From positions 62,001 through 126,000 of the forward strand of contig PLCN01000014.1 of assembly GCA_003134785.1 (NCBI GenBank): a DNA stretch of 64,000 nt, written 5' to 3'. Shown here piece after piece: positions 1 to 64,000 of this stretch. The first letter of the stretch is position 1. Each line of letters opens with the position of its first letter. The position numbers were made by a program, and so were the translations under genes. This DNA is from Spartobacteria bacterium (GTDB lineage Bacteria; Verrucomicrobiota; Verrucomicrobiia; Chthoniobacterales; UBA10450). The notes under the pieces were generated by a model. It worked only from the letters and a program-made list of their open reading frames with translations, ran no database searches and was not told the origin of the DNA.

Positions 1-1594
<1,594 letters not shown>

Positions 1595-2197
1595 TTACGT
1601 CGGGCCAGATGCACTGTTCGCCGGCAACTCGGCGATCGAGTTCAAAACTCGATATCCCCGCGCGTACGTCTTCTGGTAATCGGCCGCAGCGGCGGTGATC
1701 TCGAAGACGATCTGTTCTTGCGCGCGTAAATTTAGGAAGGTAATCGCGCGGCGAATAGTCGAGCCGAGAACACTGTAGCTGAAAATGAATTGCTGGCTGG
1801 TCCAGCCGTTGATCGCAATCGCCTCCGCCTTTTCCTCCTCCAATTGAATGTTAATGGCGTCAGGCGGAAGCAGAGCGCGAGCGGCCGTGCGATAGGCTTC
1901 AAGATTTTTTCCGTCGAAGCGCAGGGCGGGTTGCACGGGCGATTTCCACAACTTCATGCCGGCGGACTTGATATCGCTGAAGCCGAAGGCGATGGAGTCG
2001 CTCGTTCCACTGACCGTCATTTTATTATCTATTCTTAACGAGAGGCGTTTGCCTTCGTCCTGGAAGAAGTATCGCTTCGCCGGAGGGCCATCGTTGCCCA
2101 CGATGATCTCGTGCGGAGTCAGATCGAGAGCGTACGCTCCGCTTGAGATCAGACCAGGAATCAACAGCGCTGCGGTAACCCATTTCTTCATAATCAA
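1595..2197 (-). CDS. Hypothetical exported protein at end of pseudopilin operon
   Basis: A 200-residue protein of unknown function. The first 23 residues (MIMKKWVTAALLIPGLISSG...) form a basic stretch plus hydrophobic core ending in AYA-L, a good Sec signal peptide, so the product is probably periplasmic. The rest is soluble-looking and matches no family I recognise. It starts 6 bases after the stop of the PilX-like gene and is the last gene of the same minus-strand operon, which suggests a role linked to the pseudopilin assembly; that link is by position only. Confidence 0.7.
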   Translation of the reverse strand: MIMKKWVTAALLIPGLISSGAYALDLTPHEIIVGNDGPPAKRYFFQDEGKRLSLRIDNKMTVSGTSDSIAFGFSDIKSAGMKLWKSPVQPALRFDGKNLEAYRTAARALLPPDAINIQLEEEKAEAIAINGWTSQQFIFSYSVLGSTIRRAITFLNLRAQEQIVFEITAAAADYQKTYARGYRVLNSIAELPANSASGPT

Positions 2198-2203
2198 AGC
2201 TTC

Positions 2204-4012
2204 CTAAAACCGCACCAGTGCGCCGCGACCGATAGTGACCGCATCGAGACTTCCGGGCGGAGGATTATTGACAAAATTTGAATCAAAATTCCAAATGCGG
2301 TTTGGCGGAACATAGATGCTGCCAGTATCCCATTCGCCGATGGCGACCTGACTGGTGAAAAGTTCAATCATCGAACCGGTGTACCGGAAAGTATTGTTGG
2401 TCCAATCTTCCAGAAAGCGTGGGAAGTTGTTTAAACCGCCGGAATACCCGTATTGAGCTCCCGTAGTGGGATTCGTCCATCCCGAAGGAAGAAAGCCGGC
2501 TACGATCGCCGTATTCACCGTGGTGTCTGAAGCGTTCCGGGCGGAAAGCGCCGAGTTAGAGTTCTGATCCTTCCAACTGTTGGAAAGGATCGTGACGGCA
2601 TCGGCGAACACCGCGGATGAACCTCGCGTGCTTGCGTTCGTCGTGTTGTAGTCGCCTTGGATATAGACTGGGTTCTGGCTGGCGACGGTTAAGCCCGCGG
2701 TGGGCAAAGTGCTGCCGTTTACGAGACGAATCCCCTGCGGATTGTTGGCCGGAATTGCCCCGGAAATGTCGGTTTGGTCGATGTAGAGGATGTTGTTGAA
2801 GTTCGTAGCGGCGTTCAGCGTTGCTTTTACCGCCCCGAGGTCCAGGGTCGTCAGATCCACATTCTGTGCTTCACGGCGATCATAGATTGTGTTCTGCGAA
2901 AGGGCATTGGTCAGAGTAACTACCTGTGCCGGCGTGAGGACAGTGCCATTCTGCGGGATGACCGTTGGCGTATATACATTCTTGCCTTTAGCGTCGGTCG
3001 TCACAGTGATGTGAATGCGAATTCCGGCTTTGTTGTAGAGGCGGCGGTTGGCAATGGGGGTCGGATCCGGATAAACGGCAGTATTTGCCGGAGGCTCAAT
3101 CAATTCCCGCATCGAATCATCGTTTGGATTCAAATCCCCGGTTGAATTTCCGTTGGGGTCTTTCGGAGGATGCAAGAGCGTCGTGGCATCTGTCCCGAGC
3201 GGTTCGATCCGGCTCACCTGATCGACCTGCTGGTCCTTGCCGCCGTTTGAGTAAGTGGGAGGAATCTCGCTATTGGGCTGCCAACCACTCCAGGTGTTCG
3301 CTTGAGGCGGATCCACGTCATCATGGTAACCTCCGTTGGTCACATAGGAAAGATGTCCGCCGAAGGTGAGAACACCCGCTGACGATGAGCTGACATAGGC
3401 CCTACTATTGGTGTGGACGAGACCGCCGATAGTCATCGTGGCCGGCCGAAAAAGCTCGAGATCATTTTCGAAAAAAGCCGTCGCCTGGAAAAGCGGGACC
3501 ACGGTGTAATTGATGGCGCGCTTGACCCCGTATTGCACTGTGCGCCCACCCATAAACGTCCCCATCATCTGAACGGTGGACAGATAGTTGGTGTTAATAC
3601 CAACCCAGCCAGGATAGTTATCGAGGTTGACCGTGGTCGGCGGAGGGGTGGCCGTGGAATTAGCCGCGGCATAGGGTTGGCCGTACTGGTTCGTTCCAGT
3701 CACCTGAAGCGCTGTCGCGTAAGAAAAGCCGGAGAACTGAGGGATGGTGGCGCCCAGAGCTGTGGTCAAGCGCGCGTTCGAAACCGGCGCGTAATAGCTA
3801 TTGATCGTCTTGACCCACACCCCATATCCGAACTCCACGGCGCCTTCCGCGGCACTGCGCAATGCTGAAAAATCACGACTGGAATCCGTCTGGCGCGCGG
3901 TGGCACTCGTCATACTCACCGCGATCCCGATGGCGACCGTGATCAGGAAAATGATGAGCATGGTAATGATTAGGGCCGACGCTCGCTCTTTAACTCTTAG
4001 AATGGACTTCAT
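2204..4012 (-). CDS. PilX-like pilus-assembly membrane protein
   Basis: 602 residues with a short basic N-terminus followed directly by one hydrophobic helix (ERASALIITMLIIFLITVAIGIAV, residues about 9-32) and an alpha-helical start (TARQTDSSRDFSALRSAAEGAVEFG). This is the layout of PilX/minor-pilin N-termini, but without the GFTLIE prepilin cleavage motif. The remaining roughly 540 residues are rich in Asn, Thr, Ser and Pro, as in secreted beta-rich domains. It is third in a minus-strand operon after two prepilin-motif genes, 5 bases after the preceding stop. PilX proteins are usually far shorter (about 150-250 residues), so the large ectodomain is unusual. Function as a minor pilus or type II secretion-like component is inferred. 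Confidence 0.65.
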   Translation of the reverse strand: MKSILRVKERASALIITMLIIFLITVAIGIAVSMTSATARQTDSSRDFSALRSAAEGAVEFGYGVWVKTINSYYAPVSNARLTTALGATIPQFSGFSYATALQVTGTNQYGQPYAAANSTATPPPTTVNLDNYPGWVGINTNYLSTVQMMGTFMGGRTVQYGVKRAINYTVVPLFQATAFFENDLELFRPATMTIGGLVHTNSRAYVSSSSAGVLTFGGHLSYVTNGGYHDDVDPPQANTWSGWQPNSEIPPTYSNGGKDQQVDQVSRIEPLGTDATTLLHPPKDPNGNSTGDLNPNDDSMRELIEPPANTAVYPDPTPIANRRLYNKAGIRIHITVTTDAKGKNVYTPTVIPQNGTVLTPAQVVTLTNALSQNTIYDRREAQNVDLTTLDLGAVKATLNAATNFNNILYIDQTDISGAIPANNPQGIRLVNGSTLPTAGLTVASQNPVYIQGDYNTTNASTRGSSAVFADAVTILSNSWKDQNSNSALSARNASDTTVNTAIVAGFLPSGWTNPTTGAQYGYSGGLNNFPRFLEDWTNNTFRYTGSMIELFTSQVAIGEWDTGSIYVPPNRIWNFDSNFVNNPPPGSLDAVTIGRGALVRF

Positions 4013-4017
4013 GTGAA

Positions 4018-4968
4018 TCAGGGAATGTTTCTGGGCCGTAACATGGTGTCGACGCGCAGAAAGGTGTTGAACTCGTTGGCTTGTTGCGTGGCCAGGCGCT
4101 TATTGAACTCCTGATTTTCCGCCCGCATGGCGATATTGAGAAAGCTGGCTCCATTTTGCGTTACGATGGAGAACGGCTTGTTCTCCAGAAGACCGTTGAT
4201 GGTCTTAGTGCCGATTTCACGCGTCAGGACGACATACTTGGTCGAATCATTGTAGTCGATCACCGTTTCCGCATCGCGATACATCCGTAATTCGGCGTTG
4301 GTTCCGCCCACAGGCACGACTACGAAGGCTTTCCGGTGCACGATGTAGGCCGTCTGTTGCGAGCTGGAACCCCAGGGGATCGCCGTGCCTGACGCAACTG
4401 GCGGCACTGTGTAGGTACCTAATGCGCCTTGAAGAGTCACCGTCACCATCATTCCCGGAGATGGCGCCGGAGAAGGAGCGGGACTCGCGAACGCCGACGA
4501 CGGAGTACTACTTGAAGCCACCAGCGCGCGCGTTGATCCGTCCATGATAACGACGTCGTTTTTTGCCGGCACCGGCGGATTAGCCAACGGGTCGGTGGAG
4601 TAAAACAAATTGAAAGAGGTAGCTGCCGCGGCCAAGCCTGCTCCGGGATTGCCGACGATGTAGGGTCCGCCAAGGTATCGATCGAAAAGGATTCCGGCCG
4701 CCGGGACCGAGGAGTCAGCTACAGTTCCATCGGCGTTAATCAAGGTAGGCAGCCGGTTCGCCTGGTTAACCTCGGCATAAATGCGGTCGAGCGCTGTGCG
4801 CACTATGATGTTGGAAGAATTTAACGAGAGATTTTTGGCCAGAAGGGTGGTCGAGCTGATCAGCATCGAATAGGCGATGCCGCCGACCAGGGCCAGGACC
4901 GCGAGCGAGACGCAAATTTCCACCAAAGTGTAACCGGCGGCTCGCATTGTGATTGCGTTTCGCTTCAT
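4018..4968 (-). CDS. Prepilin-type N-terminal cleavage/methylation protein (PulJ/PilW-like)
   Basis: 316 residues. The N-terminus has a short basic leader, then G-YTLVEICVSLAVLALVGGIAYS: a prepilin peptidase site (Gly-Tyr) with Glu at mature position +5 and a hydrophobic helix, followed by a long variable globular part with a Ser/Pro-rich stretch near residue 165 (SPAPSPAPSPG). This is the pattern of large minor pseudopilins such as PulJ/PilW. The start codon overlaps the end of the preceding pseudopilin gene by 4 bases (ATGA), so the two are translationally coupled. No prepilin peptidase, ATPase or secretin is visible in this window. Confidence 0.8.
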   Translation of the reverse strand: MKRNAITMRAAGYTLVEICVSLAVLALVGGIAYSMLISSTTLLAKNLSLNSSNIIVRTALDRIYAEVNQANRLPTLINADGTVADSSVPAAGILFDRYLGGPYIVGNPGAGLAAAATSFNLFYSTDPLANPPVPAKNDVVIMDGSTRALVASSSTPSSAFASPAPSPAPSPGMMVTVTLQGALGTYTVPPVASGTAIPWGSSSQQTAYIVHRKAFVVVPVGGTNAELRMYRDAETVIDYNDSTKYVVLTREIGTKTINGLLENKPFSIVTQNGASFLNIAMRAENQEFNKRLATQQANEFNTFLRVDTMLRPRNIP

Positions 4969-5525
4969 TTGTCCACGGAACGGATGGTGGTCATTTCGTA
5001 ACTCATAGCGCGGCCGAAAAGGGAGTAATCCAGGTGGAACTTGACCCGGCGAATATCGGGGGTGGGGGCAGGAACCGCGCTTGGTTCGGCCAGCACCGTT
5101 CGGGTCAACGTTCCGGTGATCGTGGGCGTGCCGTCGCGGCTGGTGTAAATGGTTACGGGGCTGCTGCCACCCTTTTCATCCCAAACGGCGCCGCTTGCGT
5201 TGGTCAAGTTCAGGATCCCGTTCGCTGGGGGGCTTCCCGGGGCGAAGGCCGGTCCGACCGCCGCCTCGATGTTGCGCTGGACAATCTCCCGAGCGCTGCT
5301 CATGACCCGGGTGCTAACCGCGTTCTTGTTCAAGATCATCAAAGTCGCAATGGCGGTGGAGGCGACCAATCCGAGCAGCGCGATGGCGATGATAATCTCC
5401 ACAAGCGTCACGCCTTCTTTCGCGCGCCGATCCGGCGGGCAAAAAACGTGGCTGCCGCATGAGTTCCTCCGGGAAGCGGCTAAGCGATGAACCTTTGGGG
5501 TAGGAAAAACTTTACGAAATTGCAT
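4965..5525 (-). CDS. Prepilin-type pseudopilin (PulI/PilV-like), start or frame uncertain
   Basis: First gene of a four-gene pseudopilin operon. The protein has the motif RAKEG-VTLVEIIIAIALLGLV with Gly at the prepilin peptidase site and Glu+5, followed by about 130 residues. In the frame as written the only upstream ATG is at 5525, giving an implausibly long 40-residue leader without a ribosome site. A much better start exists at 5460 (GGAGG, 5 bases, ATG), but it is one base out of frame; removing one base from the A6 run at 5441-5446 would join it and give the short leader MRQPRFCPPDRRAKEG. So either the assembly has an indel or the gene is slightly damaged. Family assignment is good, start poor. 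Confidence 0.7.
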   Translation of the reverse strand: MQFRKVFPTPKVHRLAASRRNSCGSHVFCPPDRRAKEGVTLVEIIIAIALLGLVASTAIATLMILNKNAVSTRVMSSAREIVQRNIEAAVGPAFAPGSPPANGILNLTNASGAVWDEKGGSSPVTIYTSRDGTPTITGTLTRTVLAEPSAVPAPTPDIRRVKFHLDYSLFGRAMSYEMTTIRSVDK

Positions 5526-5660
5526 GCAACCGCGCTGTAGGAGCAAACCACACGCCAATTGTGCAGGTACCTGTGAGCACACCGCGCCTGTCCTAGCTCG
5601 TTGAAGCCCAATGGGTCCGCCTTGACCTAAATCCGAGTGCCGCGAGGGTTGACACCGTTT

Positions 5661-6296
5661 ATGCGATTTCAAACTCTCTACGAAGCGCGATGGATTTTTG
5701 CCATGCTGGTGCTTCTCGGAATCGCGAGCTGTTTTGTTTCGCTGTGGCTTCTCCTGCCAATCCTCTTGCTTCTGATTTACACGATTTCATTTTTCCGCGA
5801 TCCCGAGCGCGTCGCTCCGGCGGATCCCGATGCCGTGCTCGCCGCGGCTGACGGTACGGTGGCCGACATCATTGAAATCGAAGAAACCGAAGTGCTGAAC
5901 GCGCGGACGCGGCGCGTTGGAATCTTTCTTTCCGTCTTCGATGTCCATACCAATCGCGCCCCCATGGATGGGCGCATCATTTATCGAAAGCGCCACGAAG
6001 GACTTTGCCTCGACGCGCGACATCTCGAGTGCACCAACAAGAACAGAGCGATGACCTGGGCCTTTGAAAATCCTCGAGTGACACTTGTCGTTAGGCAGCT
6101 CACGGGCATGATCGCGCGCCGAATTGTCGGCTGGTCGAAGGTGGGGGACGAACTCCGGAAAGGGGAGCGCTTTGGGATGATTCGCTTCGGATCGCGAACG
6201 GAAGTATACTTGCCGCTCGATGCCGACGTTCTGGTGAAGGTTGGGGATCGGGTGACCGGCGGCGCGAGCGTGATAGCGCGACTTTCCAGAAAATGA
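5661..6296 (+). CDS. psd: Phosphatidylserine decarboxylase, short (archaeal-type) form
   Basis: Converts phosphatidylserine to phosphatidylethanolamine at the membrane. 211 residues from ATG 5661 (a GTG at 5637 would add 8). Two adjacent hydrophobic segments (residues about 12-45) anchor it; the catalytic part includes FFRDPER, DVHTNRAPMDG and RFGSRTEVYLP. Ser178 in the FGSR motif is the predicted self-cleavage site that becomes the pyruvoyl group. The length fits the short Psd family rather than the longer E. coli type. Its stop overlaps the pssA start in ATGA, so enzyme and substrate-forming synthase are co-translated. Confidence 0.93.
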   Translation: MRFQTLYEARWIFAMLVLLGIASCFVSLWLLLPILLLLIYTISFFRDPERVAPADPDAVLAAADGTVADIIEIEETEVLNARTRRVGIFLSVFDVHTNRAPMDGRIIYRKRHEGLCLDARHLECTNKNRAMTWAFENPRVTLVVRQLTGMIARRIVGWSKVGDELRKGERFGMIRFGSRTEVYLPLDADVLVKVGDRVTGGASVIARLSRK

Positions 6297-7123
6297 GTCA
6301 GTCGAACCCAAAGATTTATCTGCTGCCGAATTTGATGACGGCAGGAAATCTTTTTTGCGGCTTCGCGGCCGTTCTCTGTATCTACGACGGCGCGCAAGAT
6401 ACCAACTACAGCGTCGCGGCCATGAAGTTCCACGACGCGATCTGGTTCATTCTCGCGGCCTGCATTTTCGATTTGCTCGACGGCCGCCTCGCGCGTCTCG
6501 GCGGACACGACAGCCCATTTGGCCGCGAGTTCGATTCTCTCGCGGACGTTGTTTCGTTCGGCATGGCGCCGGCGCTGCTCGTTTACCAGATCGTCTTGGG
6601 CGAATTCCAAAACCTTGGCTGGATGATTGCGTTTGTTTATCTCGCCTGCGGTACGCTGCGTCTCGCCCGTTTCAATTGCGTCGCCGCGAACGGCGAATCG
6701 GCTGGCGCCGATAAAAACTTTACCGGCTTTCCCATCACCGCCGCGGCTGGTGTTATCGCGTCGATTACATTGTTTCTGCTCTGGCTGGATGAGGGCCAAC
6801 GGTCGATTGGAAAATGGAAATACGTGCTGCCGCCTTTGATGCTTTTCCTGTCGTTCATGATGTTCAGCAAGTTTCGCTATCCGAGTTTCAAAGCGATCAA
6901 CTGGCGCACGACCCAAACGACCCCGCGCTTCTTGTTCCTCATCGCGCTCATCGCGGTGACCGTGAAGTTCTATCAATGGATGGCCGCGATCATTTTTCTC
7001 GCCTACCTCCTCTACGGTTTTCTGCGGCCGTTCCTTTCGCCGAGACGTCGCCGTGAGATCGAGGAAGAAATCGGCGAAGAACCTCCCGGCGAGACGGTCG
7101 ACGAAGCGCCGGAGCATCTGTAG
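6293..7123 (+). CDS. pssA: CDP-diacylglycerol--serine O-phosphatidyltransferase
   Basis: Makes phosphatidylserine from CDP-diacylglycerol and L-serine, feeding the Psd enzyme encoded just upstream. 276 residues, multi-spanning. The CDP-alcohol phosphatidyltransferase signature is complete near residue 65: DGRLAR, eight residues, then GREFDSLAD, which holds the metal-binding Asp residues and catalytic Asp. The C-terminus is a charged cytoplasmic tail (RRRREIEEEIGEEPPGE). The ATG overlaps the psd stop. The TAG stop at 7121-7123 lies inside the left arm of the palindromic repeat at 7118-7204, so the repeat provides the end of this gene. Confidence 0.95.
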   Translation: MSQSNPKIYLLPNLMTAGNLFCGFAAVLCIYDGAQDTNYSVAAMKFHDAIWFILAACIFDLLDGRLARLGGHDSPFGREFDSLADVVSFGMAPALLVYQIVLGEFQNLGWMIAFVYLACGTLRLARFNCVAANGESAGADKNFTGFPITAAAGVIASITLFLLWLDEGQRSIGKWKYVLPPLMLFLSFMMFSKFRYPSFKAINWRTTQTTPRFLFLIALIAVTVKFYQWMAAIIFLAYLLYGFLRPFLSPRRRREIEEEIGEEPPGETVDEAPEHL

Positions 7124-7204
7124 CGGCGGTCTATGACCGCCGAAGGAATTAGTGTCGGCGTCTAATCTGCGAGATCGTTCGGCGGTCATAGACCGCCGCT
7201 ACAG
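7118..7204. repeat. Palindromic repeat, family A (perfect 24-bp inverted arms)
   Basis: Arms at 7118-7141 and 7181-7204 are exact reverse complements (core TAGCGGCGGTCTATGACCGC) around a 39-base spacer. The same arms recur at 30737-30800. It lies between convergent genes and contains the stop codon of both pssA and the nucleotidyltransferase. It may work as a bidirectional terminator, but it has no T-run. Confidence 0.9.
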
Positions 7205-7909
7205 AGGCTGATTCAGTTGCGCTAAGATTTCCGGATCGCGAACATCAGCCCAGCTTCCCGCTAACTCGAGCGCCTGCACTTTGTGACCGGCAAGCGCGAG
7301 ATTGCGAACTGCATCGGTCAGTTCGAATTCCCCGCGGGGAGATCGCTCTAACTTCGCGATGTAAGGGAAGATGCTCGGCCGGAACGCGTATACGCCAGCA
7401 TTGTACCACGGACTGGTCGGCTCTCCCGGCTTTGGTTTTTCGCGCAAGTCGATCAGCTCGAATTTCTCGTTCACGAAAACCGCTCCGCCCTGGCTCACGT
7501 CTTCACTCCGCTTCACGCTCACCACCGCTTCCCCTTGGGCCAGCGCGGCGCAAATGCGCGGATAATTTTCCGGCGCAATCAGAATGTCGCCATAGCTCAA
7601 GACAAATGGGTCGTGGCCCACAAAATCGCGCGCGAGTTCCACAACTTTTCCAGTCCCGTCCTGCACAACTTGAGTCGTGTAATCAACTCGCACGCCCAAT
7701 TTCGACCCATCGCCCAAAAAATCACGGACCACCTCAGCGTGCCAGCCGACGATGATCTGAAAATCGGTCAGACCCGCGCTGCGCAGGCCTTCAATAATAT
7801 GCTGCAAAACTGGCTTGCCCCGCACTTCCAGCATCGGTTTCGGAAGCTCTTGCGTCAGCTCGCGCATGCGCGTTCCGCGACCGGCGGCCAGGAGAACTGC
7901 TTTGTTCAT
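7199..7909 (-). CDS. Sugar nucleotidyltransferase (NTP_transferase family)
   Basis: 236 residues from ATG 7909; an ATG at 7954 would add a 15-residue leader that breaks the family start. The N-terminal nucleotide-binding motif is MNKAVLLAAGRGTRMRELT with downstream PKPMLEV, as in glucose-1-phosphate thymidylyl/uridylyl-type transferases. SYGDILIAPEN contains the metal-binding Asp region and SPWYNAGVYAF the sugar-binding part. It is a single-domain enzyme without a left-handed beta-helix, close in length to RmlA- or HddC-like enzymes. The sugar substrate cannot be told. The TAG stop lies in the right arm of the family A repeat. Confidence 0.85.
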   Translation of the reverse strand: MNKAVLLAAGRGTRMRELTQELPKPMLEVRGKPVLQHIIEGLRSAGLTDFQIIVGWHAEVVRDFLGDGSKLGVRVDYTTQVVQDGTGKVVELARDFVGHDPFVLSYGDILIAPENYPRICAALAQGEAVVSVKRSEDVSQGGAVFVNEKFELIDLREKPKPGEPTSPWYNAGVYAFRPSIFPYIAKLERSPRGEFELTDAVRNLALAGHKVQALELAGSWADVRDPEILAQLNQPL

Positions 7910-8021
7910 CGGCGACACATTGCAATGGTTTTCGCAGAAACCAAAGAGGCGCAATTCAACGGCCGCGCCAGCGTTCTAACGGAGATCGCGATTTTTCTCG
8001 GCGGGGCGCGTTCAACCTTGT

Positions 8022-8405
8022 ATGCCGATGCGCATGATGAAGTTCCTGCGCACGCTGCATCTTTACCTCGGCTGTCTCTTCGCGCCGATCCTCATTTTTT
8101 TCGCCGTCACCGGTTCGTGGCAGTTATTCAATTGGCACGAATCGAAAAAAGACAAGACCTACATTGCGCCGCAGGCGCTGGCCGCGCTTTCGTTCGTGCA
8201 CAAGGATGCGCACGTTCCCGGGACGCCGGGTCAGCAGCCGACGCCGCTCCGTTATTTCATGCTCGCCGCGGCCGTTGGCTTGGTGACCACAGCAGTGATC
8301 GGAGTCGTGATGGCGTACCGGTTCAGTCGACGGCCGCTGGTCGCCACCGTTTGTTTGTTCGCCGGAATCGCATTGCCGGCGACGCTGCTTTGGATTTACC
8401 GGTAG
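8022..8405 (+). CDS. Small membrane protein, PepSY-TM-like
   Basis: 127 residues with an N-terminal segment KFLRTLHLYLGCLFAP followed by a hydrophobic helix and GSWQLFNWHES, which resembles the first helix of PepSY-associated membrane proteins. A hydrophilic loop of about 45 residues comes next, then two more helices (residues about 81-97 and 105-125). It has no catalytic motif. It stands alone between the nucleotidyltransferase and glgB, so function is unknown. The start is the first of several closely spaced ATGs (MPMRMMK). Confidence 0.6.
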   Translation: MPMRMMKFLRTLHLYLGCLFAPILIFFAVTGSWQLFNWHESKKDKTYIAPQALAALSFVHKDAHVPGTPGQQPTPLRYFMLAAAVGLVTTAVIGVVMAYRFSRRPLVATVCLFAGIALPATLLWIYR

Positions 8406-8409
8406 CGCG

Positions 8410-8576
8410 AGATTTCTGATGGGCAGCGCAGGCTGCCAGCCTGCAGTTCGTAGCAGCTTGCCACGAACATTTACCGAGAAACCGAGACGCGAACGCCCTT
8501 AATTGGTATTACCGCAAGAATCCGCCCAGCAAGCTGCCGGACGGAGCAGGCTGGCAGCCTGCGCTCCCCAGAATCT
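8410..8576. repeat. Imperfect inverted repeat (family F)
   Basis: Left part 8410-8462 and right part 8528-8576 are imperfect reverse complements sharing AGCGCAGGCTGCCAGCCTGC, an outer AGATT...CTG...GGG, and an inner AGCAGCTTGC-like block. The core is itself palindromic (GCAGGCTGCCAGCCTGC). It fills most of the 270-base gap before glgB; no gene is seen here. Confidence 0.8.
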
Positions 8577-8675
8577 GATTGCCGCAATCTTTTTCATGGA
8601 TGCATTGCTCCCATGGCCTCCCCAGAAATCCGCGCACGACATTTTTCCCCGGAGGGCTAAATTGGCCGTTCGCGC

Positions 8676-10898
8676 ATGAGCTCTTTCGCCGTTACCGGAT
8701 TTCCCATGGACGAGCTGAATCTTTTTCTCGCGGGCGCGCATCCAGATCCGTTCCGGCTGCTTGGGCCGCATCGGATCGGCGACGATCTCGCGGTGCGCAT
8801 CTTTCGGCCGGACGCGAAGGAAATCAGCATCGTCGCCGGAAAAGAGCAGCAGCGTTTCTCCGCCGAGCGGCTAAGTCGTGAGGGATTTTTCCAGGCGATT
8901 CTGCCGGCGATGAAACGCGAGGTGGATTACCAGATTCACCTGAGCGGTTGGGATGACTCGACCGCGATCGTGCACGATCCGTACGCCTACGGCCCCATCA
9001 TGGGAGAGATCGATCTGCATCTTTTCTCCGAGGGAAATCATTTGCAGATCTACGAGAAGTTCGGCGCGCATCTGCGCACAGTCGGCGGCGTTGCCGGTGT
9101 CTACTTCGCGGTCTGGGCGCCGAACGCGCAACGCGTCAGCGTCGTCGGCGACTTCAATGGCTGGGACGGGCGGACGAATCCGATGCGGCGGCTCCTGGGC
9201 AGCGGCGTGTGGGAAATATTTTTGCCGGATGTGGGCGAAGGCGTGCACTACAAATTCGAGATCAGGACGCCGGCCGGCGCATTGCTGCTTAAGAGCGATC
9301 CGTTCGCGCTTTTCAATCAGCATGGCAAGCAGACCTCATCGCTCGTCTACAATCTCGACCGCTACCAGTGGGACGACCGCGAGTGGATGGAGGCGCGACC
9401 GGCGCGGCGTTTGCAGACGAGTCCGCTCAGCATCTACGAAGTGCATCTCGGTTCCTGGAAGCGAAAGACTGACGAAGGCAATCGTCAGTTGAGCTACCTC
9501 GAGCTTTCGGAAACGCTGCTGCCTTATGTGATGGAGATGGGCTACACCCACATCGAGCTGATGCCCGTCGCGGAGCATCCATTCGAGGGCTCGTGGGGTT
9601 ATCAGATCACCAATTACTACGCGCCGACCAGCCGGTTCGGATCGCCGGACGAGTTCCGGCATTTTGTTGATAAATTTCACCAGGCTGGCATTGGCGTGAT
9701 CATGGATTGGGTCCCCGCGCATTTTCCGAAGGACGCGCATGGCCTCGCGGAATTCGACGGCACCGATCTCTACGAACACATGGATCCGCGCCAGGGCGAA
9801 CATCAGGATTGGGGGACGTTGATTTTCAATTTCGGCCGCAACGAAGTGCGCAATTTCCTGATCGGCAACGCACTCTTCTGGCTCGACAAATATCACATCG
9901 ACGGCCTGCGGGTGGACGCCGTCGCGTCGATGCTCTACCTCGATTACTCGCGCAAAGCGGGCGAGTGGATTCCGAATGCGTTCGGCGGGCGCGAGAATCT
10001 CGAGGCGGTTTATTTCCTCAAGCGCTTCAATGAAGTTTGCTACGACCGTTTTCCAGGCATCATGACGATCGCCGAAGAGTCAACCGCGTGGCCCGGCGTC
10101 TCGCGTCCGACCCATCTCGGCGGACTTGGCTTTGGCTTCAAATGGAACATGGGATGGATGCACGATTTCCTGCATTACATGTCGCTGGATCCGATCTTCC
10201 GCCGGTTCCATCACAACAACATCACGTTCTCGCTGATGTATGCGTTCCAGGAGCATTTCGTTCTCGTGCTCAGCCACGACGAGGTCGTGCACGGCAAACG
10301 TTCGCTCATCGAAAAAATGCCGGGCGACGACTGGCAGAAATTCGCGAACCTTCGGATGTTTTACGCGTGGATGTATGGGCATCCGGGCAAGAAGCTGCTG
10401 TTCATGGGCGGCGAATTCGGGCAACAGCGCGAGTGGAACCACGATCGGGGACTCGACTGGGAGCTGCTTGAGTTGCCGCGTCACGACGGCCTGCGCCGCC
10501 TGGTGCAACATCTCAATTACGTTTACAAGACCGAGCCCGCGCTCTGGGAACTCGACGATACGCACGAAGGTTTCGAATGGATTGATTTTCACGACGCGGA
10601 TAACAGCGTCGTTGCATTTATGCGACGCTCACGCGCGGGCGACGTGATCGTGTTCGCGGTGAATGCGACGCCGCTGGTGCGGCAAGGTTACCGCCTCGGC
10701 GTTCCGAGCGCCGGTTTCTATCGCGAGATCATCAACACCGATGCGGAAACGTACGGCGGCAGCAACGTCGGCAACATGGGTGGCTTCGAGGCGGAGGAAT
10801 TCCCGTGGCAAGCTCGCACGCACTCGCTCATGATCAGCCTGCCGCCGTTGGCGACGGTAGCATTCAAACTCGACGCGCCGAAAATCGGAGATCCCTGA
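8676..10898 (+). CDS. glgB: 1,4-alpha-glucan branching enzyme
   Basis: Makes alpha-1,6 branches in glycogen (GH13, GlgB type). 740 residues, close to the usual 730. Domains in order: an N1 module (DPFRLLGPH), a CBM48 domain ([25 protein letters not shown] near residue 145), the catalytic TIM barrel with the four GH13 regions ([20 protein letters not shown] with the nucleophile Asp; TIAEEST with the acid Glu; [10 protein letters not shown] with the stabiliser Asp), and a C-terminal beta domain. ATG 8676 is used; ATG 8706 ([10 protein letters not shown]) also fits the family start. No other glycogen gene is in the window. Confidence 0.96.
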
Positions 10899-11035
10899 CC
10901 ACGGAGGGCGAACTCCAAATTGCGCGAGAGGGTCTAGGGCATCGCGTTTTTTGTGCTGGACACGCCGCCGCATTAGCGCTGTCATTTGGCTTCAACCCGG
11001 CGAATTGTTTTTCGCCATAGTCTTACATCCCCCTT

Positions 11036-11719
11036 ATGAACAAACATCCTTCCTCCGCGTTTACACTCATCGAAATGCTCGTCGTGATATCGATCATTGC
11101 CGTTCTCGCCGCCTTCGCCGTGCCCGCTCTAACCAACGCACTGACTCGAGGGCAGATGACGGGAACGCTCAACAACACGCGCCAATTTTACCTGGCTGCT
11201 CAGCAAATGGCACTTGATGGCGCCACTAATTCCGACGCCAACCTGTCCTGGCCCGGGGACGCGAATCCTGCCCTGACAACGCTGCAAGAGTATTGCACCA
11301 AACTAGTCCAAAACGATTACCTGAAAGTTGGGGACCTCCAAAAACTCCTAAGCGCGCCGGGTGTGAATTGCACCGCGACGGCTGATGCAGCGACCCCTCC
11401 AAACGTCACACTTGGCGGCAAGAGCGCGCTTAAGATTTATAAAGTGAAAGAAACCGATTCATCGAATACGATTCTCGCTGTCACAGCCAATTACACTTAT
11501 GATTCAGATCTGGTCAGCACTGCGTCGCCCTTTGGCGACAAAGGTTTCATCGTTCAGCGTAAAGGCGGTGACGCGTCGATGTTGCGAAAAAACCAAGCGA
11601 AAGCAGCCGCGGGCGCAGAAGCCAATTTTCAATCTCTGGTGGGAAAACGGCCAGGCGATCCGGACGGGTCAGGCGGTGTTTCAACGGGTGACACGACTGT
11701 CGCTCTCACGAATCCGTAA
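11036..11719 (+). CDS. Prepilin-type protein (pseudopilin), tandem copy 1
   Basis: 227 residues with a short leader and the motif SSA-FTLIEMLVVISIIAVLAAFAVPAL: prepilin helix with Glu+5. The peptidase site has Ala, not Gly, before Phe. The mature part (LNNTRQFYLAAQQMALDG, then a Ser/Asp-rich globular region) resembles the many type II secretion G/H-like prepilins of Verrucomicrobiota and Planctomycetes. It is followed 48 bases later by a paralogue of the same length, sharing NNTRQ/NNARQ, the LQEYC/LAEYC pair and GKSALK(I/V)YK. It is monocistronic with its twin and separate from the 1595-5525 pseudopilin operon. Confidence 0.8.
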   Translation: MNKHPSSAFTLIEMLVVISIIAVLAAFAVPALTNALTRGQMTGTLNNTRQFYLAAQQMALDGATNSDANLSWPGDANPALTTLQEYCTKLVQNDYLKVGDLQKLLSAPGVNCTATADAATPPNVTLGGKSALKIYKVKETDSSNTILAVTANYTYDSDLVSTASPFGDKGFIVQRKGGDASMLRKNQAKAAAGAEANFQSLVGKRPGDPDGSGGVSTGDTTVALTNP

Positions 11720-11767
11720 CGCGTCGAATCAAGTCCCCGCGGTTACGTCAGCTGGACTCTTCCACAC

Positions 11768-12466
11768 TTGTCATTAGGACTGCGCCAGAGAGAGCACGTC
11801 TCCCTCGCTTTTACCCTAATTCAACTGCTGGTGGTGATCGCTCTTATCGCCATTGTCGCGCTCCTGTCTCTGCCCGCGCTAACCGATGCGCTGAATAAAC
11901 GAGAGATGACGCGCACCATGAATAATGCGCGGCAGTTGTATCTTGCCGGCTTCCACATGGCCACCGATGGGATCGCAAAATCGGACGCGAACGCTGCCTG
12001 GCCTGGCGATTACGCAGCGACTAATCTCGCGGAGTATTGCTCCAAATTGGTCCAATACGATTATCTGAAGATAGCCGAACTTCAGCAAATCCTGAGCGCG
12101 CCCGGTTCGATTTGCACCGTTACCAGCTCCGCCGGCCCGCCGCTTACAATGATCCTTGCCGGCAAGAGCGCGCTCAAAGTGTATAAGGCGACGAGGAGCG
12201 ATTCGTCCGAGACGATTTTCGCGGCCAGCTCGAATTATATCTACGACACGCCACTGAGTCCGACCGCTGAACCTTTTCGCGACAACGGTTTCATCGTCAT
12301 CCGGAAAAGCGGCGACGGTGGCGTTTACCGGAAGGACCGGGCGACGCCGACCGGTTATGGCAACGATCCCGTCAGATTTCAGTCGGAGCTTGGAAAATTG
12401 CCCGGCGCGATCAATGGCACGGTCGTCCCGGGCGATGGCGCTACTGTTTTGGCCGGACCGCAGTAG
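11768..12466 (+). CDS. Prepilin-like protein, tandem copy 2, Glu+5 replaced by Gln
   Basis: 232 residues from TTG 11768, the only plausible start. Homologous along its whole length to the preceding gene. The N-terminus reads SLA-FTLIQLLVVIALIAIVALLSLPAL, so the near-invariant Glu at mature position 5 is Gln. In type IV pilins Glu5 is needed for N-methylation and efficient assembly; the change suggests an altered role or drift. The 3' end overlaps the convergent xseA gene by 26 bases. Confidence 0.72.
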   Translation: MSLGLRQREHVSLAFTLIQLLVVIALIAIVALLSLPALTDALNKREMTRTMNNARQLYLAGFHMATDGIAKSDANAAWPGDYAATNLAEYCSKLVQYDYLKIAELQQILSAPGSICTVTSSAGPPLTMILAGKSALKVYKATRSDSSETIFAASSNYIYDTPLSPTAEPFRDNGFIVIRKSGDGGVYRKDRATPTGYGNDPVRFQSELGKLPGAINGTVVPGDGATVLAGPQ

Positions 12467-13841
12467 GAATGACTTCAGACTCGAACTCACCATCCGAGAC
12501 GCGCGTGCGAATTTTAGATTTCGGGCGCGCTGCCGCGACGGTGTGAATCACATTCCCGGCCGAATCCATTGTGATGCTGTAGCCACGGCGCAGCGTCGCT
12601 TCCGGGCCTAGAACGCGCAGGATTCCTTCGACGCGGTGGAAGCGTTGTTGAGCAGCCTGCAATAGTCGCGGCGGCTGTGCGGTGATGCGCCGCTGCAGAT
12701 CGACCAGATTGGCGCGTCGCAGAGTCAGCTCGCGCTTAGGGTCGTGCGACTTGAGCGATTGCGTGCGCGCGGAGAACGACGCGCGCGCATCGGCCACAAA
12801 CTGCTTCAGCCGCCGCCGCAGCGATTCCGCGGTAAGATCGAGTTGCTGCTGAGCGTCGCGCAGCCGTTGTATTAGCTCGCGCGCAAGCGTGCGCTCGGAC
12901 AAAAAGCGCAGCCGTGTTTGGCTTTGCAGCAGAAAATTGCGCAAATATTTTTGCAAACAATTTGCCAGGTCGTTAACGAGGCGGCCCAGCTCAGCCGCGT
13001 CGGCCACGATCAATTCCGCCGCCGCACTCGGTGTGGGCGCGCGCAGGTCGGCCACGAAATCGGCGATGGTGAAATCGATCTCATGTCCGACGGCGCTCAC
13101 GATCGGGATCGCCGAATGGAAAATGGCGCGCGCCACGATTTCTTCGTTGAACTCCCAGAGATCCTCGATGCTGCCGCCGCCGCGCGTGATCACAATCACG
13201 TCCACCGGCTTCCAAGCCTCATTCGACGCGGCCAGCTCATTAATCGCCGTCGCGATTTCCGCCGCAGCGCCAACGCCCTGAACGCGCACGGGACTGATGA
13301 GCACCGCGACGTTCGGCGCGCGGCGACGCAGCACGTTCAACACATCGCGAATCGCCGCGCCGCTCGGCGAAGTGATAATGCCGATGCGCTTCGGAAATTT
13401 CGGCAAGGGTCGCTTGCGCGTCGGGTCGAAAAGGCCTTCCGCTTCCAGCTTCCGTTTTAGCGCTTCGAACTTTGCCTGGAGGAGGCCAGCTCCGCGTGAC
13501 TGCAGGATTTGCACACTGAGCTGGTACTGGCCGCGCGCTTCAAAGACAGAAACGTTGCCGTAGACCTGGACCTGAGCACCGTCGGCGAGCGTCTGCGCGG
13601 TGGGCGACAGCGTGTTGCGAAAGATCACACACGCGATCGCGGCGCGCTGATCTTTCAGCGTGAAATACTGATGGCCGGACGGATGCAGTTTGTAGTTCGA
13701 AATTTCGCCCTGCACCCAGACCGCGCCGAATTTTGTTTCGAGCGCGCCGCGAATTTGTCGCGTCAATTCAGCGACCGTAAAGACCTTCGAGGTGGCCTGG
13801 AAAAAATCGGCGTCGAGCATACCGGGAGCGTTGAAATTCAT
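12441..13841 (-). CDS. xseA: Exodeoxyribonuclease VII large subunit
   Basis: Catalytic subunit of exonuclease VII, which degrades single-stranded DNA in repair. 466 residues with an N-terminal OB-fold (VFTVAELTRQIRGALETKFGAVWVQGEISNYK split over residues about 19-50), then the nuclease domain (FPKRIGIITSPSGAAIRDVL, ITRGGGSIEDLWEFNEE, SAVGHEIDFTIADFVADLRAPTPSAAAE) and a long coiled coil. All family blocks are present. It lies 130 bases downstream of ruvB on the same strand, with a hairpin-rich repeat between. The small subunit gene xseB is not in the window. Confidence 0.95.
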   Translation of the reverse strand: MNFNAPGMLDADFFQATSKVFTVAELTRQIRGALETKFGAVWVQGEISNYKLHPSGHQYFTLKDQRAAIACVIFRNTLSPTAQTLADGAQVQVYGNVSVFEARGQYQLSVQILQSRGAGLLQAKFEALKRKLEAEGLFDPTRKRPLPKFPKRIGIITSPSGAAIRDVLNVLRRRAPNVAVLISPVRVQGVGAAAEIATAINELAASNEAWKPVDVIVITRGGGSIEDLWEFNEEIVARAIFHSAIPIVSAVGHEIDFTIADFVADLRAPTPSAAAELIVADAAELGRLVNDLANCLQKYLRNFLLQSQTRLRFLSERTLARELIQRLRDAQQQLDLTAESLRRRLKQFVADARASFSARTQSLKSHDPKRELTLRRANLVDLQRRITAQPPRLLQAAQQRFHRVEGILRVLGPEATLRRGYSITMDSAGNVIHTVAAARPKSKIRTRVSDGEFESEVIPTAVRPKQ

Positions 13842-13850
13842 CTGGGTAGC

Positions 13851-13932
13851 GCACGCGTCTCGCGTGCTGGTTTCGGCGTCTCGCCGAAACGATCTTTTGA
13901 AAAGTTCGCGACCCCGAAAGCTTTCGGGGTCG
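13851..13932. repeat. Composite of three short palindromes (family G)
   Basis: Three perfect hairpins in a row: GCACGCGTCTCGCGTGC (13851-13867), TTTCGGCGTCTCGCCGAAA (13871-13889), and a 24-base palindrome at 13909-13932 with core CCCCGAAAGCTTTCGGGG. The last core reappears inside the two tRNA remnants at 33558 and 33950. It lies between ruvB and xseA on the transcribed strand. Confidence 0.85.
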
Positions 13933-13971
13933 CCAGCTCCTCAGACTCATCCAAAGCTGTGTCGCGCCGCG

Positions 13972-14976
13972 TCACTGCTCAAATAAATCGGCATGCACGC
14001 TGACCGGCGGTTTCAAACCAAGCTTTCGATAAGCGTTCGGCAAAGCCACGCGTCCCTGCGCTGTGCGTTTGATATAACCCTCCATGATGAGATACGGCTC
14101 GTTTACCTCTTCGAGCGTGCCGGCTTCCTCGCCGATCGCGACCGCAAGCGAGCTTAGCCCGACCGGACCGCCGTTGAACTTGTGGATCAACGTTTCGATG
14201 ATGCGTTTGTCCCATTGATCGAAACCGTCCCGATCGATCTCGAGCATGGTCAACGCGCGATCGGCCAGTTCCGCCGTGATTTTTCCGTCCGCTTTCACCT
14301 GAACGTAATCGCGCACCCACCTGAGCAGGTTGTTCGCCGTCCGCGGCGTGCCACGGGTGCGCGTGGCGATTTCCGCCGCGCCCTCTGCGTCGATCGGCAC
14401 GCGGAGCAAACCCGCGCTGCGCGTGATGATTTTGTGCATCTCTTCCGCGTGATAATAATCGAGCCGCGCGCTCATTCCGAATCGCGAACGCAACGGCGCG
14501 CTCACCATTCCCGCGCGCGTCGTCGCGCCGATGAGCGTGAACTTCGGCAGCTGGAGCCGCAGACTGCGCGCCTGCGGCCCTTGATCGATGATGATATCGA
14601 GCCGGTAATCTTCCATCGCCGGGTAAAGATATTCTTCGATCGTCGGTTGGAGCCGATGGATCTCGTCGATGAAGAGGACGTCGCCTTTTTCGAGACTCGT
14701 CAGGAGACCAGCCAGCTCTCCCGCTTTTTCGATCACGGGTCCGCTGGTGTTCTTCACATTCACGCCCATCGCGTTCGCGATGATGTTGGCCAGCGTCGTT
14801 TTCCCGAGACCGGGCGGACCGCTGAGCAGAATGTGCTCGAGTACGTCACCGCGTTTTTTCGCCGCTTCCACCAGGAGTTCGAGCCGTTCGCAAACTTTCA
14901 CCTGGCCGGTGAACTCGCTGAACATCGGAGGCCGCAGCGAGACTTCGAAAGCGGGATCAGGGTCGGGAGGTTTCAC
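13972..14976 (-). CDS. ruvB: Holliday junction branch migration helicase RuvB
   Basis: AAA+ motor that drives branch migration of Holliday junctions with RuvA. 334 residues from GTG 14976. Walker A is GPPGLGKTT (residues about 53-61), Walker [11 protein letters not shown], sensor 1 [18 protein letters not shown] with the arginine finger region, and a C-terminal winged-helix DNA-binding domain ends the protein. The frame stays open much further upstream, but that extension lies in another frame of the anti-sigma gene and is not coding. The GTG overlaps the upstream stop (GTGA). ruvA and ruvC are absent here. Confidence 0.95.
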
Positions 14977-15389
14977 GCGGCTTTTCGTTCTTCCAAATTC
15001 TTCGTCATCACCAACTCCGTGCCGCGCGGCTTCAAGACGTAATCGACTTTGTCGAACGCCGTTCGGATCAAGTGCAATCCGAGGCCGCCCGGTTTGATCA
15101 GATGATGCTCGCGGCCACGCATCGTCGTCGCGCAGGTTTGCTTGCCGTAATCGCGCAGCCGCATCCGGACGCAACCGCGCAGGCCCTCGAGCGAAAGCGA
15201 AATCAGCTGATCGTCCCGCAAATGATACGCGTGCCGAATAATGTTGGTGCAGGCCTCGTCTACTCCCAGCACCATGAGCGTCCGTTCCTTCTCGGAAAAA
15301 GGGTACGCGTCGAGAAAGCCGCGCACGATTTTTCGCATCAACGCGAGATTGCCGGTGTGGCTGGAGAACTCGACTTTCTTTTTTTTCAT
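14973..15389 (-). CDS. Anti-sigma regulatory factor / serine kinase (RsbW/SpoIIAB-like ATPase)
   Basis: 138 residues from ATG 15389 (ATG 15410 would add 7). A GHKL-type ATPase: the N-box is [13 protein letters not shown] (Glu and Asn that hold Mg-ATP) and the G-box [17 protein letters not shown]. This is the HATPase_c_2 layout of RsbW/SpoIIAB-type kinases, which bind sigma factors or phosphorylate STAS anti-anti-sigma proteins. No STAS or sigma gene is adjacent, so the partner is unknown. It is first in a minus-strand unit with ruvB, coupled by a 4-base overlap, and divergent from the gene at 15480. Confidence 0.85.
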
Positions 15390-15479
15390 CAAGCGTGAAA
15401 GGCTGAACATAGGCCGATGACAAAATTTCGGAACCGAAAACTCGGTGGACAGCCGAAGCAAGCATAGCTCTCTTTCGTC

Positions 15480-16193
15480 ATGTGGAAATCATTGCTCGCC
15501 TCGCTCTTTCTCGCCACGGCAGCTCTAGCGCAAGAAAATCCGAGCGCGTATGAGGCGTTGCGCGTAGTCGGGACGCAACTAAATCGCGACATGGTGAGCC
15601 GGATCATTTCCGTCACGGGCGTCGACGGCGATCCCCAACCAAGGACCTGGAAAATTCTTGTGGACGACCGGCGCGCCGGCGGCGTCCGCGAAATCGTGGT
15701 AGAAGACAATCGGATCGCTTCACAGCGCGTGCCGAATCGTTCCGTCACCGGTTCCGCCGAAGGCGCCACGATCAACACCGCGAAGCTTAACCTCGACTCG
15801 ACCGGCGCCTATTCGGTTGCGAGCCACACGGCAGAAACGTCCCATGTCACCTTTACATTCGTGAGTTACACGCTGCGGACGGACGATCGCGGCAATCCAA
15901 CCTGGGTTGTTACGCTGGAAGATCGCTCGCGGAAACCGCTGGGCACCATTCACATTAAAGCCAACGACGGCCGGATCACGCGGGTGGAAGGCATGTATTC
16001 GGGCCGCAACATGGATCAGGTCGAAGAGGACCATGAGCAGGCCGATAATCGCGATGTCGACTCGGAAGACGATCCCGAGGACAACATCGTTAAACGGCGC
16101 ATCAAGCGGCTCTTCCGGAAAACCAAGGAGGAAGCTCGCCAGGTCTTCGTGCGAACCCGCCGTTCCTTCGTAGACTTCGTGAATCGCTGGTGA
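15480..16193 (+). CDS. Hypothetical secreted protein
   Basis: 237 residues with a signal peptide (MWKSLLASLFLATAALAQ, cleavage after ALA), a beta-rich middle part without a known motif, an acidic stretch near residue 185 (EEDHEQADNRDVDSEDDPED) and a very basic C-terminal tail (KRRIKRLFRKTKEEARQ...TRR). The acid-then-base C-terminus could bind a polyanion or the envelope, which is speculation. It is divergent from the anti-sigma gene, with about 90 bases between. Confidence 0.65.
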   Translation: MWKSLLASLFLATAALAQENPSAYEALRVVGTQLNRDMVSRIISVTGVDGDPQPRTWKILVDDRRAGGVREIVVEDNRIASQRVPNRSVTGSAEGATINTAKLNLDSTGAYSVASHTAETSHVTFTFVSYTLRTDDRGNPTWVVTLEDRSRKPLGTIHIKANDGRITRVEGMYSGRNMDQVEEDHEQADNRDVDSEDDPEDNIVKRRIKRLFRKTKEEARQVFVRTRRSFVDFVNRW

Positions 16194-16258
16194 GCGAAGG
16201 TGTGTAAGAACCTTTCAACGCAGTGGTCGAATCAAGGGTAGGCTTATTCTAATCGAGC

Positions 16259-17215
16259 ATGAATGACATCACCGATTCGGACAAAGATGTTTGGCCCGCG
16301 CTTCCGTTCCCTGAATGGAAGGAAACCTGCGCCACGCTCCACATGTGGACGCAGATTGTCGGTAAAGTTCGCCTGGCGCTGGCGCCGTGGACCAATCATT
16401 CCTGGCACGTCACGTTTTATCTCACGGCCCGCGGCCTAACGACTTCACCGATTCCCTTCGGCGCGCGCGTTTTCCAAATCGATTTTGATTTCGTCAATCA
16501 TGTTCTGCGAATTCAAACCGGCGACGGCCGCGAGAAAGTCATCACGCTGGCGCTAAAGTCCGTTGCCAAATTTTACAGCGAAGTGATGAACGCGCTGCGC
16601 GAGCTGGACCTCGCGGTCGAGATCAACACGACGCCCAACGAAGTCGATCCGGCGATCCCTTTCGAACAGAACGAAAAAAATTCATCTTACGATCCGGAAT
16701 ACGCGAACCGGTTTTGGCGCGTCCTCTCGCAGAGCGATCGCGTCTTCAAAGAATTTCGGGCCGAGTTTTGCGGCAAGTGCAGCCCTGTCCATTTTTTCTG
16801 GGGCAGCTTTGACCTCGCCGTGACTCGATTCTCTGGCCGGCGCGCTCCGCAACATCCCGGCGGCGTCCCGCATTTGCCCGACGCCGTCACCCGCGAAGCG
16901 TATTCGCATGAGGTCAGCAGTCTCGGATTTTGGCCGGGCAACGAAATGATGCCTGCGCCGATTTTTTATTCTTACGCTTATCCGGAACCGAAAGGATTTC
17001 CCGATGCGAAAGTGCAGCGGTCCGCGAGTTATAACACGCAGCTCAAAGAGTTTGTGCTTCCCTACGACGGAGTTCGTCAGGCCGCGGCGCCCGATCAGGC
17101 GCTGCTCGACTTCGCGCGCAGCACCTACGACGCGGCCTCGACCCTTGGAAATTGGGATCGTGCGGCGCTCGTGGAAGTCAAACCTGACTTGCATTCGCCG
17201 AGGCAACACCGGTAA
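16259..17215 (+). CDS. DUF5996 family protein
   Basis: 318 residues recognised by the family opening WPALPFPEWKETCATLHMW, followed by IVGKVRLALAPWTNHSWHVT, VTFYLTARGLTTSPIPFG and the later SPVHFFWGSFDLAVTRFSGR and HEVSSLGFWPGNE. The family is common in bacteria and has no assigned biochemical function. It is 10 bases ahead of an AraC-type regulator gene on the same strand, so the two are probably co-transcribed. Confidence 0.85.
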   Translation: MNDITDSDKDVWPALPFPEWKETCATLHMWTQIVGKVRLALAPWTNHSWHVTFYLTARGLTTSPIPFGARVFQIDFDFVNHVLRIQTGDGREKVITLALKSVAKFYSEVMNALRELDLAVEINTTPNEVDPAIPFEQNEKNSSYDPEYANRFWRVLSQSDRVFKEFRAEFCGKCSPVHFFWGSFDLAVTRFSGRRAPQHPGGVPHLPDAVTREAYSHEVSSLGFWPGNEMMPAPIFYSYAYPEPKGFPDAKVQRSASYNTQLKEFVLPYDGVRQAAAPDQALLDFARSTYDAASTLGNWDRAALVEVKPDLHSPRQHR

Positions 17216-17225
17216 GTTCCGCGCG

Positions 17226-18164
17226 ATGCTTTCCATCAATGAAGCGGGGGCGGAGCGTGGAGCGTGGCGCGCAGTTCCGAAAGGTTGGCGGCCATTGTAT
17301 GGCGACTTCGATCGGCTCGGCGTCAGCGTCGAATGGCATGATTTCAAGACGGAGCGGCCGCTCGATTGGGGACTGAGCTTTCATCCGCGCAGCATCGAAT
17401 TCTGCCTGAACGTGGAAGGCCGCGGTGCAGTCGGCACGCAATCTGAAGCGGATTATGTTCCGGGCACCGCCGGTTATTACGCGCTTACGGACCAACCACT
17501 TCAAGCCTCGCGCCAGGCTGGCGATCATCATCAGTTCGTCACCCTGGAATTTTCGAGGGAGCATTTGCAGAAGCAGCTGGCAGATTGCGAAGCGGACCTC
17601 GATCCACTGCTGCGCTCCGCGGTGTTCCCCGGGAAAGAACGTCCGATCGTTTCCGCGGCCCGCCCGATGTCGGCCGAGCAGCATAATGTAGTGGCGACTT
17701 TGCTTCAGCCGCCGGTCTCCAAGTCGGCGCAGAGTTTGTGGTATCAGAGCAAGGCGCTCGAGCTGATGGCGCATTTTCTTTTCACGCCGAAAGATCCCGA
17801 GTTGTTTTGCATGCGTCAGAAGCGAGTCGCGCGCGATCGCGTCGCGCGCACGAAGGAATTAGTTGCACGCGATCTTGCGCAACCGCCGACCCTCGAGATG
17901 CTGGGCCGCGAAGTTGGTTGCAGCCCGTTTTATTTGAGCCGCATTTTCTCGCGCGAAGTCGGCCTCACCATCCCGCAGTACCTGCGAAAGTTGCGCATGG
18001 AACGCGCCGCCGAGCTTTTGCGCATGGGCCACCACAACGTCACGGAAGCCGCGACCGAAGTCGGCTATTCCAGCCTGAGCCATTTCAGCAAAGCCTTTTG
18101 CGAAACGATCGGGTGCTGTCCCGTCCTGTACCCAATGGCGAAAAATGTGGTGTTGGATCGGTGA
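17226..18164 (+). CDS. AraC family transcriptional regulator
   Basis: 312 residues from ATG 17226; the frame is open further upstream over the DUF5996 gene, but that part is not coding. The N-terminal about 200 residues are a ligand-sensing cupin-like region without a close match. The C-terminal about 100 residues are a two-helix-turn-helix AraC domain: LARDLAQPPTLEMLGREVGCSPFYLSRIF is the first HTH, and VTEAATEVGYSSLSHFSKAF the second with the typical GY.S.SHFSKAF signature. It probably regulates itself and the DUF5996 gene. Confidence 0.9.
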   Translation: MLSINEAGAERGAWRAVPKGWRPLYGDFDRLGVSVEWHDFKTERPLDWGLSFHPRSIEFCLNVEGRGAVGTQSEADYVPGTAGYYALTDQPLQASRQAGDHHQFVTLEFSREHLQKQLADCEADLDPLLRSAVFPGKERPIVSAARPMSAEQHNVVATLLQPPVSKSAQSLWYQSKALELMAHFLFTPKDPELFCMRQKRVARDRVARTKELVARDLAQPPTLEMLGREVGCSPFYLSRIFSREVGLTIPQYLRKLRMERAAELLRMGHHNVTEAATEVGYSSLSHFSKAFCETIGCCPVLYPMAKNVVLDR

Positions 18165-18174
18165 CGGACTATTG

Positions 18175-18255
18175 AACCGCGGATTGCGCGGATTTCACGG
18201 ATAAGAAAAGCAGTTCTGCGAAACCATATCCGTGTAATCCGCGTAATCCGCGGTT
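18175..18255. repeat. Inverted repeat (family H)
   Basis: Arms at 18175-18202 and 18228-18255 are near-perfect reverse complements (AACCGCGGATTGCGCGGATT against its partner with one changed base), spaced by about 25 bases. This AT/GC mixed motif recurs in many Planctomycetes and Verrucomicrobiota genomes, from memory. It fills the gap between the AraC gene and purH. Confidence 0.85.
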
Positions 18256-18264
18256 AGAATTTCG

Positions 18265-19797
18265 ATGATGAAAATCACCCGCGCCCTCATCTCCGTTTCA
18301 AACAAGAAAGGCGTCGCTGCTTTCGCGCGCGCTCTCGAGAAACAAGGCATCGACATCATCTCCACCGGCGGTACGGCTGATTTGCTGCGCAAGGAGGGCG
18401 TGCCCGTCCGCGACATTTCGAGCTTCACCGATTTTCCGGAAGTACTGGAGGGGCGCGTAAAGACACTGCATCCGCGAGTCCACGGCGGCTTGCTCTACAA
18501 GCGCGGCAATCCGTTGCACGAAAAGCAGGCGAAAGAATGCGGCTTCCAGCCGATCGATCTCGTGGTCGTGAATCTGTATCCGTTTGAAGCGACGGTCGCA
18601 AAGCCCGGGGTCACTCTCGCGGAAGCGATCGAGCAGATCGATATCGGCGGGCCATCCATGATTCGCAGCGCGGCGAAGAATTATGAATCCGTCACCGTGG
18701 TCGTTGATCCGGCGGACTACGACACGATCCTGGAAACGATGCGAGATCACGAAGGCGAGACGACTTTGAAATTGCGCGAGCGCCTTGCGATCAAAGCGTT
18801 CATCAAAACCTCGGACTACGATCGCGCGATCGGGACTTTCCTGAATCAGGAACAGGCGACAGACGCATCCTTCTCTCTCTCACTCCCGCTCGTCACGCGC
18901 CTGCGTTACGGAGAAAATCCACACCAGACCGCCGCCCTTTACGGAGATTTCGATCAACACTTCAAAAAGCTGCATGGGAAGGAACTTTCGTTTAACAACA
19001 TTCTCGATATCAGCGCGGCGGCGAACCTCATCGCTGAGTTTACCGAGCCGACGGTCGCGATTCTGAAACACACCAACCCATGTGGCGTCGGTAGCGATGA
19101 CGATCTGCGCGAGGCATGGGAAAAAGCATTCGCCACCGACAAACAGGCGCCGTTCGGCGGCGTGATCATTTGCAATCGACCCGTGAACGAAGCTCTCGCG
19201 AAAGCGATCAGCGAAATCTTTAGCGAGGTGATTATCGCGCCGGAGTTTGAAGCCGAAGCGCGCACCCTGTTTCAAAAGAAAAAGAACCTGCGGCTAATTC
19301 GCTCGCTGACGCCACGATCCACGGATAAGCAGCCCCAAGACATTCGTTCCGTCACCGGCGGTGTATTGGTCCAGGACAAGGATTCCGGCGAGTTGGTCGA
19401 TCTCGCCACGAAAGTGGTCAGTGCGCGCGAGCCAACGGAAGCGGAAATGGCTGCGATGATCTTTGGCTGGCGCGTGGTCAAACGCGTGAAGTCGAACGCG
19501 ATCGTTTATGCGGCAGCGGATCGGACGCTCGGGATCGGCGCCGGACAAATGTCGCGGGTGGATGCATCGCGGATCGCGATTTGGAAAGCGCACGAAGCCG
19601 GGTTGTCACTCCAAAGCAGCGCAGTGGCGAGCGATGCGTTCTTTCCGTTTCCCGATGGACTCCTGGCCGCAGCCGATGCCGGGGCCACCTGCGCGATTCA
19701 ACCTGGTGGGTCCGTCCGCGACGAAGAAGTCATCGCCGCCGCGAACGATCGCAACATGGCCATGATTTTCACCGGCGTGCGTCACTTCCGGCATTGA
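18265..19797 (+). CDS. purH: Bifunctional AICAR formyltransferase / IMP cyclohydrolase
   Basis: Catalyses the last two steps of IMP synthesis. 510 residues, the usual length. The N-terminal MGS-like cyclohydrolase domain ([34 protein letters not shown]) is followed by the AICARFT domain with [27 protein letters not shown] (catalytic Lys-His), [20 protein letters not shown] and SRVDASRIA. The ATG follows the family H repeat directly. No other purine gene is nearby. Confidence 0.97.
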
Positions 19798-19821
19798 ACC
19801 GCAGCCTCGCGGAGCGATCGA

Positions 19822-20328
19822 ATGAAGTTGATCATCCGCGAAGCGAATACGGAAACCGATTGGCTCACCGGAATCTGGCCGATTTTCCGCGAAGTCGTGC
19901 GCGCGGGTGATACTTATACTTTCGCGCCCGAAATTGATGAAGAGACCGCGCGCCAGCAATGGATGTTGCCCGCTCCCGCTGGAGTTTTCGTGGCCGTCAA
20001 GGAGGACGATGGCGCGATTATCGGCACATCATTTGTCAGGGCGAATCAGCCAGCGCTCGGCGGGCATGTGGCCAATGCCGCTTTCATGGTTGCTGGTGAT
20101 GAGGCGGGGCATGGTGTGGGCCGCGCGCTGGCAGAACACGCGCTCGAGTGGGCGCGCGGGGCGAATTTTTCCGCGATGCAATTCAACTTTGTCGTTAGCA
20201 CGAATGTGCGCGCGATAGCTCTGTGGAAGCATCTCGGCTTTGCGATCGTGGGGACGATTCCAGAAGCCTTTCAGCATCAGGGGCTAGGCCGGAAAGTGGA
20301 TGCATTCGTAATGCACCGCTTTCTTTGA
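19822..20328 (+). CDS. GNAT family N-acetyltransferase
   Basis: 168 residues with the GNAT fold pattern: N-terminal IREANTETDWLTGIWPIF, motif A region HVANAAFMVAGDEAGHGVGRALAEHALEWA (acetyl-CoA pyrophosphate loop GHGVGRA) and C-terminal NVRAIALWKHLGFAIVGTIPEAF. This resembles the phosphinothricin/L-amino-acid acetyltransferase-like group, but the substrate cannot be assigned. It starts 24 bases after purH and may be read through from it. Confidence 0.85.
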   Translation: MKLIIREANTETDWLTGIWPIFREVVRAGDTYTFAPEIDEETARQQWMLPAPAGVFVAVKEDDGAIIGTSFVRANQPALGGHVANAAFMVAGDEAGHGVGRALAEHALEWARGANFSAMQFNFVVSTNVRAIALWKHLGFAIVGTIPEAFQHQGLGRKVDAFVMHRFL

Positions 20329-20347
20329 GATCGGCTGCGATTGTCGG

Positions 20348-20887
20348 CTAGCCAGCCGGTCTTCGAGCTGCGCGAAGCATCGATCCTTGCACAACTACGC
20401 CGATTACCACCAAAGCGGCGAAAAGAATTACCGCGCCGCTTTGTGGCAACACAATCCCGTTGCCGATAAGATGCGCGCCTTCCACCGAGGAAAGGAGAAT
20501 CAATACCCAATCGAATAAAGCCAGCAGCAGAAGCGCCCCCAGGATTCCGCCGATGACGAAAGTGATCCCGCGGTTCTGGGAGTAATCGGCGTAGAATGCC
20601 GCCAGCAACGCCGAAGCGGCGCGCCCTCCCGCGACAAATCCGGCCACGGCAATGGCAACTTTCTGCAACAAAATCGCAAGCAGAGCGCCGAGAATGCCGA
20701 GGCCGAGCGCGATCAGCAGCGTCATCCACACCGGCGGATCGCGCATGAAATAAGTCGCGATCTCAACGCCCACCGCGAACCCGAGCGCCGCGACGAAGAG
20801 CCAGAAAAGTTTCCGTCCGAAGAGGAGGATCGCCGCACCAACGATCACGCCAATAATCGGAACAGAAAAGTTCGCCGGCAGCGTCAT
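20348..20887 (-). CDS. Polytopic membrane protein (DUF4203/TMEM198-like)
   Basis: 179 residues almost entirely made of hydrophobic helices, about six, with small Gly/Ala-rich turns (GVIVGAAILLFGRKLFWLF, GFAVGVEIATYF, LGLGILGALLAILLQK). The Gly-rich repeated helix pairs recall DUF4203/TMEM198-type proteins, whose function is unclear. It is convergent with the acetyltransferase gene and its start faces a long inverted repeat. Confidence 0.6.
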   Translation of the reverse strand: MTLPANFSVPIIGVIVGAAILLFGRKLFWLFVAALGFAVGVEIATYFMRDPPVWMTLLIALGLGILGALLAILLQKVAIAVAGFVAGGRAASALLAAFYADYSQNRGITFVIGGILGALLLLALFDWVLILLSSVEGAHLIGNGIVLPQSGAVILFAALVVIGVVVQGSMLRAARRPAG

Positions 20888-20911
20888 AGAGTATTTATGT
20901 CACGCGTAATT

Positions 20912-21082
20912 GCACGTCATCCCGAGCCGCGCAGACGGCGAGAGACCTCTCAGTTACTCGATGGTCACTCAAGCCTACGATAAGCGCCACGCCAGTAGCG
21001 ATGTCGCCCGCCTGAACATTGCGAGACGCGTAACATGTTTTTGTGAGGTCCCTCGCCGTCTGCGCGGCTCGGGATGACGTGC
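20912..21082. repeat. Long inverted repeat (family C)
   Basis: Outer arms at about 20912-20950 and 21044-21082 are reverse complements containing GTCATCCCGAGCCGCGCAGA and GAGACCTC/GAGGTCCCTC. The centre differs. A diverged copy is at 34577-34702. It fills the gap between the membrane protein and the M28 peptidase. No gene is supported here. Confidence 0.85.
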
Positions 21083-21097
21083 GTTCTCTGTCAGCCG

Positions 21098-22777
21098 TCA
21101 TTTCTTCTTCATCATCTCATCCCGTTTCGCCTTGAACTCAGTCCCCGGCTTCCACTCAGGATATTTGTCACCGTTCGCCACTTGATAACCGACTTCGAAT
21201 AACAGCACAGCGTCTTCCGCTGCGCCCGAAAGATCCCAGGCCGGATCCACCTCGTCGGAGGGCTGGTGATAATGCTTCGCGATATATTCGTTCCTCTTTT
21301 CCATTCCAAATCCGGGCTGTTTCCCGATCACGTCTTTGCCTACTCCGGGATAAAGCGACGGAACGCCGAGCTTGGAAAATTCGAAATGGTCAGCGCGGTA
21401 AAAGCTGCCTTTCTCCGGCTGGCTATTCGGTTTTAGCACGCGGCCGTGACGCGACGCCGCGTCGCCGAGCATGTCGTCGAGCGTCGAGTTGCCGTCGCTC
21501 GTATCTTCGATGTCTTTGGTTTTCCCCCACGCGCTCGCGCCGTCGACATTGATGTCGGCGAGTGTTTTCTCGAGCGGGTAAAGCGGATTGTTCGCGTAGA
21601 ACTTCGCTCCGAGCAAGCCGGCTTCCTCCGCGGTGGGCGCCATCACCAGGACCGAGCGCTTCGTCGGCGCCGGCAACTTCTTGTACGCCTTCGCGATCTC
21701 GAGAATGGTGGCCACGCCGGATGCGTTATCCAAGGCGCCGTTGAAAATCTGGTCGCCTTTCAATTCCTCATGCCGCCCGAGATGGTCCCAGTGCGCGGTG
21801 TAGAGGATCCATTCGTCCTTCAGCTTCGGATCGCTCCCATCGATTTTTCCAACGACGTTGCGCGACTTGAATGAGCGCACCGTTTGTTTCAAATCAAAGT
21901 TCGCTTTCGCGGCGATCGCGACCGGACGGAACTCCTTTGTCATCGCCGTCTTTTTGAGTGCGTCGAAATCGAGGCCGCTCTCGCTGAGCAGTCTCTGCGC
22001 GACATCGAGCGTGATCCACGAACGCACCGGCACGGCGTCCATATTCTTGTTCGCCGCGTCGATCTCGAAATTCTCTTTAGCCCAACTCGTCCGGACGACC
22101 GAGTATGGATACGCCGCCGGCTCGGTCTCATGAATAATCACCGCGGCAGCGGCGCCTTTTTGCGCGGCAATTTCGTATTTGTAGGTCCAGCGCCCGTAGT
22201 AAGTCATGGCGCGGCCCTTGAACATTTTTGGATCAAGCTTCGTTGGGTCGGCCGGATCGGGAATCGGCGGATCATTAATCAGCATCAGGATCGTTTTGCC
22301 TTTCACATCGACACCTTTGTAATCGTCCCAACCGTACTCCGGGGCGACGATGCCGTAACCGACAAAAACGATGTCGCTGTTTTCCGCTTTCACTTCCGGT
22401 TGAAGGCGTGCCGATGACGCGACGTAATCATCCGGGAATTTTAGCGTGATAGTTTTGCCGCCCACCATAAACGAAGCCGTCGGGACCGTGGTAATTCCGG
22501 CGAGCGGAACTTCCTGCGTGTAGGAGCCGTTCGGATTGCCCGGCTTCAGTCCTAAGGCTTTGAATTGTTCGCTGATGTATTTTACTGAAAGCTCTTCACC
22601 TTTCGAGCCAGGCGCGCGGCCTTCGAATTCATCAGAAGCGAGAACCTTGATGTGCTTGAGTAAATCGGCCGCGTTGATGGCATCGCTCGCCGCCTTGGGT
22701 GGCAGCGCGGTAGGATCCGCGGCGATTATTGAACCAGCCGCAGCAAAAATAAATAACCAAGGGTAAGAACATTTCAT
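21098..22777 (-). CDS. Exported M28 family zinc aminopeptidase with PA domain
   Basis: 559 residues with a signal peptide (first 20 residues to IIAADP). An inserted PA-type domain spans about residues 125-280. The M28 catalytic part holds TAHWDHLG (zinc His), [17 protein letters not shown] (bridging Asp), [10 protein letters not shown] (catalytic Glu-Glu), [21 protein letters not shown] and HQPSDEVDP (zinc His). All metal ligands appear intact. It is probably periplasmic and trims peptides. A second exported peptidase of family M3 is encoded just upstream on the same strand, 81 bases away with a repeat between. Confidence 0.93.
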
Positions 22778-22791
22778 AAGTTGATTCCCTA

Positions 22792-22858
22792 ATGTAGAGG
22801 CGCTTGCGCCAAGCGCCTAACCAACAACAACAGGCGCTTGGCACAAGCGCCTCTACAT
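22792..22858. repeat. Inverted repeat (family D)
   Basis: Arms ATGTAGAGGCGCTTG and CAAGCGCCTCTACAT flank inner copies of GCCAAGCGCCT / AGGCGCTTGGC, separated by AACCAACAACAAC. A diverged copy is at 25766-25828. It abuts the stop codon of the M3 peptidase gene. Confidence 0.88.
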
Positions 22859-24991
22859 CTATCTTCCTTCCTTCAACGGCACCGAACCTTCTTTCTTCGC
22901 GCCGCCGATCCCGATTTTTTTCAAAAATGGCTGCACCGATTGTTTGCGTCCGAGAAATTTTTCGATCGACTCGGTGATGTCGCGCGAATCGCCTGGCTCG
23001 TAAATATCGTGCCGCAAGCGCAGTCCCGCTTGCTTGTCCTGGTAACCGTCTTTCGCGGATTCGAAAACCGTCGCCATATCAGCGGCGATCGCATCGGCCC
23101 AGGCGTAGCCGTAGTAACCGGCATCGTATCCATTCAGGTGGCCGAAGTAGCTGACGAAGGTCGTCTCCGGCGCGATCGGCAGGAAAACTTTTTCGAGAAT
23201 CGGATTTGAGACCGCGACGGCGTCGTAGGGTTTATCTTCCGGGTGCGGGGCATGCAGCGCGAGATCGAGCGAGGCAAAGGCAAATTGGCGCCGGTAGTAA
23301 ACGCCCACAGTAGCCAGCTTCGCTTCCGTTAATTTGCCGATCGTTTCCGCCGGAATCTTTTTCGCGGGATCGCGATAATCCGCCGCAAAAGTATCGAGCA
23401 CTTTCTTGTCCCAAACCCAGTTTTGCAGCATCTGCGAAGGCGCCTCGACAAAATCGCCCGGCACATTGGTTCCCGCGAAGCGCGAATATTTCGCGCGCGT
23501 CACAATCGTGTGCAGCGCATGACCGAACTCATGGAAGAGCGTCTCCACGTCGCCGTGGGTCAGAAGCGACGGCTTGCCCTCGCTCGGCGGCGGAAAATTG
23601 CAGAGCAGCGCCACGGTCGGCCGCTGATATTTTCCATCGGGCAGGAGCTTGCCTCCGATGATCTCAAATTCCGCGAAGTGATTGAACTTCCCTTCGCGTG
23701 GAAACATATCGAGATAGAACATCCCGAGCGGCTCGCCTGTGGCGGCGTCGGTCACGGCGTAAAGTTGGAGATCGTCGACCCATTTTTGCGGCGCGGAGAT
23801 TTTCTCAAACTTCAGGCCGAAGATGCTCTGGTAGATGTTGAACATTCCCTCGAGCGTTTTTTGAAACGGGAAGTAGACTCGCAACGCCTCGCTATCGACG
23901 GCGTATTTCTGTTTCTTGAGCTGGTTCTGATAATAACGAAAATCCCACAGATCGATTTTTGCCTTCGCATCTTTCGTTTCCACGGCCTTTAGTTTTCGGA
24001 GCTCTTCGACTTCGGCGCTGAACTTGGGCTGCGTCCCCGCAATGAGATCGTTGATATATTTCTCCGCGCCCGCCGCGGATTTGGCCATCTTAACTTCGGT
24101 CTGATAATCCGCCCACGATTTGTAGCCAAGGCGAAGCGCAATTTTATTCCGCAGCGCCAGCATTTGGTTTAGCACGGCGACATTTTTCTCTTTGGCCATG
24201 CTGTCGTGGATGACGTAGAGCCGCTTGCGCACTTCTTCGCTCATCGCGTTCTCCATCACGGCGGTGTATTGCCACGTGACATTGGCTTTCACCGAATAGG
24301 CGTCATCGCCGGTTTTGATTCCGGGCGAGGCGAGGAAGCTTTCCGGCACGCCCTCGAGATCGGCTTTGGTAAAGACGACCGGGGCCTGCACCTCGACAAT
24401 GTTGGAATCGAAATCCGTTCCGAGCTTCGAAAGATCTTTCCGAAGTTTTTCCACCTCCTGCCGCTTCTCCGGCGAAAGTTCGAGACCCGCGCGCCGGTAA
24501 TCGCGCAAAGTTTCCTTGAGCAGCTTCGCGTCTTCACCACTCAGCTTTGGGTTCGTCTTTTCGAAAGCCTTCATTGCCTTGTAAACGTCTTCCCTGTAAT
24601 CGATGCCGACCGCCCAATCCTGGAATAATTTCACGGCGTTTTCCGCGGCAGTTCGCATCGCGGCGGACGAGTTCGTTTCCTTGATGATCGTCGCTTTGTT
24701 CGCTGCGATGCGCGCCTGATAATTGAGATCGTCGAGCGCGACGATCGTGCTTTTGAACGTGACTTTGCGCAGGTCCTGCGCGCCGATTTGATCGAGAGCT
24801 TTGTTAGCGGTCGCGATCGCGTTTTTGACGGAGGCTTCTACTGCTTCGGGCGTTTGTTCCCAGTCCGGCAGCGTGAGAATGGAATTCGCTTTCGCCGCGG
24901 CGTCGCGGAAGGAATTAGCGGTTTTCAGATCATCAGAGCGAACGTTGTGGGCGAGTCCGCAGAGAAGAAGGGTGGCAAGGAGCTGTTTCAT
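22859..24991 (-). CDS. Exported M3 family oligopeptidase
   Basis: 710 residues, a thimet-oligopeptidase/Dcp-like zinc peptidase. A signal peptide (MKQLLATLLLCGLAHNVRS) predicts export, unlike cytosolic PrlC. The catalytic zinc motif is LFHEFGHALHT (HExxH, about residue 490), followed by the third ligand in FVEAPSQMLQNW; the C-terminal part GYDAGYYGYAWADAIAADM is the substrate-binding Gly/Tyr loop of the family. It ends exactly at the family D repeat. Pairing with the M28 enzyme suggests stepwise peptide scavenging, an inference from position. Confidence 0.92.
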   Translation of the reverse strand: MKQLLATLLLCGLAHNVRSDDLKTANSFRDAAAKANSILTLPDWEQTPEAVEASVKNAIATANKALDQIGAQDLRKVTFKSTIVALDDLNYQARIAANKATIIKETNSSAAMRTAAENAVKLFQDWAVGIDYREDVYKAMKAFEKTNPKLSGEDAKLLKETLRDYRRAGLELSPEKRQEVEKLRKDLSKLGTDFDSNIVEVQAPVVFTKADLEGVPESFLASPGIKTGDDAYSVKANVTWQYTAVMENAMSEEVRKRLYVIHDSMAKEKNVAVLNQMLALRNKIALRLGYKSWADYQTEVKMAKSAAGAEKYINDLIAGTQPKFSAEVEELRKLKAVETKDAKAKIDLWDFRYYQNQLKKQKYAVDSEALRVYFPFQKTLEGMFNIYQSIFGLKFEKISAPQKWVDDLQLYAVTDAATGEPLGMFYLDMFPREGKFNHFAEFEIIGGKLLPDGKYQRPTVALLCNFPPPSEGKPSLLTHGDVETLFHEFGHALHTIVTRAKYSRFAGTNVPGDFVEAPSQMLQNWVWDKKVLDTFAADYRDPAKKIPAETIGKLTEAKLATVGVYYRRQFAFASLDLALHAPHPEDKPYDAVAVSNPILEKVFLPIAPETTFVSYFGHLNGYDAGYYGYAWADAIAADMATVFESAKDGYQDKQAGLRLRHDIYEPGDSRDITESIEKFLGRKQSVQPFLKKIGIGGAKKEGSVPLKEGR

Positions 24992-25051
24992 AAGTCGAGA
25001 AGCGGAAGCGGGAACATGTTGGAGAAGACGAAGCCGGTAAAGGGGAATCCC

Positions 25052-25132
25052 GTAGCCGCTTCGCTATGCGAAGCGCGAGGGTTGGGCGTGATACAAATCG
25101 CGGCTCGGCGCCGCCCACAGGGCGGCGGCTAC
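25052..25132. repeat. Palindromic repeat (family B)
   Basis: Starts with GTAGCCGCTTCGCTATGCGA, in which CGCTTCGCTATGCGAAGCG is an internal hairpin, and ends with GGGCGGCGGCTAC, so the two ends are inverted. Other copies: 32039-32150, 34015-34061 (rearranged), 58862-58939 and 62577-62654. Confidence 0.88.
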
Positions 25133-25183
25133 AGGTGCTACTTTGCGAAAATTGCGGTGCCGTGCGATTGAGGCCGGAGGACG

Positions 25184-25765
25184 ATGCAACCGTACGTCGA
25201 AAAGTTTCTGCTCGCGTTTATCCCGCTCTTTGTCGCTATCGATCCGATTGGTCTCGTCGCGATTTTCTTGGGGCTCGGCGGCAATGCAGATGCACATCGC
25301 CGGCGACACGAAGGGACGCTCGCGCTCATTACCAGTCTCGCCGTCGCCGTCGGGTTCATTTTTCTCGGCAAAATAATTTTTCGCGCGCTCGGCATCACAG
25401 TGGCGGATTTTCAAGTTGCGGGAGGCTTGATCCTGCTCGGCATTGCGGTGCGCGAGCTGTTGGACTTGAGCGGTCATAATCGCTATGCCGGTGAATCCTT
25501 TGGAGTCGTGCCACTTGGCATGCCGCTCATCGCGGGGCCGGCGTTGCTCACGGCGCTTCTCATTCTGGTCGATACGGTCGGCATCATTTTCACGCTCTTG
25601 GCTTTGCTGGTGAACCTGCTCCTGGTCGGATTCGGATTCCGCTACGCGGACCACCTCACCCGATGGATGGGGCCGCAGGGCCTGAAGGGCGCATCGAAGT
25701 TGATCTCGCTCCTGCTGGCCGCGATCGCGGTGAGCCTGATTCGGCGCGGCTGGCAGACGGCTTGA
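25184..25765 (+). CDS. MarC family integral membrane protein
   Basis: 193 residues with six hydrophobic helices and the family features near the start (FIPLFVAIDPIGLVAIFLGL), then GKIIFRALGITVADFQVAGG and VVPLGMPLIAGPALLTALL. MarC/UPF0056 proteins are inner-membrane proteins of unclear transport function; the old link to multiple antibiotic resistance is not supported. It is divergent from the M3 peptidase and convergent with the CoA-binding gene. Confidence 0.9.
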   Translation: MQPYVEKFLLAFIPLFVAIDPIGLVAIFLGLGGNADAHRRRHEGTLALITSLAVAVGFIFLGKIIFRALGITVADFQVAGGLILLGIAVRELLDLSGHNRYAGESFGVVPLGMPLIAGPALLTALLILVDTVGIIFTLLALLVNLLLVGFGFRYADHLTRWMGPQGLKGASKLISLLLAAIAVSLIRRGWQTA

Positions 25766-25828
25766 TGTAGAAGCGCTTATGCCAAACGCCTGACCAACTA
25801 ACAGGCGCTGGGGATCAGCGCCTCTATA
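25766..25828. repeat. Inverted repeat (family D, diverged copy)
   Basis: Arms resemble those at 22792-22858 but carry substitutions (TGTAGAAGCGCTTATGCC against CAGCGCCTCTATA). It directly follows the marC stop and directly precedes the stop of the convergent CoA-binding gene, so it fills the entire gap. Confidence 0.8.
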
Positions 25829-25830
25829 TC

Positions 25831-26211
25831 TCAGAACTGGCCCGTCCGCAGCATCACGAGCGTGCAGCCTTCGACGACTTCTATACCAGCTTCTTCCGCC
25901 TTCGCCGCGAGTGCGCTGTTCTCCGCACCGGGATTCATGATGATGCGACGCGGCTTCGCCTCAATGATTTCGCCGATGAGCGGATTCGACCGCGCTTCGC
26001 CGAGGTAAAGCGTGACGGTATCGATCGGGCCGGGCGCCTCAGAGATTTTCGGGTAACACTTTTCGCCCAGGATTTCCTCGAAGGCGGGATTGACCGGTAG
26101 GGTTCGGTGCCCGTATTCGTGCAGCAGCTTCAGCGCTTGGTAAGCATAACGGTCCGGCTTGGGCGACGCGCCGAGGACGGCCACGGTTTCGGGTGAGCGT
26201 AATTTTTCCAT
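25831..26211 (-). CDS. CoA-binding protein (YccU-like Rossmann protein)
   Basis: 126 residues with the CoA-binding Rossmann motif VAVLGASPKPDRYAYQAL near the N-terminus, the loop GHRTLPVNPAFEEILGEKCYP and the C-terminal IIMNPGAENSALAAKAEEAGIEVVEGCTLVML. This is the full length of the YccU family, related to the CoA-binding domain of succinyl-CoA synthetase. Binding of CoA is known for the family; the biological role is not. Confidence 0.9.
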   Translation of the reverse strand: MEKLRSPETVAVLGASPKPDRYAYQALKLLHEYGHRTLPVNPAFEEILGEKCYPKISEAPGPIDTVTLYLGEARSNPLIGEIIEAKPRRIIMNPGAENSALAAKAEEAGIEVVEGCTLVMLRTGQF

Positions 26212-26314
26212 CTCTGATTAATCGAAAAAGGTAGGATCGGCAGATGTCCAGCCGCCATTGGTTGCCCTTGCACGGGTTGACACCCGGTGCCTCCTTGTTA
26301 CTATCCTCGCTCTT

Positions 26315-27616
26315 ATGAGATTCCCTTTGGCGTTGACCACCAAGATCGCCGCCTACATTATTACGCAGAAGCTCCGCCGGACGGAAAAGTTCGCCACCGT
26401 CCTGCAGTTGGAGCCGTTGCATACCTGCAACCTCACCTGCACGGGTTGCGGCCGCATTCGCGAATACTCGACTTCGCTCAAGGACATTTTGCCGCTGGAG
26501 GATTGCCTGAGCGCCGCGAACGAATGCAACGCGCCGATGATCTCGATTTGCGGCGGCGAGCCGTTGATTTATCCGCAGATCGAAGCGCTCGTGAAAGGTC
26601 TGCTCGAACAGAAGCGGATCGTTTACATCTGCACGAACGCGATGTTCATGCGCAAAAAGATGCGCGAATGGCTCGCGGGTGAATTGCGGAAATCGGATAA
26701 CGGAAAGCGAAAAGAGCTGGAAGCGAAACTGAGTCTCCTGGTCGAGCGAGGATTGGTTTCTGAGAAGGACGCGGAAGCCGTGCGCCAGGGCCCGAAAGAT
26801 CCAGAGAAGCCGACAATTGGTCCGAGCCGCTGGATGTATTGGAATGTGCACCTCGATGGCCTCGAGCGGACGCACGATCTGATCGTCGAGCGCGAAGGCG
26901 TTTTCAAAGAATGCATTCTCGCCATGAAAATGGCAAAGCTGCTCGGTTACCAGGTCGCCACCAACACCACGATCTACAAGGAAACCGACATGGGCGAAGT
27001 CGAGCAGATGTTCGATTTCCTTTCCGATCTCGGCGTGGACGGTCACACCATCTCGCCCGGTTACGAGTACGACGCCGCCAAAAAAGACATGATCAAGCGG
27101 CTGAACTTGCAGCCGGAAAATTTCTTCCTCACCCGCAAGATGACGATTGAGAAGTTCAAGAAGATCGAGGAATGGATGGGCAAATACACGCTCTTCGGCA
27201 CCCCGATTTACTTCGAATTTCTCGCCGGCAAACGCGACTTGACCTGCTCAGCCTGGGCGATTCCGACGCGCAACATCCGCGGCTGGAAAGGCCCCTGCTA
27301 TCTCATGACCGACGCTCACTACTCGAGCTACGCGGAGCTGCTCGAAAAAGTGCAATGGGAAAAATACGGCGTGGTCGATGGCGTGGCGAAAGACAGCCGT
27401 TGCGAAAACTGCATGGTCCATTGCGGATATGAGCCGACCGCGAGTCTGGGACTGAACGCGCAACGCGGCGACACGTGGAAAAATATCCGGTTCAACTTCG
27501 GCTCGAAACCGAAACCGACCGGCCTGGGCAACGAGATCACGGCGTTCAACGGCGTTACCTCCGGCAATGGCCATTTGACCGGCAAACGCGCCGAAGTCGC
27601 CGCCCAAGCTTCCTAG
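26315..27616 (+). CDS. hpnH: Hopanoid biosynthesis radical SAM protein HpnH
   Basis: Radical SAM enzyme that attaches the adenosyl group to the hopene/diploptene C30 side chain, the first step to extended C35 hopanoids. 433 residues from ATG 26315. The [4Fe-4S] motif is CNLTCTGC (Cys38, Cys42, Cys45), followed by ISICGGEPLIYP (SAM-binding GGEP). C-terminal Cys residues (TCSAW, GPCYL, CENCMVHCGY) fit the family's additional cysteine region. It is longer than usual because of a charged segment at about residues 125-170 (KSDNGKRKELEAKLSLLVER). Two bases separate it from the shc start. Its N-terminus MRFPLALTTKIAAYI supports the chosen start. Confidence 0.95.
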   Translation: MRFPLALTTKIAAYIITQKLRRTEKFATVLQLEPLHTCNLTCTGCGRIREYSTSLKDILPLEDCLSAANECNAPMISICGGEPLIYPQIEALVKGLLEQKRIVYICTNAMFMRKKMREWLAGELRKSDNGKRKELEAKLSLLVERGLVSEKDAEAVRQGPKDPEKPTIGPSRWMYWNVHLDGLERTHDLIVEREGVFKECILAMKMAKLLGYQVATNTTIYKETDMGEVEQMFDFLSDLGVDGHTISPGYEYDAAKKDMIKRLNLQPENFFLTRKMTIEKFKKIEEWMGKYTLFGTPIYFEFLAGKRDLTCSAWAIPTRNIRGWKGPCYLMTDAHYSSYAELLEKVQWEKYGVVDGVAKDSRCENCMVHCGYEPTASLGLNAQRGDTWKNIRFNFGSKPKPTGLGNEITAFNGVTSGNGHLTGKRAEVAAQAS

Positions 27617-27618
27617 CG

Positions 27619-29613
27619 ATGCCTTCTTCACCCGCGAAGCTCATCGCGTTGCCAAGCGTTGTACCCGACGCCGCTCATCCGGCAACGAATGCGGAAATCG
27701 CGGACGCCATCGCGCGGGCGCGAGAGAACTTGCTTCGCCAACAGCATCCCGATGGCCATTGGTGCGGCGAGCTGCTGGTCGATAGCACGCTCTGCTCCGA
27801 TCACGTCCTCTTCATGCATTGGCTGGGCGAAGTGGACGATGCGCTGCAACAACGCTGTGTTCGCCACATTCTGAAACGCCAGCTGCCGGACGGCGGCTGG
27901 AATATCTATTACGGCGGCCCGAGCGAAGTGAACGCGTCGGTGAAAGCTTACTTCGCGCTCAAGCTTGCGGGTCATTCGGCCGACTTGCCGTTCATGCAGG
28001 AAGCGCGCGCGAATATTCTGCGCCTCGGCGGCATCCCGCGCATGAACACTTTCAGCAAGCTTTACCTGGCGCTGCTCGGCCAATTTCCGTGGCAATATCT
28101 GCCTTCCATTCCGGTGGAGATGATCCTGCTGCCGAAATGGTCGCCGTTTAATATTTACAAAATGTCGTCGTGGAGCCGGGCCATGTTGATCCCGCTCGCG
28201 ATCATCAATCATTTCAAGCCGACCCGGGAATTGCCGGGAATGAAGCAGCTCCACGAGCTGTATCCACTCGGGACCGAGCACAAGGATTTCACACTGCCGC
28301 GGGACCCGCGATTTTTTGCCTGGCGGAATTTTTTCCTGCGCGGCGACCACGCGCTCAAATTGATTTCGAAATTCGGATGGCGGCCGATGCGCCGGCGCGC
28401 GATCGAAGAAGCCGAGCGCTGGATGCTGGAACGGATCGGCGAGGGGAGCGATGGGCTCGCAGCGGTTTTCCCCGCGATGCTCAACTGCCTCATCGCCCTG
28501 CGCGCTCTCGGTTATTCTTCCAAGCACCCGGCTTACGAAAAGGCGGCCCGCGATTACGCCGGTCTTTTTGTGGATGACCCGGAGGATTTCCGCATTCAGC
28601 CCTGCATGTCGCCGGTTTGGGACACCGCGATCAACGTTATTTCACTGGCGGAGTCTGGTCTGCCGGCAGACCACCCAGCGCTCCAGAAAGCGGCGGGCTG
28701 GCTGGTGGACAAAGAAGTGCGGCTCCGGGGAGATTGGGCGGTCAACAATCCTCATCCCGAGCCGAGCGGCTGGGCCTTCGAATACAACAACGTTTATTAT
28801 CCGGACACCGACGATACCGCGATGGTTTTGATGGCCTTGCGCCTGGTTCGGCCTAACGAGCCCAAGGCGTTGGACGAATTGTTCGGCCGCGCGCTCGAGT
28901 GGCAATTGAGTTTCCAATGTGACGACGGCGGCTGGGCGGCCTTTGACAAGGAAGTCACACAGCATTGGCTCGAGGACATGCCGTTCGCCGATCACAACGC
29001 CATTCTCGATCCAACTTGCAGCGACCTGACGGCGCGCACTCTGGAACTTTTTGGTTACATCAACTTCGACGCCAAAAAGCGTTCGGTGCGCGAAGCAGTG
29101 CAATACCTGATCGATACCCAGGATGACGATGGCTCGTGGTACGGACGCTGGGGCGTGAACTATATCTACGGAACGTGGCAGGTGCTGCGTGGTCTGCGCG
29201 CTATCGGCGAAAACATGACGAAGGATTGGATCTTGCGCGGACGCGATTGGCTCGAGAGCTGCCAGAATGACGACGGCGGGTGGGGCGAAACGTGCGCGAC
29301 GTACGAGAGTGCGGTGCTGAAAGGCAAAGGCGAAAGCACGGCGTCGCAGACGGCCTGGGCTCTCATGGGAATTTGCGCTTGCGGCGATCTGGACCGGCAC
29401 AGCGTGCAACGTGGCCTTCATTATTTGTTGTCCACGCAGCGGCACGAGGGTGCGTGGGATGAGCCGCAGATAACGGGGACCGGTTTCCCGCGCGTCTTCT
29501 ATCTGAAGTACGATATGTACCGGCAAAATTTTCCGCTGCTGGCGCTCGCGACCTATATCAATTATCGGAACGGGCTCGGGCATTATCCGAGCTTCTATCG
29601 CTGCGGGAAATGA
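27619..29613 (+). CDS. shc: Squalene--hopene cyclase
   Basis: Cyclises squalene to hopene in the membrane. 664 residues from ATG 27619; the open frame extends upstream over hpnH but is not used. The catalytic acid motif DTDD is at about residues 396-399, and several QW repeats are visible (QLPDGGWNIYYGG, QCDDGGWAAFDKE, QDDDGSWYGRWG, QNDDGGWGET), as in the alpha-alpha barrel of the family. Directly coupled to hpnH and overlapping the following DUF5655 gene by ATGA. Squalene-producing genes (hpnCDE) are not in the window. Confidence 0.96.
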   Translation: MPSSPAKLIALPSVVPDAAHPATNAEIADAIARARENLLRQQHPDGHWCGELLVDSTLCSDHVLFMHWLGEVDDALQQRCVRHILKRQLPDGGWNIYYGGPSEVNASVKAYFALKLAGHSADLPFMQEARANILRLGGIPRMNTFSKLYLALLGQFPWQYLPSIPVEMILLPKWSPFNIYKMSSWSRAMLIPLAIINHFKPTRELPGMKQLHELYPLGTEHKDFTLPRDPRFFAWRNFFLRGDHALKLISKFGWRPMRRRAIEEAERWMLERIGEGSDGLAAVFPAMLNCLIALRALGYSSKHPAYEKAARDYAGLFVDDPEDFRIQPCMSPVWDTAINVISLAESGLPADHPALQKAAGWLVDKEVRLRGDWAVNNPHPEPSGWAFEYNNVYYPDTDDTAMVLMALRLVRPNEPKALDELFGRALEWQLSFQCDDGGWAAFDKEVTQHWLEDMPFADHNAILDPTCSDLTARTLELFGYINFDAKKRSVREAVQYLIDTQDDDGSWYGRWGVNYIYGTWQVLRGLRAIGENMTKDWILRGRDWLESCQNDDGGWGETCATYESAVLKGKGESTASQTAWALMGICACGDLDRHSVQRGLHYLLSTQRHEGAWDEPQITGTGFPRVFYLKYDMYRQNFPLLALATYINYRNGLGHYPSFYRCGK

Positions 29614-30062
29614 GCGAAGGCTCCGCGCCCAAACGCGGACCAATGTGGCGGTGTCCGGATTGCCGCCGGCAATTTGCCAACCGGAATCAATCGCACGCCT
29701 GCGGCCGATACACGCTCGCTTCCCATTTCGACGGGAAATCAGCGAACGTCCGCGCGATCTTCGACAAGCTGCGCCGCTTCGCCGAGACGAATGGATCCGT
29801 CACGGTGCTTCCCGAGAAAACGAGAATCGCATTTCAAGTGCGCATGAGCTTCGCCGCGTTCGTCATTCGACAACGTTGGGTCGACGGGCACGTCGTGCTG
29901 GCGCGTCGACTGGAAAATAAACGCTTTCGCCGCATCGAAACTTTTTCTCCCAGGAATCATCTGCACACCTTTCGTTTCGCGAACGCCGATGAGGTCGACG
30001 CCGAAGTTTCCGCGTGGCTGGCGGAAGCGTATCGAGTTGGCGAGCAACGCCATCTTTCTTGA
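29610..30062 (+). CDS. DUF5655 domain protein with N-terminal zinc ribbon
   Basis: 150 residues. The N-terminus WRCPDCRRQFANRNQSHACG looks like a C-x2-C...H-x2-C zinc-binding knuckle; the rest (IFDKLRRFAET, VLPEKTRIAFQVRMSFAAF, RRIETFSPRNHLHTFRF) matches the DUF5655 fold, which has no assigned function. Its start overlaps the shc stop by 4 bases, so it is translated with the hopanoid genes, though no functional tie is known. Confidence 0.8.
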   Translation: MSEGSAPKRGPMWRCPDCRRQFANRNQSHACGRYTLASHFDGKSANVRAIFDKLRRFAETNGSVTVLPEKTRIAFQVRMSFAAFVIRQRWVDGHVVLARRLENKRFRRIETFSPRNHLHTFRFANADEVDAEVSAWLAEAYRVGEQRHLS

Positions 30063-30111
30063 GGCTCTACATTAATTGACGCGCAGCGTTCCCGGCGAGA
30101 CATTGCTGATT

Positions 30112-30711
30112 ATGGCCTACGAACTACCAAAACTCCCTTATGCCTACGACGCTCTCGAGCCGCATATCGACGCGCGGACGATGGAGATCCATCACACGAA
30201 GCATCATCAAACTTACATCACCAATGTTAACAACGCGCTCAAGGACAAACCGGAGCTGGCTGCCAAATCCGTCGAGGACTTGATCAAAGATCTCAACGCG
30301 GTCCCGGAAGATATCCGCACGGTCGTGCGCAACAATGGCGGTGGACACGCGAACCATTCCTTCTTCTGGAAAATCATGGGTCCGAATGCGGGTGGCGAAC
30401 CTTCCGGCAAACTGGGCGGCGACATCAAGTCTACGTTCGGCAGCTTCGACGGGTTCAAAGAAAAATTCGCGGCGGCGGGCGCGGGCCGGTTCGGCAGCGG
30501 TTGGGCCTGGCTGATTAAGAACAAGAGCGGAAAACTGGAAGTGGTGTCCACTCCGAACCAGGACAGCCCGCTCATGGATGGCAACACGCCGCTTCTCGGC
30601 GTCGACGTTTGGGAGCACGCTTATTACCTCAACTACCAGAACCGCCGCCCCGATTACATCAAGGCTTGGTGGAACGTGGTGAATTGGGACGCAGTGGCAA
30701 AGAGTTATTAA
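30112..30711 (+). CDS. Superoxide dismutase, Fe/Mn family (Mn-type residues)
   Basis: Converts superoxide to oxygen and peroxide. 199 residues from ATG 30112 ([20 protein letters not shown]), the usual start; a further upstream start would add 12 residues. Metal ligands: His in MEIHHTKHH, His in [10 protein letters not shown], Asp and His in [18 protein letters not shown] and TPNQDSPL match Mn-preferring enzymes better than Fe ones. No signal peptide, so cytosolic. Single gene between the hopanoid operon and a family A repeat. Confidence 0.95.
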
Positions 30712-30736
30712 GAGGCGCAACGGCGCGCTTGCGCTT

Positions 30737-30800
30737 CTGTAGCGGCGGTCTATGACCGCCGTAGTTTAAGAGTTCCGGCGGTCATAGACCGCCGCTACAG
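30737..30800. repeat. Palindromic repeat, family A (second copy)
   Basis: Arms at 30737-30760 and 30777-30800 are identical in sequence to those at 7118-7204 but with a 16-base spacer. The right arm ends two bases before the dapL ATG, so it covers the position where a ribosome-binding site would be. Confidence 0.9.
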
Positions 30801-30802
30801 AA

Positions 30803-32044
30803 ATGGCTTTTCTAAACGACAACTATCTCAAGCTCCAGGCCGGCTATCTCTTCCCCGAGATCGCGCGCCGCGTCCGGGAGTTTTGCGAGGCAAATCCCGA
30901 AGCTGCCCGCCATCTGATTCGCTGCGGCATCGGCGACGTAACCGAGCCGTTGCCGCCGGCGGTCATCGCTGCGATGCATCATGCCGTCGATGAACTGAGC
31001 GTCCGCGAAACGTTTCGCGGTTACGGCCACGAGCAGGGTCTCGAATCGCTTCGGGAAAAAATCGCGCAAGAAGATTATCGCGATCGCGGCGTCGATCTCG
31101 CTCCGGACGAGATCTTCATTTCCGAGGGATCGAAATCGGATTGCGGCTACATCCTCGATGTTCTCGGAGAGCAAAATAAAATCGCGATCACCGATCCGGT
31201 TTATCCGGTCTACGTCGACACCAACGTAATGGTGGGTCACGCCGGCGATGTGAACGAATCCGGCCGATACAAAGGGATAACGTATCTGCCTTGCCGTGCC
31301 GAAAACGGTTTTGTGCCGGAGCCGCCCGCGGAGCCCGTCGACATTATTTATCTCTGCTTTCCAAACAATCCGACCGGCGCCGTTGCGTCTCGCGCGCAAC
31401 TGACACGTTGGGTCGAGTTTGCGCGCGCGAATGAAGCGATCATTCTGTTCGATGCCGCGTACGAGGCTTACATCAGCGACCCGGATGTCCCGCATTCAAT
31501 CTTCGAAATTCCAGGCGCGCGCGAGTGCGCGGTCGAATTCCGAAGCTTCTCGAAGAATGGCGGGTTCACCGGAGTGCGCTGCGGATTTACCGTGATGCCG
31601 AAAAGCTTGCACGCCCGCACCGCCGATCGTCGCAAGCTTCCTCTCCATCCATTGTGGCATCGCCGCTGGAGCACGAAAGCGAACAGCGTGAGTTATCCGG
31701 TGCAGCGCGGGGCGGAAGCCGTCTATACCGAGGAAGGCCGCGAACAAGTGCGTTCCTTGATCGACCATTATATGGGAAACGCGCGGATCCTCCGTGAGGC
31801 AGTGGAGCGCGCCAGACTGGAGGTCTACGGTGGAGTGAACGCTCCCTACATCTGGGTCAAGACGCCATCTGGCCTAACGAGTTGGCAAATGTTCGATCGC
31901 ATGTTGCAGGAACTCAACGTCGTCATTACGCCGGGGAGCGGGTTCGGCTCTTGTGGCGAAGGATTCTTCCGCATCTCGGCCTTCAACAGCCGCGAGAACG
32001 CCGAGGAAGTCGCGCGCCGTTTGCAAACGCTGGCCGCCCTGTAG
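30803..32044 (+). CDS. dapL: LL-diaminopimelate aminotransferase
   Basis: PLP enzyme that makes LL-diaminopimelate from tetrahydrodipicolinate in one step (lysine and peptidoglycan precursor). 413 residues. Family start [21 protein letters not shown]; motifs [58 protein letters not shown] and [15 protein letters not shown], where the Lys is the PLP Schiff-base residue and the Arg the carboxylate ligand. DapL is typical of Chlamydiae, Verrucomicrobiota and plants. Its start follows one repeat (family A), and its TAG stop lies within another (family B). Confidence 0.96.
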
Positions 32045-32150
32045 CCGCTTCGCTATGCGAAGCGCGAGATCGGGTCAATATTGCGTGCTCGTCATCGCCG
32101 CCCACCGCCTTTGCCTTGCTTCGGCGTGGCAAGCAGGGCGGCGGCTACAG
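32039..32150. repeat. Palindromic repeat (family B)
   Basis: Begins CTGTAGCCGCTTCGCTATGC and ends GGCGGCGGCTACAG. The internal hairpin CGCTTCGCTATGCGAAGCG is identical to that at 25052. It contains the dapL stop codon (TAG at 32042-32044). Confidence 0.88.
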
Positions 32151-32207
32151 CGGACGCTCTTGTCCTCGTAGTCGACGCTCGTTAAACTTCCGGTAGAGAG
32201 TAACAGC

Positions 32208-32705
32208 GTGCCAGTCACAACTAAAAATCTCCCTCAACTTTATCGCTTTTGTTTCCTGATGACGGGCGAGGCGGGCAAGGCGCAGGAGGCGTTTCAAGAT
32301 ACCGTTCGAGAGGCGGCCTTGCGGGTTGCTCGCGACGAGCCGCCGCCGGATCGTCTCTGGTATTTTCGAGATGCGCGCTGGCGTTGCATCGCGGTCTGCG
32401 AAGAGGGCCTCCAAGCCGAGCCCGGCATGTTGGAGGAAGCGGACATTTCGCCGGTAGCGCCGATGCAAATCGCTCAACTGGATCCGGACCAGCTTGGTGT
32501 TTGGATTTCCGCGGCGCCGGAGCCGCAACGCAGCGCGCTGGCACTTTTCTATCTCGATGAGTTCACTCTCCGCGAGATGATTGACCTTTTGGAAATCAAA
32601 GCTCCCGAGTTCGCTGCCTTGATTTCGAGCGGGCGCCGTCAATTCCAGGCGTGGCTGGATGCCACCACGCCGTACGAAGAACCTTTCGATGCCAGCCAAA
32701 TCTGA
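32208..32705 (+). CDS. Sigma-70-family-like protein (ECF-related, divergent)
   Basis: 165 residues from GTG 32208. The N-terminal half (LPQLYRFCFLMTGEAGKAQEAFQDTVREAALR) resembles sigma region 2.1-2.2 of ECF factors, and the C-terminal part (APEPQRSALALFYLDEFTLREMIDLLEIKAPEFAALISSGRRQFQ) resembles region 4.2 (a helix-turn-helix with ALALFYL..FTL.EM.DLLEI). The promoter-recognition helix lacks the usual T-V-K-S-R and is acidic, so promoter binding is doubtful. The gene overlaps the next one, which encodes a single-pass membrane protein in the position of an anti-sigma factor. Confidence 0.6.
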   Translation: MPVTTKNLPQLYRFCFLMTGEAGKAQEAFQDTVREAALRVARDEPPPDRLWYFRDARWRCIAVCEEGLQAEPGMLEEADISPVAPMQIAQLDPDQLGVWISAAPEPQRSALALFYLDEFTLREMIDLLEIKAPEFAALISSGRRQFQAWLDATTPYEEPFDASQI

Positions 32706-33456
32706 CCCACTTCTCGGCTGCGCCCCGATCACCGAAAAGCCGGGGATGGATCGCGCCATGCGAGTGGCGATCAACCGCGCTCGGCATGGCAAGCAAGCCG
32801 CGGCGTTTTCCCATCAGCAGGCGTTTGATGGCGCTATTGCAAAACTTGTCCACGCCATCCCGGTCGATGCGCATGTCGCCGAATGGTTCGCCAAGGAGAG
32901 CCTGATTCCATTGGTCAAACCGCCCTGGAAGAAAATTCTGCTGAACCCCGTGGTGCTCTCGATTGCGCTGGCCCTTCTGGTCATCGGCGGCGTCTTCGCT
33001 TATCGTGTCCATGAGCACTTGCGGGATTTCCCTGGCGCGGACAAGGCGAGAAGGCTCTTATCGCTCGCGTCTTCCACTCGCTCCGTTCTGCTCGATCCGC
33101 TCAAAACCGAGGCAGGCGCTTTGAGCGATCTGTTTTTCATGAAGTACCGGCTCGAGCATTACGATATCCCCGCGGAGTTCGCCGAATTCCGCACGCTCGG
33201 CAGCCGCGTGTTCGACGACGACGAAGTCCACGGCGTGGCGCAAATCTGGATCGTGGAAAAACGAATGCAGCTCTTCCTTTTCCCCGCCGAAAAAAATCCC
33301 AAAGACGGCAGTGTGACCGACTTTTCCGACTGGCGTTTTGTCGAACTCGAAGGCTGGACTGGCGCGGTGAAGCAGCGGAACGGCGTTTGCTTTATGGCTG
33401 CGATCCGGGGCGGCGAGAAAGATATCGCGCCTTATCTGGAAAAGAAGAAGCAGTGA
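32689..33456 (+). CDS. Single-pass membrane protein, possible anti-sigma partner
   Basis: 255 residues from ATG 32689, overlapping the sigma-like gene by 17 bases. An N-terminal cytosolic part of about 80 residues precedes one membrane helix (VVLSIALALLVIGGVFAY, about residue 85-102) and an extracytoplasmic domain of about 150 residues (SLASSTRSVLLDPLKTEAGALSDLFFMK...). Gene order and topology match ECF sigma/anti-sigma pairs, but no zinc anti-sigma motif (H-x3-C-x2-C) is visible. The role is inferred from position alone. Confidence 0.6.
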   Translation: MPAKSDPLLGCAPITEKPGMDRAMRVAINRARHGKQAAAFSHQQAFDGAIAKLVHAIPVDAHVAEWFAKESLIPLVKPPWKKILLNPVVLSIALALLVIGGVFAYRVHEHLRDFPGADKARRLLSLASSTRSVLLDPLKTEAGALSDLFFMKYRLEHYDIPAEFAEFRTLGSRVFDDDEVHGVAQIWIVEKRMQLFLFPAEKNPKDGSVTDFSDWRFVELEGWTGAVKQRNGVCFMAAIRGGEKDIAPYLEKKKQ

Positions 33457-33491
33457 GGATTGTTGCAGCGTAGAAGCGGGCGGACTCAACG

Positions 33492-33519
33492 TTGACACTT
33501 GGAAGCCGCGGGATTCAAT
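33492..33519 (+). promoter_or_regulatory. Putative sigma-70 promoter of the tRNA region
   Basis: A perfect -35 TTGACA (33492-33497) and a -10-like TTCAAT (33514-33519) are 16 bases apart. Transcription would begin near 33526, six bases before the upstream tRNA remnant and about 90 bases before the intact tRNA, so both would be in one transcript. Confidence 0.5.
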
Positions 33520-33531
33520 TTGTCGCGCGTC

Positions 33532-33600
33532 GCCAGGGTAGCTCAGCGGTAGAGCAGCCCCGAAAGCATTCGGGGTTGATCGATTGTGAGAGAATCGGAG
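33532..33600 (+). pseudogene. tRNA remnant: 5' part with anticodon arm replaced by a palindrome
   Basis: The first 25 bases (33532-33556) are identical to the first 25 bases of the intact tRNA at 33618 (acceptor 5' strand, D arm). At the position of the anticodon stem-loop stands CCCCGAAAGCATTCGGGG (33558-33575), then TTGATCG in place of TTGGTCG. The T arm and acceptor 3' strand after that are not recognisable. It lacks an anticodon and cannot decode. Confidence 0.8.
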
Positions 33601-33617
33601 GATAAATGGATTTTGAT

Positions 33618-33689
33618 GCCAGGGTAGCTCAGCGGTAGAGCAGGGGACTCATAAGCCCTTGGTCGGGAGTTCGATTCTCCCCTCTGGCA
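33618..33689 (+). tRNA. tRNA with CAT anticodon (tRNA-Met, elongator type)
   Basis: A complete cloverleaf: acceptor GCCAGGG pairs with CTCTGGC, D arm GCTC-AGCGGTA-GAGC, anticodon loop CTCATAA with anticodon CAT, T arm GGGAG-TTCGATT-CTCCC and discriminator A at 33689. CCA is not encoded. The acceptor pair 1-72 is G-C and the anticodon stem lacks the three G-C pairs of initiator tRNA, so it is an elongator tRNA-Met or a lysidine-type tRNA-Ile. The stem has one mismatch (A-G) next to the loop. Confidence 0.93.
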
Positions 33690-33690
33690 C

Positions 33691-33945
33691 CTTCTTGACA
33701 CGGCTTGGGTTTACATCCTTCGCGGATCATCCGGTCGCCACTACATCGGATCGACTGTCGATCTTGATGCCCGCTTCGCGCAACATCTACGCGGTCACAC
33801 TGCGACAACGAAACGGCTCGGTGGAGCACTGAAGATTATTGCGAAGAAAGAAGTCGCGACGTTAGAACAGGCGCGCGAAATCGAGCGTTTGCTGAAAGCG
33901 AAAAAGAATCCAGAACTTGCCATATTTCACATCACGCGAGAGTAG
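33691..33945 (+). CDS. Minimal GIY-YIG nuclease domain ORF without canonical start codon
   Basis: Directly after the tRNA an uninterrupted frame reads [17 protein letters not shown] from 33706, then [20 protein letters not shown] and [17 protein letters not shown], and ends with TAG at 33943. This is a complete small GIY-YIG fold: VYI and YIG strands, the catalytic Arg in LDARF, His in QHLRGH and Glu in AREIE. The 79 codons have no break, which argues against old decay. However, the frame from its last stop (TAA inside the tRNA at 33652) has no ATG, GTG or TTG before the domain, so initiation is unexplained. The stop codon overlaps the D-arm remnant of a second tRNA copy. It could be a mobile nuclease relic that used the tRNA as its target. 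Confidence 0.6.
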
Positions 33946-33998
33946 AGCACCCCGAAAGCTTTCGGGGTTGGTCGGGAGTTCGATTCTCCCCTCTGGCA
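33942..33998 (+). pseudogene. tRNA remnant: 3' part with anticodon arm replaced by a palindrome
   Basis: GTAGAGCA (end of D arm, 33942-33949) is followed by CCCCGAAAGCTTTCGGGG (33950-33967) in the place of the anticodon arm, and then by 31 bases (33968-33998) identical to the variable loop, T arm and acceptor 3' strand of the intact tRNA. The 5' acceptor strand and most of the D arm are missing. It is the mirror case of the remnant at 33532. Confidence 0.8.
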
Positions 33999-34014
33999 CT
34001 TCTATAATGGCCTC

Positions 34015-34061
34015 GCTTCGCATAGCGAAGCGGCTGCAACCTGTAGCCGCCGCCCTGTCGG
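34015..34061. repeat. Family B repeat, ends in swapped order
   Basis: GCTTCGCATAGCGAAGCGGC, normally the right end of a family B copy in this orientation, comes first, then CTGTAGCCGCCGCCCTG, normally a left end. The element is thus permuted or consists of two half copies joined end to end. It is just downstream of the tRNA remnant. Confidence 0.7.
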
Positions 34062-34102
34062 CGGCGAAGCGTCTTTTGAAGGAAGACCGTCCAAACTGAA
34101 TC

Positions 34103-34555
34103 ATGATCGAACGCTATCTGGAAGACTTGCACGTCGGCGATCGGTTTGAATCCGATACGTTCCCAGTGACGGAGGAAGGCATCATTCAATTCGCGCGAGA
34201 ATTCGATCCGCAACCATTTCATCTCGATGCGAACGCCGCGGAACAAAGTGTTTTCAAAGGCCTCGCGGCCAGCGGTTGGCACACGGCTGCAATGACGATG
34301 AAGTTGTTTGTGACCGGCGGTCTAATGCTGGCCGGAGGTTCGGTCGGATTGGGCGTAGATGAATTGCGATGGCCGCGACCCGTTAAACCGGGCGACACGC
34401 TTCGGCTTCAGACCGAAATAGTGGACGTGCGACCGTCCCGATCAAAACTGGATCGCGGCATTATCCGCATCCGGAATGTGACAACAAATCAACGCGGGGA
34501 GGTGGTGCAAACATTCCTTGCTTCAGTCCTAGTGCGGCGGCGTCCGATATCTTGA
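34103..34555 (+). CDS. MaoC-like hot-dog fold dehydratase
   Basis: 150 residues with the (R)-specific enoyl-CoA hydratase signature: FAREFDPQPFHLDANAA (catalytic Asp and His), SVFKGLAASGWHTAA and GVDELRWPRPVKPGDTLRLQTEIVDVRPS. The length is that of single-domain MaoC proteins. It could act on acyl-CoA in fatty acid or polyester metabolism; the substrate is not visible. A family C repeat separates it from the convergent Aas-like gene. Confidence 0.92.
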   Translation: MIERYLEDLHVGDRFESDTFPVTEEGIIQFAREFDPQPFHLDANAAEQSVFKGLAASGWHTAAMTMKLFVTGGLMLAGGSVGLGVDELRWPRPVKPGDTLRLQTEIVDVRPSRSKLDRGIIRIRNVTTNQRGEVVQTFLASVLVRRRPIS

Positions 34556-34576
34556 ATCTTTGACTGATAAGAAACG

Positions 34577-34702
34577 TTGTCATCCCGAGTCGCGGAGACG
34601 ACGAGGGACCTCTCACTGACAGGGCGATCACCCCACGGTCGAGTACGCCACTATTGCAGATGAGGGGTCCCTCGGCGCGCTGCGCCAGTCTCGGGACGAC
34701 AT
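34577..34702. repeat. Long inverted repeat (family C, diverged)
   Basis: Left end TTGTCATCCCGAGTCGCGGA with GAGGGACCTCTC; right end GGGGTCCCTC...TCTCGGGACGACA. It corresponds to the copy at 20912-21082 but is shorter and more diverged. It lies between convergent genes. Confidence 0.82.
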
Positions 34703-34706
34703 TGCG

Positions 34707-36905
34707 TTAGCTTTCTTGCGCTATTTTCTTGCACCCCGCGAGATCGAGTTTGCCGGAGGCGAGAACAGGAATCGCTTCCACTCGCCGAACCGCTTTTGGA
34801 ATCCACAGATTCGGAACACCGATTTCGGAAAGCGCAGTGCGAATTTGCGACAGATCGATATCGATGCTGCTCAAGAGCACGAGCGCTTCGCCTTTCGCCT
34901 CATCCGCCGCGCCGACAATGGCGATGACGCGATCGGAATGGTCCGCGGTTTGGAGGACCGAGAGAATCTTCTGCTCGATCGTTTCATGCGGCACCATTTC
35001 ACCGCCAATTTTCGAGAAACGCGAAAGCCGGCCTTCGATGTAGAGGAAGCCGTCTTCGTCGAACCGGCCGATGTCGCCGGTCTTGAACCAACCGTCGCAA
35101 AGAACTTGTGCCGTCAGTTCAGGCGCATCGAGATACCCTTCGAAAATGTTCGGGCCGCGCAGCCAAAGCATTCCGGTATCGTGGAGCGAGCCTTTCTGAT
35201 CGGTTTCCGGATCACGAATTTCAGCGGCCATTCCGGGCAGAAGTTTGCCGACCGAGCCCAGGCGGTTGGAAGGTTGAACGGGCGCCCCGGCCGCTGCTGC
35301 TTTCGGTTCAGGCAAATTCACGCTGACCACCGGCGAGGTCTCAGTTAGCCCATATCCTTGCAACACTCTGGTTCCGAAACGGGCTTCGAAACTTTGCGCT
35401 AATTCGTCGGGTAATTTTTCCGCGCCCGTGATCAGCAGCCGCAGGCTGCGTAGTTGGTGCGGCTCCGATTTGCGCAAATACGCGCGCAAAAATGTCGGCG
35501 TCGCCAGCATCACGGTGACGGCGTATCGCTCGACGATATTGGCAATCTTTCCGGCTTCGAGTGGATTCGGGTAGCTGACGCTGCGGACTCCTTCGATCAG
35601 CGGGTACCAAAGCGTGACCGTGCAGCCGAAGCTGTGAAAAAATGGGAGCGATGCCAGGATCAGATCGTCTTTCTTCGCGTCGAGCATGACCGCGAATTGC
35701 GAGACGTTCGCGAGGATGTTGCGATGGCTCAGCACCACGCCTTTCGGTTTGCCCGAGCTTCCGCTGGTGAAAAGCAGGATCGCTTCGGAATGGCCGCCGG
35801 TGTGCGGGAGGTGGAGCAATCGCGCCAACAAAGCGGACGGCAGCGCGAGCCCAAGAAGCCACCAGCCTACGATGGTGCGCTTCATCCGCGGCAATGTTTC
35901 ATCCAAGTGAATGACTTGCGGCGTCCAGGGAAAATCATCCAGGCGCTTCGCCAGCAAGCGCGCCGAGATGATCGTGCTGAGGCCCGCCTGTTCTTTGGCC
36001 GATTCAATCGAGTCGCGTGCGCTGGTGAAATTCAAATTGACCGGGATCTTGCCGGCGAACGCGACCGCGAGGTTTGCGATGACCGCGCCTTTGCTTGGCG
36101 GCAGAACGATCCCGATTCGTCGCTCGGGACATGTTCGCGTCAAATACCGGCTCAGCGCGATCGCGCAGCCGAGCAGCTTTCCGTGCGATAAGCTTGTGTG
36201 ATCGATGCCGTCGGTCAACACGCTGCGAAAGCGATTTCCTTTCAGCCCGCGCAGACAAGCGCGCGCGAGGTGGTCGCGCAGAACCGGCCGCTCGTTGTAG
36301 CAAAATTCCCCGAGCTTGAGCAGCCGCTCCCGCACGGTCGCAATATCGGCCGCTTCAGCCGGGAGTGGTTCTCCGAACGCAACCATGACTCGATACGGCA
36401 CCGCGCTCGGCCATTTGGAAAAAAAGCGGCCGCCCTTGAAGGAAAAGATCGAACCCCAGAGCCGATCGAGCCACACCGGAACAACAGGCGCTTCCGCTTG
36501 CCGCGCGATTATTTCGTAGCCTCTTCGCAAGCGGAGGAGCGATCCAATCCGCGAAAGTTCTCCTTCCGGGAACAAGCAAACAATTTCACCGGCACGGATT
36601 TTTGCCGCCGCTTCCCGCATCGCATCTTTCGCTTTGCGAGAAGTGATGGGGATGCAGCCCACCGCGCGCAAGACCGGATGCAAAAACCGATTTCGATATA
36701 CGCCCGCGTCGATGATAAAACGAATCGGACGCGGACTCGCGAGGAGAAGAACGATCGCGTCCACCCAGGTGATATGATTCGGCAGCAGGAGAAAACCGCC
36801 CGGTGGCAGACCTTCCACGCCGACCGTCGTGACACGATAAATGAGACGCGCGATTCCCAAGCCGACAAAGCGGAGCGCGCGTTCGGCGGCTGATGATTTC
36901 GCCAT
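34707..36905 (-). CDS. Fused PlsC acyltransferase / AMP-forming acyl-ACP(CoA) synthetase (Aas-like)
   Basis: 732 residues. The N-terminal PlsC domain (about 1-200) has NHITWVDA (HX4D) and LFPEGELSR. The C-terminal AMP-binding enzyme has LLFTSGSSGKPKGVVLSH (P-loop), LQGYGLTETSP and WFKTGDIGRFDEDGFLYIEGR with SGKLDLAGCK near the C-terminus (A10 Lys). The domain order equals E. coli Aas, which re-acylates 2-acyl lysophosphatidylethanolamine. It is divergent from an MFS gene 48 bases away, the counterpart of lplT-aas. Function as lysophospholipid acyltransferase is inferred. Confidence 0.9.
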   Translation of the reverse strand: MAKSSAAERALRFVGLGIARLIYRVTTVGVEGLPPGGFLLLPNHITWVDAIVLLLASPRPIRFIIDAGVYRNRFLHPVLRAVGCIPITSRKAKDAMREAAAKIRAGEIVCLFPEGELSRIGSLLRLRRGYEIIARQAEAPVVPVWLDRLWGSIFSFKGGRFFSKWPSAVPYRVMVAFGEPLPAEAADIATVRERLLKLGEFCYNERPVLRDHLARACLRGLKGNRFRSVLTDGIDHTSLSHGKLLGCAIALSRYLTRTCPERRIGIVLPPSKGAVIANLAVAFAGKIPVNLNFTSARDSIESAKEQAGLSTIISARLLAKRLDDFPWTPQVIHLDETLPRMKRTIVGWWLLGLALPSALLARLLHLPHTGGHSEAILLFTSGSSGKPKGVVLSHRNILANVSQFAVMLDAKKDDLILASLPFFHSFGCTVTLWYPLIEGVRSVSYPNPLEAGKIANIVERYAVTVMLATPTFLRAYLRKSEPHQLRSLRLLITGAEKLPDELAQSFEARFGTRVLQGYGLTETSPVVSVNLPEPKAAAAGAPVQPSNRLGSVGKLLPGMAAEIRDPETDQKGSLHDTGMLWLRGPNIFEGYLDAPELTAQVLCDGWFKTGDIGRFDEDGFLYIEGRLSRFSKIGGEMVPHETIEQKILSVLQTADHSDRVIAIVGAADEAKGEALVLLSSIDIDLSQIRTALSEIGVPNLWIPKAVRRVEAIPVLASGKLDLAGCKKIAQES

Positions 36906-36953
36906 GGAATATGATTTACAAGGAGCGGGTTGTTCCGTGCAATCGGCAATTCG

Positions 36954-38213
36954 ATGACGGCTATGGAATCAAAGGCGAATCCGGGCGCACGGACCGCGCT
37001 GATTTTGCTGCTCGGAATCAATCTCTTTAACTACATCGATCGCTTTATTCTCGCGGCGGTCGAGCCCAATATCCGGGCTGCGTTTTTCGCGCCGGGAGAT
37101 CCGAACGCGATGGCGATGACGGGGACTCTAGCGCCGGCGTTTCTCGTCACCTACATGCTTTCAGCGCCAATTCTCGGTTTCCTGGCGGATCGCTTTTCGC
37201 GCTGGGTCATCGTGGGCGTCTGCGTGATTCTCTGGAGCTTCGCGACGGCGGCCACGGGCTTCGCGCTGACGTTTTTCGCGCTGTTCGCCACTCGCATTTT
37301 TGTGGGGATCGGCGAAGGCGGCTACGGGCCCGCTGCTCCCACCATTCTCGCTGATTATTTCGCGCTCCAATCGCGCGGCCGCATCATGGCGATTTTTTGC
37401 GCGGCGATCCCGGTGGGGAGCGCCCTCGGATATGTGCTGGGAGGAATAATCAATCATCAACTCGGCTGGCGTTGGGCATTTTATCTGGTGGCCATTCCCG
37501 GAATCATTCTCGGTCTGTTTTGTTTTTTTCAGAAGGACCCGCGGACGCGAGCAGGAGTGCAGCACGAATGCCGGCGCGCGCGCAAGGAGGACTATCTTAC
37601 TTTGCTGCGGACGCGCGCCTTCGTCTTCAATTGCCTGGCGCAAACCGCGATGACTTTTGCGTTGGGCGGCCTCGCTTTCTGGATGTCGGCGTATCTAATT
37701 TTCCGCCATCAATCGCCCGCCCTGGCAACTCCGATTTTTGGCGGAATCACTGTCGTGGCAGGACTTCTCTCGACGATCCTGGGAGGATTTGTCGCGGACC
37801 GGCTCCAGAAACGTTTCGGCGGTTCCTACTTCCTCGTCTCCGGGCTGGGAATGCTTCTCGCCTTTCCACTCTTGCTCGCGATGCTTTACACGCCCTTTCC
37901 GCTGGCGTGGGTGTTCCTCTTCGGAGCGGTTTTTTTCGTTTTTCTGAACACCGGTCCGTCGAATGCCGCTCTGGCCAACGTGGTTGGATCCAATGTTCGC
38001 GCGACCGCTTTCGCGCTGAACATTCTGATCATTCACGCGTTGGGCGACGCGCTTTCACCGCCGCTGCTTGGCGCGGTGGCGGGCCACTCCGATATGAACG
38101 TGGCTTTTCTTGTTGTCTCAGCGGCCATGCTCGTCTCCGGAGTCATTTGGCTCTTCGGGATGAAATATCTCGCCGCGGATACCGCGGCCGCGGAGCCGCA
38201 ATCAGCGGCGTAG
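36954..38213 (+). CDS. MFS transporter, Spinster-like
   Basis: 419 residues with about 12 membrane helices. Family features: GINLFNYIDRFILAAVEP in helix 1, GFLADRFSRW between helices 2 and 3, and RIFVGIGEGGYGPAAPTILA, all close to Spinster (Spns) proteins. Eukaryotic Spns1 and bacterial LplT move lysophospholipids; the divergent Aas-like gene supports such a substrate here. ATG 36954 is chosen; ATG 36963 is equally good, and a TTG at 36930 has AGGAG four bases upstream. Confidence 0.88.
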   Translation: MTAMESKANPGARTALILLLGINLFNYIDRFILAAVEPNIRAAFFAPGDPNAMAMTGTLAPAFLVTYMLSAPILGFLADRFSRWVIVGVCVILWSFATAATGFALTFFALFATRIFVGIGEGGYGPAAPTILADYFALQSRGRIMAIFCAAIPVGSALGYVLGGIINHQLGWRWAFYLVAIPGIILGLFCFFQKDPRTRAGVQHECRRARKEDYLTLLRTRAFVFNCLAQTAMTFALGGLAFWMSAYLIFRHQSPALATPIFGGITVVAGLLSTILGGFVADRLQKRFGGSYFLVSGLGMLLAFPLLLAMLYTPFPLAWVFLFGAVFFVFLNTGPSNAALANVVGSNVRATAFALNILIIHALGDALSPPLLGAVAGHSDMNVAFLVVSAAMLVSGVIWLFGMKYLAADTAAAEPQSAA

Positions 38214-38220
38214 CAGCGAC

Positions 38221-38613
38221 CTATTCCAACTCGTAGGTCGTGATCTCGACCTCGAATCCGTCGGGATCTCGAAAGTAAATCGACTGCGAGACTTCGTGAT
38301 CCTGAAAATGGAAAGCGATGCCTTGACTCGTTAGGTCTTGTTGCGCCGCGAGAAAATTCTTCCGATCCGCTCGCAGCGCGAAATGCAGCATGTTGCCCGG
38401 CTTCCGAGGTGTGCCCGCCGCTCGATCGCTCCCGCGTGGAAACAATGCCAACGCCGTCTTCCCTTTCCCGACAAAGACGGGAACGCCTGCCCACATTCCT
38501 TCGTAGCGGCGTTCGAATCCGAGAACCTCGACATACCAATTCGCCGAGCGCTCGACGTCGCGCACTGCCAGCGCGATGTGATCAAGTCCATCCAGTTCGA
38601 ACACGGTGTCCAA
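38221..38613 (-). CDS. VOC family protein (glyoxalase/dioxygenase superfamily)
   Basis: 130 residues with two beta-alpha-beta modules: ELDGLDHIALAVRDVERSANWY (metal His), then MLHFALRADRKNFLAAQ and YFRDPDGFEVEITTYE (metal Glu). It resembles small VOC proteins of the fosfomycin-resistance/glyoxalase type, but the substrate cannot be stated. It is convergent with the MFS gene with 7 bases between. Confidence 0.88.
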   Translation of the reverse strand: MDTVFELDGLDHIALAVRDVERSANWYVEVLGFERRYEGMWAGVPVFVGKGKTALALFPRGSDRAAGTPRKPGNMLHFALRADRKNFLAAQQDLTSQGIAFHFQDHEVSQSIYFRDPDGFEVEITTYELE

Positions 38614-38746
38614 CTTGGAGGAGGGGCCTGACTAAAGCAAAAGATGGAAGCTCTTCCGGCCCACCAGGGCGAGATTCACCTTGCGCAATGTCGGGCACTG
38701 CGTTGCGTAAATCCTCTCTCGCGGGAGACACTCATTTTACCTTTTC

Positions 38747-39394
38747 GTGGCGACAACAGTCAGGCGAACACTGCCTTCTTCTTTTTTTCAACGCGATCCG
38801 CTTCTTTGTGCGCGAGAGCTTGTCGGCACCGAGCTGCTCTGGGGGAAATGCTCCGGCCTTGTCGTTGAGACGGAGGCTTATCTCACTTTGCATGACGAAG
38901 CCTGTCACGCTTTCACTCGACCGAGCACGCGCGCGTTCGTGGAGCGGAACGAACCGGGTGCGGTCTACATTTATCTGAACTACGGCGTGCACTGGATGCT
39001 GAATGTGCTCGTCAAAGGCGGGAGCCGAACCGGGCTCATTCTAATTCGCGCCCTCGAGCCGCGACGCGGGGTAGCCATCATGAGGGCACGCCGCGGGGTG
39101 GACGACGTGCGGCGCCTTTGCTCTGGACCGGGCAAGTTGGCTCAGGCTCTCGATATCACTAAGAGGCATCACGAAATGAATCTTTGTTCGGACCCGCGCT
39201 ACGCTTTCGTGCATGACCACGGAGTCGAACCCGCGGTGGTGGCCGATCCGCGTATCGGGATCAGCCGCGCGAAAGATTTTCCCTGGCGATTTACGCTGGC
39301 GGACAGTCCGTTCGTGAGCGTGCCGGTTCGTCCACGGAACGCGCGGAAGCGATTGACCCCGGCGAAGAGTGCCCTGACTTTCACCGCGAAATGA
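38747..39394 (+). CDS. mpg: DNA-3-methyladenine glycosylase (AAG/MPG family)
   Basis: Removes alkylated purines from DNA. 215 residues from GTG 38747. Motifs: LCARELVGTELLW, VVETEAYLTLHDEACHA (catalytic Glu), GAVYIYLNYGVHWMLNVL (intercalating Tyr region), LIRALEPRRG and LCSGPGKLAQAL. It overlaps mnmA by 4 bases (ATGA). An upstream 130 bases hold no other gene. Confidence 0.95.
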   Translation: MATTVRRTLPSSFFQRDPLLCARELVGTELLWGKCSGLVVETEAYLTLHDEACHAFTRPSTRAFVERNEPGAVYIYLNYGVHWMLNVLVKGGSRTGLILIRALEPRRGVAIMRARRGVDDVRRLCSGPGKLAQALDITKRHHEMNLCSDPRYAFVHDHGVEPAVVADPRIGISRAKDFPWRFTLADSPFVSVPVRPRNARKRLTPAKSALTFTAK

Positions 39395-40491
39395 TCGTCA
39401 AAAAACAGCGCGTCCTTCTCGGCATGAGCGGTGGCGTCGATTCGAGCGTGGCCGGTTATCTCCTGCGAGAACAAGGCTACGACGTGGTCGGCGTGACCAT
39501 GAAGGTCTGGCCGCAGGATTGCATCTCGCGCGCCGAGGACAAATGTTGCGGCCCGCAGGCTGTGGCGGACGCGCGGGGCGTAGCGCACTCGTTAGGCTTT
39601 CCGCATTACGTCGTGGACGAGGCCGATCAATTCGAGCGTTTGGTCATCGATTATTTCTCCAGCGAATACCAGGCTGGCCGCACCCCGAATCCGTGCGTGA
39701 TGTGCAACGAGAAGCTCAAGTTCGGCAACCTCTGGAAAAAAGCGGAGGCGCTGGGTTGCGATTACATCGCGACCGGCCATTACGCGATCATCGAGCATCA
39801 TCCTGATCGCGCCGTCTTGCGCAAAGGAGTCGACCCGCGAAAGGACCAATCGTATTTCATGTTCAGCTTGCGCCAGGCGCAACTCCAGCGCGCGCTGACT
39901 CCGCTCGGCGGCATGTCGAAGCCGGCGATCCGCGAGATCGCCCGTTCGTTAGGCCTGAAAGTGGCGGACAAGGTCGACAGCCAGGAAATCTGCTTTGTCC
40001 CGGGGAATGATTACAAAGCGTTCCTTCGCTCGCACCTTGGCGCGGAAGAGTTTCACGCGGGCGCCATTTACGATCTCGATGGAAATTTTCTGGGCGAACA
40101 CGGCGGCATCGAGTTCTTCACCATCGGTCAACGCAAAGGCCTGCCGGGTGGTTCCGCGCAACCGCGCTACGTCGTCGATCTCGATCCGGTCACCAATCGT
40201 GTCATTGTCGGCGGCGCGGAAGATTTGGTTTCGGACGATTTCGAAATCGATCAAGTGAACTGGATGAGCCGCGGCGATTCTGATGATCCGATCGAGGTGA
40301 CGGTCAAGATCCGTTACAGCCATCCTGGAGCGCGCGCGACGCTGACGCCGCTGGAAGATGACCGCGCGCGCCTTCAATTGCACGAACCGCAGAAGGCCGT
40401 CACGCCCGGCCAGGCCGCGGTTTTTTATGATCGGGACATCGTGCTGGGAGGCGGCTGGATTTGCCGGGCCGCGGCGCTTCAGCCAGCCTAA
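39391..40491 (+). CDS. mnmA: tRNA-specific 2-thiouridylase MnmA
   Basis: Makes 2-thiouridine at position 34 of tRNA-Glu, -Gln and -Lys. 366 residues: PP-loop GMSGGVDSSVAGYLL at residue 11, catalytic Cys pair in NPCVMCNEKLKFG and QEICFVPGNDY, and the C-terminal beta barrel with EFFTIGQRKGLPGG. The start overlaps mpg by 4 bases, so both are in one transcript with the following cutA. Confidence 0.97.
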   Translation: MIVKKQRVLLGMSGGVDSSVAGYLLREQGYDVVGVTMKVWPQDCISRAEDKCCGPQAVADARGVAHSLGFPHYVVDEADQFERLVIDYFSSEYQAGRTPNPCVMCNEKLKFGNLWKKAEALGCDYIATGHYAIIEHHPDRAVLRKGVDPRKDQSYFMFSLRQAQLQRALTPLGGMSKPAIREIARSLGLKVADKVDSQEICFVPGNDYKAFLRSHLGAEEFHAGAIYDLDGNFLGEHGGIEFFTIGQRKGLPGGSAQPRYVVDLDPVTNRVIVGGAEDLVSDDFEIDQVNWMSRGDSDDPIEVTVKIRYSHPGARATLTPLEDDRARLQLHEPQKAVTPGQAAVFYDRDIVLGGGWICRAAALQPA

Positions 40492-40494
40492 CGA

Positions 40495-40821
40495 ATGAAC
40501 GAGGAAACTCTGCTCGCCTGCAGCACGTTTCCGGACATCGAAACGGCGCGAGGCATTGCCCGGCAATTAGTGACGGAGAATTTCGCGGCCTGCGCGAATC
40601 TCATTCCGGCAGTCGAGTCGATTTATCGCTGGCAGAATAAAATCGAAAACGCGAATGAGACACTTGTCTTTTTCAAAACGACGCCGGCGCGCTACACCGC
40701 ATTTCAGGAAAAGCTGAAATCGCTCCATCCCTACGATGTGCCGGAAATTATCTGTCTCCGCGTAGCCGATGGGCTTCCGGAATATTTGCGCTGGGTCAGC
40801 GCCGGTTGTTCGCCGGGGTAG
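40495..40821 (+). CDS. cutA: Divalent-cation tolerance protein CutA
   Basis: 108 residues, the usual trimeric CutA1 length. FPDIETARGIARQLVTENFAACANLIPAVESIYRWQNKIE split around residues 12-50 and TRYTAFQ-like TTPARYTAFQEKLKSLHPYDVPEIICLRV are family blocks. A role in metal tolerance is traditional and uncertain. It starts 3 bases after mnmA. A short GC-rich palindrome (GACGCC...GGCGTC, 40822-40841) follows its stop. Confidence 0.93.
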   Translation: MNEETLLACSTFPDIETARGIARQLVTENFAACANLIPAVESIYRWQNKIENANETLVFFKTTPARYTAFQEKLKSLHPYDVPEIICLRVADGLPEYLRWVSAGCSPG

Positions 40822-40866
40822 AGACGCCACGCCGCGGCGTCCGGTCGGCGCAGCGCGGCGACGCCG
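40822..40866. repeat. Short GC-rich palindromes between convergent genes
   Basis: GACGCCACGCCGCGGCGTC (40822-40840/41) forms a hairpin, followed by GGCGCAGCGCGGCGACGCC. It fills the gap between cutA and the convergent membrane gene. No T-run is present, so an intrinsic terminator is not proven. Confidence 0.5.
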
Positions 40867-40868
40867 CC

Positions 40869-41357
40869 TCAATCTGTTTTCGGCGGCGGAACGTTTCGGA
40901 ATTCGCGGTGCCGGATTTTTCCGCCGGCATGCGCGATGTAAAATCCCGCGCCCAGTGCAAACATCGCCATGATCAGCGTCGCCACGGCGAGCGGCCGCGC
41001 ACTCTTCGGCCATTTCTTCGGGATGAAGATCGCCGCGGCCGCTATCAGCGCGAGTGCGTAGAAAGGGAAAACCAGATTGTGCGCGCGTTGCGCGTGCGCC
41101 TTTAGCCAGGCTGCGCCGTCCTCGTCGGTCATCGCCTGTACGCTGTCTTCGGCCACGTCGCCGTAATGAACGACAGGCCACGCTGAAGCGGCGCAGGCGA
41201 AAACGAGAACAAGCGCCGTGACCTGTCCGCCTCTAGACCCGAGGTACAACGCCGTGATCAATCCGAGCAACGCAATCGCCAATCCGTAAACCGGAAGGGG
41301 ATTGAGCAAAACGTGAAGATATTCCGGCTGATGCAGATCGCGCAAAATCGCATTCAT
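40869..41357 (-). CDS. Hypothetical membrane protein (four helices)
   Basis: 162 residues from ATG 41357, which overlaps the stop of the upstream VanX-like gene (ATGA). Hydrophobic helices at about residues 20-38, 45-62, 93-110 and 125-143; the loop after helix 2 holds HYGDVAEDSVQAMTDEDGAAWLKAHAQRA. The pattern resembles small DUF2231-type or cytochrome-like membrane proteins, but no motif is decisive. A longer frame start at 41447 lies inside the upstream gene and is rejected. Confidence 0.65.
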   Translation of the reverse strand: MNAILRDLHQPEYLHVLLNPLPVYGLAIALLGLITALYLGSRGGQVTALVLVFACAASAWPVVHYGDVAEDSVQAMTDEDGAAWLKAHAQRAHNLVFPFYALALIAAAAIFIPKKWPKSARPLAVATLIMAMFALGAGFYIAHAGGKIRHREFRNVPPPKTD

Positions 41358-42028
41358 CGGGCAGGAGGAAGAGGCGCTTGCGAGACGAGCTTGATTTCGG
41401 GGACCAACGGATATTTCGCGTAATCGGCGGCGCAGAAATGCCACCACTCAGTGCGCAATCCATAGAAGCCGCCGTGCGCCATTGCTTTCTGGAGCAGGTT
41501 CAAATTCGTTCGGACCATGGCATTGTTTCCCTGGTAAGTCAGCATCGCGGCCGGCGTGAAGTTGTCGAAATCAGTCGGCATCGGCACGTCTCTGCCCGAC
41601 CGATCGACGAGCGTCGCGTCGACCGCCACGCCACGGGTGTGGTTCGAACCGACTCCTCCGTGTGGGTCGGCCACATAGGAATTATTACGCGTCGACTCCC
41701 ACAGTTGCTGCTGCGCGCTTTGCGGCCGGTAGGCATCCCAGATTTTCAAGCCGTACCCTCGATCATTGAGAAACTTCTGCGCGACGAGCAGACGCAACGC
41801 GACGCTGGCGCGCACGAGCGCCGGCATTCTCAGCGGATAGATTGGCCGGTGGATGAAGTTGTTCGCGCTCGCGTAACGCAAGTCGATCACGATCGTCGGA
41901 TCGATGGTTTTGATATCGACGAATTCACCTTCGGCCGGCGGCGATGGAGCGGCGGAGAAAGTGGAAGCGCACGCGAACAAATTCATTCCGAGGATTGCCA
42001 GTATGAAACCTATCGCGCACGTATTCAC
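41354..42028 (-). CDS. D-alanyl-D-alanine dipeptidase, VanX/DdpX-like lipoprotein (M15D)
   Basis: 224 residues from GTG 42028. The chosen start gives MNTCAIGFILAILGMNLFACAS, a lipoprotein signal with lipobox LFAC. The catalytic part has IDLRYASANNFIHRPIYP, KIWDAYRPQSAQQQLW, SNHTRGVAVDATLVD (zinc His and Asp) and LRTEWWHF (Glu base, zinc His). This is a complete M15D active site. Non-resistance VanX homologues recycle D-Ala-D-Ala from peptidoglycan; no vanHA genes are here, so glycopeptide resistance is not implied. Confidence 0.9.
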   Translation of the reverse strand: MNTCAIGFILAILGMNLFACASTFSAAPSPPAEGEFVDIKTIDPTIVIDLRYASANNFIHRPIYPLRMPALVRASVALRLLVAQKFLNDRGYGLKIWDAYRPQSAQQQLWESTRNNSYVADPHGGVGSNHTRGVAVDATLVDRSGRDVPMPTDFDNFTPAAMLTYQGNNAMVRTNLNLLQKAMAHGGFYGLRTEWWHFCAADYAKYPLVPEIKLVSQAPLPPAR

Positions 42029-42080
42029 AGCGGGTTGGGCAGCCCGGCGGCATGAGTGAGAAGCCGGGTCACTGTTCCAA

Positions 42081-43949
42081 TCAGTTTTCAGCCACGGCGG
42101 GCACAATGTCTGTCTTTGCAATACGCCGCAAGAGAAGTCGTGCACTATTCTCAGGAACATCGAAACGCAGTTGGATATCCTCGCCCTGAGTTTCCACTTC
42201 CGGTGTCTGGACGTGGAGAAACAGATCGGAATCCTGGATTCGGAGCCAGCGTTGCGGCTCGCTTCGAATTTGGCGGCCGAACTCCCGGGCGGCATCGGCT
42301 GATTTCAATTTCATGACCAGCCGCGCGCGCACGGGATTCTGCAACGTGAGCGATAACCCAAGCAATTGCGACGCCTCGAGCAACTCGCGGCTAAAGACAG
42401 GGTGAAACATTTGCGCGAGCTTTGGCGGATCGCGTGAGATAAGGCGAAGCGCGCTGCCCTGGTTCAGGTCCTGGAAACGATCGAACAACTGGCCGGTGGT
42501 TTTCAAATCGGGCTGAATGCCCAGACGCACGCGCACTAATTCTTCCACTTCGGGCACAGAACCAACCGCGAGTGTTCTCGGACCGACACGTGCGAGCGCA
42601 AAGTCGGATCGCATCCAGACGGGCAGACCGCTGATCGGACGCTTCTCAAAGGCCTTGTCCGTCTCCACCGAGCGGAGGACCTGGGAAGCATCTCCGCGCG
42701 TTTCCACCAGAACGAACTCGCGCGTGGTCCCCGAGTCGGTCGTCATCCCGCGGGTCACCCTGACAGCATCACGCGGTAAATTCAGCGCCGGAGTTTGTTG
42801 CGCGCTTCCGTTGAGGCCGGACCAGACGTCTTTCCATTCGGCCGCCTGATCTCTCCGCCAGCGTTTCGGCAAATCATCGCGATCGAACTGCTCGGTGTTG
42901 AGCGAGAGGATGGCTTCTGTTTCCTGCGGCAGCCATTCCCGTTTCTGCGGCGTTTGAAAAACGAGCGGGAGAATGATCGCGAGCAAAACGAGCACCGAGA
43001 CCACGCTGAAATAAAATCGTCGAAGCTCCTGTTTGTCGATCTGACCCGACAGCACAGCCAGTTCCGCCGTGTGCTGGGAATGCCGGTCCACGGCGGTGCG
43101 ATGCTTTTGCACTTCCTCCAGCAAATGCGGCGCATTCGGCGGCGCGATGCCGTGCGAAGCGAGATGGCGCCCGATATTGAGGTAGGCGGGATTTTTCTTT
43201 TCCTCCACCGTTGCATGTTGCCCGCGCGCGCTCTTGAGCGCGTCCTGTTGGGCGCGGCTGCTCTCGTTCAACACGCGGTCGCGCGCTTCGTACTCCTCGC
43301 GGATCTGCGTGATCTTTTTTTCCACCGCCGCCAGCTCGGTTTCGTTTTGCGAAAGCTTTTCTCTCGCTGAGCGGCAAGCTTCGGCACTGCCGAGCCGCGC
43401 CCGCGTCACTTCCGCCCGCTCTTCCGGAAGGCGAACGCGCCGGGCACTGATTGCGGCCGTCTGGGTTTCGAGATCTTCCGGGGGCGGGACCAGTGCCTGC
43501 AAATCCGCGAGTTTCTTCAAGAGATCGCGGTCGGCGGCATCGTTGTCCTGGAGCCGGCGTTCGACGCTTGAGAGTTCGCGATCGCAGAGATCGGAAGCGG
43601 CTTTCGCGGAATTTCGCCGCTCGAGGATCGGTTTCTTTTCTTCTTCGAGCTTGGCCAGCTCTGCATTCTGCGCTCGCGCGTTTTCCTGACGCTGCAAGTC
43701 GATTTGCCGGATGCCTTCCTCGATTTGCGCGATGCGCAGCGCCACTTCCTTTTGTTCCTGCTCGAGTTTCTTCAGCGCCACGATCTCGTTGCGGACCTCC
43801 GGGAAATTGACCGCCTGTGAGCAGCCTTCGCGGCCGAGATTCACTTCGCTCCTTTGCAGCACCCGTTTTTCGTGGCGCAACGCCATCCGCGTTTTCTGCC
43901 GGCGAATCTTCAGCCCGATCTCGCGCAGACCTGTTCGAATGAAACTCAC
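42081..43949 (-). CDS. Large coiled-coil protein with one membrane helix, unknown
   Basis: 622 residues. Residues about 50-300 are a long Glu/Lys/Arg-rich coiled coil (EIVALKKLEQEQKEVALRI, KLEEEKKPILERRNSAKAA). One membrane helix follows at about residue 312-332 (FYFSVVSVLVLLAIILPLVF), then a roughly 290-residue extracytoplasmic part (EWLPQETEAILSLNTEQFD...). The coiled coil would be cytosolic. I recognise no family. It lies 52 bases upstream of the VanX-like gene on the same strand; a role in the envelope is a guess from location. Confidence 0.7.
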   Translation of the reverse strand: MSFIRTGLREIGLKIRRQKTRMALRHEKRVLQRSEVNLGREGCSQAVNFPEVRNEIVALKKLEQEQKEVALRIAQIEEGIRQIDLQRQENARAQNAELAKLEEEKKPILERRNSAKAASDLCDRELSSVERRLQDNDAADRDLLKKLADLQALVPPPEDLETQTAAISARRVRLPEERAEVTRARLGSAEACRSAREKLSQNETELAAVEKKITQIREEYEARDRVLNESSRAQQDALKSARGQHATVEEKKNPAYLNIGRHLASHGIAPPNAPHLLEEVQKHRTAVDRHSQHTAELAVLSGQIDKQELRRFYFSVVSVLVLLAIILPLVFQTPQKREWLPQETEAILSLNTEQFDRDDLPKRWRRDQAAEWKDVWSGLNGSAQQTPALNLPRDAVRVTRGMTTDSGTTREFVLVETRGDASQVLRSVETDKAFEKRPISGLPVWMRSDFALARVGPRTLAVGSVPEVEELVRVRLGIQPDLKTTGQLFDRFQDLNQGSALRLISRDPPKLAQMFHPVFSRELLEASQLLGLSLTLQNPVRARLVMKLKSADAAREFGRQIRSEPQRWLRIQDSDLFLHVQTPEVETQGEDIQLRFDVPENSARLLLRRIAKTDIVPAVAEN

Positions 43950-43990
43950 GGCGTAAGGCTACGTGAGGCGGCGCTTAAGCCAAGCAGCTT

Positions 43991-44055
43991 CAAGGAGCGG
44001 GCGGTTTACAACCGCCGTCAGGAAACGCGGGCGGTTTGGAAAGCGCCCCTCCTTG
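43991..44055. repeat. Inverted repeat (family E, diverged)
   Basis: CAAGGAGCGGGCGGTTTACA at the left and GGGCGGTTTGGAAAGCGCCC then CTCCTTG at the right. The related copy is 46110-46173; a right half copy is at 53672-53698. Confidence 0.8.
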
Positions 44056-44073
44056 GCACCGAAACGGCGGCTC

Positions 44074-46020
44074 TCATTCTTCCGTCTCGCTCAGCTTCGC
44101 CAGAACGCTCAGGTCCTCCAGCGTGGTTGTGTCGCCGGTAACACTTTTGCCGCTCGCCACTTCCTTGAGCAAACGCCGCATGATTTTCCCGCTGCGCGTT
44201 TTCGGCAGCGCTTCCGCGAAACGGATTTCGTCCGGCTTCGCGATCGCTCCGATGTGAACGCCAACATGATTCCGCAATTCGTGCTTGAGCGAATCACTGG
44301 CCACGATTGTTCCCTTGAGCGTGACAAAGGCGACGACGCCCTGGCCTTTGAGTTCATCCGGCCGGCCGACGACGGCCGCTTCCGCCACGCTGGCGTGACT
44401 GACGAGCGCGCTTTCGATTTCAGAAGTTCCGAGACGATGGCCAGCGACGTTCAAGACATCGTCGATTCGGCCGACGATCCAGAAATATCCATCCTTGTCC
44501 CGGCGCGCGCCGTCGCCCGTCAGATAATTTCCTTTGTACTCGCTCCAGTACTGTTTCTTGTAACGCTCCTTGTCGCCGTAAATCGTGCGCAGCATCGAAG
44601 GCCAGGGCCGGCGAATGATCAATTTGCCGCCCACGTTCGGGCCCACTTCTTCCCCCTTTTCATCGACAATCGCAGCGTCGACGCCAAAAAATGGAAGTGT
44701 GGCGCTGCCGGGCTTCGCCGGAATTGCCCCGGGTAACGGCGTGATCATGATCGCGCCGGTTTCAGTTTGCCACCAGGTATCGACCACCGGGCAACGGCCG
44801 CCCCCGACCTTTTCGCGGTACCACATCCACGCCTCAGGATTGATCGGCTCGCCCACCGATCCGAGCAGACGCAGCGACGAAAGATCATGTTTCTTCAGCC
44901 ACTGATCGCCCCAGCGGATGCAGGCGCGGATCGCCGTGGGCGCGGTGTAGAGAACGTTGACGCCGTATTCTTCGATGATCCGCCAGAAGCGATCCGGCTC
45001 CGGCCAATTCGGCGCGCCCTCATACATCACGGTCGTGGCCCCATTCGCGAGCGGGCCGTAAACCACATAGCTGTGCCCGGTCACCCACCCGACATCCGCG
45101 GTGCACCAATAAACGTCGTCATTCCGGAGATCGAAGACATACTTCATGGACGAGTAAACCTGGACGAGATATCCGCCGATCGTGTGCAGAATTCCCTTCG
45201 GCTTTCCGGTCGAGCCGCTGGTGTAGAGAATGTAAAACGGATGTTCGCTATCCAGCGGAACGGCCGGGCAATGCGCGTCCACATATTCCAGTTCACGATG
45301 CCACCAGACGTCGCGGCCTTCTTCAATATGAACGTCGTTGCCGGCGCGCCGGAAAACGATGACGCGTTTGATTGAAGTCTCGCCGCGCAACGCATCATCG
45401 ACATTTTTCTTCAATGGAACGATCGCGCCTCGCCGGTAACTACCGTCCGCGGTGATGACCGCGATCGCCCCGCAATCGGCGATGCGGTCCCGAATGCTGT
45501 CCGCGCTGAATCCGCCGAAAACGACCGAGTGCACCGCGCCGATCCGCGCGCAAGCGAGCATGGCGATGGCCGTCTCGGGAATCGTCGGAAGATAAATAAT
45601 GACGCGATCGCCTTTGCGAATTTTGTTTCGCTTGAGCACGTTCGCGAAACGGCAGACGTCGCGGTGCAGTTGTTGATAAGTGAGCGCTCGTTTGTCGCCC
45701 GGCTCGCCTTCCCACAGGATCGCGGCTTTGTTTCGGTTCGGCCCGGCAAGGTGCCGATCGAGACAATTCTCCGAGACGTTCAGCTTCCCGCCGACAAACC
45801 ATTTCGCGAACGGCGCCTTCCATTCCAAAACTTTCCTCCAGCGTTCTTGCCAGACGAGTTCGCCCGCTTCGCGCGCCCAAAATTTTTCCGGGCGATCGAT
45901 CGATTCACGATACATTCGGCGGTACTGTTGGAGGCTGCCAATCCGCGCGGCCTTTGCGAATGCTTTCGCCGGTTTGAAAACGCGCTTCTCGATCAGGTGC
46001 GACTCAATGTTTTCGGCCAT
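44074..46020 (-). CDS. acs: Acetate--CoA ligase (acetyl-CoA synthetase)
   Basis: Activates acetate through acetyl-AMP to acetyl-CoA. 648 residues, the usual length. [19 protein letters not shown] is the P-loop, [20 protein letters not shown] the acyl pocket with the Trp typical for acetate, [31 protein letters not shown] the A8 hinge, and [12 protein letters not shown] the catalytic Lys site used for acetylation control. It is monocistronic, flanked by two family E repeats. Confidence 0.97.
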
Positions 46021-46109
46021 GGTTATCGAGAGGCTAGCAATCCCGCAGGTGCGCTCAATGGAAACTTCGAGCAGATGAACTGTGAATCCGCGATTCGCGA
46101 GAGACTAAT

Positions 46110-46173
46110 CAAGGAGCGGCGGTCTCCAGTCCGCCGTGCTTTTCGTCGGCGGTCTCGAGACCGCCGCTCCTTG
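46110..46173. repeat. Inverted repeat (family E)
   Basis: Arms CAAGGAGCGGCGGTCTCCAG... and ...CTCGAGACCGCCGCTCCTTG, with nearly perfect pairing over 26 bases and a 12-base spacer. Located between acs and the SGNH gene. Confidence 0.88.
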
Positions 46174-46277
46174 ACGGCGTGGAACGCCTTGTCTGAAGAC
46201 ACGCTCTCGGAAACATCCTTGACGGAAGCCCCGATTCGTTTGAAAGCGATTGCCGTGTGGCGTCTCGTAAATCCCCA

Positions 46278-47549
46278 ATGATCATTTCTCGGAATCGCAT
46301 CTTTTCCGGTTTAGTCATTTTGACACTGCTGATCTCTTCCGCGTTTGCGCAGCAGTCGAAGCTCACGGCAGAGTTGCAAACCGCCGCGCCACAGACTGCC
46401 GCGCCGTCCGAAGGCATCAGCGTCCTGATCCTCGGCGATTCGCTGGCCTTGTGCGGATTTGGCAAGAGGCTGGACGACAGGTTCCGGAAAAATCCGAAGG
46501 TGAAAGCTACTTTCACTTATCTCGCCTGCGGAACGAATCCGCTGAGCTGGCTGAAAGACAGGCCCTACGCCAATATCAAAACGCATTGCGGTTTCGTGAG
46601 TATCGAATCGAACGGTCCCGGTCGCGCGAAAGTACTCGAGGACGTGTATGGCATGAGACGCGGGCACGTCCCCATTCCGCATTCCGTTCCCAAGCTGGAA
46701 GATTTGCTCGCGACATTGCGGCCCGACATTTTGATCATGCAAACGGGCACGAATCTTTTCGATATCTTCCCCGATCACAAAACCGTGAACCCGCACCGTC
46801 AGGGTCCTGCGCTCCGAACCTATCTGGTTCCTTTCATTGCCAAAGCGGTCGGGAGTTCTTCAACGTTAAGGAAAATTTACTGGGTCGCGTCTCCCACTTC
46901 CGGAAGAGTTTCGAAGGAGATCCAGGACTTCGTGGTCGAACAAACGCGCACGGACATCGGCGGCATCGCCAACGTCATCGATAGCCGGACGCTCGTCGCG
47001 TATCCGTATCATCACATGGAGCCCGACAAAGAGCATTTCATCGGCGCAGACATGGATCTCTGGGCCGACAAAGTCTTCGAGATCGTCGACCGTGACCTCT
47101 CGCTCCAGCCGTTCGCCACGCTCAAGCCGTTGTCGGAAAAAGCGCCCGCGCTGGCGATGACGCACGATCAGGCGACGACGCCGCCGATCGAGAAGCCGAA
47201 GGATTCGCGGCTGCAGGTGAAAGCGAAGCTGATCTTCAAGACCGAGCCGATCCCGGTAAACGAATTGTTACCGTACCAGGAGTATCTCGTCGGCTACGTT
47301 TACGAGATTAACAAAATTGTTGCTGGCCAATATTCGGAAAAACAAATACTCGTGATGCATCCCGCCTACATTGGATTGAAAAGGCAAAGGCTCCATTATC
47401 GCGTCGGCAAGACTTACAAACTTCAGTTGCACGAACTGGAAGACACGCTTTGGAAAACCGTGAAATCCAAGGATGACTCTGGATCGATCAATCTCCTGCC
47501 CTATATCCGGATCCAGGATGAAATCAAACACCCTGAGCATGCGCATTAA
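46278..47549 (+). CDS. Exported SGNH/GDSL-type hydrolase with C-terminal extension
   Basis: 423 residues from ATG 46278. A signal peptide (MIISRNRIFSGLVILTLLISSAFAQ) precedes the SGNH domain: block I VLILGDSLALCGFG (Ser nucleophile), block II TYLACGTNPLSWL, block III MQTGTNLF (Asn) and a possible block V MEPDKEHF (Asp-x2-His). After about residue 300 comes a separate beta-rich domain (VKAKLIFKTEPIPVNELLPYQEYL...) of about 120 residues. It is followed by a paralogue, overlapping by 32 bases. These enzymes often remove acetyl groups from surface glycans. Confidence 0.85.
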   Translation: MIISRNRIFSGLVILTLLISSAFAQQSKLTAELQTAAPQTAAPSEGISVLILGDSLALCGFGKRLDDRFRKNPKVKATFTYLACGTNPLSWLKDRPYANIKTHCGFVSIESNGPGRAKVLEDVYGMRRGHVPIPHSVPKLEDLLATLRPDILIMQTGTNLFDIFPDHKTVNPHRQGPALRTYLVPFIAKAVGSSSTLRKIYWVASPTSGRVSKEIQDFVVEQTRTDIGGIANVIDSRTLVAYPYHHMEPDKEHFIGADMDLWADKVFEIVDRDLSLQPFATLKPLSEKAPALAMTHDQATTPPIEKPKDSRLQVKAKLIFKTEPIPVNELLPYQEYLVGYVYEINKIVAGQYSEKQILVMHPAYIGLKRQRLHYRVGKTYKLQLHELEDTLWKTVKSKDDSGSINLLPYIRIQDEIKHPEHAH

Positions 47550-48342
47550 GAAAAACTGGTCGCCTCTGCTCCAGTCGGCCCTCTTGCCGCTGGCCTTTCT
47601 GGTCGGCATCGGTTCCTTTGTTCTGGTGGCGAGTGGCAAGCAGAAGTCCAGCAAGGCCGTGCCCGAAGGTCCGCCGCCGAGCATCCTGATGGTGGGCGAC
47701 TCGTTGTCCGTCGGAAAATTTGGCGAAGTGATGCAAGGGCATCTCGCGCAGAAATATCCCGTGGCTGCTTATGCTGCCTGCGGTTCGTCTCCCGAGCATT
47801 GGCTGACGGCGGAACCGGATTTCATTACCAAGTGCGGTTATCGCCAGCACACCTTTGACTCCGACGTCTTCCGAGACTTCACGAATGGGAAGCCGCCTCG
47901 ACCGACGCTCACGCCGAAGCTGACGAGGCTGATCAACAAATACAAGCCGACAATTCTCATCGTCCAGCTCGGAACGAATTGGATGGATCGCTCGCTCACG
48001 GACGAACAAATGAACAACTATATCGACCGCTTCGTCAGCGAAGCTCGCCGCGGTTCGGTTCAGCAAATCATCTGGATCGCTCCGCCGGATTCCTTGCGCT
48101 TAAGGAAGACCCAGGGGCGAGTGCACACGCTGATTCGGCAGGCGGCCAGACGCGATGGTTTTCAAGTGGTGGATTCGCGGGAGTTCACGCACTACGTCGC
48201 CGGAAAAACCGGTGGGGATGGAATTCATTACAATAGTGAAGCCTCCGAAGCGTGGGCTCGAAAGATTCAGGGCGATTTGGATTCCAAGCTGTTGCGCAGT
48301 GTGCGCGAGCTGAAATTCAGCAGACTGAAGCAAGAGAGCTAG
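47518..48342 (+). CDS. Membrane-anchored SGNH/GDSL-type hydrolase
   Basis: 274 residues from ATG 47518 (ATG 47539 also possible). An N-terminal helix (LLPLAFLVGIGSFVLVAS) anchors the protein. SGNH blocks are clear: ILMVGDSLSVGKFG, YAACGSSPEHWL, VQLGTNWMD and DGIHYNSEA with the catalytic Asp and His. It is a paralogue of the preceding gene but lacks the C-terminal domain. The stop overlaps the stop of the convergent tgt gene by 4 bases. Confidence 0.87.
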   Translation: MKSNTLSMRIKKNWSPLLQSALLPLAFLVGIGSFVLVASGKQKSSKAVPEGPPPSILMVGDSLSVGKFGEVMQGHLAQKYPVAAYAACGSSPEHWLTAEPDFITKCGYRQHTFDSDVFRDFTNGKPPRPTLTPKLTRLINKYKPTILIVQLGTNWMDRSLTDEQMNNYIDRFVSEARRGSVQQIIWIAPPDSLRLRKTQGRVHTLIRQAARRDGFQVVDSREFTHYVAGKTGGDGIHYNSEASEAWARKIQGDLDSKLLRSVRELKFSRLKQES

Positions 48343-49562
48343 GCCGATTCAGGCACGCCGCTACGGGTCTTGTATCCGGCGACAAACTGAGCGCGCAGGC
48401 TTGCGAAAGTTCCGTTCTCGATTGCGCAGCGCGCTCGCTTCATCAGGTCGAGATAGAAATGCAGGTTATGAACAGTGATCAATCGCAACCCGAGGATTTC
48501 TTCAGCTTTGATCAAATGCCGGATGTAACCGCGTGTGAATTCGCGACAGGCCGGGCACCCGCAGCCTTCTTCCAGCGGTCCCTTTTGCATCGCGAACTCG
48601 GCGTTCTTTAGATTGAGCGAGCCGCCGGCGGTGAAAGCCGTGCCGTTGCGCGCAAGTCGAGTGGGCAGCACGCAATCGAACATGTCCATGCCGCGCCCGA
48701 TCAACTCGATCAATTGCGGCGGCGTGCCCAGTCCCATCGCATAACGCGGTTTGTTCTCCGGCAAATGCGGTTCGCTCCATTCCACCGCTTGCATCATCTC
48801 CGTTTCCGGTTCTCCCACACTCACGCCACCGATCGCGTATCCATCGAAATCCGCCGCCGCCAGCGCCTGCGCGCTCGATCGCCGCAGATCTTCGAACGTC
48901 CCTCCCTGCACGATCCCGAATACCATTTGGTTGATGGTTGATGGTTGATGGTTGATGGCGTCCCGCGCGTCATTCTCGTCAGTTGAACGTTGAACGTTGG
49001 ACGTTGGACGTTGGACGTTTCCTCCTTCTTTCAGCTTGCGCGCCGCATCCTGACATCGGGCGGCCCAGCGGTGCGTCCTCTCCACACTTCGCGCCGCGTA
49101 ATCATATTCGCACGGCCACGGCGGGCACTCATCGAGCACCATTGCGATATCACTCCCGAGCGCCGCCTGAATCTCCATCGCGCTCTCCGGACTAATGAAC
49201 GTCGGTGTCCCATCGAGATGATTTTGAAACGCGACGCCGTCCTCCGTGATCTTCCTCAACTTCGCGAGCGAAAAAATCTGGTAACCGCCACTATCCGTCA
49301 GGATCGGCCCATCCCAATTCATGAAGCGATGCAATCCGCCAAAATGGCGAATTACTTCGAGTCCCGGCCTAACGAATAGATGATAAGTATTCCCCAGAAT
49401 GATCTGCGCCTCGAGTTCATGCAGCTCCTGCGGGCTGACGGCCTTCACGCTTCCTTGTGTTCCGACCGGCATAAACGCCGGTGTCTCAATCACGCCGTGA
49501 CCAGTCGTTAGGCGGCCGCGCCGCTCTTTCGACGAAGGATCTTTGCCAAGCAGTTCGAACAT
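48339..49562 (-). CDS. tgt: Queuine tRNA-ribosyltransferase with repeat-derived insertion
   Basis: Exchanges G34 of GUN tRNAs for a queuosine precursor. 407 residues from ATG 49562. Motifs: HGVIETPAFMPVGTQGSVKA, ILTDSGGYQIFSL (catalytic Asp region), MVFGIVQGG, YAIGGVSVGEPE, FDCVLPTRLARNGTAF (nucleophile Asp) and the zinc site CGCPAC with the later His. Between DAARK and MVFGIVQGG lies an in-frame insert of about 35 residues (GNVQRPTSNVQRS..., ...INHQPSTINQ) encoded by heptanucleotide tandem repeats at 48929-49019. The insert is in a surface loop of the barrel, so activity may survive. Confidence 0.94.
   Translation of the reverse strand: MFELLGKDPSSKERRGRLTTGHGVIETPAFMPVGTQGSVKAVSPQELHELEAQIILGNTYHLFVRPGLEVIRHFGGLHRFMNWDGPILTDSGGYQIFSLAKLRKITEDGVAFQNHLDGTPTFISPESAMEIQAALGSDIAMVLDECPPWPCEYDYAARSVERTHRWAARCQDAARKLKEGGNVQRPTSNVQRSTDENDARDAINHQPSTINQMVFGIVQGGTFEDLRRSSAQALAAADFDGYAIGGVSVGEPETEMMQAVEWSEPHLPENKPRYAMGLGTPPQLIELIGRGMDMFDCVLPTRLARNGTAFTAGGSLNLKNAEFAMQKGPLEEGCGCPACREFTRGYIRHLIKAEEILGLRLITVHNLHFYLDLMKRARCAIENGTFASLRAQFVAGYKTRSGVPESA
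48929..49019. repeat. Two heptanucleotide tandem arrays inside tgt
   Basis: Four copies of GGTTGAT (48929-48956) and, after 25 other bases, two GTTGAAC then three GTTGGAC units (48982-49016) plus GTT. Both have period 7, and the total length keeps the tgt frame open. Confidence 0.92.
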
Positions 49563-49631
49563 ATTGCGCCGCAGCTTCCCGAGGGCGATGGCTGATCGCA
49601 AGCAAGCAGTGTGTTACCTTCGACCGAGAGA

Positions 49632-50342
49632 ATGCGTGTGCTTACGAAAATATTGCGGCGACAGCCGAATCGCGAAAAAGCGAAACCAAACGAACTCTTG
49701 GCTGCGCCGACTTACAATATGTGGGGACGCGTCTCGGATTTCGCCGCGGAAATTCAGAAGAGCGAGTTCATGGTGGGAATGAGCCAGTATTTCGAAGGAC
49801 CCGACGGTCACGGACTCATGGGCGCGCTGGATTGCGCGACGCTCTACGGCCTGACACGCTGGCAGCGGCCGGCGGTAGTAGTGGAGACTGGCGGCTATCT
49901 CGGCATGTCGTCGGCTTTCATTCTCAAAGCTCTGGCGGACGAAAGTCTGGCGCAGGCAAAGTTATACAGCCTGGAGATGAACCCGGATTGCGATCACGGC
50001 GCGATGATCCCGAATGAATTGCGATCTCAATTTGTCCCGCTCAAAGGAAGAGTGGAAGATTTTCTCAAACGCGACGAACTGCCGTCGCCGATCGATATGT
50101 TTTTACACGATAGTTCGCACCGCTATCGGCACATGCTCTGGGAGTTTCGGCAGTTTTGGGCGCGGCTGCGCGACGGTGGGCTCCTCGTGTCGCATGACGT
50201 CCACTTCAACGCTGCCTTCGCCGGGTTTGTCGCGAAGACGCACGCGCGCGACAAAAATGGGGTGATGGATGTGGAGCGCACGACCCATCACGATTGGGGT
50301 CGCTGGGGCTACATCGGTTTCGTGATCAAGAAGTCGAGCTGA
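49632..50342 (+). CDS. Class I SAM methyltransferase-like protein
   Basis: 236 residues from ATG 49632 (GTG 49611 would add 7). PAVVVETGGYLGMSSAFIL fits motif I of Methyltransf_24-type proteins, AKLYSLEMNPDC the acidic strand 2, and PIDMFLHDSSHRYRHMLWEF the HD.SH motif known from CmcI-like and related enzymes; GGLLVSHDVHFN follows. Substrate unknown, probably a small molecule or glycan. It is divergent from tgt. Confidence 0.78.
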   Translation: MRVLTKILRRQPNREKAKPNELLAAPTYNMWGRVSDFAAEIQKSEFMVGMSQYFEGPDGHGLMGALDCATLYGLTRWQRPAVVVETGGYLGMSSAFILKALADESLAQAKLYSLEMNPDCDHGAMIPNELRSQFVPLKGRVEDFLKRDELPSPIDMFLHDSSHRYRHMLWEFRQFWARLRDGGLLVSHDVHFNAAFAGFVAKTHARDKNGVMDVERTTHHDWGRWGYIGFVIKKSS

Positions 50343-50377
50343 GCAGCCGCGCCGCGCTTCGCTCGAAAAGATTTAGA

Positions 50378-52258
50378 ATGTCGGAACCGGTTCTCAACGT
50401 CATCGCCAGTGCTTCGGAACTCGTTGTGAGCTTCGGCAATCAGGCGGTGCTCGATCACGCGACTGTGACGATTTTGGAGGGCGAGCGCGTGGGTCTGGTT
50501 GGACGCAACGGCTCCGGTAAATCAACATTTCTGCAAATCGCGGCGGGCGTGATGACCCCGGACGCCGGTGAGTGCAATCAACGCCGAGATCTTGTTGTCG
50601 GTTACATGCCGCAAATGTTCGAGCTCGATGAGAAGGCGACGGTGCATGCGAATATTCTCTCCGGTGCGCAACGCGTTCTGGACTTGATCGCGGAATACGA
50701 ACTCGCGCCGGCCGAAGGCGCCCGGAGCGGAATCTTGCTCGATCAGATCTCCCATTTCGATGGCTGGAATCTCGAGCACCGGATCAAGAGCCTGATCACG
50801 AATCTTCATGCGCCGGAGCCGGAACGCATCGTGTCGAGCCTTTCCGGCGGGGAAAAACGGCGAGTCGCGCTTTGCCGTTCGCTGCTGGCGCGTCCCGATT
50901 TTCTCATTCTCGACGAACCGACAAACCATCTCGACACCGAATCGATCGAATGGCTCGAAGATTTCCTGGCTCGCTATTCCGGCACCTGCCTTTTTGTGAC
51001 GCATGACCGTTATTTCCTCGATCGCATCGCGACGCGCGTGGTCGAGCTTTCCCGCGGGAAATTTTACAGCTATGACGGCAATTACACCGATTACCTGCTC
51101 GCTCGCGCTGAACGCGCGGCGGTCGAGGAGATGCAGGAGCACAAGCGGCAGAAGTTTTTGAAGCGCGAGCTTGAATGGGTCCGGAAAGCGCCGCGCGCGC
51201 GCCGAACGAAATCGGTGGATCGGGTTGAGCGCTACTTTGAGATGGCGCAACAGGGGCTGCCCGAAGCGGAGCTTGATGTCGATCTCATTATTCCGCCCGC
51301 GCCGAAGCTGGCGAACCGCGTGATCGAGTTGCGCGAGGTGGGGATCGAGCTGGGCGGCCGCACATTGTTTCAGAATGTTTCATTGAATCTTGCGGCCGGA
51401 GAACGGCTCGGCATCGTCGGGCGGAACGGTTTGGGGAAATCGACGCTGCTCAAGATCATGCTGCAGCAACTGGAGCCAACCAGCGGCGTGGTGGAAATCG
51501 GAACGCGAACCGAGATTAATTACGTCGATCAAAATCGACTTCTACTCGATGACGCGAAGACAGTCTGGGAGGAAGTCGGGGAGGGGAGCGAATACGTGCG
51601 CCTCGGCGAGGAGAACATCACGCTGCGCGGATATCTCCGGCGATTCCTTTTTACCGAGGAGCGTATCAACACTAAGATCAATCAGCTCAGCGGTGGCGAG
51701 CGGAGCCGCGTTTTGCTTGCGAAAATTCTCAAGCGCGGGGGTAACGTTCTCATTCTCGACGAGCCGACCAACGACCTTGATCTCGGTACGCTACGATTGC
51801 TCGAAGAAGCACTCGTGGCCTTCGGTGGCAGCGTGATTGTGGTGAGCCACGATCGCTATTTTCTCAATCGCGTTTGCACAGCGATTCTGGCTTTCGAAGG
51901 GGATGGAGTTCTGCGGTACGGCGTCGGGAATTACGATTACTACCTGGAGAAACGATCCGAGGAGGCCACGGCAAAAAACGTCGAGCCGACCAAGCCGAGC
52001 GCGTTACCACGGCCTGCGGCAAAGGCTCGCAAACTCAAATGGAAGGAAGAGCGGGAGCTCGAAGGAATGGAGGCCGCGATCCTCACCGCGGAAAACGAAG
52101 TCGCCAGAATCGAAGCTCTTTTTGCGAAGCCGGACTTCTACGTTACGCACGCGACCGACTACGCAAAGATCGAGGTGGAACTCCATGACGCTCGCCACGA
52201 GGTCGCGCGACTCTACGCGCGTTGGGCGGAGCTTGGCGAGCTCGCGGGCGTGAGATAA
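50378..52258 (+). CDS. ABC-F family ATPase (Uup-like)
   Basis: 626 residues from ATG 50378; upstream in-frame codons belong to the preceding gene. Two ATPase modules in one chain without membrane segments: Walker A GRNGSGKST and GRNGLGKST, signatures LSGGEKRR and LSGGERSR, Walker B FLILDEPTNHLD and VLILDEPTNDLD, an interdomain linker rich in charged residues and a C-terminal coiled coil (EEREL...NEVARIEALF). This is the Uup arrangement, which acts on ribosomes or DNA. Its 3' end overlaps the convergent DUF2071 gene by 46 bases. Confidence 0.93.
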   Translation: MSEPVLNVIASASELVVSFGNQAVLDHATVTILEGERVGLVGRNGSGKSTFLQIAAGVMTPDAGECNQRRDLVVGYMPQMFELDEKATVHANILSGAQRVLDLIAEYELAPAEGARSGILLDQISHFDGWNLEHRIKSLITNLHAPEPERIVSSLSGGEKRRVALCRSLLARPDFLILDEPTNHLDTESIEWLEDFLARYSGTCLFVTHDRYFLDRIATRVVELSRGKFYSYDGNYTDYLLARAERAAVEEMQEHKRQKFLKRELEWVRKAPRARRTKSVDRVERYFEMAQQGLPEAELDVDLIIPPAPKLANRVIELREVGIELGGRTLFQNVSLNLAAGERLGIVGRNGLGKSTLLKIMLQQLEPTSGVVEIGTRTEINYVDQNRLLLDDAKTVWEEVGEGSEYVRLGEENITLRGYLRRFLFTEERINTKINQLSGGERSRVLLAKILKRGGNVLILDEPTNDLDLGTLRLLEEALVAFGGSVIVVSHDRYFLNRVCTAILAFEGDGVLRYGVGNYDYYLEKRSEEATAKNVEPTKPSALPRPAAKARKLKWKEERELEGMEAAILTAENEVARIEALFAKPDFYVTHATDYAKIEVELHDARHEVARLYARWAELGELAGVR

Positions 52259-53022
52259 TCAGCGATCCGGTGCGGGCGGCCCATCCAAACCTCGACACCG
52301 GGAGAATGGTTTGCGCCAACGCATTCGGCGCTTCTCCACCAGTCGCCGGTCGAGGCGAGCAGATCGTCCGCGGTGATTTCAATTTCGATTGGGGTCTGCG
52401 GCCATGGTTCGTGCCAGACGCGGAAAAGACGGCGGTGCCGACGCTGGCAAGTGAAAGCGGTGTACCGCTCCAGCAAAAATTCAGTCAGCGATCCGGCATC
52501 AGTCGGTTCGAAGGCGGCCGCTGCAATCGGCGCGCGATATTCAAGACGGCCTTCGTTCGCCGCGACAGTTCCGAATATTTCGCGGTCCTCATGCGCATGT
52601 GCATATCGGAGGTGTCCGAACCGGTACGGCAAACCGAAGGTGCGCGGACCCAAGCGGACGCTCAATTGATTGGAAAGCCACTCTGCCAGAAAAAAGATGC
52701 CCGGCTCGCCGGCCTGGCGGACGTAGGTGCGAACGTTGAGAAATTCGTGCGAGGCGATTGGCTTGAAGAGCCATTCGCCAAACCGCCCGCCGACTCGCGG
52801 ACGCATTCTCAACAAGGTGAACGCGACGATGCTGACAAACGCGCGGCCGTCACGCAGATCGAGCGGGAAAGGAATTTGCCGCTGCAAGATGACAGGATCG
52901 GCTTCGTAGTGAATGAAGACCGCCCGGTCCCAACGGGCGAGGAACAGCGGCTCGCCCGCGTTCGCGAGCGTTCGGCGCTTGGCCGCGTTGCTTAAATCGA
53001 CGGTGGCCGTCGCAGTCGTCAC
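52213..53022 (-). CDS. DUF2071 family protein (YqjF-like)
   Basis: 269 residues with LARWDRAVFIHYEADPVILQRQIPFPLDL at the start, GRAFVSIVAFTLLRMRP, HEFLNVRTYVR and GIFFLAEWLSNQLSV, the blocks of the DUF2071 (acetoacetate-decarboxylase-like fold) family; biochemical function unknown. It lies 10 bases downstream of a GbsR-type regulator gene, so the two form an operon. Confidence 0.88.
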   Translation of the reverse strand: MTTATATVDLSNAAKRRTLANAGEPLFLARWDRAVFIHYEADPVILQRQIPFPLDLRDGRAFVSIVAFTLLRMRPRVGGRFGEWLFKPIASHEFLNVRTYVRQAGEPGIFFLAEWLSNQLSVRLGPRTFGLPYRFGHLRYAHAHEDREIFGTVAANEGRLEYRAPIAAAAFEPTDAGSLTEFLLERYTAFTCQRRHRRLFRVWHEPWPQTPIEIEITADDLLASTGDWWRSAECVGANHSPGVEVWMGRPHRIADYLTPASSPSSAQRA

Positions 53023-53032
53023 GGGGTTCGCC

Positions 53033-53566
53033 CTATTTGGAAATGCCCACCATCCGCAGCGCCCTATCGCCTAGCTTCGCGATTTTGATCACGGCGGGCG
53101 TCGGGAGTTTCTCCAGTCTCTCGTAGGCGGCGCCGGCCAGTTCGAAAAATTCCAGCAGGTCCGACAAGCGACGGCGGATCTGCGCGTCGGCCGCTTTCGG
53201 TTTGCTGGCTTCCGCAAGGCAGTCGCGCAGGACATGCACGGTCGGGTCGATCTCCCGTTTTTTCCGCTGGTGCGCAATCGCCCGGAACATGGCGAAGACA
53301 TCCTTTATCGAGGAGAAGTGATCGCGGCGATCACCCAGGACGTGAACGATTTTGACGATGCCCCAGTTCTGTAGTTCGCGCAGGCTGGTGCTGGTGTTCG
53401 AACGCGCGATGCCGAGCGTCTCCGCGATTTCATCCGCGGGCAGGGGTTTCTCGGAAAGGAAGAGGAGGGCGTGCACTTGGGCGACGGTGCGGTTAATGCC
53501 CCAGCGCGTGCCCATCTCTCCCCAATGCAGGATGAATTTTTGTGATACGGGAGAGAGAGTTGCCAT
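53033..53566 (-). CDS. GbsR/MarR-type transcriptional regulator
   Basis: 177 residues. FILHWGEMGTRWGINRTVAQVHALLFLSE and LPADEIAETLGIARSNTSTSLRELQNWGIV form the winged helix-turn-helix of the GbsR family; the C-terminal helices (DLLEFFELAGAAYERLEKLP) probably dimerise. Known GbsR proteins control choline/glycine betaine genes, but here the target is likely the DUF2071 gene just downstream and itself, through the palindrome at 53580-53595. Confidence 0.9.
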   Translation of the reverse strand: MATLSPVSQKFILHWGEMGTRWGINRTVAQVHALLFLSEKPLPADEIAETLGIARSNTSTSLRELQNWGIVKIVHVLGDRRDHFSSIKDVFAMFRAIAHQRKKREIDPTVHVLRDCLAEASKPKAADAQIRRRLSDLLEFFELAGAAYERLEKLPTPAVIKIAKLGDRALRMVGISK

Positions 53567-53579
53567 AAATATCAGTCTA

Positions 53580-53595
53580 TTCTGTCTAAACAGAA
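53580..53595. promoter_or_regulatory. Candidate operator of the GbsR-type regulator
   Basis: The palindrome TTCTGT-CTAA-ACAGAA lies 13 bases upstream of the regulator ATG in AT-rich sequence that contrasts with the surrounding DNA. Symmetry, size and position suit autoregulation by a dimeric winged-helix protein. Confidence 0.5.
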
Positions 53596-53671
53596 ATAAA
53601 AGAAAATGGCTTCTGCGTCAATGATTCATTCCAGGTCCTAGCGCTCGTTCGCGGTGGACGAGTGGTTCCGT

Positions 53672-53698
53672 CGGCGGTTTGGAAAGCGCCGATCCTTG
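53672..53698. repeat. Half copy of family E repeat
   Basis: CGGCGGTTTGGAAAGCGCCG followed by ATCCTTG matches the right arm at 44028-44055 (GGGCGGTTTGGAAAGCGCCC...CCTTG). No left arm is present. Confidence 0.65.
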
Positions 53699-53711
53699 GG
53701 CGAAAATATTG

Positions 53712-53739
53712 TTGCAGCGCTTCGAATCGTTCCTATATT
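53712..53739 (+). promoter_or_regulatory. Candidate promoter of the str-S10 cluster
   Basis: TTGCAG (53712-53717) and TATATT (53734-53739) are 16 bases apart. Transcription would start near 53746 and leave a leader of about 95 bases before rpsL. The -10 is good, the -35 weak. Confidence 0.45.
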
Positions 53740-53797
53740 GCCGGCTCTCCGCATCAGGTGCGTGGGAAGGTAAACGCGGCCTGTGCGGTTTTTTTGT

Positions 53798-53821
53798 CGC
53801 CCGGATTACGAAGATCGGGCG
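53798..53821 (+). promoter_or_regulatory. Leader hairpin before rpsL
   Basis: CGCCCG (53798-53803) and CGGGCG (53816-53821) can pair 18 bases ahead of the rpsL ATG, and a run of seven T (about 53789-53795) precedes it. It could modulate translation or attenuate; this is a structural prediction only. Confidence 0.35.
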
Positions 53822-53839
53822 GCTTTTAATTTAACGAAG

Positions 53840-54253
53840 ATGCCAACAATTAATCAGCTTATTCGCAAGGGACGAAAGAAGGTCTCGGTGAAATCGAAAT
53901 CACCGGCGCTCAAGAATTGTCCGCAGCGCCGCGGCGTGTGCACGCAAGTGATGACGCGCACACCGAAGAAGCCGAATTCCGCTCTGCGAAAAGTGGCCAA
54001 AGTGCGGTTGACGAATGGCCAGGAAGTGATTGCCTACATTCCCGGCGAAGGACACAATCTCCAGGAGCACTCGATCGTGCTCGTGCGAGGTGGACGCGTG
54101 AAGGATTTGCCGGGCGTGCGTTACCACATAGTGCGGGGAACGCTCGACAGCCTCGGGGTTGATGGACGCCGTCGCAGCCGTTCGAAATACGGCGCGAAAC
54201 GTCCGAAGGCCGGGGGCGATGCAGCGGCCAAGGAAGCGAAACCGAAGAAGTAA
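53840..54253 (+). CDS. rpsL: 30S ribosomal protein S12
   Basis: 137 residues from ATG 53840 ([14 protein letters not shown]). Decoding-centre protein. [15 protein letters not shown] and the [11 protein letters not shown] loop with [17 protein letters not shown] are intact; the Lys positions linked to streptomycin response are the wild-type ones. The C-terminal tail ([13 protein letters not shown]) is about 10 residues longer than in E. coli. First gene of the str cluster. Confidence 0.98.
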
Positions 54254-54282
54254 TTTTTTAATAAGTACGGAAACAGAATCAC

Positions 54283-54756
54283 ATGTCTCGTCGGCGGAAA
54301 GTTTACAAAAAAGAGGAGAAGCTCGACTCGCGTTACGGCAGTCCCGCGGTCGCGCGCCTCATTTCCACCGTGATGAAACGGGGCAAGAAGTCGCTCGCGG
54401 AACGGATCGTTTACACCGCGATCGATAAATCGCGGGAAGGTTCGGACGCTGTCGATCCGCTCGAAATCGTAAACAAGGCGCTGGAAAATGTGCGCCCCCG
54501 TCTCGAAGTAAAATCGCGCCGCGTCGGTGGCGCTACTTATCAAGTGCCGATGGAAGTCACGCCGGCGCGTCAGGTTTCTCTCGCGATGCGCTGGATCGTG
54601 CAATACGCCGATAACCGTCGCGGCATGCCGATGGCCGAAGCGCTCGCCGCCGAATTGAAAGACGCCGCGGCTGGCCAGGGCAACGCCATCAAGAAACGCG
54701 ACGACACCCACAAAATGGCGCAAGCCAATCGCGCCTTCGCTCATTTCCGCTGGTAA
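54283..54756 (+). CDS. rpsG: 30S ribosomal protein S7
   Basis: 157 residues. Assembly-nucleating protein of the 30S head. [20 protein letters not shown] start, [19 protein letters not shown] and the beta-hairpin [16 protein letters not shown] are typical; ends with [14 protein letters not shown]. 29 bases after rpsL, an AT-rich gap; in E. coli S7 regulates its operon from this gap, which is not evident here. Confidence 0.98.
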
Positions 54757-54770
54757 CCAATTTTCCTGTC

Positions 54771-56948
54771 ATGCCCGCCACGCTCGAACAAAAATCCGCT
54801 GCACCGGCGAATCCGAATTCGCCGAATCGGAAGTATCCGCTCGAGCGGACGCGCAACATCGGCATCGCCGCGCATATTGACGCCGGCAAAACGACGCTGA
54901 CCGAGCGCATTCTTTTTTACACCGGCATGATCCACAAGATCGGTGAGGTGCACGAAGGCAACACCGTGACTGACTGGATGGAGCAGGAACGTGAGCGTGG
55001 GATCACGATCACTTCGGCGGCCACGACCTGCGCCTGGATGCAAAAGCCGGAGCCCGATGTCTTCAAGATTTACGAAGGCATTAAGATGCGCGTGAACATT
55101 ATCGACACGCCAGGCCACGTGGATTTCACGGCGGAAGTCGAACGCTCGCTGCGTGTGCTCGATGGCGCGATCGCGGTATTCGACGCCGTCGCCGGCGTGC
55201 AGCCGCAGTCGGAAACCGTCTGGCGTCAAGCGAACAAATACAACGTCCCGCGCATAGCCTTCATCAATAAGATGGACCGCGTCGGCGCCGATTTCGAGAT
55301 GTCGATCGACTCAATGCGGAAGAAGCTCGGCGCGAATGCCTGGCCGATTCTCCTTCCACTCGGCAAAGAGGATTATCTCAAGGGTCAGCTCGACGTCATT
55401 AATAAGAAGGCCGTCATTTATTCCGAGAGTGAAGACATGGGATCAGTCTACGAAATCACCGACGTGCCCGCTGAGCACAAGGCGATCGTGGACAAGGCCT
55501 ACAACGATCTCGTGACAGCGATCTCTGATCTCGATGATGAAGTCGGAACAGCTTTCTTGGAAGAAAAGCCGATCACGCCGGAAATGTTGAAAGCCGGTAT
55601 CCGGCGACAAACCATCGCGAACAAATTTGTGCCCGTCGTGGGCGGCTCCGCTTTCAAGAACAAGGGCGTGCAGTATCTCGTTGACGCGGTGATCGATTAT
55701 CTGCCGAGTCCGTTGGACATTCCTCCCGCTGTCGGCATGGAGCCCGACACGCATGAGAAGATGCAAGCGCCGACAGACGACAATGGCACTTTCTGCTCGC
55801 TCGCCTTCAAACTTTGGAGCGACCCATTCGTCGGCAAGCTGGTTTTCTTCCGGGTTTACTCCGGCACGCTTTCCAAGGGCGACACGGTTTACAATCCGCG
55901 CACGAACAAGCGCGAGCGCATCAGCCGCCTGATTCAAATTCAGGCTGACAAGCGCGAGGACATCGACACCTGTTATTCCGGCGACATCGCCGCCATCGTG
56001 GGAATCAAGAACATCACCACGGGCGACACGCTGTGCGACGAAGACCATCCGATCCTGCTCGAGCCGCCGTCGTTCCCCGATCCGGTTATCTCAATGGCGA
56101 TCGAGCCAAAGACGAAACAGGACCAGGAGAAGATGGGCGTCGCTCTGCAGCGGTTGTCCGAAGAAGATCCGACTTTCAAGGTCTTCACTCACGAAGACAC
56201 CGGCCAGACGATCATTGCCGGCATGGGCGAGCTGCATCTGGAAATCATCCGAGATCGCATGTTCCGTGAGTTCAAAGTGGATGCGAACGCGGGCAAGCCG
56301 CAGATCGCGTATCGCGAGACGATCACTGCTCCGGCGGATGGCGAGGGAAAGTTGATCAAGCAGTCGGGTGGCCGCGGTCAATACGGCCACGTCATCATCA
56401 AGACGCATCCGAACGAGCGCGGCAAAGGCATCACGATCGAGAATAAAGTCGTCGGCGGAAATATTCCGAAGGAATACATCCCGGCTTGCAAGAAGGGCAT
56501 CGAAGAAGCGGTGCTCAACGGCGTCGTCGGCGGCTACCAGGTGATCGACGCGCACATCGACATCGTCGACGGCTCATATCATGACGTCGATTCCAACGAG
56601 CTCGCGTTCAAGCTCGCGGCAATTTTTGCGGTGAAAGACGCCTTCAAAAAAGCAAAGCCAGTTCTGCTCGAGCCGATCATGAAGGTCGAGAACATGACGC
56701 CGGAAGAGTATCAGGGCGACATTCTCGGCGACTTGAATCGCCGCCGCGGCAAGATTGGCGCGATCGAATCGAAAGGGAACCTCACGGCAGTCCAGGCGGA
56801 AGTCCCACTCGCGGAGATGTTCGGCTACGCCACCGCCATCCGCTCACTTTCAAAAGGCCGTTCGAGTTACTCGATGGAGCCATCACATTTCGAACAGGTG
56901 CCGGCGCAGCTCGTGGCGGCCGTTTTGGATCAGAAAGAAACTAAATGA
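54771..56948 (+). CDS. fusA: Elongation factor G
   Basis: Translocase GTPase, 725 residues. G1 [16 protein letters not shown]2 [15 protein letters not shown]3 [10 protein letters not shown]4 NKMD, then domains II-V ([15 protein letters not shown] in domain [28 protein letters not shown] at the end). An N-terminal extension of about 20 residues ([18 protein letters not shown]) precedes the core. It overlaps rpsJ by 4 bases. tuf is not between fusA and rpsJ, unlike in E. coli. Confidence 0.98.
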
Positions 56949-57256
56949 CGAACGGGCAACGCATCCGCATCCGCTTGAAAGCATTCGACCACCGCATGCT
57001 CGATCAGTCCGCGATCGACATCGTGGAGACGGCGAAGCGCACCGGCGCCCGCGTGGCGGGGCCAATTCCGTTGCCGACCTTGATCGAGAAATTCACGGTG
57101 AACCGCTCTCCCCACGTCGACAAAAAGTCGATGGACCAATTTGAAATTCGGACGCACAAACGCCTGCTCGACATCATCGAGCCGACCGCGAAAACGGTCG
57201 ACGAGTTGAAGAAACTAAACCTGCCGGCGGGCGTGGACATTACGATCAAGATTTAG
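56945..57256 (+). CDS. rpsJ: 30S ribosomal protein S10
   Basis: 103 residues starting at the ATGA overlap with fus[37 protein letters not shown] and [16 protein letters not shown] are the family blocks. Component of the 30S head, also the NusE antitermination factor. First gene of the S10 part of the cluster. Confidence 0.98.
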
Positions 57257-57291
57257 CGGTCTCAGCTTTCACAATTTGCAAACCCACGATC

Positions 57292-57942
57292 ATGAGCATC
57301 GGCCTACTAGGACAAAAAATCGGCATGACCAGCGTTTACGACGCGAACGGTCGCATGCGTCCAGTGACCGTAATCGCGGCGGGCGATAACGTGCTCCTGC
57401 GCCGGGTGACGGCGGAGAACGATGGTTACTCCGCAATCAAAGTCGGGTTCGGTGCGCAGAAAGAATCCCGCGTGACGAAGGCGCTGCTTGGCGAATTCAA
57501 GAAGGCGGGATCCGAGCCGAAGAAACTGATGAAGGAATTTCGTTTGGATGCGGACGCGCCGGAAGGCGACATCGATTTGAACGTCACGCAATTTCAACCC
57601 GGTGATTGGGTTGATGTGATTGGCCGCTCGAAGGGCAAAGGATTTCAGGGCGTGATGAAGAAGCACAATTTTCAGGGACAAGGTGCGGCCCATGGTTCGA
57701 AAACGCACCGGCGTAACGGCGCGGTCGGTAACCGTTCCACACCGGGGCGCATTTGGAAAAACATGGGCATGCCCGGACACATGGGTGACGAGCGTGTCAC
57801 CGTGCAAAACCTCCAGGTGATGCAGGTGCGCGAATCCGAGAAAGTGATTTTGATTAGCGGTGCCGTGCCGGGATCGAACGGCAGTTATGTCGTGATCCGG
57901 CCTGCCATCAAGAAACCTGCGGGAGAGGCGAAGGCGAAATGA
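57292..57942 (+). CDS. rplC: 50S ribosomal protein L3
   Basis: 216 residues. LLGQKIGMTSVYDANGRMRPVTVI at the start, KGFQGVMKKHNF, HGSKTHRRNGAVGNRSTPGRIWK and MPGHMGDERVTVQNL are the L3 signatures, including the loop that reaches to the peptidyl transferase centre. Overlaps rplD by 4 bases. Confidence 0.98.
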   Translation: MSIGLLGQKIGMTSVYDANGRMRPVTVIAAGDNVLLRRVTAENDGYSAIKVGFGAQKESRVTKALLGEFKKAGSEPKKLMKEFRLDADAPEGDIDLNVTQFQPGDWVDVIGRSKGKGFQGVMKKHNFQGQGAAHGSKTHRRNGAVGNRSTPGRIWKNMGMPGHMGDERVTVQNLQVMQVRESEKVILISGAVPGSNGSYVVIRPAIKKPAGEAKAK

Positions 57943-58553
57943 GCGCGAAAGTTTTGACGGCTGAAGCGGCGAAGGAAGCCAAGATCGAATTGATCGAGAC
58001 TGGCCGGGGCACGCAGGCACTCCATGACGTGGTCGTGGCGATGCGAGCGGCGCGTCGATCCGGATCGGCCAACACGAAGTCGAAAGCGGACGTAAATCTC
58101 TCGGGCGCCAAACCGTGGCGGCAAAAAGGAACCGGTCGTGCGCGCGCCGGGTACAAGTCATCCGTAATTTGGCGTGGCGGGGGCGTCGTTTTCGGACCGA
58201 AGCCGCGCGATTACTCGAAGAAAACTTCGAAGACACTCCGGCGTCTCGCGTTTCAAAAGGCGCTGAGCGAGCGGATCAAAGCGGGTGACGTGCTGACCGT
58301 CGACAAATTCGGCGCCACGGAGACGAAGACGAAATCATTTGTCGCGATGTTAAAGAAGCATACCGATGCGCGGAAGGTTTTGATCCTGTCCGATTCGTTT
58401 GACGAGAACACCTACCGTTCGGCGCGAAACATCAAGCCGGTGTTGCTGGCGACCGCGATGAATGTGAATGCGGAGCAACTTCTGGCCTTCGACAAGATTT
58501 TAGTAACGCCGACGGCGTTGGAACATCTGGCTGAAAGGATGAATCGGGAATGA
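57939..58553 (+). CDS. rplD: 50S ribosomal protein L4
   Basis: 204 residues. The extended exit-tunnel loop (SGAKPWRQKGTGRARAG, FGPKPRDYSKKTSK) is present; the N-terminus is atypical (MSAKVLTAEAAKEAKIELIE). L4 regulates the S10 operon in enterobacteria by a leader hairpin not seen here. 4-base overlaps on both sides. Confidence 0.97.
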   Translation: MSAKVLTAEAAKEAKIELIETGRGTQALHDVVVAMRAARRSGSANTKSKADVNLSGAKPWRQKGTGRARAGYKSSVIWRGGGVVFGPKPRDYSKKTSKTLRRLAFQKALSERIKAGDVLTVDKFGATETKTKSFVAMLKKHTDARKVLILSDSFDENTYRSARNIKPVLLATAMNVNAEQLLAFDKILVTPTALEHLAERMNRE

Positions 58554-58834
58554 ACGAACCATACGATCTCATTCAGACCGTTCAGCTGACCGAGAAGGCC
58601 TCGCTCCTGGGCGAGAAGCTGAACAAATACGTTTTTCGCGTCTCGCCGCGCGCGAACAAGATTCAGATCAAGCAGGCGATCGAGCGCTTGTTCAACAAAA
58701 AGGTCGTGTCCGTCAACACCTGCAACTATGCCGGAAAAAAGAAGCGCGAACGCCGCGCCGATTTCGGCCGCAAACCGCATTGGAAAAAAGCCATCGTGAC
58801 GCTGAAGGAAGGCGACAAGATCGACTTGGTATGA
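58550..58834 (+). CDS. rplW: 50S ribosomal protein L23
   Basis: 94 residues. [35 protein letters not shown] covers residues about 12-46 and [30 protein letters not shown] the basic loop. Docking site for trigger factor and SRP at the tunnel exit. After it a family B repeat interrupts the cluster. Confidence 0.96.
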
Positions 58835-58861
58835 TGACCGTGCGAACTCAACGAACGGGCG

Positions 58862-58939
58862 CTGTAGGCACTTCGCCATACGAAGCGCCGACACAGGACA
58901 TCGCTGCTCCTCACGCCGCCGACAGGGCGGCGGCTACAG
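58862..58939. repeat. Palindromic repeat (family B) within the S10 cluster
   Basis: CTGTAGGCACTTCGCCATAC at the left with CGAAGCG, and GACAGGGCGGCGGCTACAG at the right. It is between rplW and rplB, ending 10 bases before the rplB ATG. Confidence 0.85.
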
Positions 58940-58949
58940 AAGAATAGTT

Positions 58950-59789
58950 ATGGCTCTCAAGACTTTTCGTCCACTTACTCCCGCGCTTCGTTTCAAGTCG
59001 CTGCCGGCTTTTACCGAGATCACCAAATCGAAGCCTCATAAGAGTCTCATCGAGGTTAAGAAGAGAAGCGGCGGCCGGAATAACAACGGTCGGCTCACGT
59101 CGCGGCACATCGGTGGCGGACATAAGCAGAAATACCGCAAGGTTGATTTCAAACGCCGGAAACACGGCGTCGCAGCCGAAGTGACGGGGATTGAATACGA
59201 TCCGAATCGCTCCGCGCGCATCGCTCTTATTAAGTACGCGGATGGTGAGATGAGCTACATCCTGGCGCCGGATGGATTGATAGTCGGCGCGAAAGTGATG
59301 TCGGGGAATGAGGCTCCGCCGGATCTCGGAAATTCGCTGCCTCTCAGCACGATCCCGCTCGGCTCGAACATTCATAATATCGAAATCGCGCCGGGACGCG
59401 GCGGACAAATTGCGCGCAGCGCCGGACAACAGGCGACATTAAGTAACCGCGAAGCGGGCTACGCGCTGGTGAAACTTCCGTCCGGCGAAATTCGCCGGAT
59501 CCACGAAACTTGTTTCGCAACGATCGGTCAGGTCGGCAATGTCGATCACATGAACGTGGCGAGCGGCAAGGCTGGTCGCACGCGCTGGCAGGGCCGGCGT
59601 CCGCACGTGCGTGGCATGGTCATGAATCCGATCGATCACCCGATGGGCGGGGGCCAGGGCAAATCCAAAGGCGGCGGTGGACGGCATCATCCGGTCAGTC
59701 CGTGGGGACAACTGGCGAAGGGATTCAAGACGCGGGCGAAACACAAACCGAGCGATCGGTTCATCATGCAGGACCGGCGCAAAAAGTAA
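58950..59789 (+). CDS. rplB: 50S ribosomal protein L2
   Basis: 279 residues. [26 protein letters not shown] split at residues 36-60, then [18 protein letters not shown] and the C-terminal [23 protein letters not shown] with the His needed for peptidyl transfer. Its upstream region is partly the repeat. Confidence 0.98.
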
Positions 59790-59798
59790 TTTTGATTT

Positions 59799-60077
59799 AT
59801 GGCTAGATCGTTAAAGAAAGGACCATTCGTTGCCCCGCATCTTCTCGAGAAGATCGACAAGATGAATACATCGGGTGTTAAGAAGCCGATCAAGACATGG
59901 GCGCGCCGCTCGATGGTAACGCCCGATTTCGTCGGGCACACTTTCATGGTCCACAATGGCAAAATTTTTATCTCCGTCTTCGTGACGGAGAACATGGTCG
60001 GTCACAAGCTCGGCGAGTTCTCGGCGACGCGTATCTTTAAAAAACACGGTTCGCACACCGCGAAGGTGACGAAATAG
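59799..60077 (+). CDS. rpsS: 30S ribosomal protein S19
   Basis: 92 residues. [38 protein letters not shown] and [16 protein letters not shown] are standard. The stop TAG (60075-60077) touches a heptanucleotide repeat, after which a gene foreign to the cluster follows before rplV. Confidence 0.98.
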
Positions 60078-60165
60078 TTGAGATTTTTGAGTTGAGAGTT
60101 GAGAGAAAAAACTTGGGAACCTGGGAGAAAACAAATCTCTCAACTCTCAACTACAGACTCTCAAC
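60077..60165. repeat. Inverted heptanucleotide repeat after rpsS
   Basis: GTTGAGA units at 60077, 60091 and 60098 are mirrored by TCTCAAC units at 60138, 60145 and 60159, all multiples of 7 apart within an arm (14, 7 and 7, 14), giving an imperfect hairpin with a 33-base centre. It covers the 5' end of the following gene. Confidence 0.88.
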
Positions 60166-60925
60166 TTTCTTAGTGTTCGTGACGCTGGCTCGCGGGCTGG
60201 CGGCAGAGGGGAATAGTTCTTTGTCAGAATCCAAAATTGAAAGTGCGGAAACGAAAGTGACCGTCGCGGAGCTTCGTTCACAGAACGAGGAATTGCGGTC
60301 GCAGCTTTCGCTCCTGCGTGAGTCGGTCAAGACATTGACCGACAGCCTGGCGGCGTCGAATGTGGAGGCGGAAGTTTTTCGCCGGAAATATTCGGACCTG
60401 CAGTTGCGCATGGAAGCGCTCGGGCTCGACGCGACGAACAAGGATCGCGCGAAGATCGAGCAGCGGCTGTTGAGCGCGGTCTCCGATCTGCAATTGGTGG
60501 AGAAGGAACGCGAACAGTATCGTGACCAGGCGTTGCGGTTGAGCGAGGCAATTTTGCACCTGCTCAAGACCTCGACGGGAGGCGATGCGCAGGCGCGGAT
60601 GGAAGTGGAAACGCAGTTGCGCAGCACGAATGAGTTGATCGCGAAGGCGGAGAACGCTCCGGCCGAAACGGCGACGTTGATGGATGGCAGCGTGATCAGC
60701 GTGAAGGAAGAATGGTCGCTGGTGGTGGGCAATCTCGGGGAGAAGCAGGGAGTGAAGATGGGAATGCCGCTGCGGGTGATGCGGGGTGACAAGCGGATCG
60801 CGACGCTACGAGTGGTGGATGTGCGCCAGAAAATTTGCGGTGCGGTGATTCAAGAAATGGGTTCTGAAAAAATAAAAGTGGGCGACCGCCTCCAGGCGGA
60901 TGCCCGGCAAGTGAGTTTGAAATAG
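60092..60925 (+). CDS. Exported coiled-coil protein inserted in the S10 cluster
   Basis: 277 residues if translation starts at TTG 60092; GTG 60173 (MFVTLARGLAAEG) is an alternative. It has a hydrophobic stretch ending in GLAAEG that looks like a signal peptide, a coiled coil at about residues 45-185 (EELRSQLSLLRESVKTLTDS, LVEKEREQYRDQALRLSEAI), and a C-terminal beta domain (SLVVGNLGEKQGVKMGMPLRV, IATLRVVDVRQKICGAVI, KVGDRLQ) like the small barrel seen in FlgT/MreC-type proteins. It is not a ribosomal protein. It starts 14 bases after rpsS and ends 8 bases before rplV, so it is certainly co-transcribed. Function unknown. Confidence 0.72.
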   Translation: MRVERKNLGTWEKTNLSTLNYRLSTFLVFVTLARGLAAEGNSSLSESKIESAETKVTVAELRSQNEELRSQLSLLRESVKTLTDSLAASNVEAEVFRRKYSDLQLRMEALGLDATNKDRAKIEQRLLSAVSDLQLVEKEREQYRDQALRLSEAILHLLKTSTGGDAQARMEVETQLRSTNELIAKAENAPAETATLMDGSVISVKEEWSLVVGNLGEKQGVKMGMPLRVMRGDKRIATLRVVDVRQKICGAVIQEMGSEKIKVGDRLQADARQVSLK

Positions 60926-60933
60926 AAAAATAA

Positions 60934-61410
60934 ATGCAAGTTAGCTCGACATATCGGTATGCGAAGATTTCGCCCTTCAAGGTGCGCGAAGTCACGCGCG
61001 CGATTCAGGGCCTGCCGGTTTCGGCAGCGCTCGATCTCGTCGCGTTCAGTCCCAAGAAGGCGGCTTTTCTGATCGCGAAAACGCTCAAGAGCGCGGTCGC
61101 GAACGCAGAGAACAATGCCAACCTGCGCGTCGCTGGGCTGGTCGTGAAAGAAGCGACCGTCGGCGAAGGGCCGACGATGAAGCGCATGATGGCGCGCGCT
61201 CGTGGAAGCGGCAGCCGCATTCTGAAACGCAGCTCGCATATCCGGATCATTTTGACGGACGAGATCGAGATCAAGACTCGCGATAAGAAAAAGGGGCAGA
61301 AGAAAAAATCGAAGAAGAGCGGGGGCCCGAAAAAGGGCGACACGAAACGGGCGCCGAAGGCAGAAGCCGCGTCCGAGACTGCTTCTGAAGAAGTGAAGTC
61401 AGAGGCTTAA
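60934..61410 (+). CDS. rplV: 50S ribosomal protein L22 with long charged tail
   Basis: 158 residues, compared with about 110 in E. coli. The core (MQVSSTYRYAKISPFKVREV to SHIRIILTDE, about residue 112) has the tunnel loop KRMMARARGSGSRILKRSSH. The last about 45 residues are low-complexity: Lys-rich (KKKGQKKKSKKSGGPKKG), then acidic (EAASETASEEVKSEA). Confidence 0.96.
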   Translation: MQVSSTYRYAKISPFKVREVTRAIQGLPVSAALDLVAFSPKKAAFLIAKTLKSAVANAENNANLRVAGLVVKEATVGEGPTMKRMMARARGSGSRILKRSSHIRIILTDEIEIKTRDKKKGQKKKSKKSGGPKKGDTKRAPKAEAASETASEEVKSEA

Positions 61411-61416
61411 GAATTT

Positions 61417-62097
61417 ATGGGACAAAAAGTTAATCCGATTGGTTTTCGTCTCGCGGTAAATCGCGACTGGCGTTCGAAGTGGTACGCCTCACGCCAGGAG
61501 ATGCCGGCGTTTCTGCACAGCGATCTCAAGATTCGCAACTACGTGAAGAAGAAGCTCCAGTTCGCCGCGGTGTCGAAGATCGTGATCGAGCGCGCCTGGA
61601 ACAGCATCCGCGTGACGATTTACACGGCGCGGCCCGGAATCGTGATTGGCCGCAAAGGCGCGGAGATCGAGAAGATGACCGAGGAGATCTCAAAGATGGC
61701 GCAAGGCAAGCAGATCAAGATCGACATTCAGGAAATCAAGACGCCGGAGCTGGATGCCCAGCTGGTGGCGGAGAACGTGGCGCTGCAGATCGAGCGCCGA
61801 ATTGCTTATCGCCGCGCGATGAAAAAAGCGGTGCAGGTGGCAATGGATTTTGGCGCGCAAGGAATTCGGTTGCGCAGCTCGGGCCGATTGAACGGCGCGG
61901 AGATTTCACGCTCGGAGTGGTATCGCGAAGGCAAGGTTCCGCTGCACACATTGCGCACTCCAATTGATTATGGCTTTGCGGAGGCGAACACCGTTTACGG
62001 TAAAATCGGCGTGAAATGCTGGTTGTGTAAAAAAGAAGAGCCGGTCACTGAGGCACCTGCTGTTTTGCCGCCGCCGCCGGAGCCAGCGGAAGTTTAG
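61417..62097 (+). CDS. rpsC: 30S ribosomal protein S3
   Basis: 226 residues. [20 protein letters not shown] start, KH domain [18 protein letters not shown] and [20 protein letters not shown]. The C-terminus has a non-standard CWLCKKEEP and a Pro-rich tail ([14 protein letters not shown]). Confidence 0.98.
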
Positions 62098-62116
62098 AAA
62101 TTTTTAGGAGACTGTT

Positions 62117-62542
62117 ATGCCATTGATGCCAAAACGCGTGAAGTATCGGAAGACCCAGCGGGGCAGCCGCAAAGGGACCGCTTCGCGCAATCTGAGAATT
62201 GATTTCGGCGAGTTCGGTCTGCAGACGCTCGAACGCGCCTGGATCACGAACACGCAGATTGAAGCTGCCCGCGTGGCGCTGACCCGCAGTATGAAACGCA
62301 AAGGCAAACTTTGGATCCGCATTTTCCCGGACAAGTCGGTGACGTCGCGTCCGCCCGAAACCCGAATGGGCAAAGGCAAGGGTCAGCCGGAATATTGGGT
62401 GGCGACGGTCAAGCCGGGTAATATTTTGTTTGAGTTAGATGGCGTAACGGAATCGGTTGCGCGCGAATCGCTCCGGCTCGCGGCGGATAAATTGCCGGTC
62501 CGGACGAAGTTTCTCACCCGGCACCACGTCGCCGTGGCCTAA
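62117..62542 (+). CDS. rplP: 50S ribosomal protein L16
   Basis: 141 residues. [20 protein letters not shown] and the later [40 protein letters not shown] are full matches. Binds near the A-site tRNA elbow. A TAGGAG stretch at 62104-62109 lies 7 bases upstream of the ATG, one of the better ribosome sites here. A family B repeat follows its stop. Confidence 0.98.
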
Positions 62543-62576
62543 CGAATATGATATCGATTCACCAGTCTGAGCAGCG

Positions 62577-62654
62577 CTGTAGCCGCCGCCCTGTGAGCGG
62601 CGTGAGATGCGGCAGCGACTCCCCCCGGCGCTTCGCACAGCGAAGCGGCTACAG
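62577..62654. repeat. Palindromic repeat (family B) within the spc part
   Basis: CTGTAGCCGCCGCCCTGTGA at the left and GCTTCGCACAGCGAAGCGGC then TACAG at the right; it is inverted relative to the copies at 25052 and 32039. Between rplP and rpmC, 21 bases before the rpmC ATG. Confidence 0.87.
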
Positions 62655-62675
62655 GAACAGAAGGGACGCCTGAAT

Positions 62676-62879
62676 ATGAAATTCAAGGAAGTTGCGGAGA
62701 TGAGCACGGATGAGTTGCAGACGAAGAAGCGCGATATGCGGCAGGAAAGTTTGCATCTGCGTTTGCAGCAGCAAAGCGGGCAGTTGGAACAGCCCAGCCG
62801 ATTGAAGCTGTTGCGCCGGCAGGTGGCGCAGATCGAAACGGCGCTCTCGCAACGAGCCGCGAAGGCGGAAAAGAAATAG
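62676..62879 (+). CDS. rpmC: 50S ribosomal protein L29
   Basis: 67 residues from ATG 62676 ([18 protein letters not shown]); the longer frame upstream is read from the repeat and is not used. The two-helix L29 structure with [18 protein letters not shown] and [12 protein letters not shown] is evident. 5 bases before rpsQ. Confidence 0.95.
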
Positions 62880-62884
62880 TTTTT

Positions 62885-63178
62885 ATGGCCGACGAAAATC
62901 AGGAAGCAACGAACACGGGCACGATCGAAGCGACTCGCGGAGCGCGGAAGACGCGGACCGGAGAAGTCATTTCGAGCGGGATGAACAAGACGATCATCGT
63001 CCGGACGGTGACGCGCGTGCCGCACGCGAAATTCGGCAAGATCGTGAAGCAGATGAAAAAATTTTACGCCCACGACGAAGAGAACAAGGCCAAGGCCGGA
63101 GACACCGTCCGGATCATGGAAACGCGGCCGCTGAGCAAATTGAAGCGCTGGCGGCTGGTGGAAGTGGTGCAGAAGTAG
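62885..63178 (+). CDS. rpsQ: 30S ribosomal protein S17
   Basis: 97 residues, about 12 longer than in E. coli because of an acidic N-terminal extension ([19 protein letters not shown]). The OB-fold core [33 protein letters not shown] and [21 protein letters not shown] is complete. Confidence 0.97.
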
Positions 63179-63203
63179 CGGAAGAGGGAGAGGAAGATTT
63201 TTT

Positions 63204-63572
63204 ATGGTTTACCTACGATCGAGACTCGATGTGGCCGACAACAGCGGCGCGCGCATGGCGACGATGATTGGCGTGATCGGAAAGGGAACCGCGCAATCGG
63301 CCGGCATTGGTGATGTCATTGTGGCGAATGTAAAGGAAGCGAGCGCGACTGGGACGGTGAAAAAAGGCGAGGTCGTTCGGGCGGTACTGGTGCGGACCAG
63401 GCAGCCGATCAAGCGCGGAGACGGCTCGATTCTCCGCTTCGATAACAACGCGATCGTCATCATCGATAAAGACCTGAATCCGCGCGGTACCCGCATTTTC
63501 GGGCCGGTCGCGCGCGAGTTGCGCGAACGCAATTTCATGAAAATTGTTTCGCTCGCCCCGGAAGTTTTATGA
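63204..63572 (+). CDS. rplN: 50S ribosomal protein L14
   Basis: 122 residues, the standard length. [39 protein letters not shown] and [23 protein letters not shown] are family signatures. Overlaps rplX by 4 bases. Confidence 0.98.
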
Positions 63573-63904
63573 ACCGTATCAAGCTCCACGTCCGAAAAGG
63601 CGACAACGTCGAGGTCATCTCCGGGAACTTCAAAGGCTCCTCAGGAAAGGTGCTCGAAGTGATCGCGCGCAAAGAGCGCGTGCTGATCGAAGGCGTGCGG
63701 ATGATCAAGAAGCACCTCAAGAAATCGCAGGATAATCCGCAGGGAAAGATCGCCGAGCGCGAGGGCCCGATTCATATCTCGAATGTGAAGGTGCTCGAGC
63801 GCGGCGAGAAAGCGGCGGCGAAGGGCAGGGGCAAGAAAAATGCCACCAAAGAAAAGGCCTCGAGAAGCAAAGGCTCAAAGGAAAAAGAAGCGAAGGAAGA
63901 ATAG
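63569..63904 (+). CDS. rplX: 50S ribosomal protein L24 with charged tail
   Basis: 111 residues. KOW motif near the start ([38 protein letters not shown]) and [21 protein letters not shown]. The C-terminal about 30 residues are a Lys/Ala/Glu-rich tail ([20 protein letters not shown]) not present in most L24 proteins. Confidence 0.97.
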
Positions 63905-63913
63905 GCCTGACGC

Positions 63914-64000
63914 ATGAAGAACGAATTTTATCAGGATTACAAAGAGCGGGTCATGCCGGCGTTGCAAAAAACGCACGGCTACAAAAATCCGCATCAGGTC
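63914..64000 (+). CDS. rplE: 50S ribosomal protein L5, 5' end only (truncated by window edge)
   Basis: The 29 codons from ATG 63914 read MKNEFYQDYKERVMPALQKT and then HGYKNPHQV, which fits the L5 N-terminus and the gene order rplX-rplE. The rest lies outside the window. Confidence 0.9.
   Translation, partial: MKNEFYQDYKERVMPALQKTHGYKNPHQV

Follow-up and report, generated by a model that had tools for sequence, protein, structure and literature searches.

A tRNA-Met gene in the window, the 64,000-nucleotide stretch of DNA analyzed here, is split at its anticodon arm into two halves that enclose a complete tRNA-Met and an open reading frame (ORF) for a GIY-YIG endonuclease. Relatives retain the unsplit gene at the same site, and the arrangement recurs in several tRNA genes. 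On balance, positions 33558-33967 probably represent a small mobile, homing-type cassette that carries the nuclease together with a replacement tRNA and has split the native gene. Cutting by the nuclease, mobility of the cassette and a role for the palindromes at its ends are what we infer from this arrangement.

Anatomy of the split tRNA-Met gene

All features of the locus (33492-33999) lie on the forward strand. The outer 5' half (half A, 26 nt, 33532-33557) is followed by the left palindrome, CCCCGAAAGCATTCGGGG (33558-33575), and by a TTGATCG remnant with spacer (42 nt, 33576-33617). The intact tRNA-Met(CAT) occupies 33618-33691 (ARAGORN; Rfam RF00005, 64.7 bits); it is the single tRNA reported by ARAGORN in the whole window, the only Rfam match there above the gathering score, and the one full-length copy among five tRNA-Met(CAT) matches in the genome assembly. 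Past the nuclease ORF (33703-33945; 80 codons and a TAG stop at 33943-33945) come GTAGAGCA (33942-33949), a short 5'-half remnant that overlaps the stop, then the right palindrome, CCCCGAAAGCTTTCGGGG (33950-33967), and the outer 3' half (half B, 32 nt, 33968-33999). Measured from palindrome to palindrome, the putative cassette is 410 bp long, with space for the tRNA and the nuclease ORF alone and no integrase. Rfam found no group I ribozyme core between the halves in the window, and a group I intron with its endonuclease was rejected on that ground.

A sequence-only reading of this DNA had described two partial tRNA copies with a palindrome around an intact CAT tRNA, the upstream copy keeping the 5' half and the downstream copy the 3' half. 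That description is correct (33532-33575 and 33950-33999), and 26 of 26 and 30 of 30 compared positions, respectively, are identical to the intact tRNA. The two remnants are, however, the 5' and 3' halves of one tRNA-Met gene split at the anticodon arm, and the GIY-YIG ORF between them had been overlooked. The palindrome replaces the anticodon arm exactly, as had been noted, but 15 nt (tRNA positions 28-42), not 16, are exchanged for the 18-nt palindrome; G27 is retained in the upstream copy and missing downstream. The proposal that a hairpin enters tRNA genes at the anticodon arm holds as a description, in several tRNA species, but the hairpin does not come alone. Full loci have two palindrome junctions that bound a complete tRNA, with a GIY-YIG ORF in some of them, the window's included.

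In three congeners (G002, G004 and G007) the site holds one intact tRNA, preceded by the gene end and promoter region that also lie upstream in the window; the downstream gene is common to the window, G002 and G007. The shared flanks lie outside the outer halves in the window. Comparison of the empty and filled sites thus indicates that the window has 410 bp replacing the anticodon arm. A promoter-like TTGACA-N16-TTCAAT, assigned to the native tRNA, was recognized by eye 5' of the outer 5' half (33492-33519) and aligns in the same three congeners. A consensus promoter scan of the locus reported no sites, this one included, and the scan for intrinsic terminators likewise returned none.

Recurrence, junctions and nuclease in related genomes

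The locus was compared by BLAST with 58 genomes, among them its own, and alignments extended past the tRNA at this locus in 15 of 37 family genomes (G000-G036). A pattern joining palindrome and T-loop matched 31 of 83 family genomes, some of the matches being non-tRNA (reversed control, 0), and a similar pattern matched 3 of 387 phylum genomes, all in the window genome's family. When other palindromes were allowed in a stricter pattern, 18 of 384 class genomes matched (control, 0), a lower bound in that the copies in the window, G005 and G007 escape this pattern. An exact-pattern scan of public genomes returned 57 stretches, whose titles name Verrucomicrobiota groups bar one ('bacterium'). The protein and loose-pattern searches covered Verrucomicrobiota, other phyla were covered by the one exact-pattern scan, and viruses by two scans. 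In viral contigs the tRNA-palindrome pattern had no matches, on which a viral origin was rejected, and the GIY scan gave one locus (about 600 nt viewed).

The search of related Verrucomicrobiota genomes for tRNA-palindrome joins, which the sequence-only reading had proposed, yielded 55 distinct loci with at least one half copy (56 kept by the script, less one duplicate): 20 full, 21 upstream-only and 14 downstream-only. The loci were mostly gathered by palindrome or window-locus search, so that the sameness of their palindromes is partly by design; the script demands CCCCGA..TCGGGG and misses degenerate junctions (the upstream junction of L054 was read by hand). The tRNA is CAT in 32 loci, of two kinds (GCCAGGG-type and GGGCC-type), Lys(TTT) in 19, Gln in 3 and Arg in 1. 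A Lys(CTT) case is clear in L201, with L200, L202 and L203 alike and L130 and L144 less clear. At least six tRNA genes have been hit, namely two CAT, two Lys, Gln and Arg. Loci found by protein carry other hairpins, in a tRNA-Pro (L166) and in another CAT tRNA (L168); a tRNA-Ser locus found in the same way (L167) has a stretch resembling a 3' half but lacks a clear palindrome. The genome G199, a single contig of 5.96 Mb, has a full tRNA-Met locus and also a tRNA-Arg followed by three tandem GIY-palindrome-3'-half units. Tandem upstream copies number two in L127, two in L125 and three in L150, and L127 has a further mutated copy just upstream (74-nt period). Some palindrome copies stand 29-43 nt from a tRNA with no nuclease between. 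The structure is also seen in a MAG titled Akkermansia muciniphila (L115, L134), a label that looks doubtful.

The junctions are alike across loci. CAG stands directly 5' of 45 of the 46 palindromes in upstream half copies and of 31 of the 36 in downstream ones (82 half copies in all), the sole upstream exception being a D-loop palindrome in L111. Across 41 loci, each represented by one upstream copy, identity to the native 3' half is at least 0.88 for 6 nt after the upstream palindrome and then falls to chance. Before the downstream palindrome (34 loci), the last 6 nt are at least 0.85 identical to the native tRNA and the seventh 0.74; further 5', part of the D-loop is at about 0.5 and the remainder near chance. 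By about 15 nt from the palindrome, the lost half of each copy is down to chance identity, and the kept halves have mean identities to the local tRNA of 0.955 (n=42) and 0.951 (n=34). These profiles indicate that both junctions share a core of about 30 nt (6-7 nt, palindrome, 6 nt), and, judging by sequence, the shared cores resemble the junction pairs that flank inserted elements.

The outer halves closely match the inner tRNA in 18 of the 20 full loci, with at most two differences per half (the outermost copies being used for tandem loci), which points to duplication or gene conversion; in nine, the window's among them, both outer halves are identical to it. The exceptions are L110, which has a decayed 3' half (19/23), and L159, whose outer acceptor strands (GGGCCCA and TGGGCCC) pair at 7 of 7 positions, the inner ones being GGGCCTG and CAGGCCC. 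The outer halves of L054 match a GGGTCGG-type tRNA-Lys at 25/27 and 29/31 positions and the GGGTTGG type, to which the inner tRNA belongs, at 22/26 and 26/31. L159 and L054, the only loci with a clearly different inner tRNA, would thus have a foreign tRNA sitting inside a native tRNA gene. Their outer halves agree and the inner tRNA is of another type, as insertion of a tRNA-carrying cassette predicts.

The window ORF matches Pfam PF01541 (GIY-YIG) at E=1.2e-11 and the GIY model at E=4.1e-40. The Y, G, R, H, E and N positions are invariant in 12 GIY sequences; we take these to be the catalytic positions, and on that assumption the catalytic residues of the domain are intact. The predicted structure of the G019 relative (mean pLDDT 90.3) is a bare GIY-YIG domain; the 80 residues of the protein form a single catalytic domain, and no DNA-binding domain apart from it is predicted. 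The nearest solved structures in Foldseek were the GIY domains of UPF0213, Slx1 and UvrC, with weak E-values (best 1.4e-3). In the window, codon 33700-33702 is ACG, where relatives such as the aligned G019 have ATG, and the ORF has no in-frame ATG, GTG or TTG start. Because of this replacement the ORF is easily missed and is absent from ORF lists, and for the same reason the window copy may be dead, a fossil; its nuclease is probably inactive or poorly translated. For 28 ORFs of 75-90 aa that are free of stops, a few apparently start-less, dN/dS has a median of 0.31 (range 0.11 to 1.23; 26 of 378 pairs, those with dS<1.5), which shows purifying selection on the nuclease across relatives. The sole pair above 1 is L054-L124, one member of which appears decayed.

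At E<=1e-12, the 288 phylum genomes searched gave 12 GIY matches, all of which adjoin a tRNA (within about 150 nt) or sit in its tandem array; together with the empty alleles in G002, G004 and G007, they suggest that the tRNA gene would be the target of the nuclease. At this threshold GIY is present in 12 of 18 hairpin-bearing class genomes (G017, G019, G199, G321, G016, G020, G386, G444, G512, G530, G682 and G694) and in 9 of the 288 phylum genomes, a sample that includes some of the 18. In G682 GIY and the hairpin copy are on different contigs. The other six hairpin-bearing genomes (G535, G599, G608, G622, G638 and G642) have no GIY match or a weaker one. A GIY tree was built from 30 rows hand-picked among 73 extracted sequences (41 distinct), truncated or frameshifted ones being omitted; its tRNA and lineage labels (e.g., 'Lim') were assigned by hand, the latter provisionally. 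In this tree the Met rows fall together (support 93/86), the Lys rows make up two groups, four 'LysLim' rows are ungrouped (3 changes), and 4 of 27 inner branches are well supported. The GIY sequences cluster partly by tRNA type, a pattern that vertical descent would fit as well as homing.

At a tRNA-Lys locus of G016 (L060, L061; C12, about 150,760-170,500) the GIY ORF is interrupted by about 19.7 kb with inverted ends TGT...ACA that share TTGTCCAAAAA. The insert presumably resembles a Tn7-like transposon, and the tRNA-GIY locus itself appears to have become a landing site.

Origin of the split genes

If the locus is a homing-type cassette, the nuclease, most likely free-standing, would cut tRNA genes that lack the cassette, and repair of the break would copy the cassette in from a donor locus, with the flanking tRNA halves serving as homology. 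Alternatively, repair might re-copy or duplicate the local tRNA next to the nuclease gene, as SegB amplifies tRNA segments in phages. The palindrome would mark the break and silence the displaced copies, and the cassette would supply or duplicate a working tRNA copy, as phage SegB and the fungal mORFs suggest. Recombination between the repeated halves could give rise to the upstream-only and downstream-only forms. With the native copy destroyed, the host would depend on the cassette's tRNA, and the locus would therefore not simply be lost. A bolder proposal, doubtful but worth stating, is that these loci form a new class of mobile element, a palindrome-bounded cassette whose bare, Slx1-like GIY-YIG nuclease would recognize the hairpin or branched DNA of a tRNA gene instead of its sequence. 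Such an element would hence invade unrelated tRNA genes and swap the anticodon arm for the palindrome, and its replacement tRNA would make it indispensable.

The role of the palindrome is the weakest point of the model, with no mobiliser found beside it. The window has three exact copies, the two at the locus and one outside tRNA sequence at 13912-13929, a copy to which attention had already been drawn. With up to three mismatches, the window has 6 strand matches, whereas 100 shuffles averaged 0.22 and never exceeded 4. Same-family palindromes lie elsewhere in all five genomes tested. CCCCGA-N3..9-TCGGGG is found at 19 places in G000, tRNA-linked ones included (reversed control, 0), and 21 such palindromes, again counting the tRNA-linked ones, are found in G199 (reversed control, 2), where the type is CCCCGAC..GTCGGGG and is likewise present elsewhere in the genome. 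The collected loci have 27 different palindromes, all of the CCCCGA...TCGGGG form that the search pattern imposes. The palindrome at each locus appears to belong to, and to be drawn from, the genome's own palindrome family. Longer inverted repeats above the 95% control level contain 6 of 34 non-tRNA palindromes (about 2 expected), and with only these six exceeding that level the palindrome was rejected as a hairpin-tip inserter everywhere. Y1 transposases are present in 5 of 6 genomes tested (14 Y1_Tnp matches), and at none of the 12 of these loci examined does the palindrome lie within about 1.5 kb on either side. The flanked transposase gene of a REP/RAYT family was thus found at 0 of 12 loci, and a RAYT-driven palindrome was rejected.

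Other repeats and positions were seen in passing. Extra palindromes with other centres are present in tRNA copies of L111, L065 and L129, at the D-loop or the acceptor region, so that the anticodon arm is not the sole place hit. In G002 (L188, L189, L191) the palindrome forms the loop of a longer inverted repeat including GGTGGATCGCGCGCTCCG, a separate dispersed repeat. G199 has a dispersed repeat of about 100 bp with CCCCGACAAGTCGGGG in at least six copies (L174, L175, L176, L179, L180, L185). GTAG directly 5' of some non-tRNA palindromes (L014, L099, L106) recalls GTAG-tagged REPs.

The likeness of the outer halves to the inner tRNA invites a local explanation, in which the GIY-YIG nuclease or replication slippage duplicates a tRNA in tandem, palindrome substitution silences the extra copies, these decay on one side, and nothing moves between loci. 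In 18/20 full loci the outer halves follow the sequence of their own inner tRNA, tandem arrays are present in L127, L125, L150 and the three GIY units of G199, GIY clusters partly by tRNA type, and SegB drives such tRNA amplification in phage T6, according to the available portion of that report (PMC13096335). We nevertheless consider this explanation unlikely, since L159 and L054 have an inner tRNA differing in type from the outer halves, and the same palindrome at the same place in unrelated tRNAs stays unexplained by it. Less likely still is a mobile, REP-like palindrome that inserts at the arm loops of redundant tRNA copies, with GIY a later passenger in a safe site. The same-family palindromes in 5/5 genomes (19 in G000, 21 in G199), the extra D-loop palindromes of L065 and L111, the hairpin copies with no adjoining GIY and the Y1 transposases would agree with it, as would the abundance of REPs in the verrucomicrobium O. 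terrae, taken from the accessible text of the source (PMC3733652). It is countered by the frequency of GIY in hairpin-bearing genomes (12/18, versus 9/288 in the phylum sample), by the 0/12 Y1 loci with a nearby palindrome and by the small number of palindromes in longer inverted repeats (6/34, about 2 expected).

A suggestion of the sequence-only reading, that tRNA-like non-decoding RNAs are made here, belongs to a broader alternative in which the split copies are functional RNA, either tRNA-like or a processing signal for a tRNA-nuclease transcript. When joined, the two outer halves and one palindrome fold into a cloverleaf-like shape in which a long hairpin occupies the anticodon position. 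The fold has -39.6 kcal/mol (z -4.36), much of it contributed by the palindrome alone; the separate half units fold with z -2.4 and -3.1. In the 30 loci that yielded the motif, the GIY ATG lies 5-14 nt past the annotated end of the tRNA, a spacing that release of a leaderless mRNA by RNase Z would predict. The suggestion gained no direct support, however, and a functional RNA seems very improbable: most half copies keep one acceptor strand and have the other half decayed, with identity at chance level by some 15 nt from the palindrome, the outer halves are about 400 nt apart with a complete tRNA between them, and the Rfam tRNA model reports neither half at E<=1. Chance or an assembly artefact, which had been allowed for in case the palindrome adjoined tRNA nowhere else, is practically ruled out by the 55 distinct loci, the single-contig genome G199 and reversed-pattern controls of 0. 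The homing-type cassette itself has observations weighing against it, namely the 6/18 hairpin genomes lacking GIY at E<=1e-12, the palindromes with no nuclease, the bare domain and the start-less window copy. The 18/20 near-identical full loci also argue against transfer, in that local duplication or gene conversion would explain most loci.

Comparison with known systems

Elements are known to land in tRNA genes, at the gene ends. The splits described here fall in the middle of the anticodon arm, with functional replacement of the gene, and they recur in six or more tRNA genes across a class of bacteria. In the window genome the tRNA of the split gene is essential, and a single full-length copy was found. 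If the nuclease drives the splitting, these loci would offer a simple system in which a minimal endonuclease shelters in an essential RNA gene, and a route for the horizontal replacement of tRNA genes. For annotation, a tRNA half and a short GIY-YIG ORF next to a tRNA can belong to a single object. Among the matches listed in a search of open-access titles and abstract openings, none described tRNA genes split by GIY-YIG cassettes in bacteria.

The available text on SegB of T4-like phages describes a free-standing GIY-YIG homing endonuclease beside tRNA genes (PMC13096335, PMC2988022). The enzyme makes its cuts within tRNA genes, and in phage T6 it drives the tandem amplification of tRNAs (PMC13096335). 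Its motif, RAWTSGAAC, is reported at 23/83 sites and, by our own reading, would be the reverse complement of the tRNA T-loop (GTTCSAWTY). The systems share, to the extent of that text, a GIY-YIG gene beside tRNAs and tandem amplification of tRNA and nuclease. The loci described here differ in lying in bacterial genomes, in encoding a bare 80-aa catalytic domain whose cutting is putative, and in having the tRNA gene split at the anticodon arm with palindromes at the junctions.

A second likeness is to the mORF hybrids of fungal mitochondria, which the accessible part of the source places in Allomyces atp6 and in Glomus atp6, atp9, cox2 and nad3 (PMC3630166). There, an endonuclease ORF, mostly of the LAGLIDADG type, enters an essential gene and brings a replacement tail, the native tail being displaced downstream (PMC3630166). 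In both systems, so described, an endonuclease insert supplies a replacement gene part and displaces the native one. Here, in contrast, it is a tRNA gene that is hit, the displacement often affects both of its halves, and the breaks bear palindromes. Replacement by a foreign part fits L159 and L054, 18/20 full loci being near-identical inside and out.

REPs, GTAG-tagged palindromes and their RAYTs, as presented in the available text (PMC3733652), resemble the present loci in their dispersed short GC-rich palindromes, with Y1 transposases in 5/6 of our genomes. In contrast to that system, the palindrome flanks 0/12 Y1 transposases here and has a fixed place inside tRNA copies. Integrative elements with tRNA sites insert in a tRNA gene and restore a working tRNA, and the loci described here are like them in both respects. 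Unlike those elements, the present insert is 410 bp without an integrase, breaks the gene in the anticodon arm and has a core of about 30 nt, palindrome included, at both junctions.
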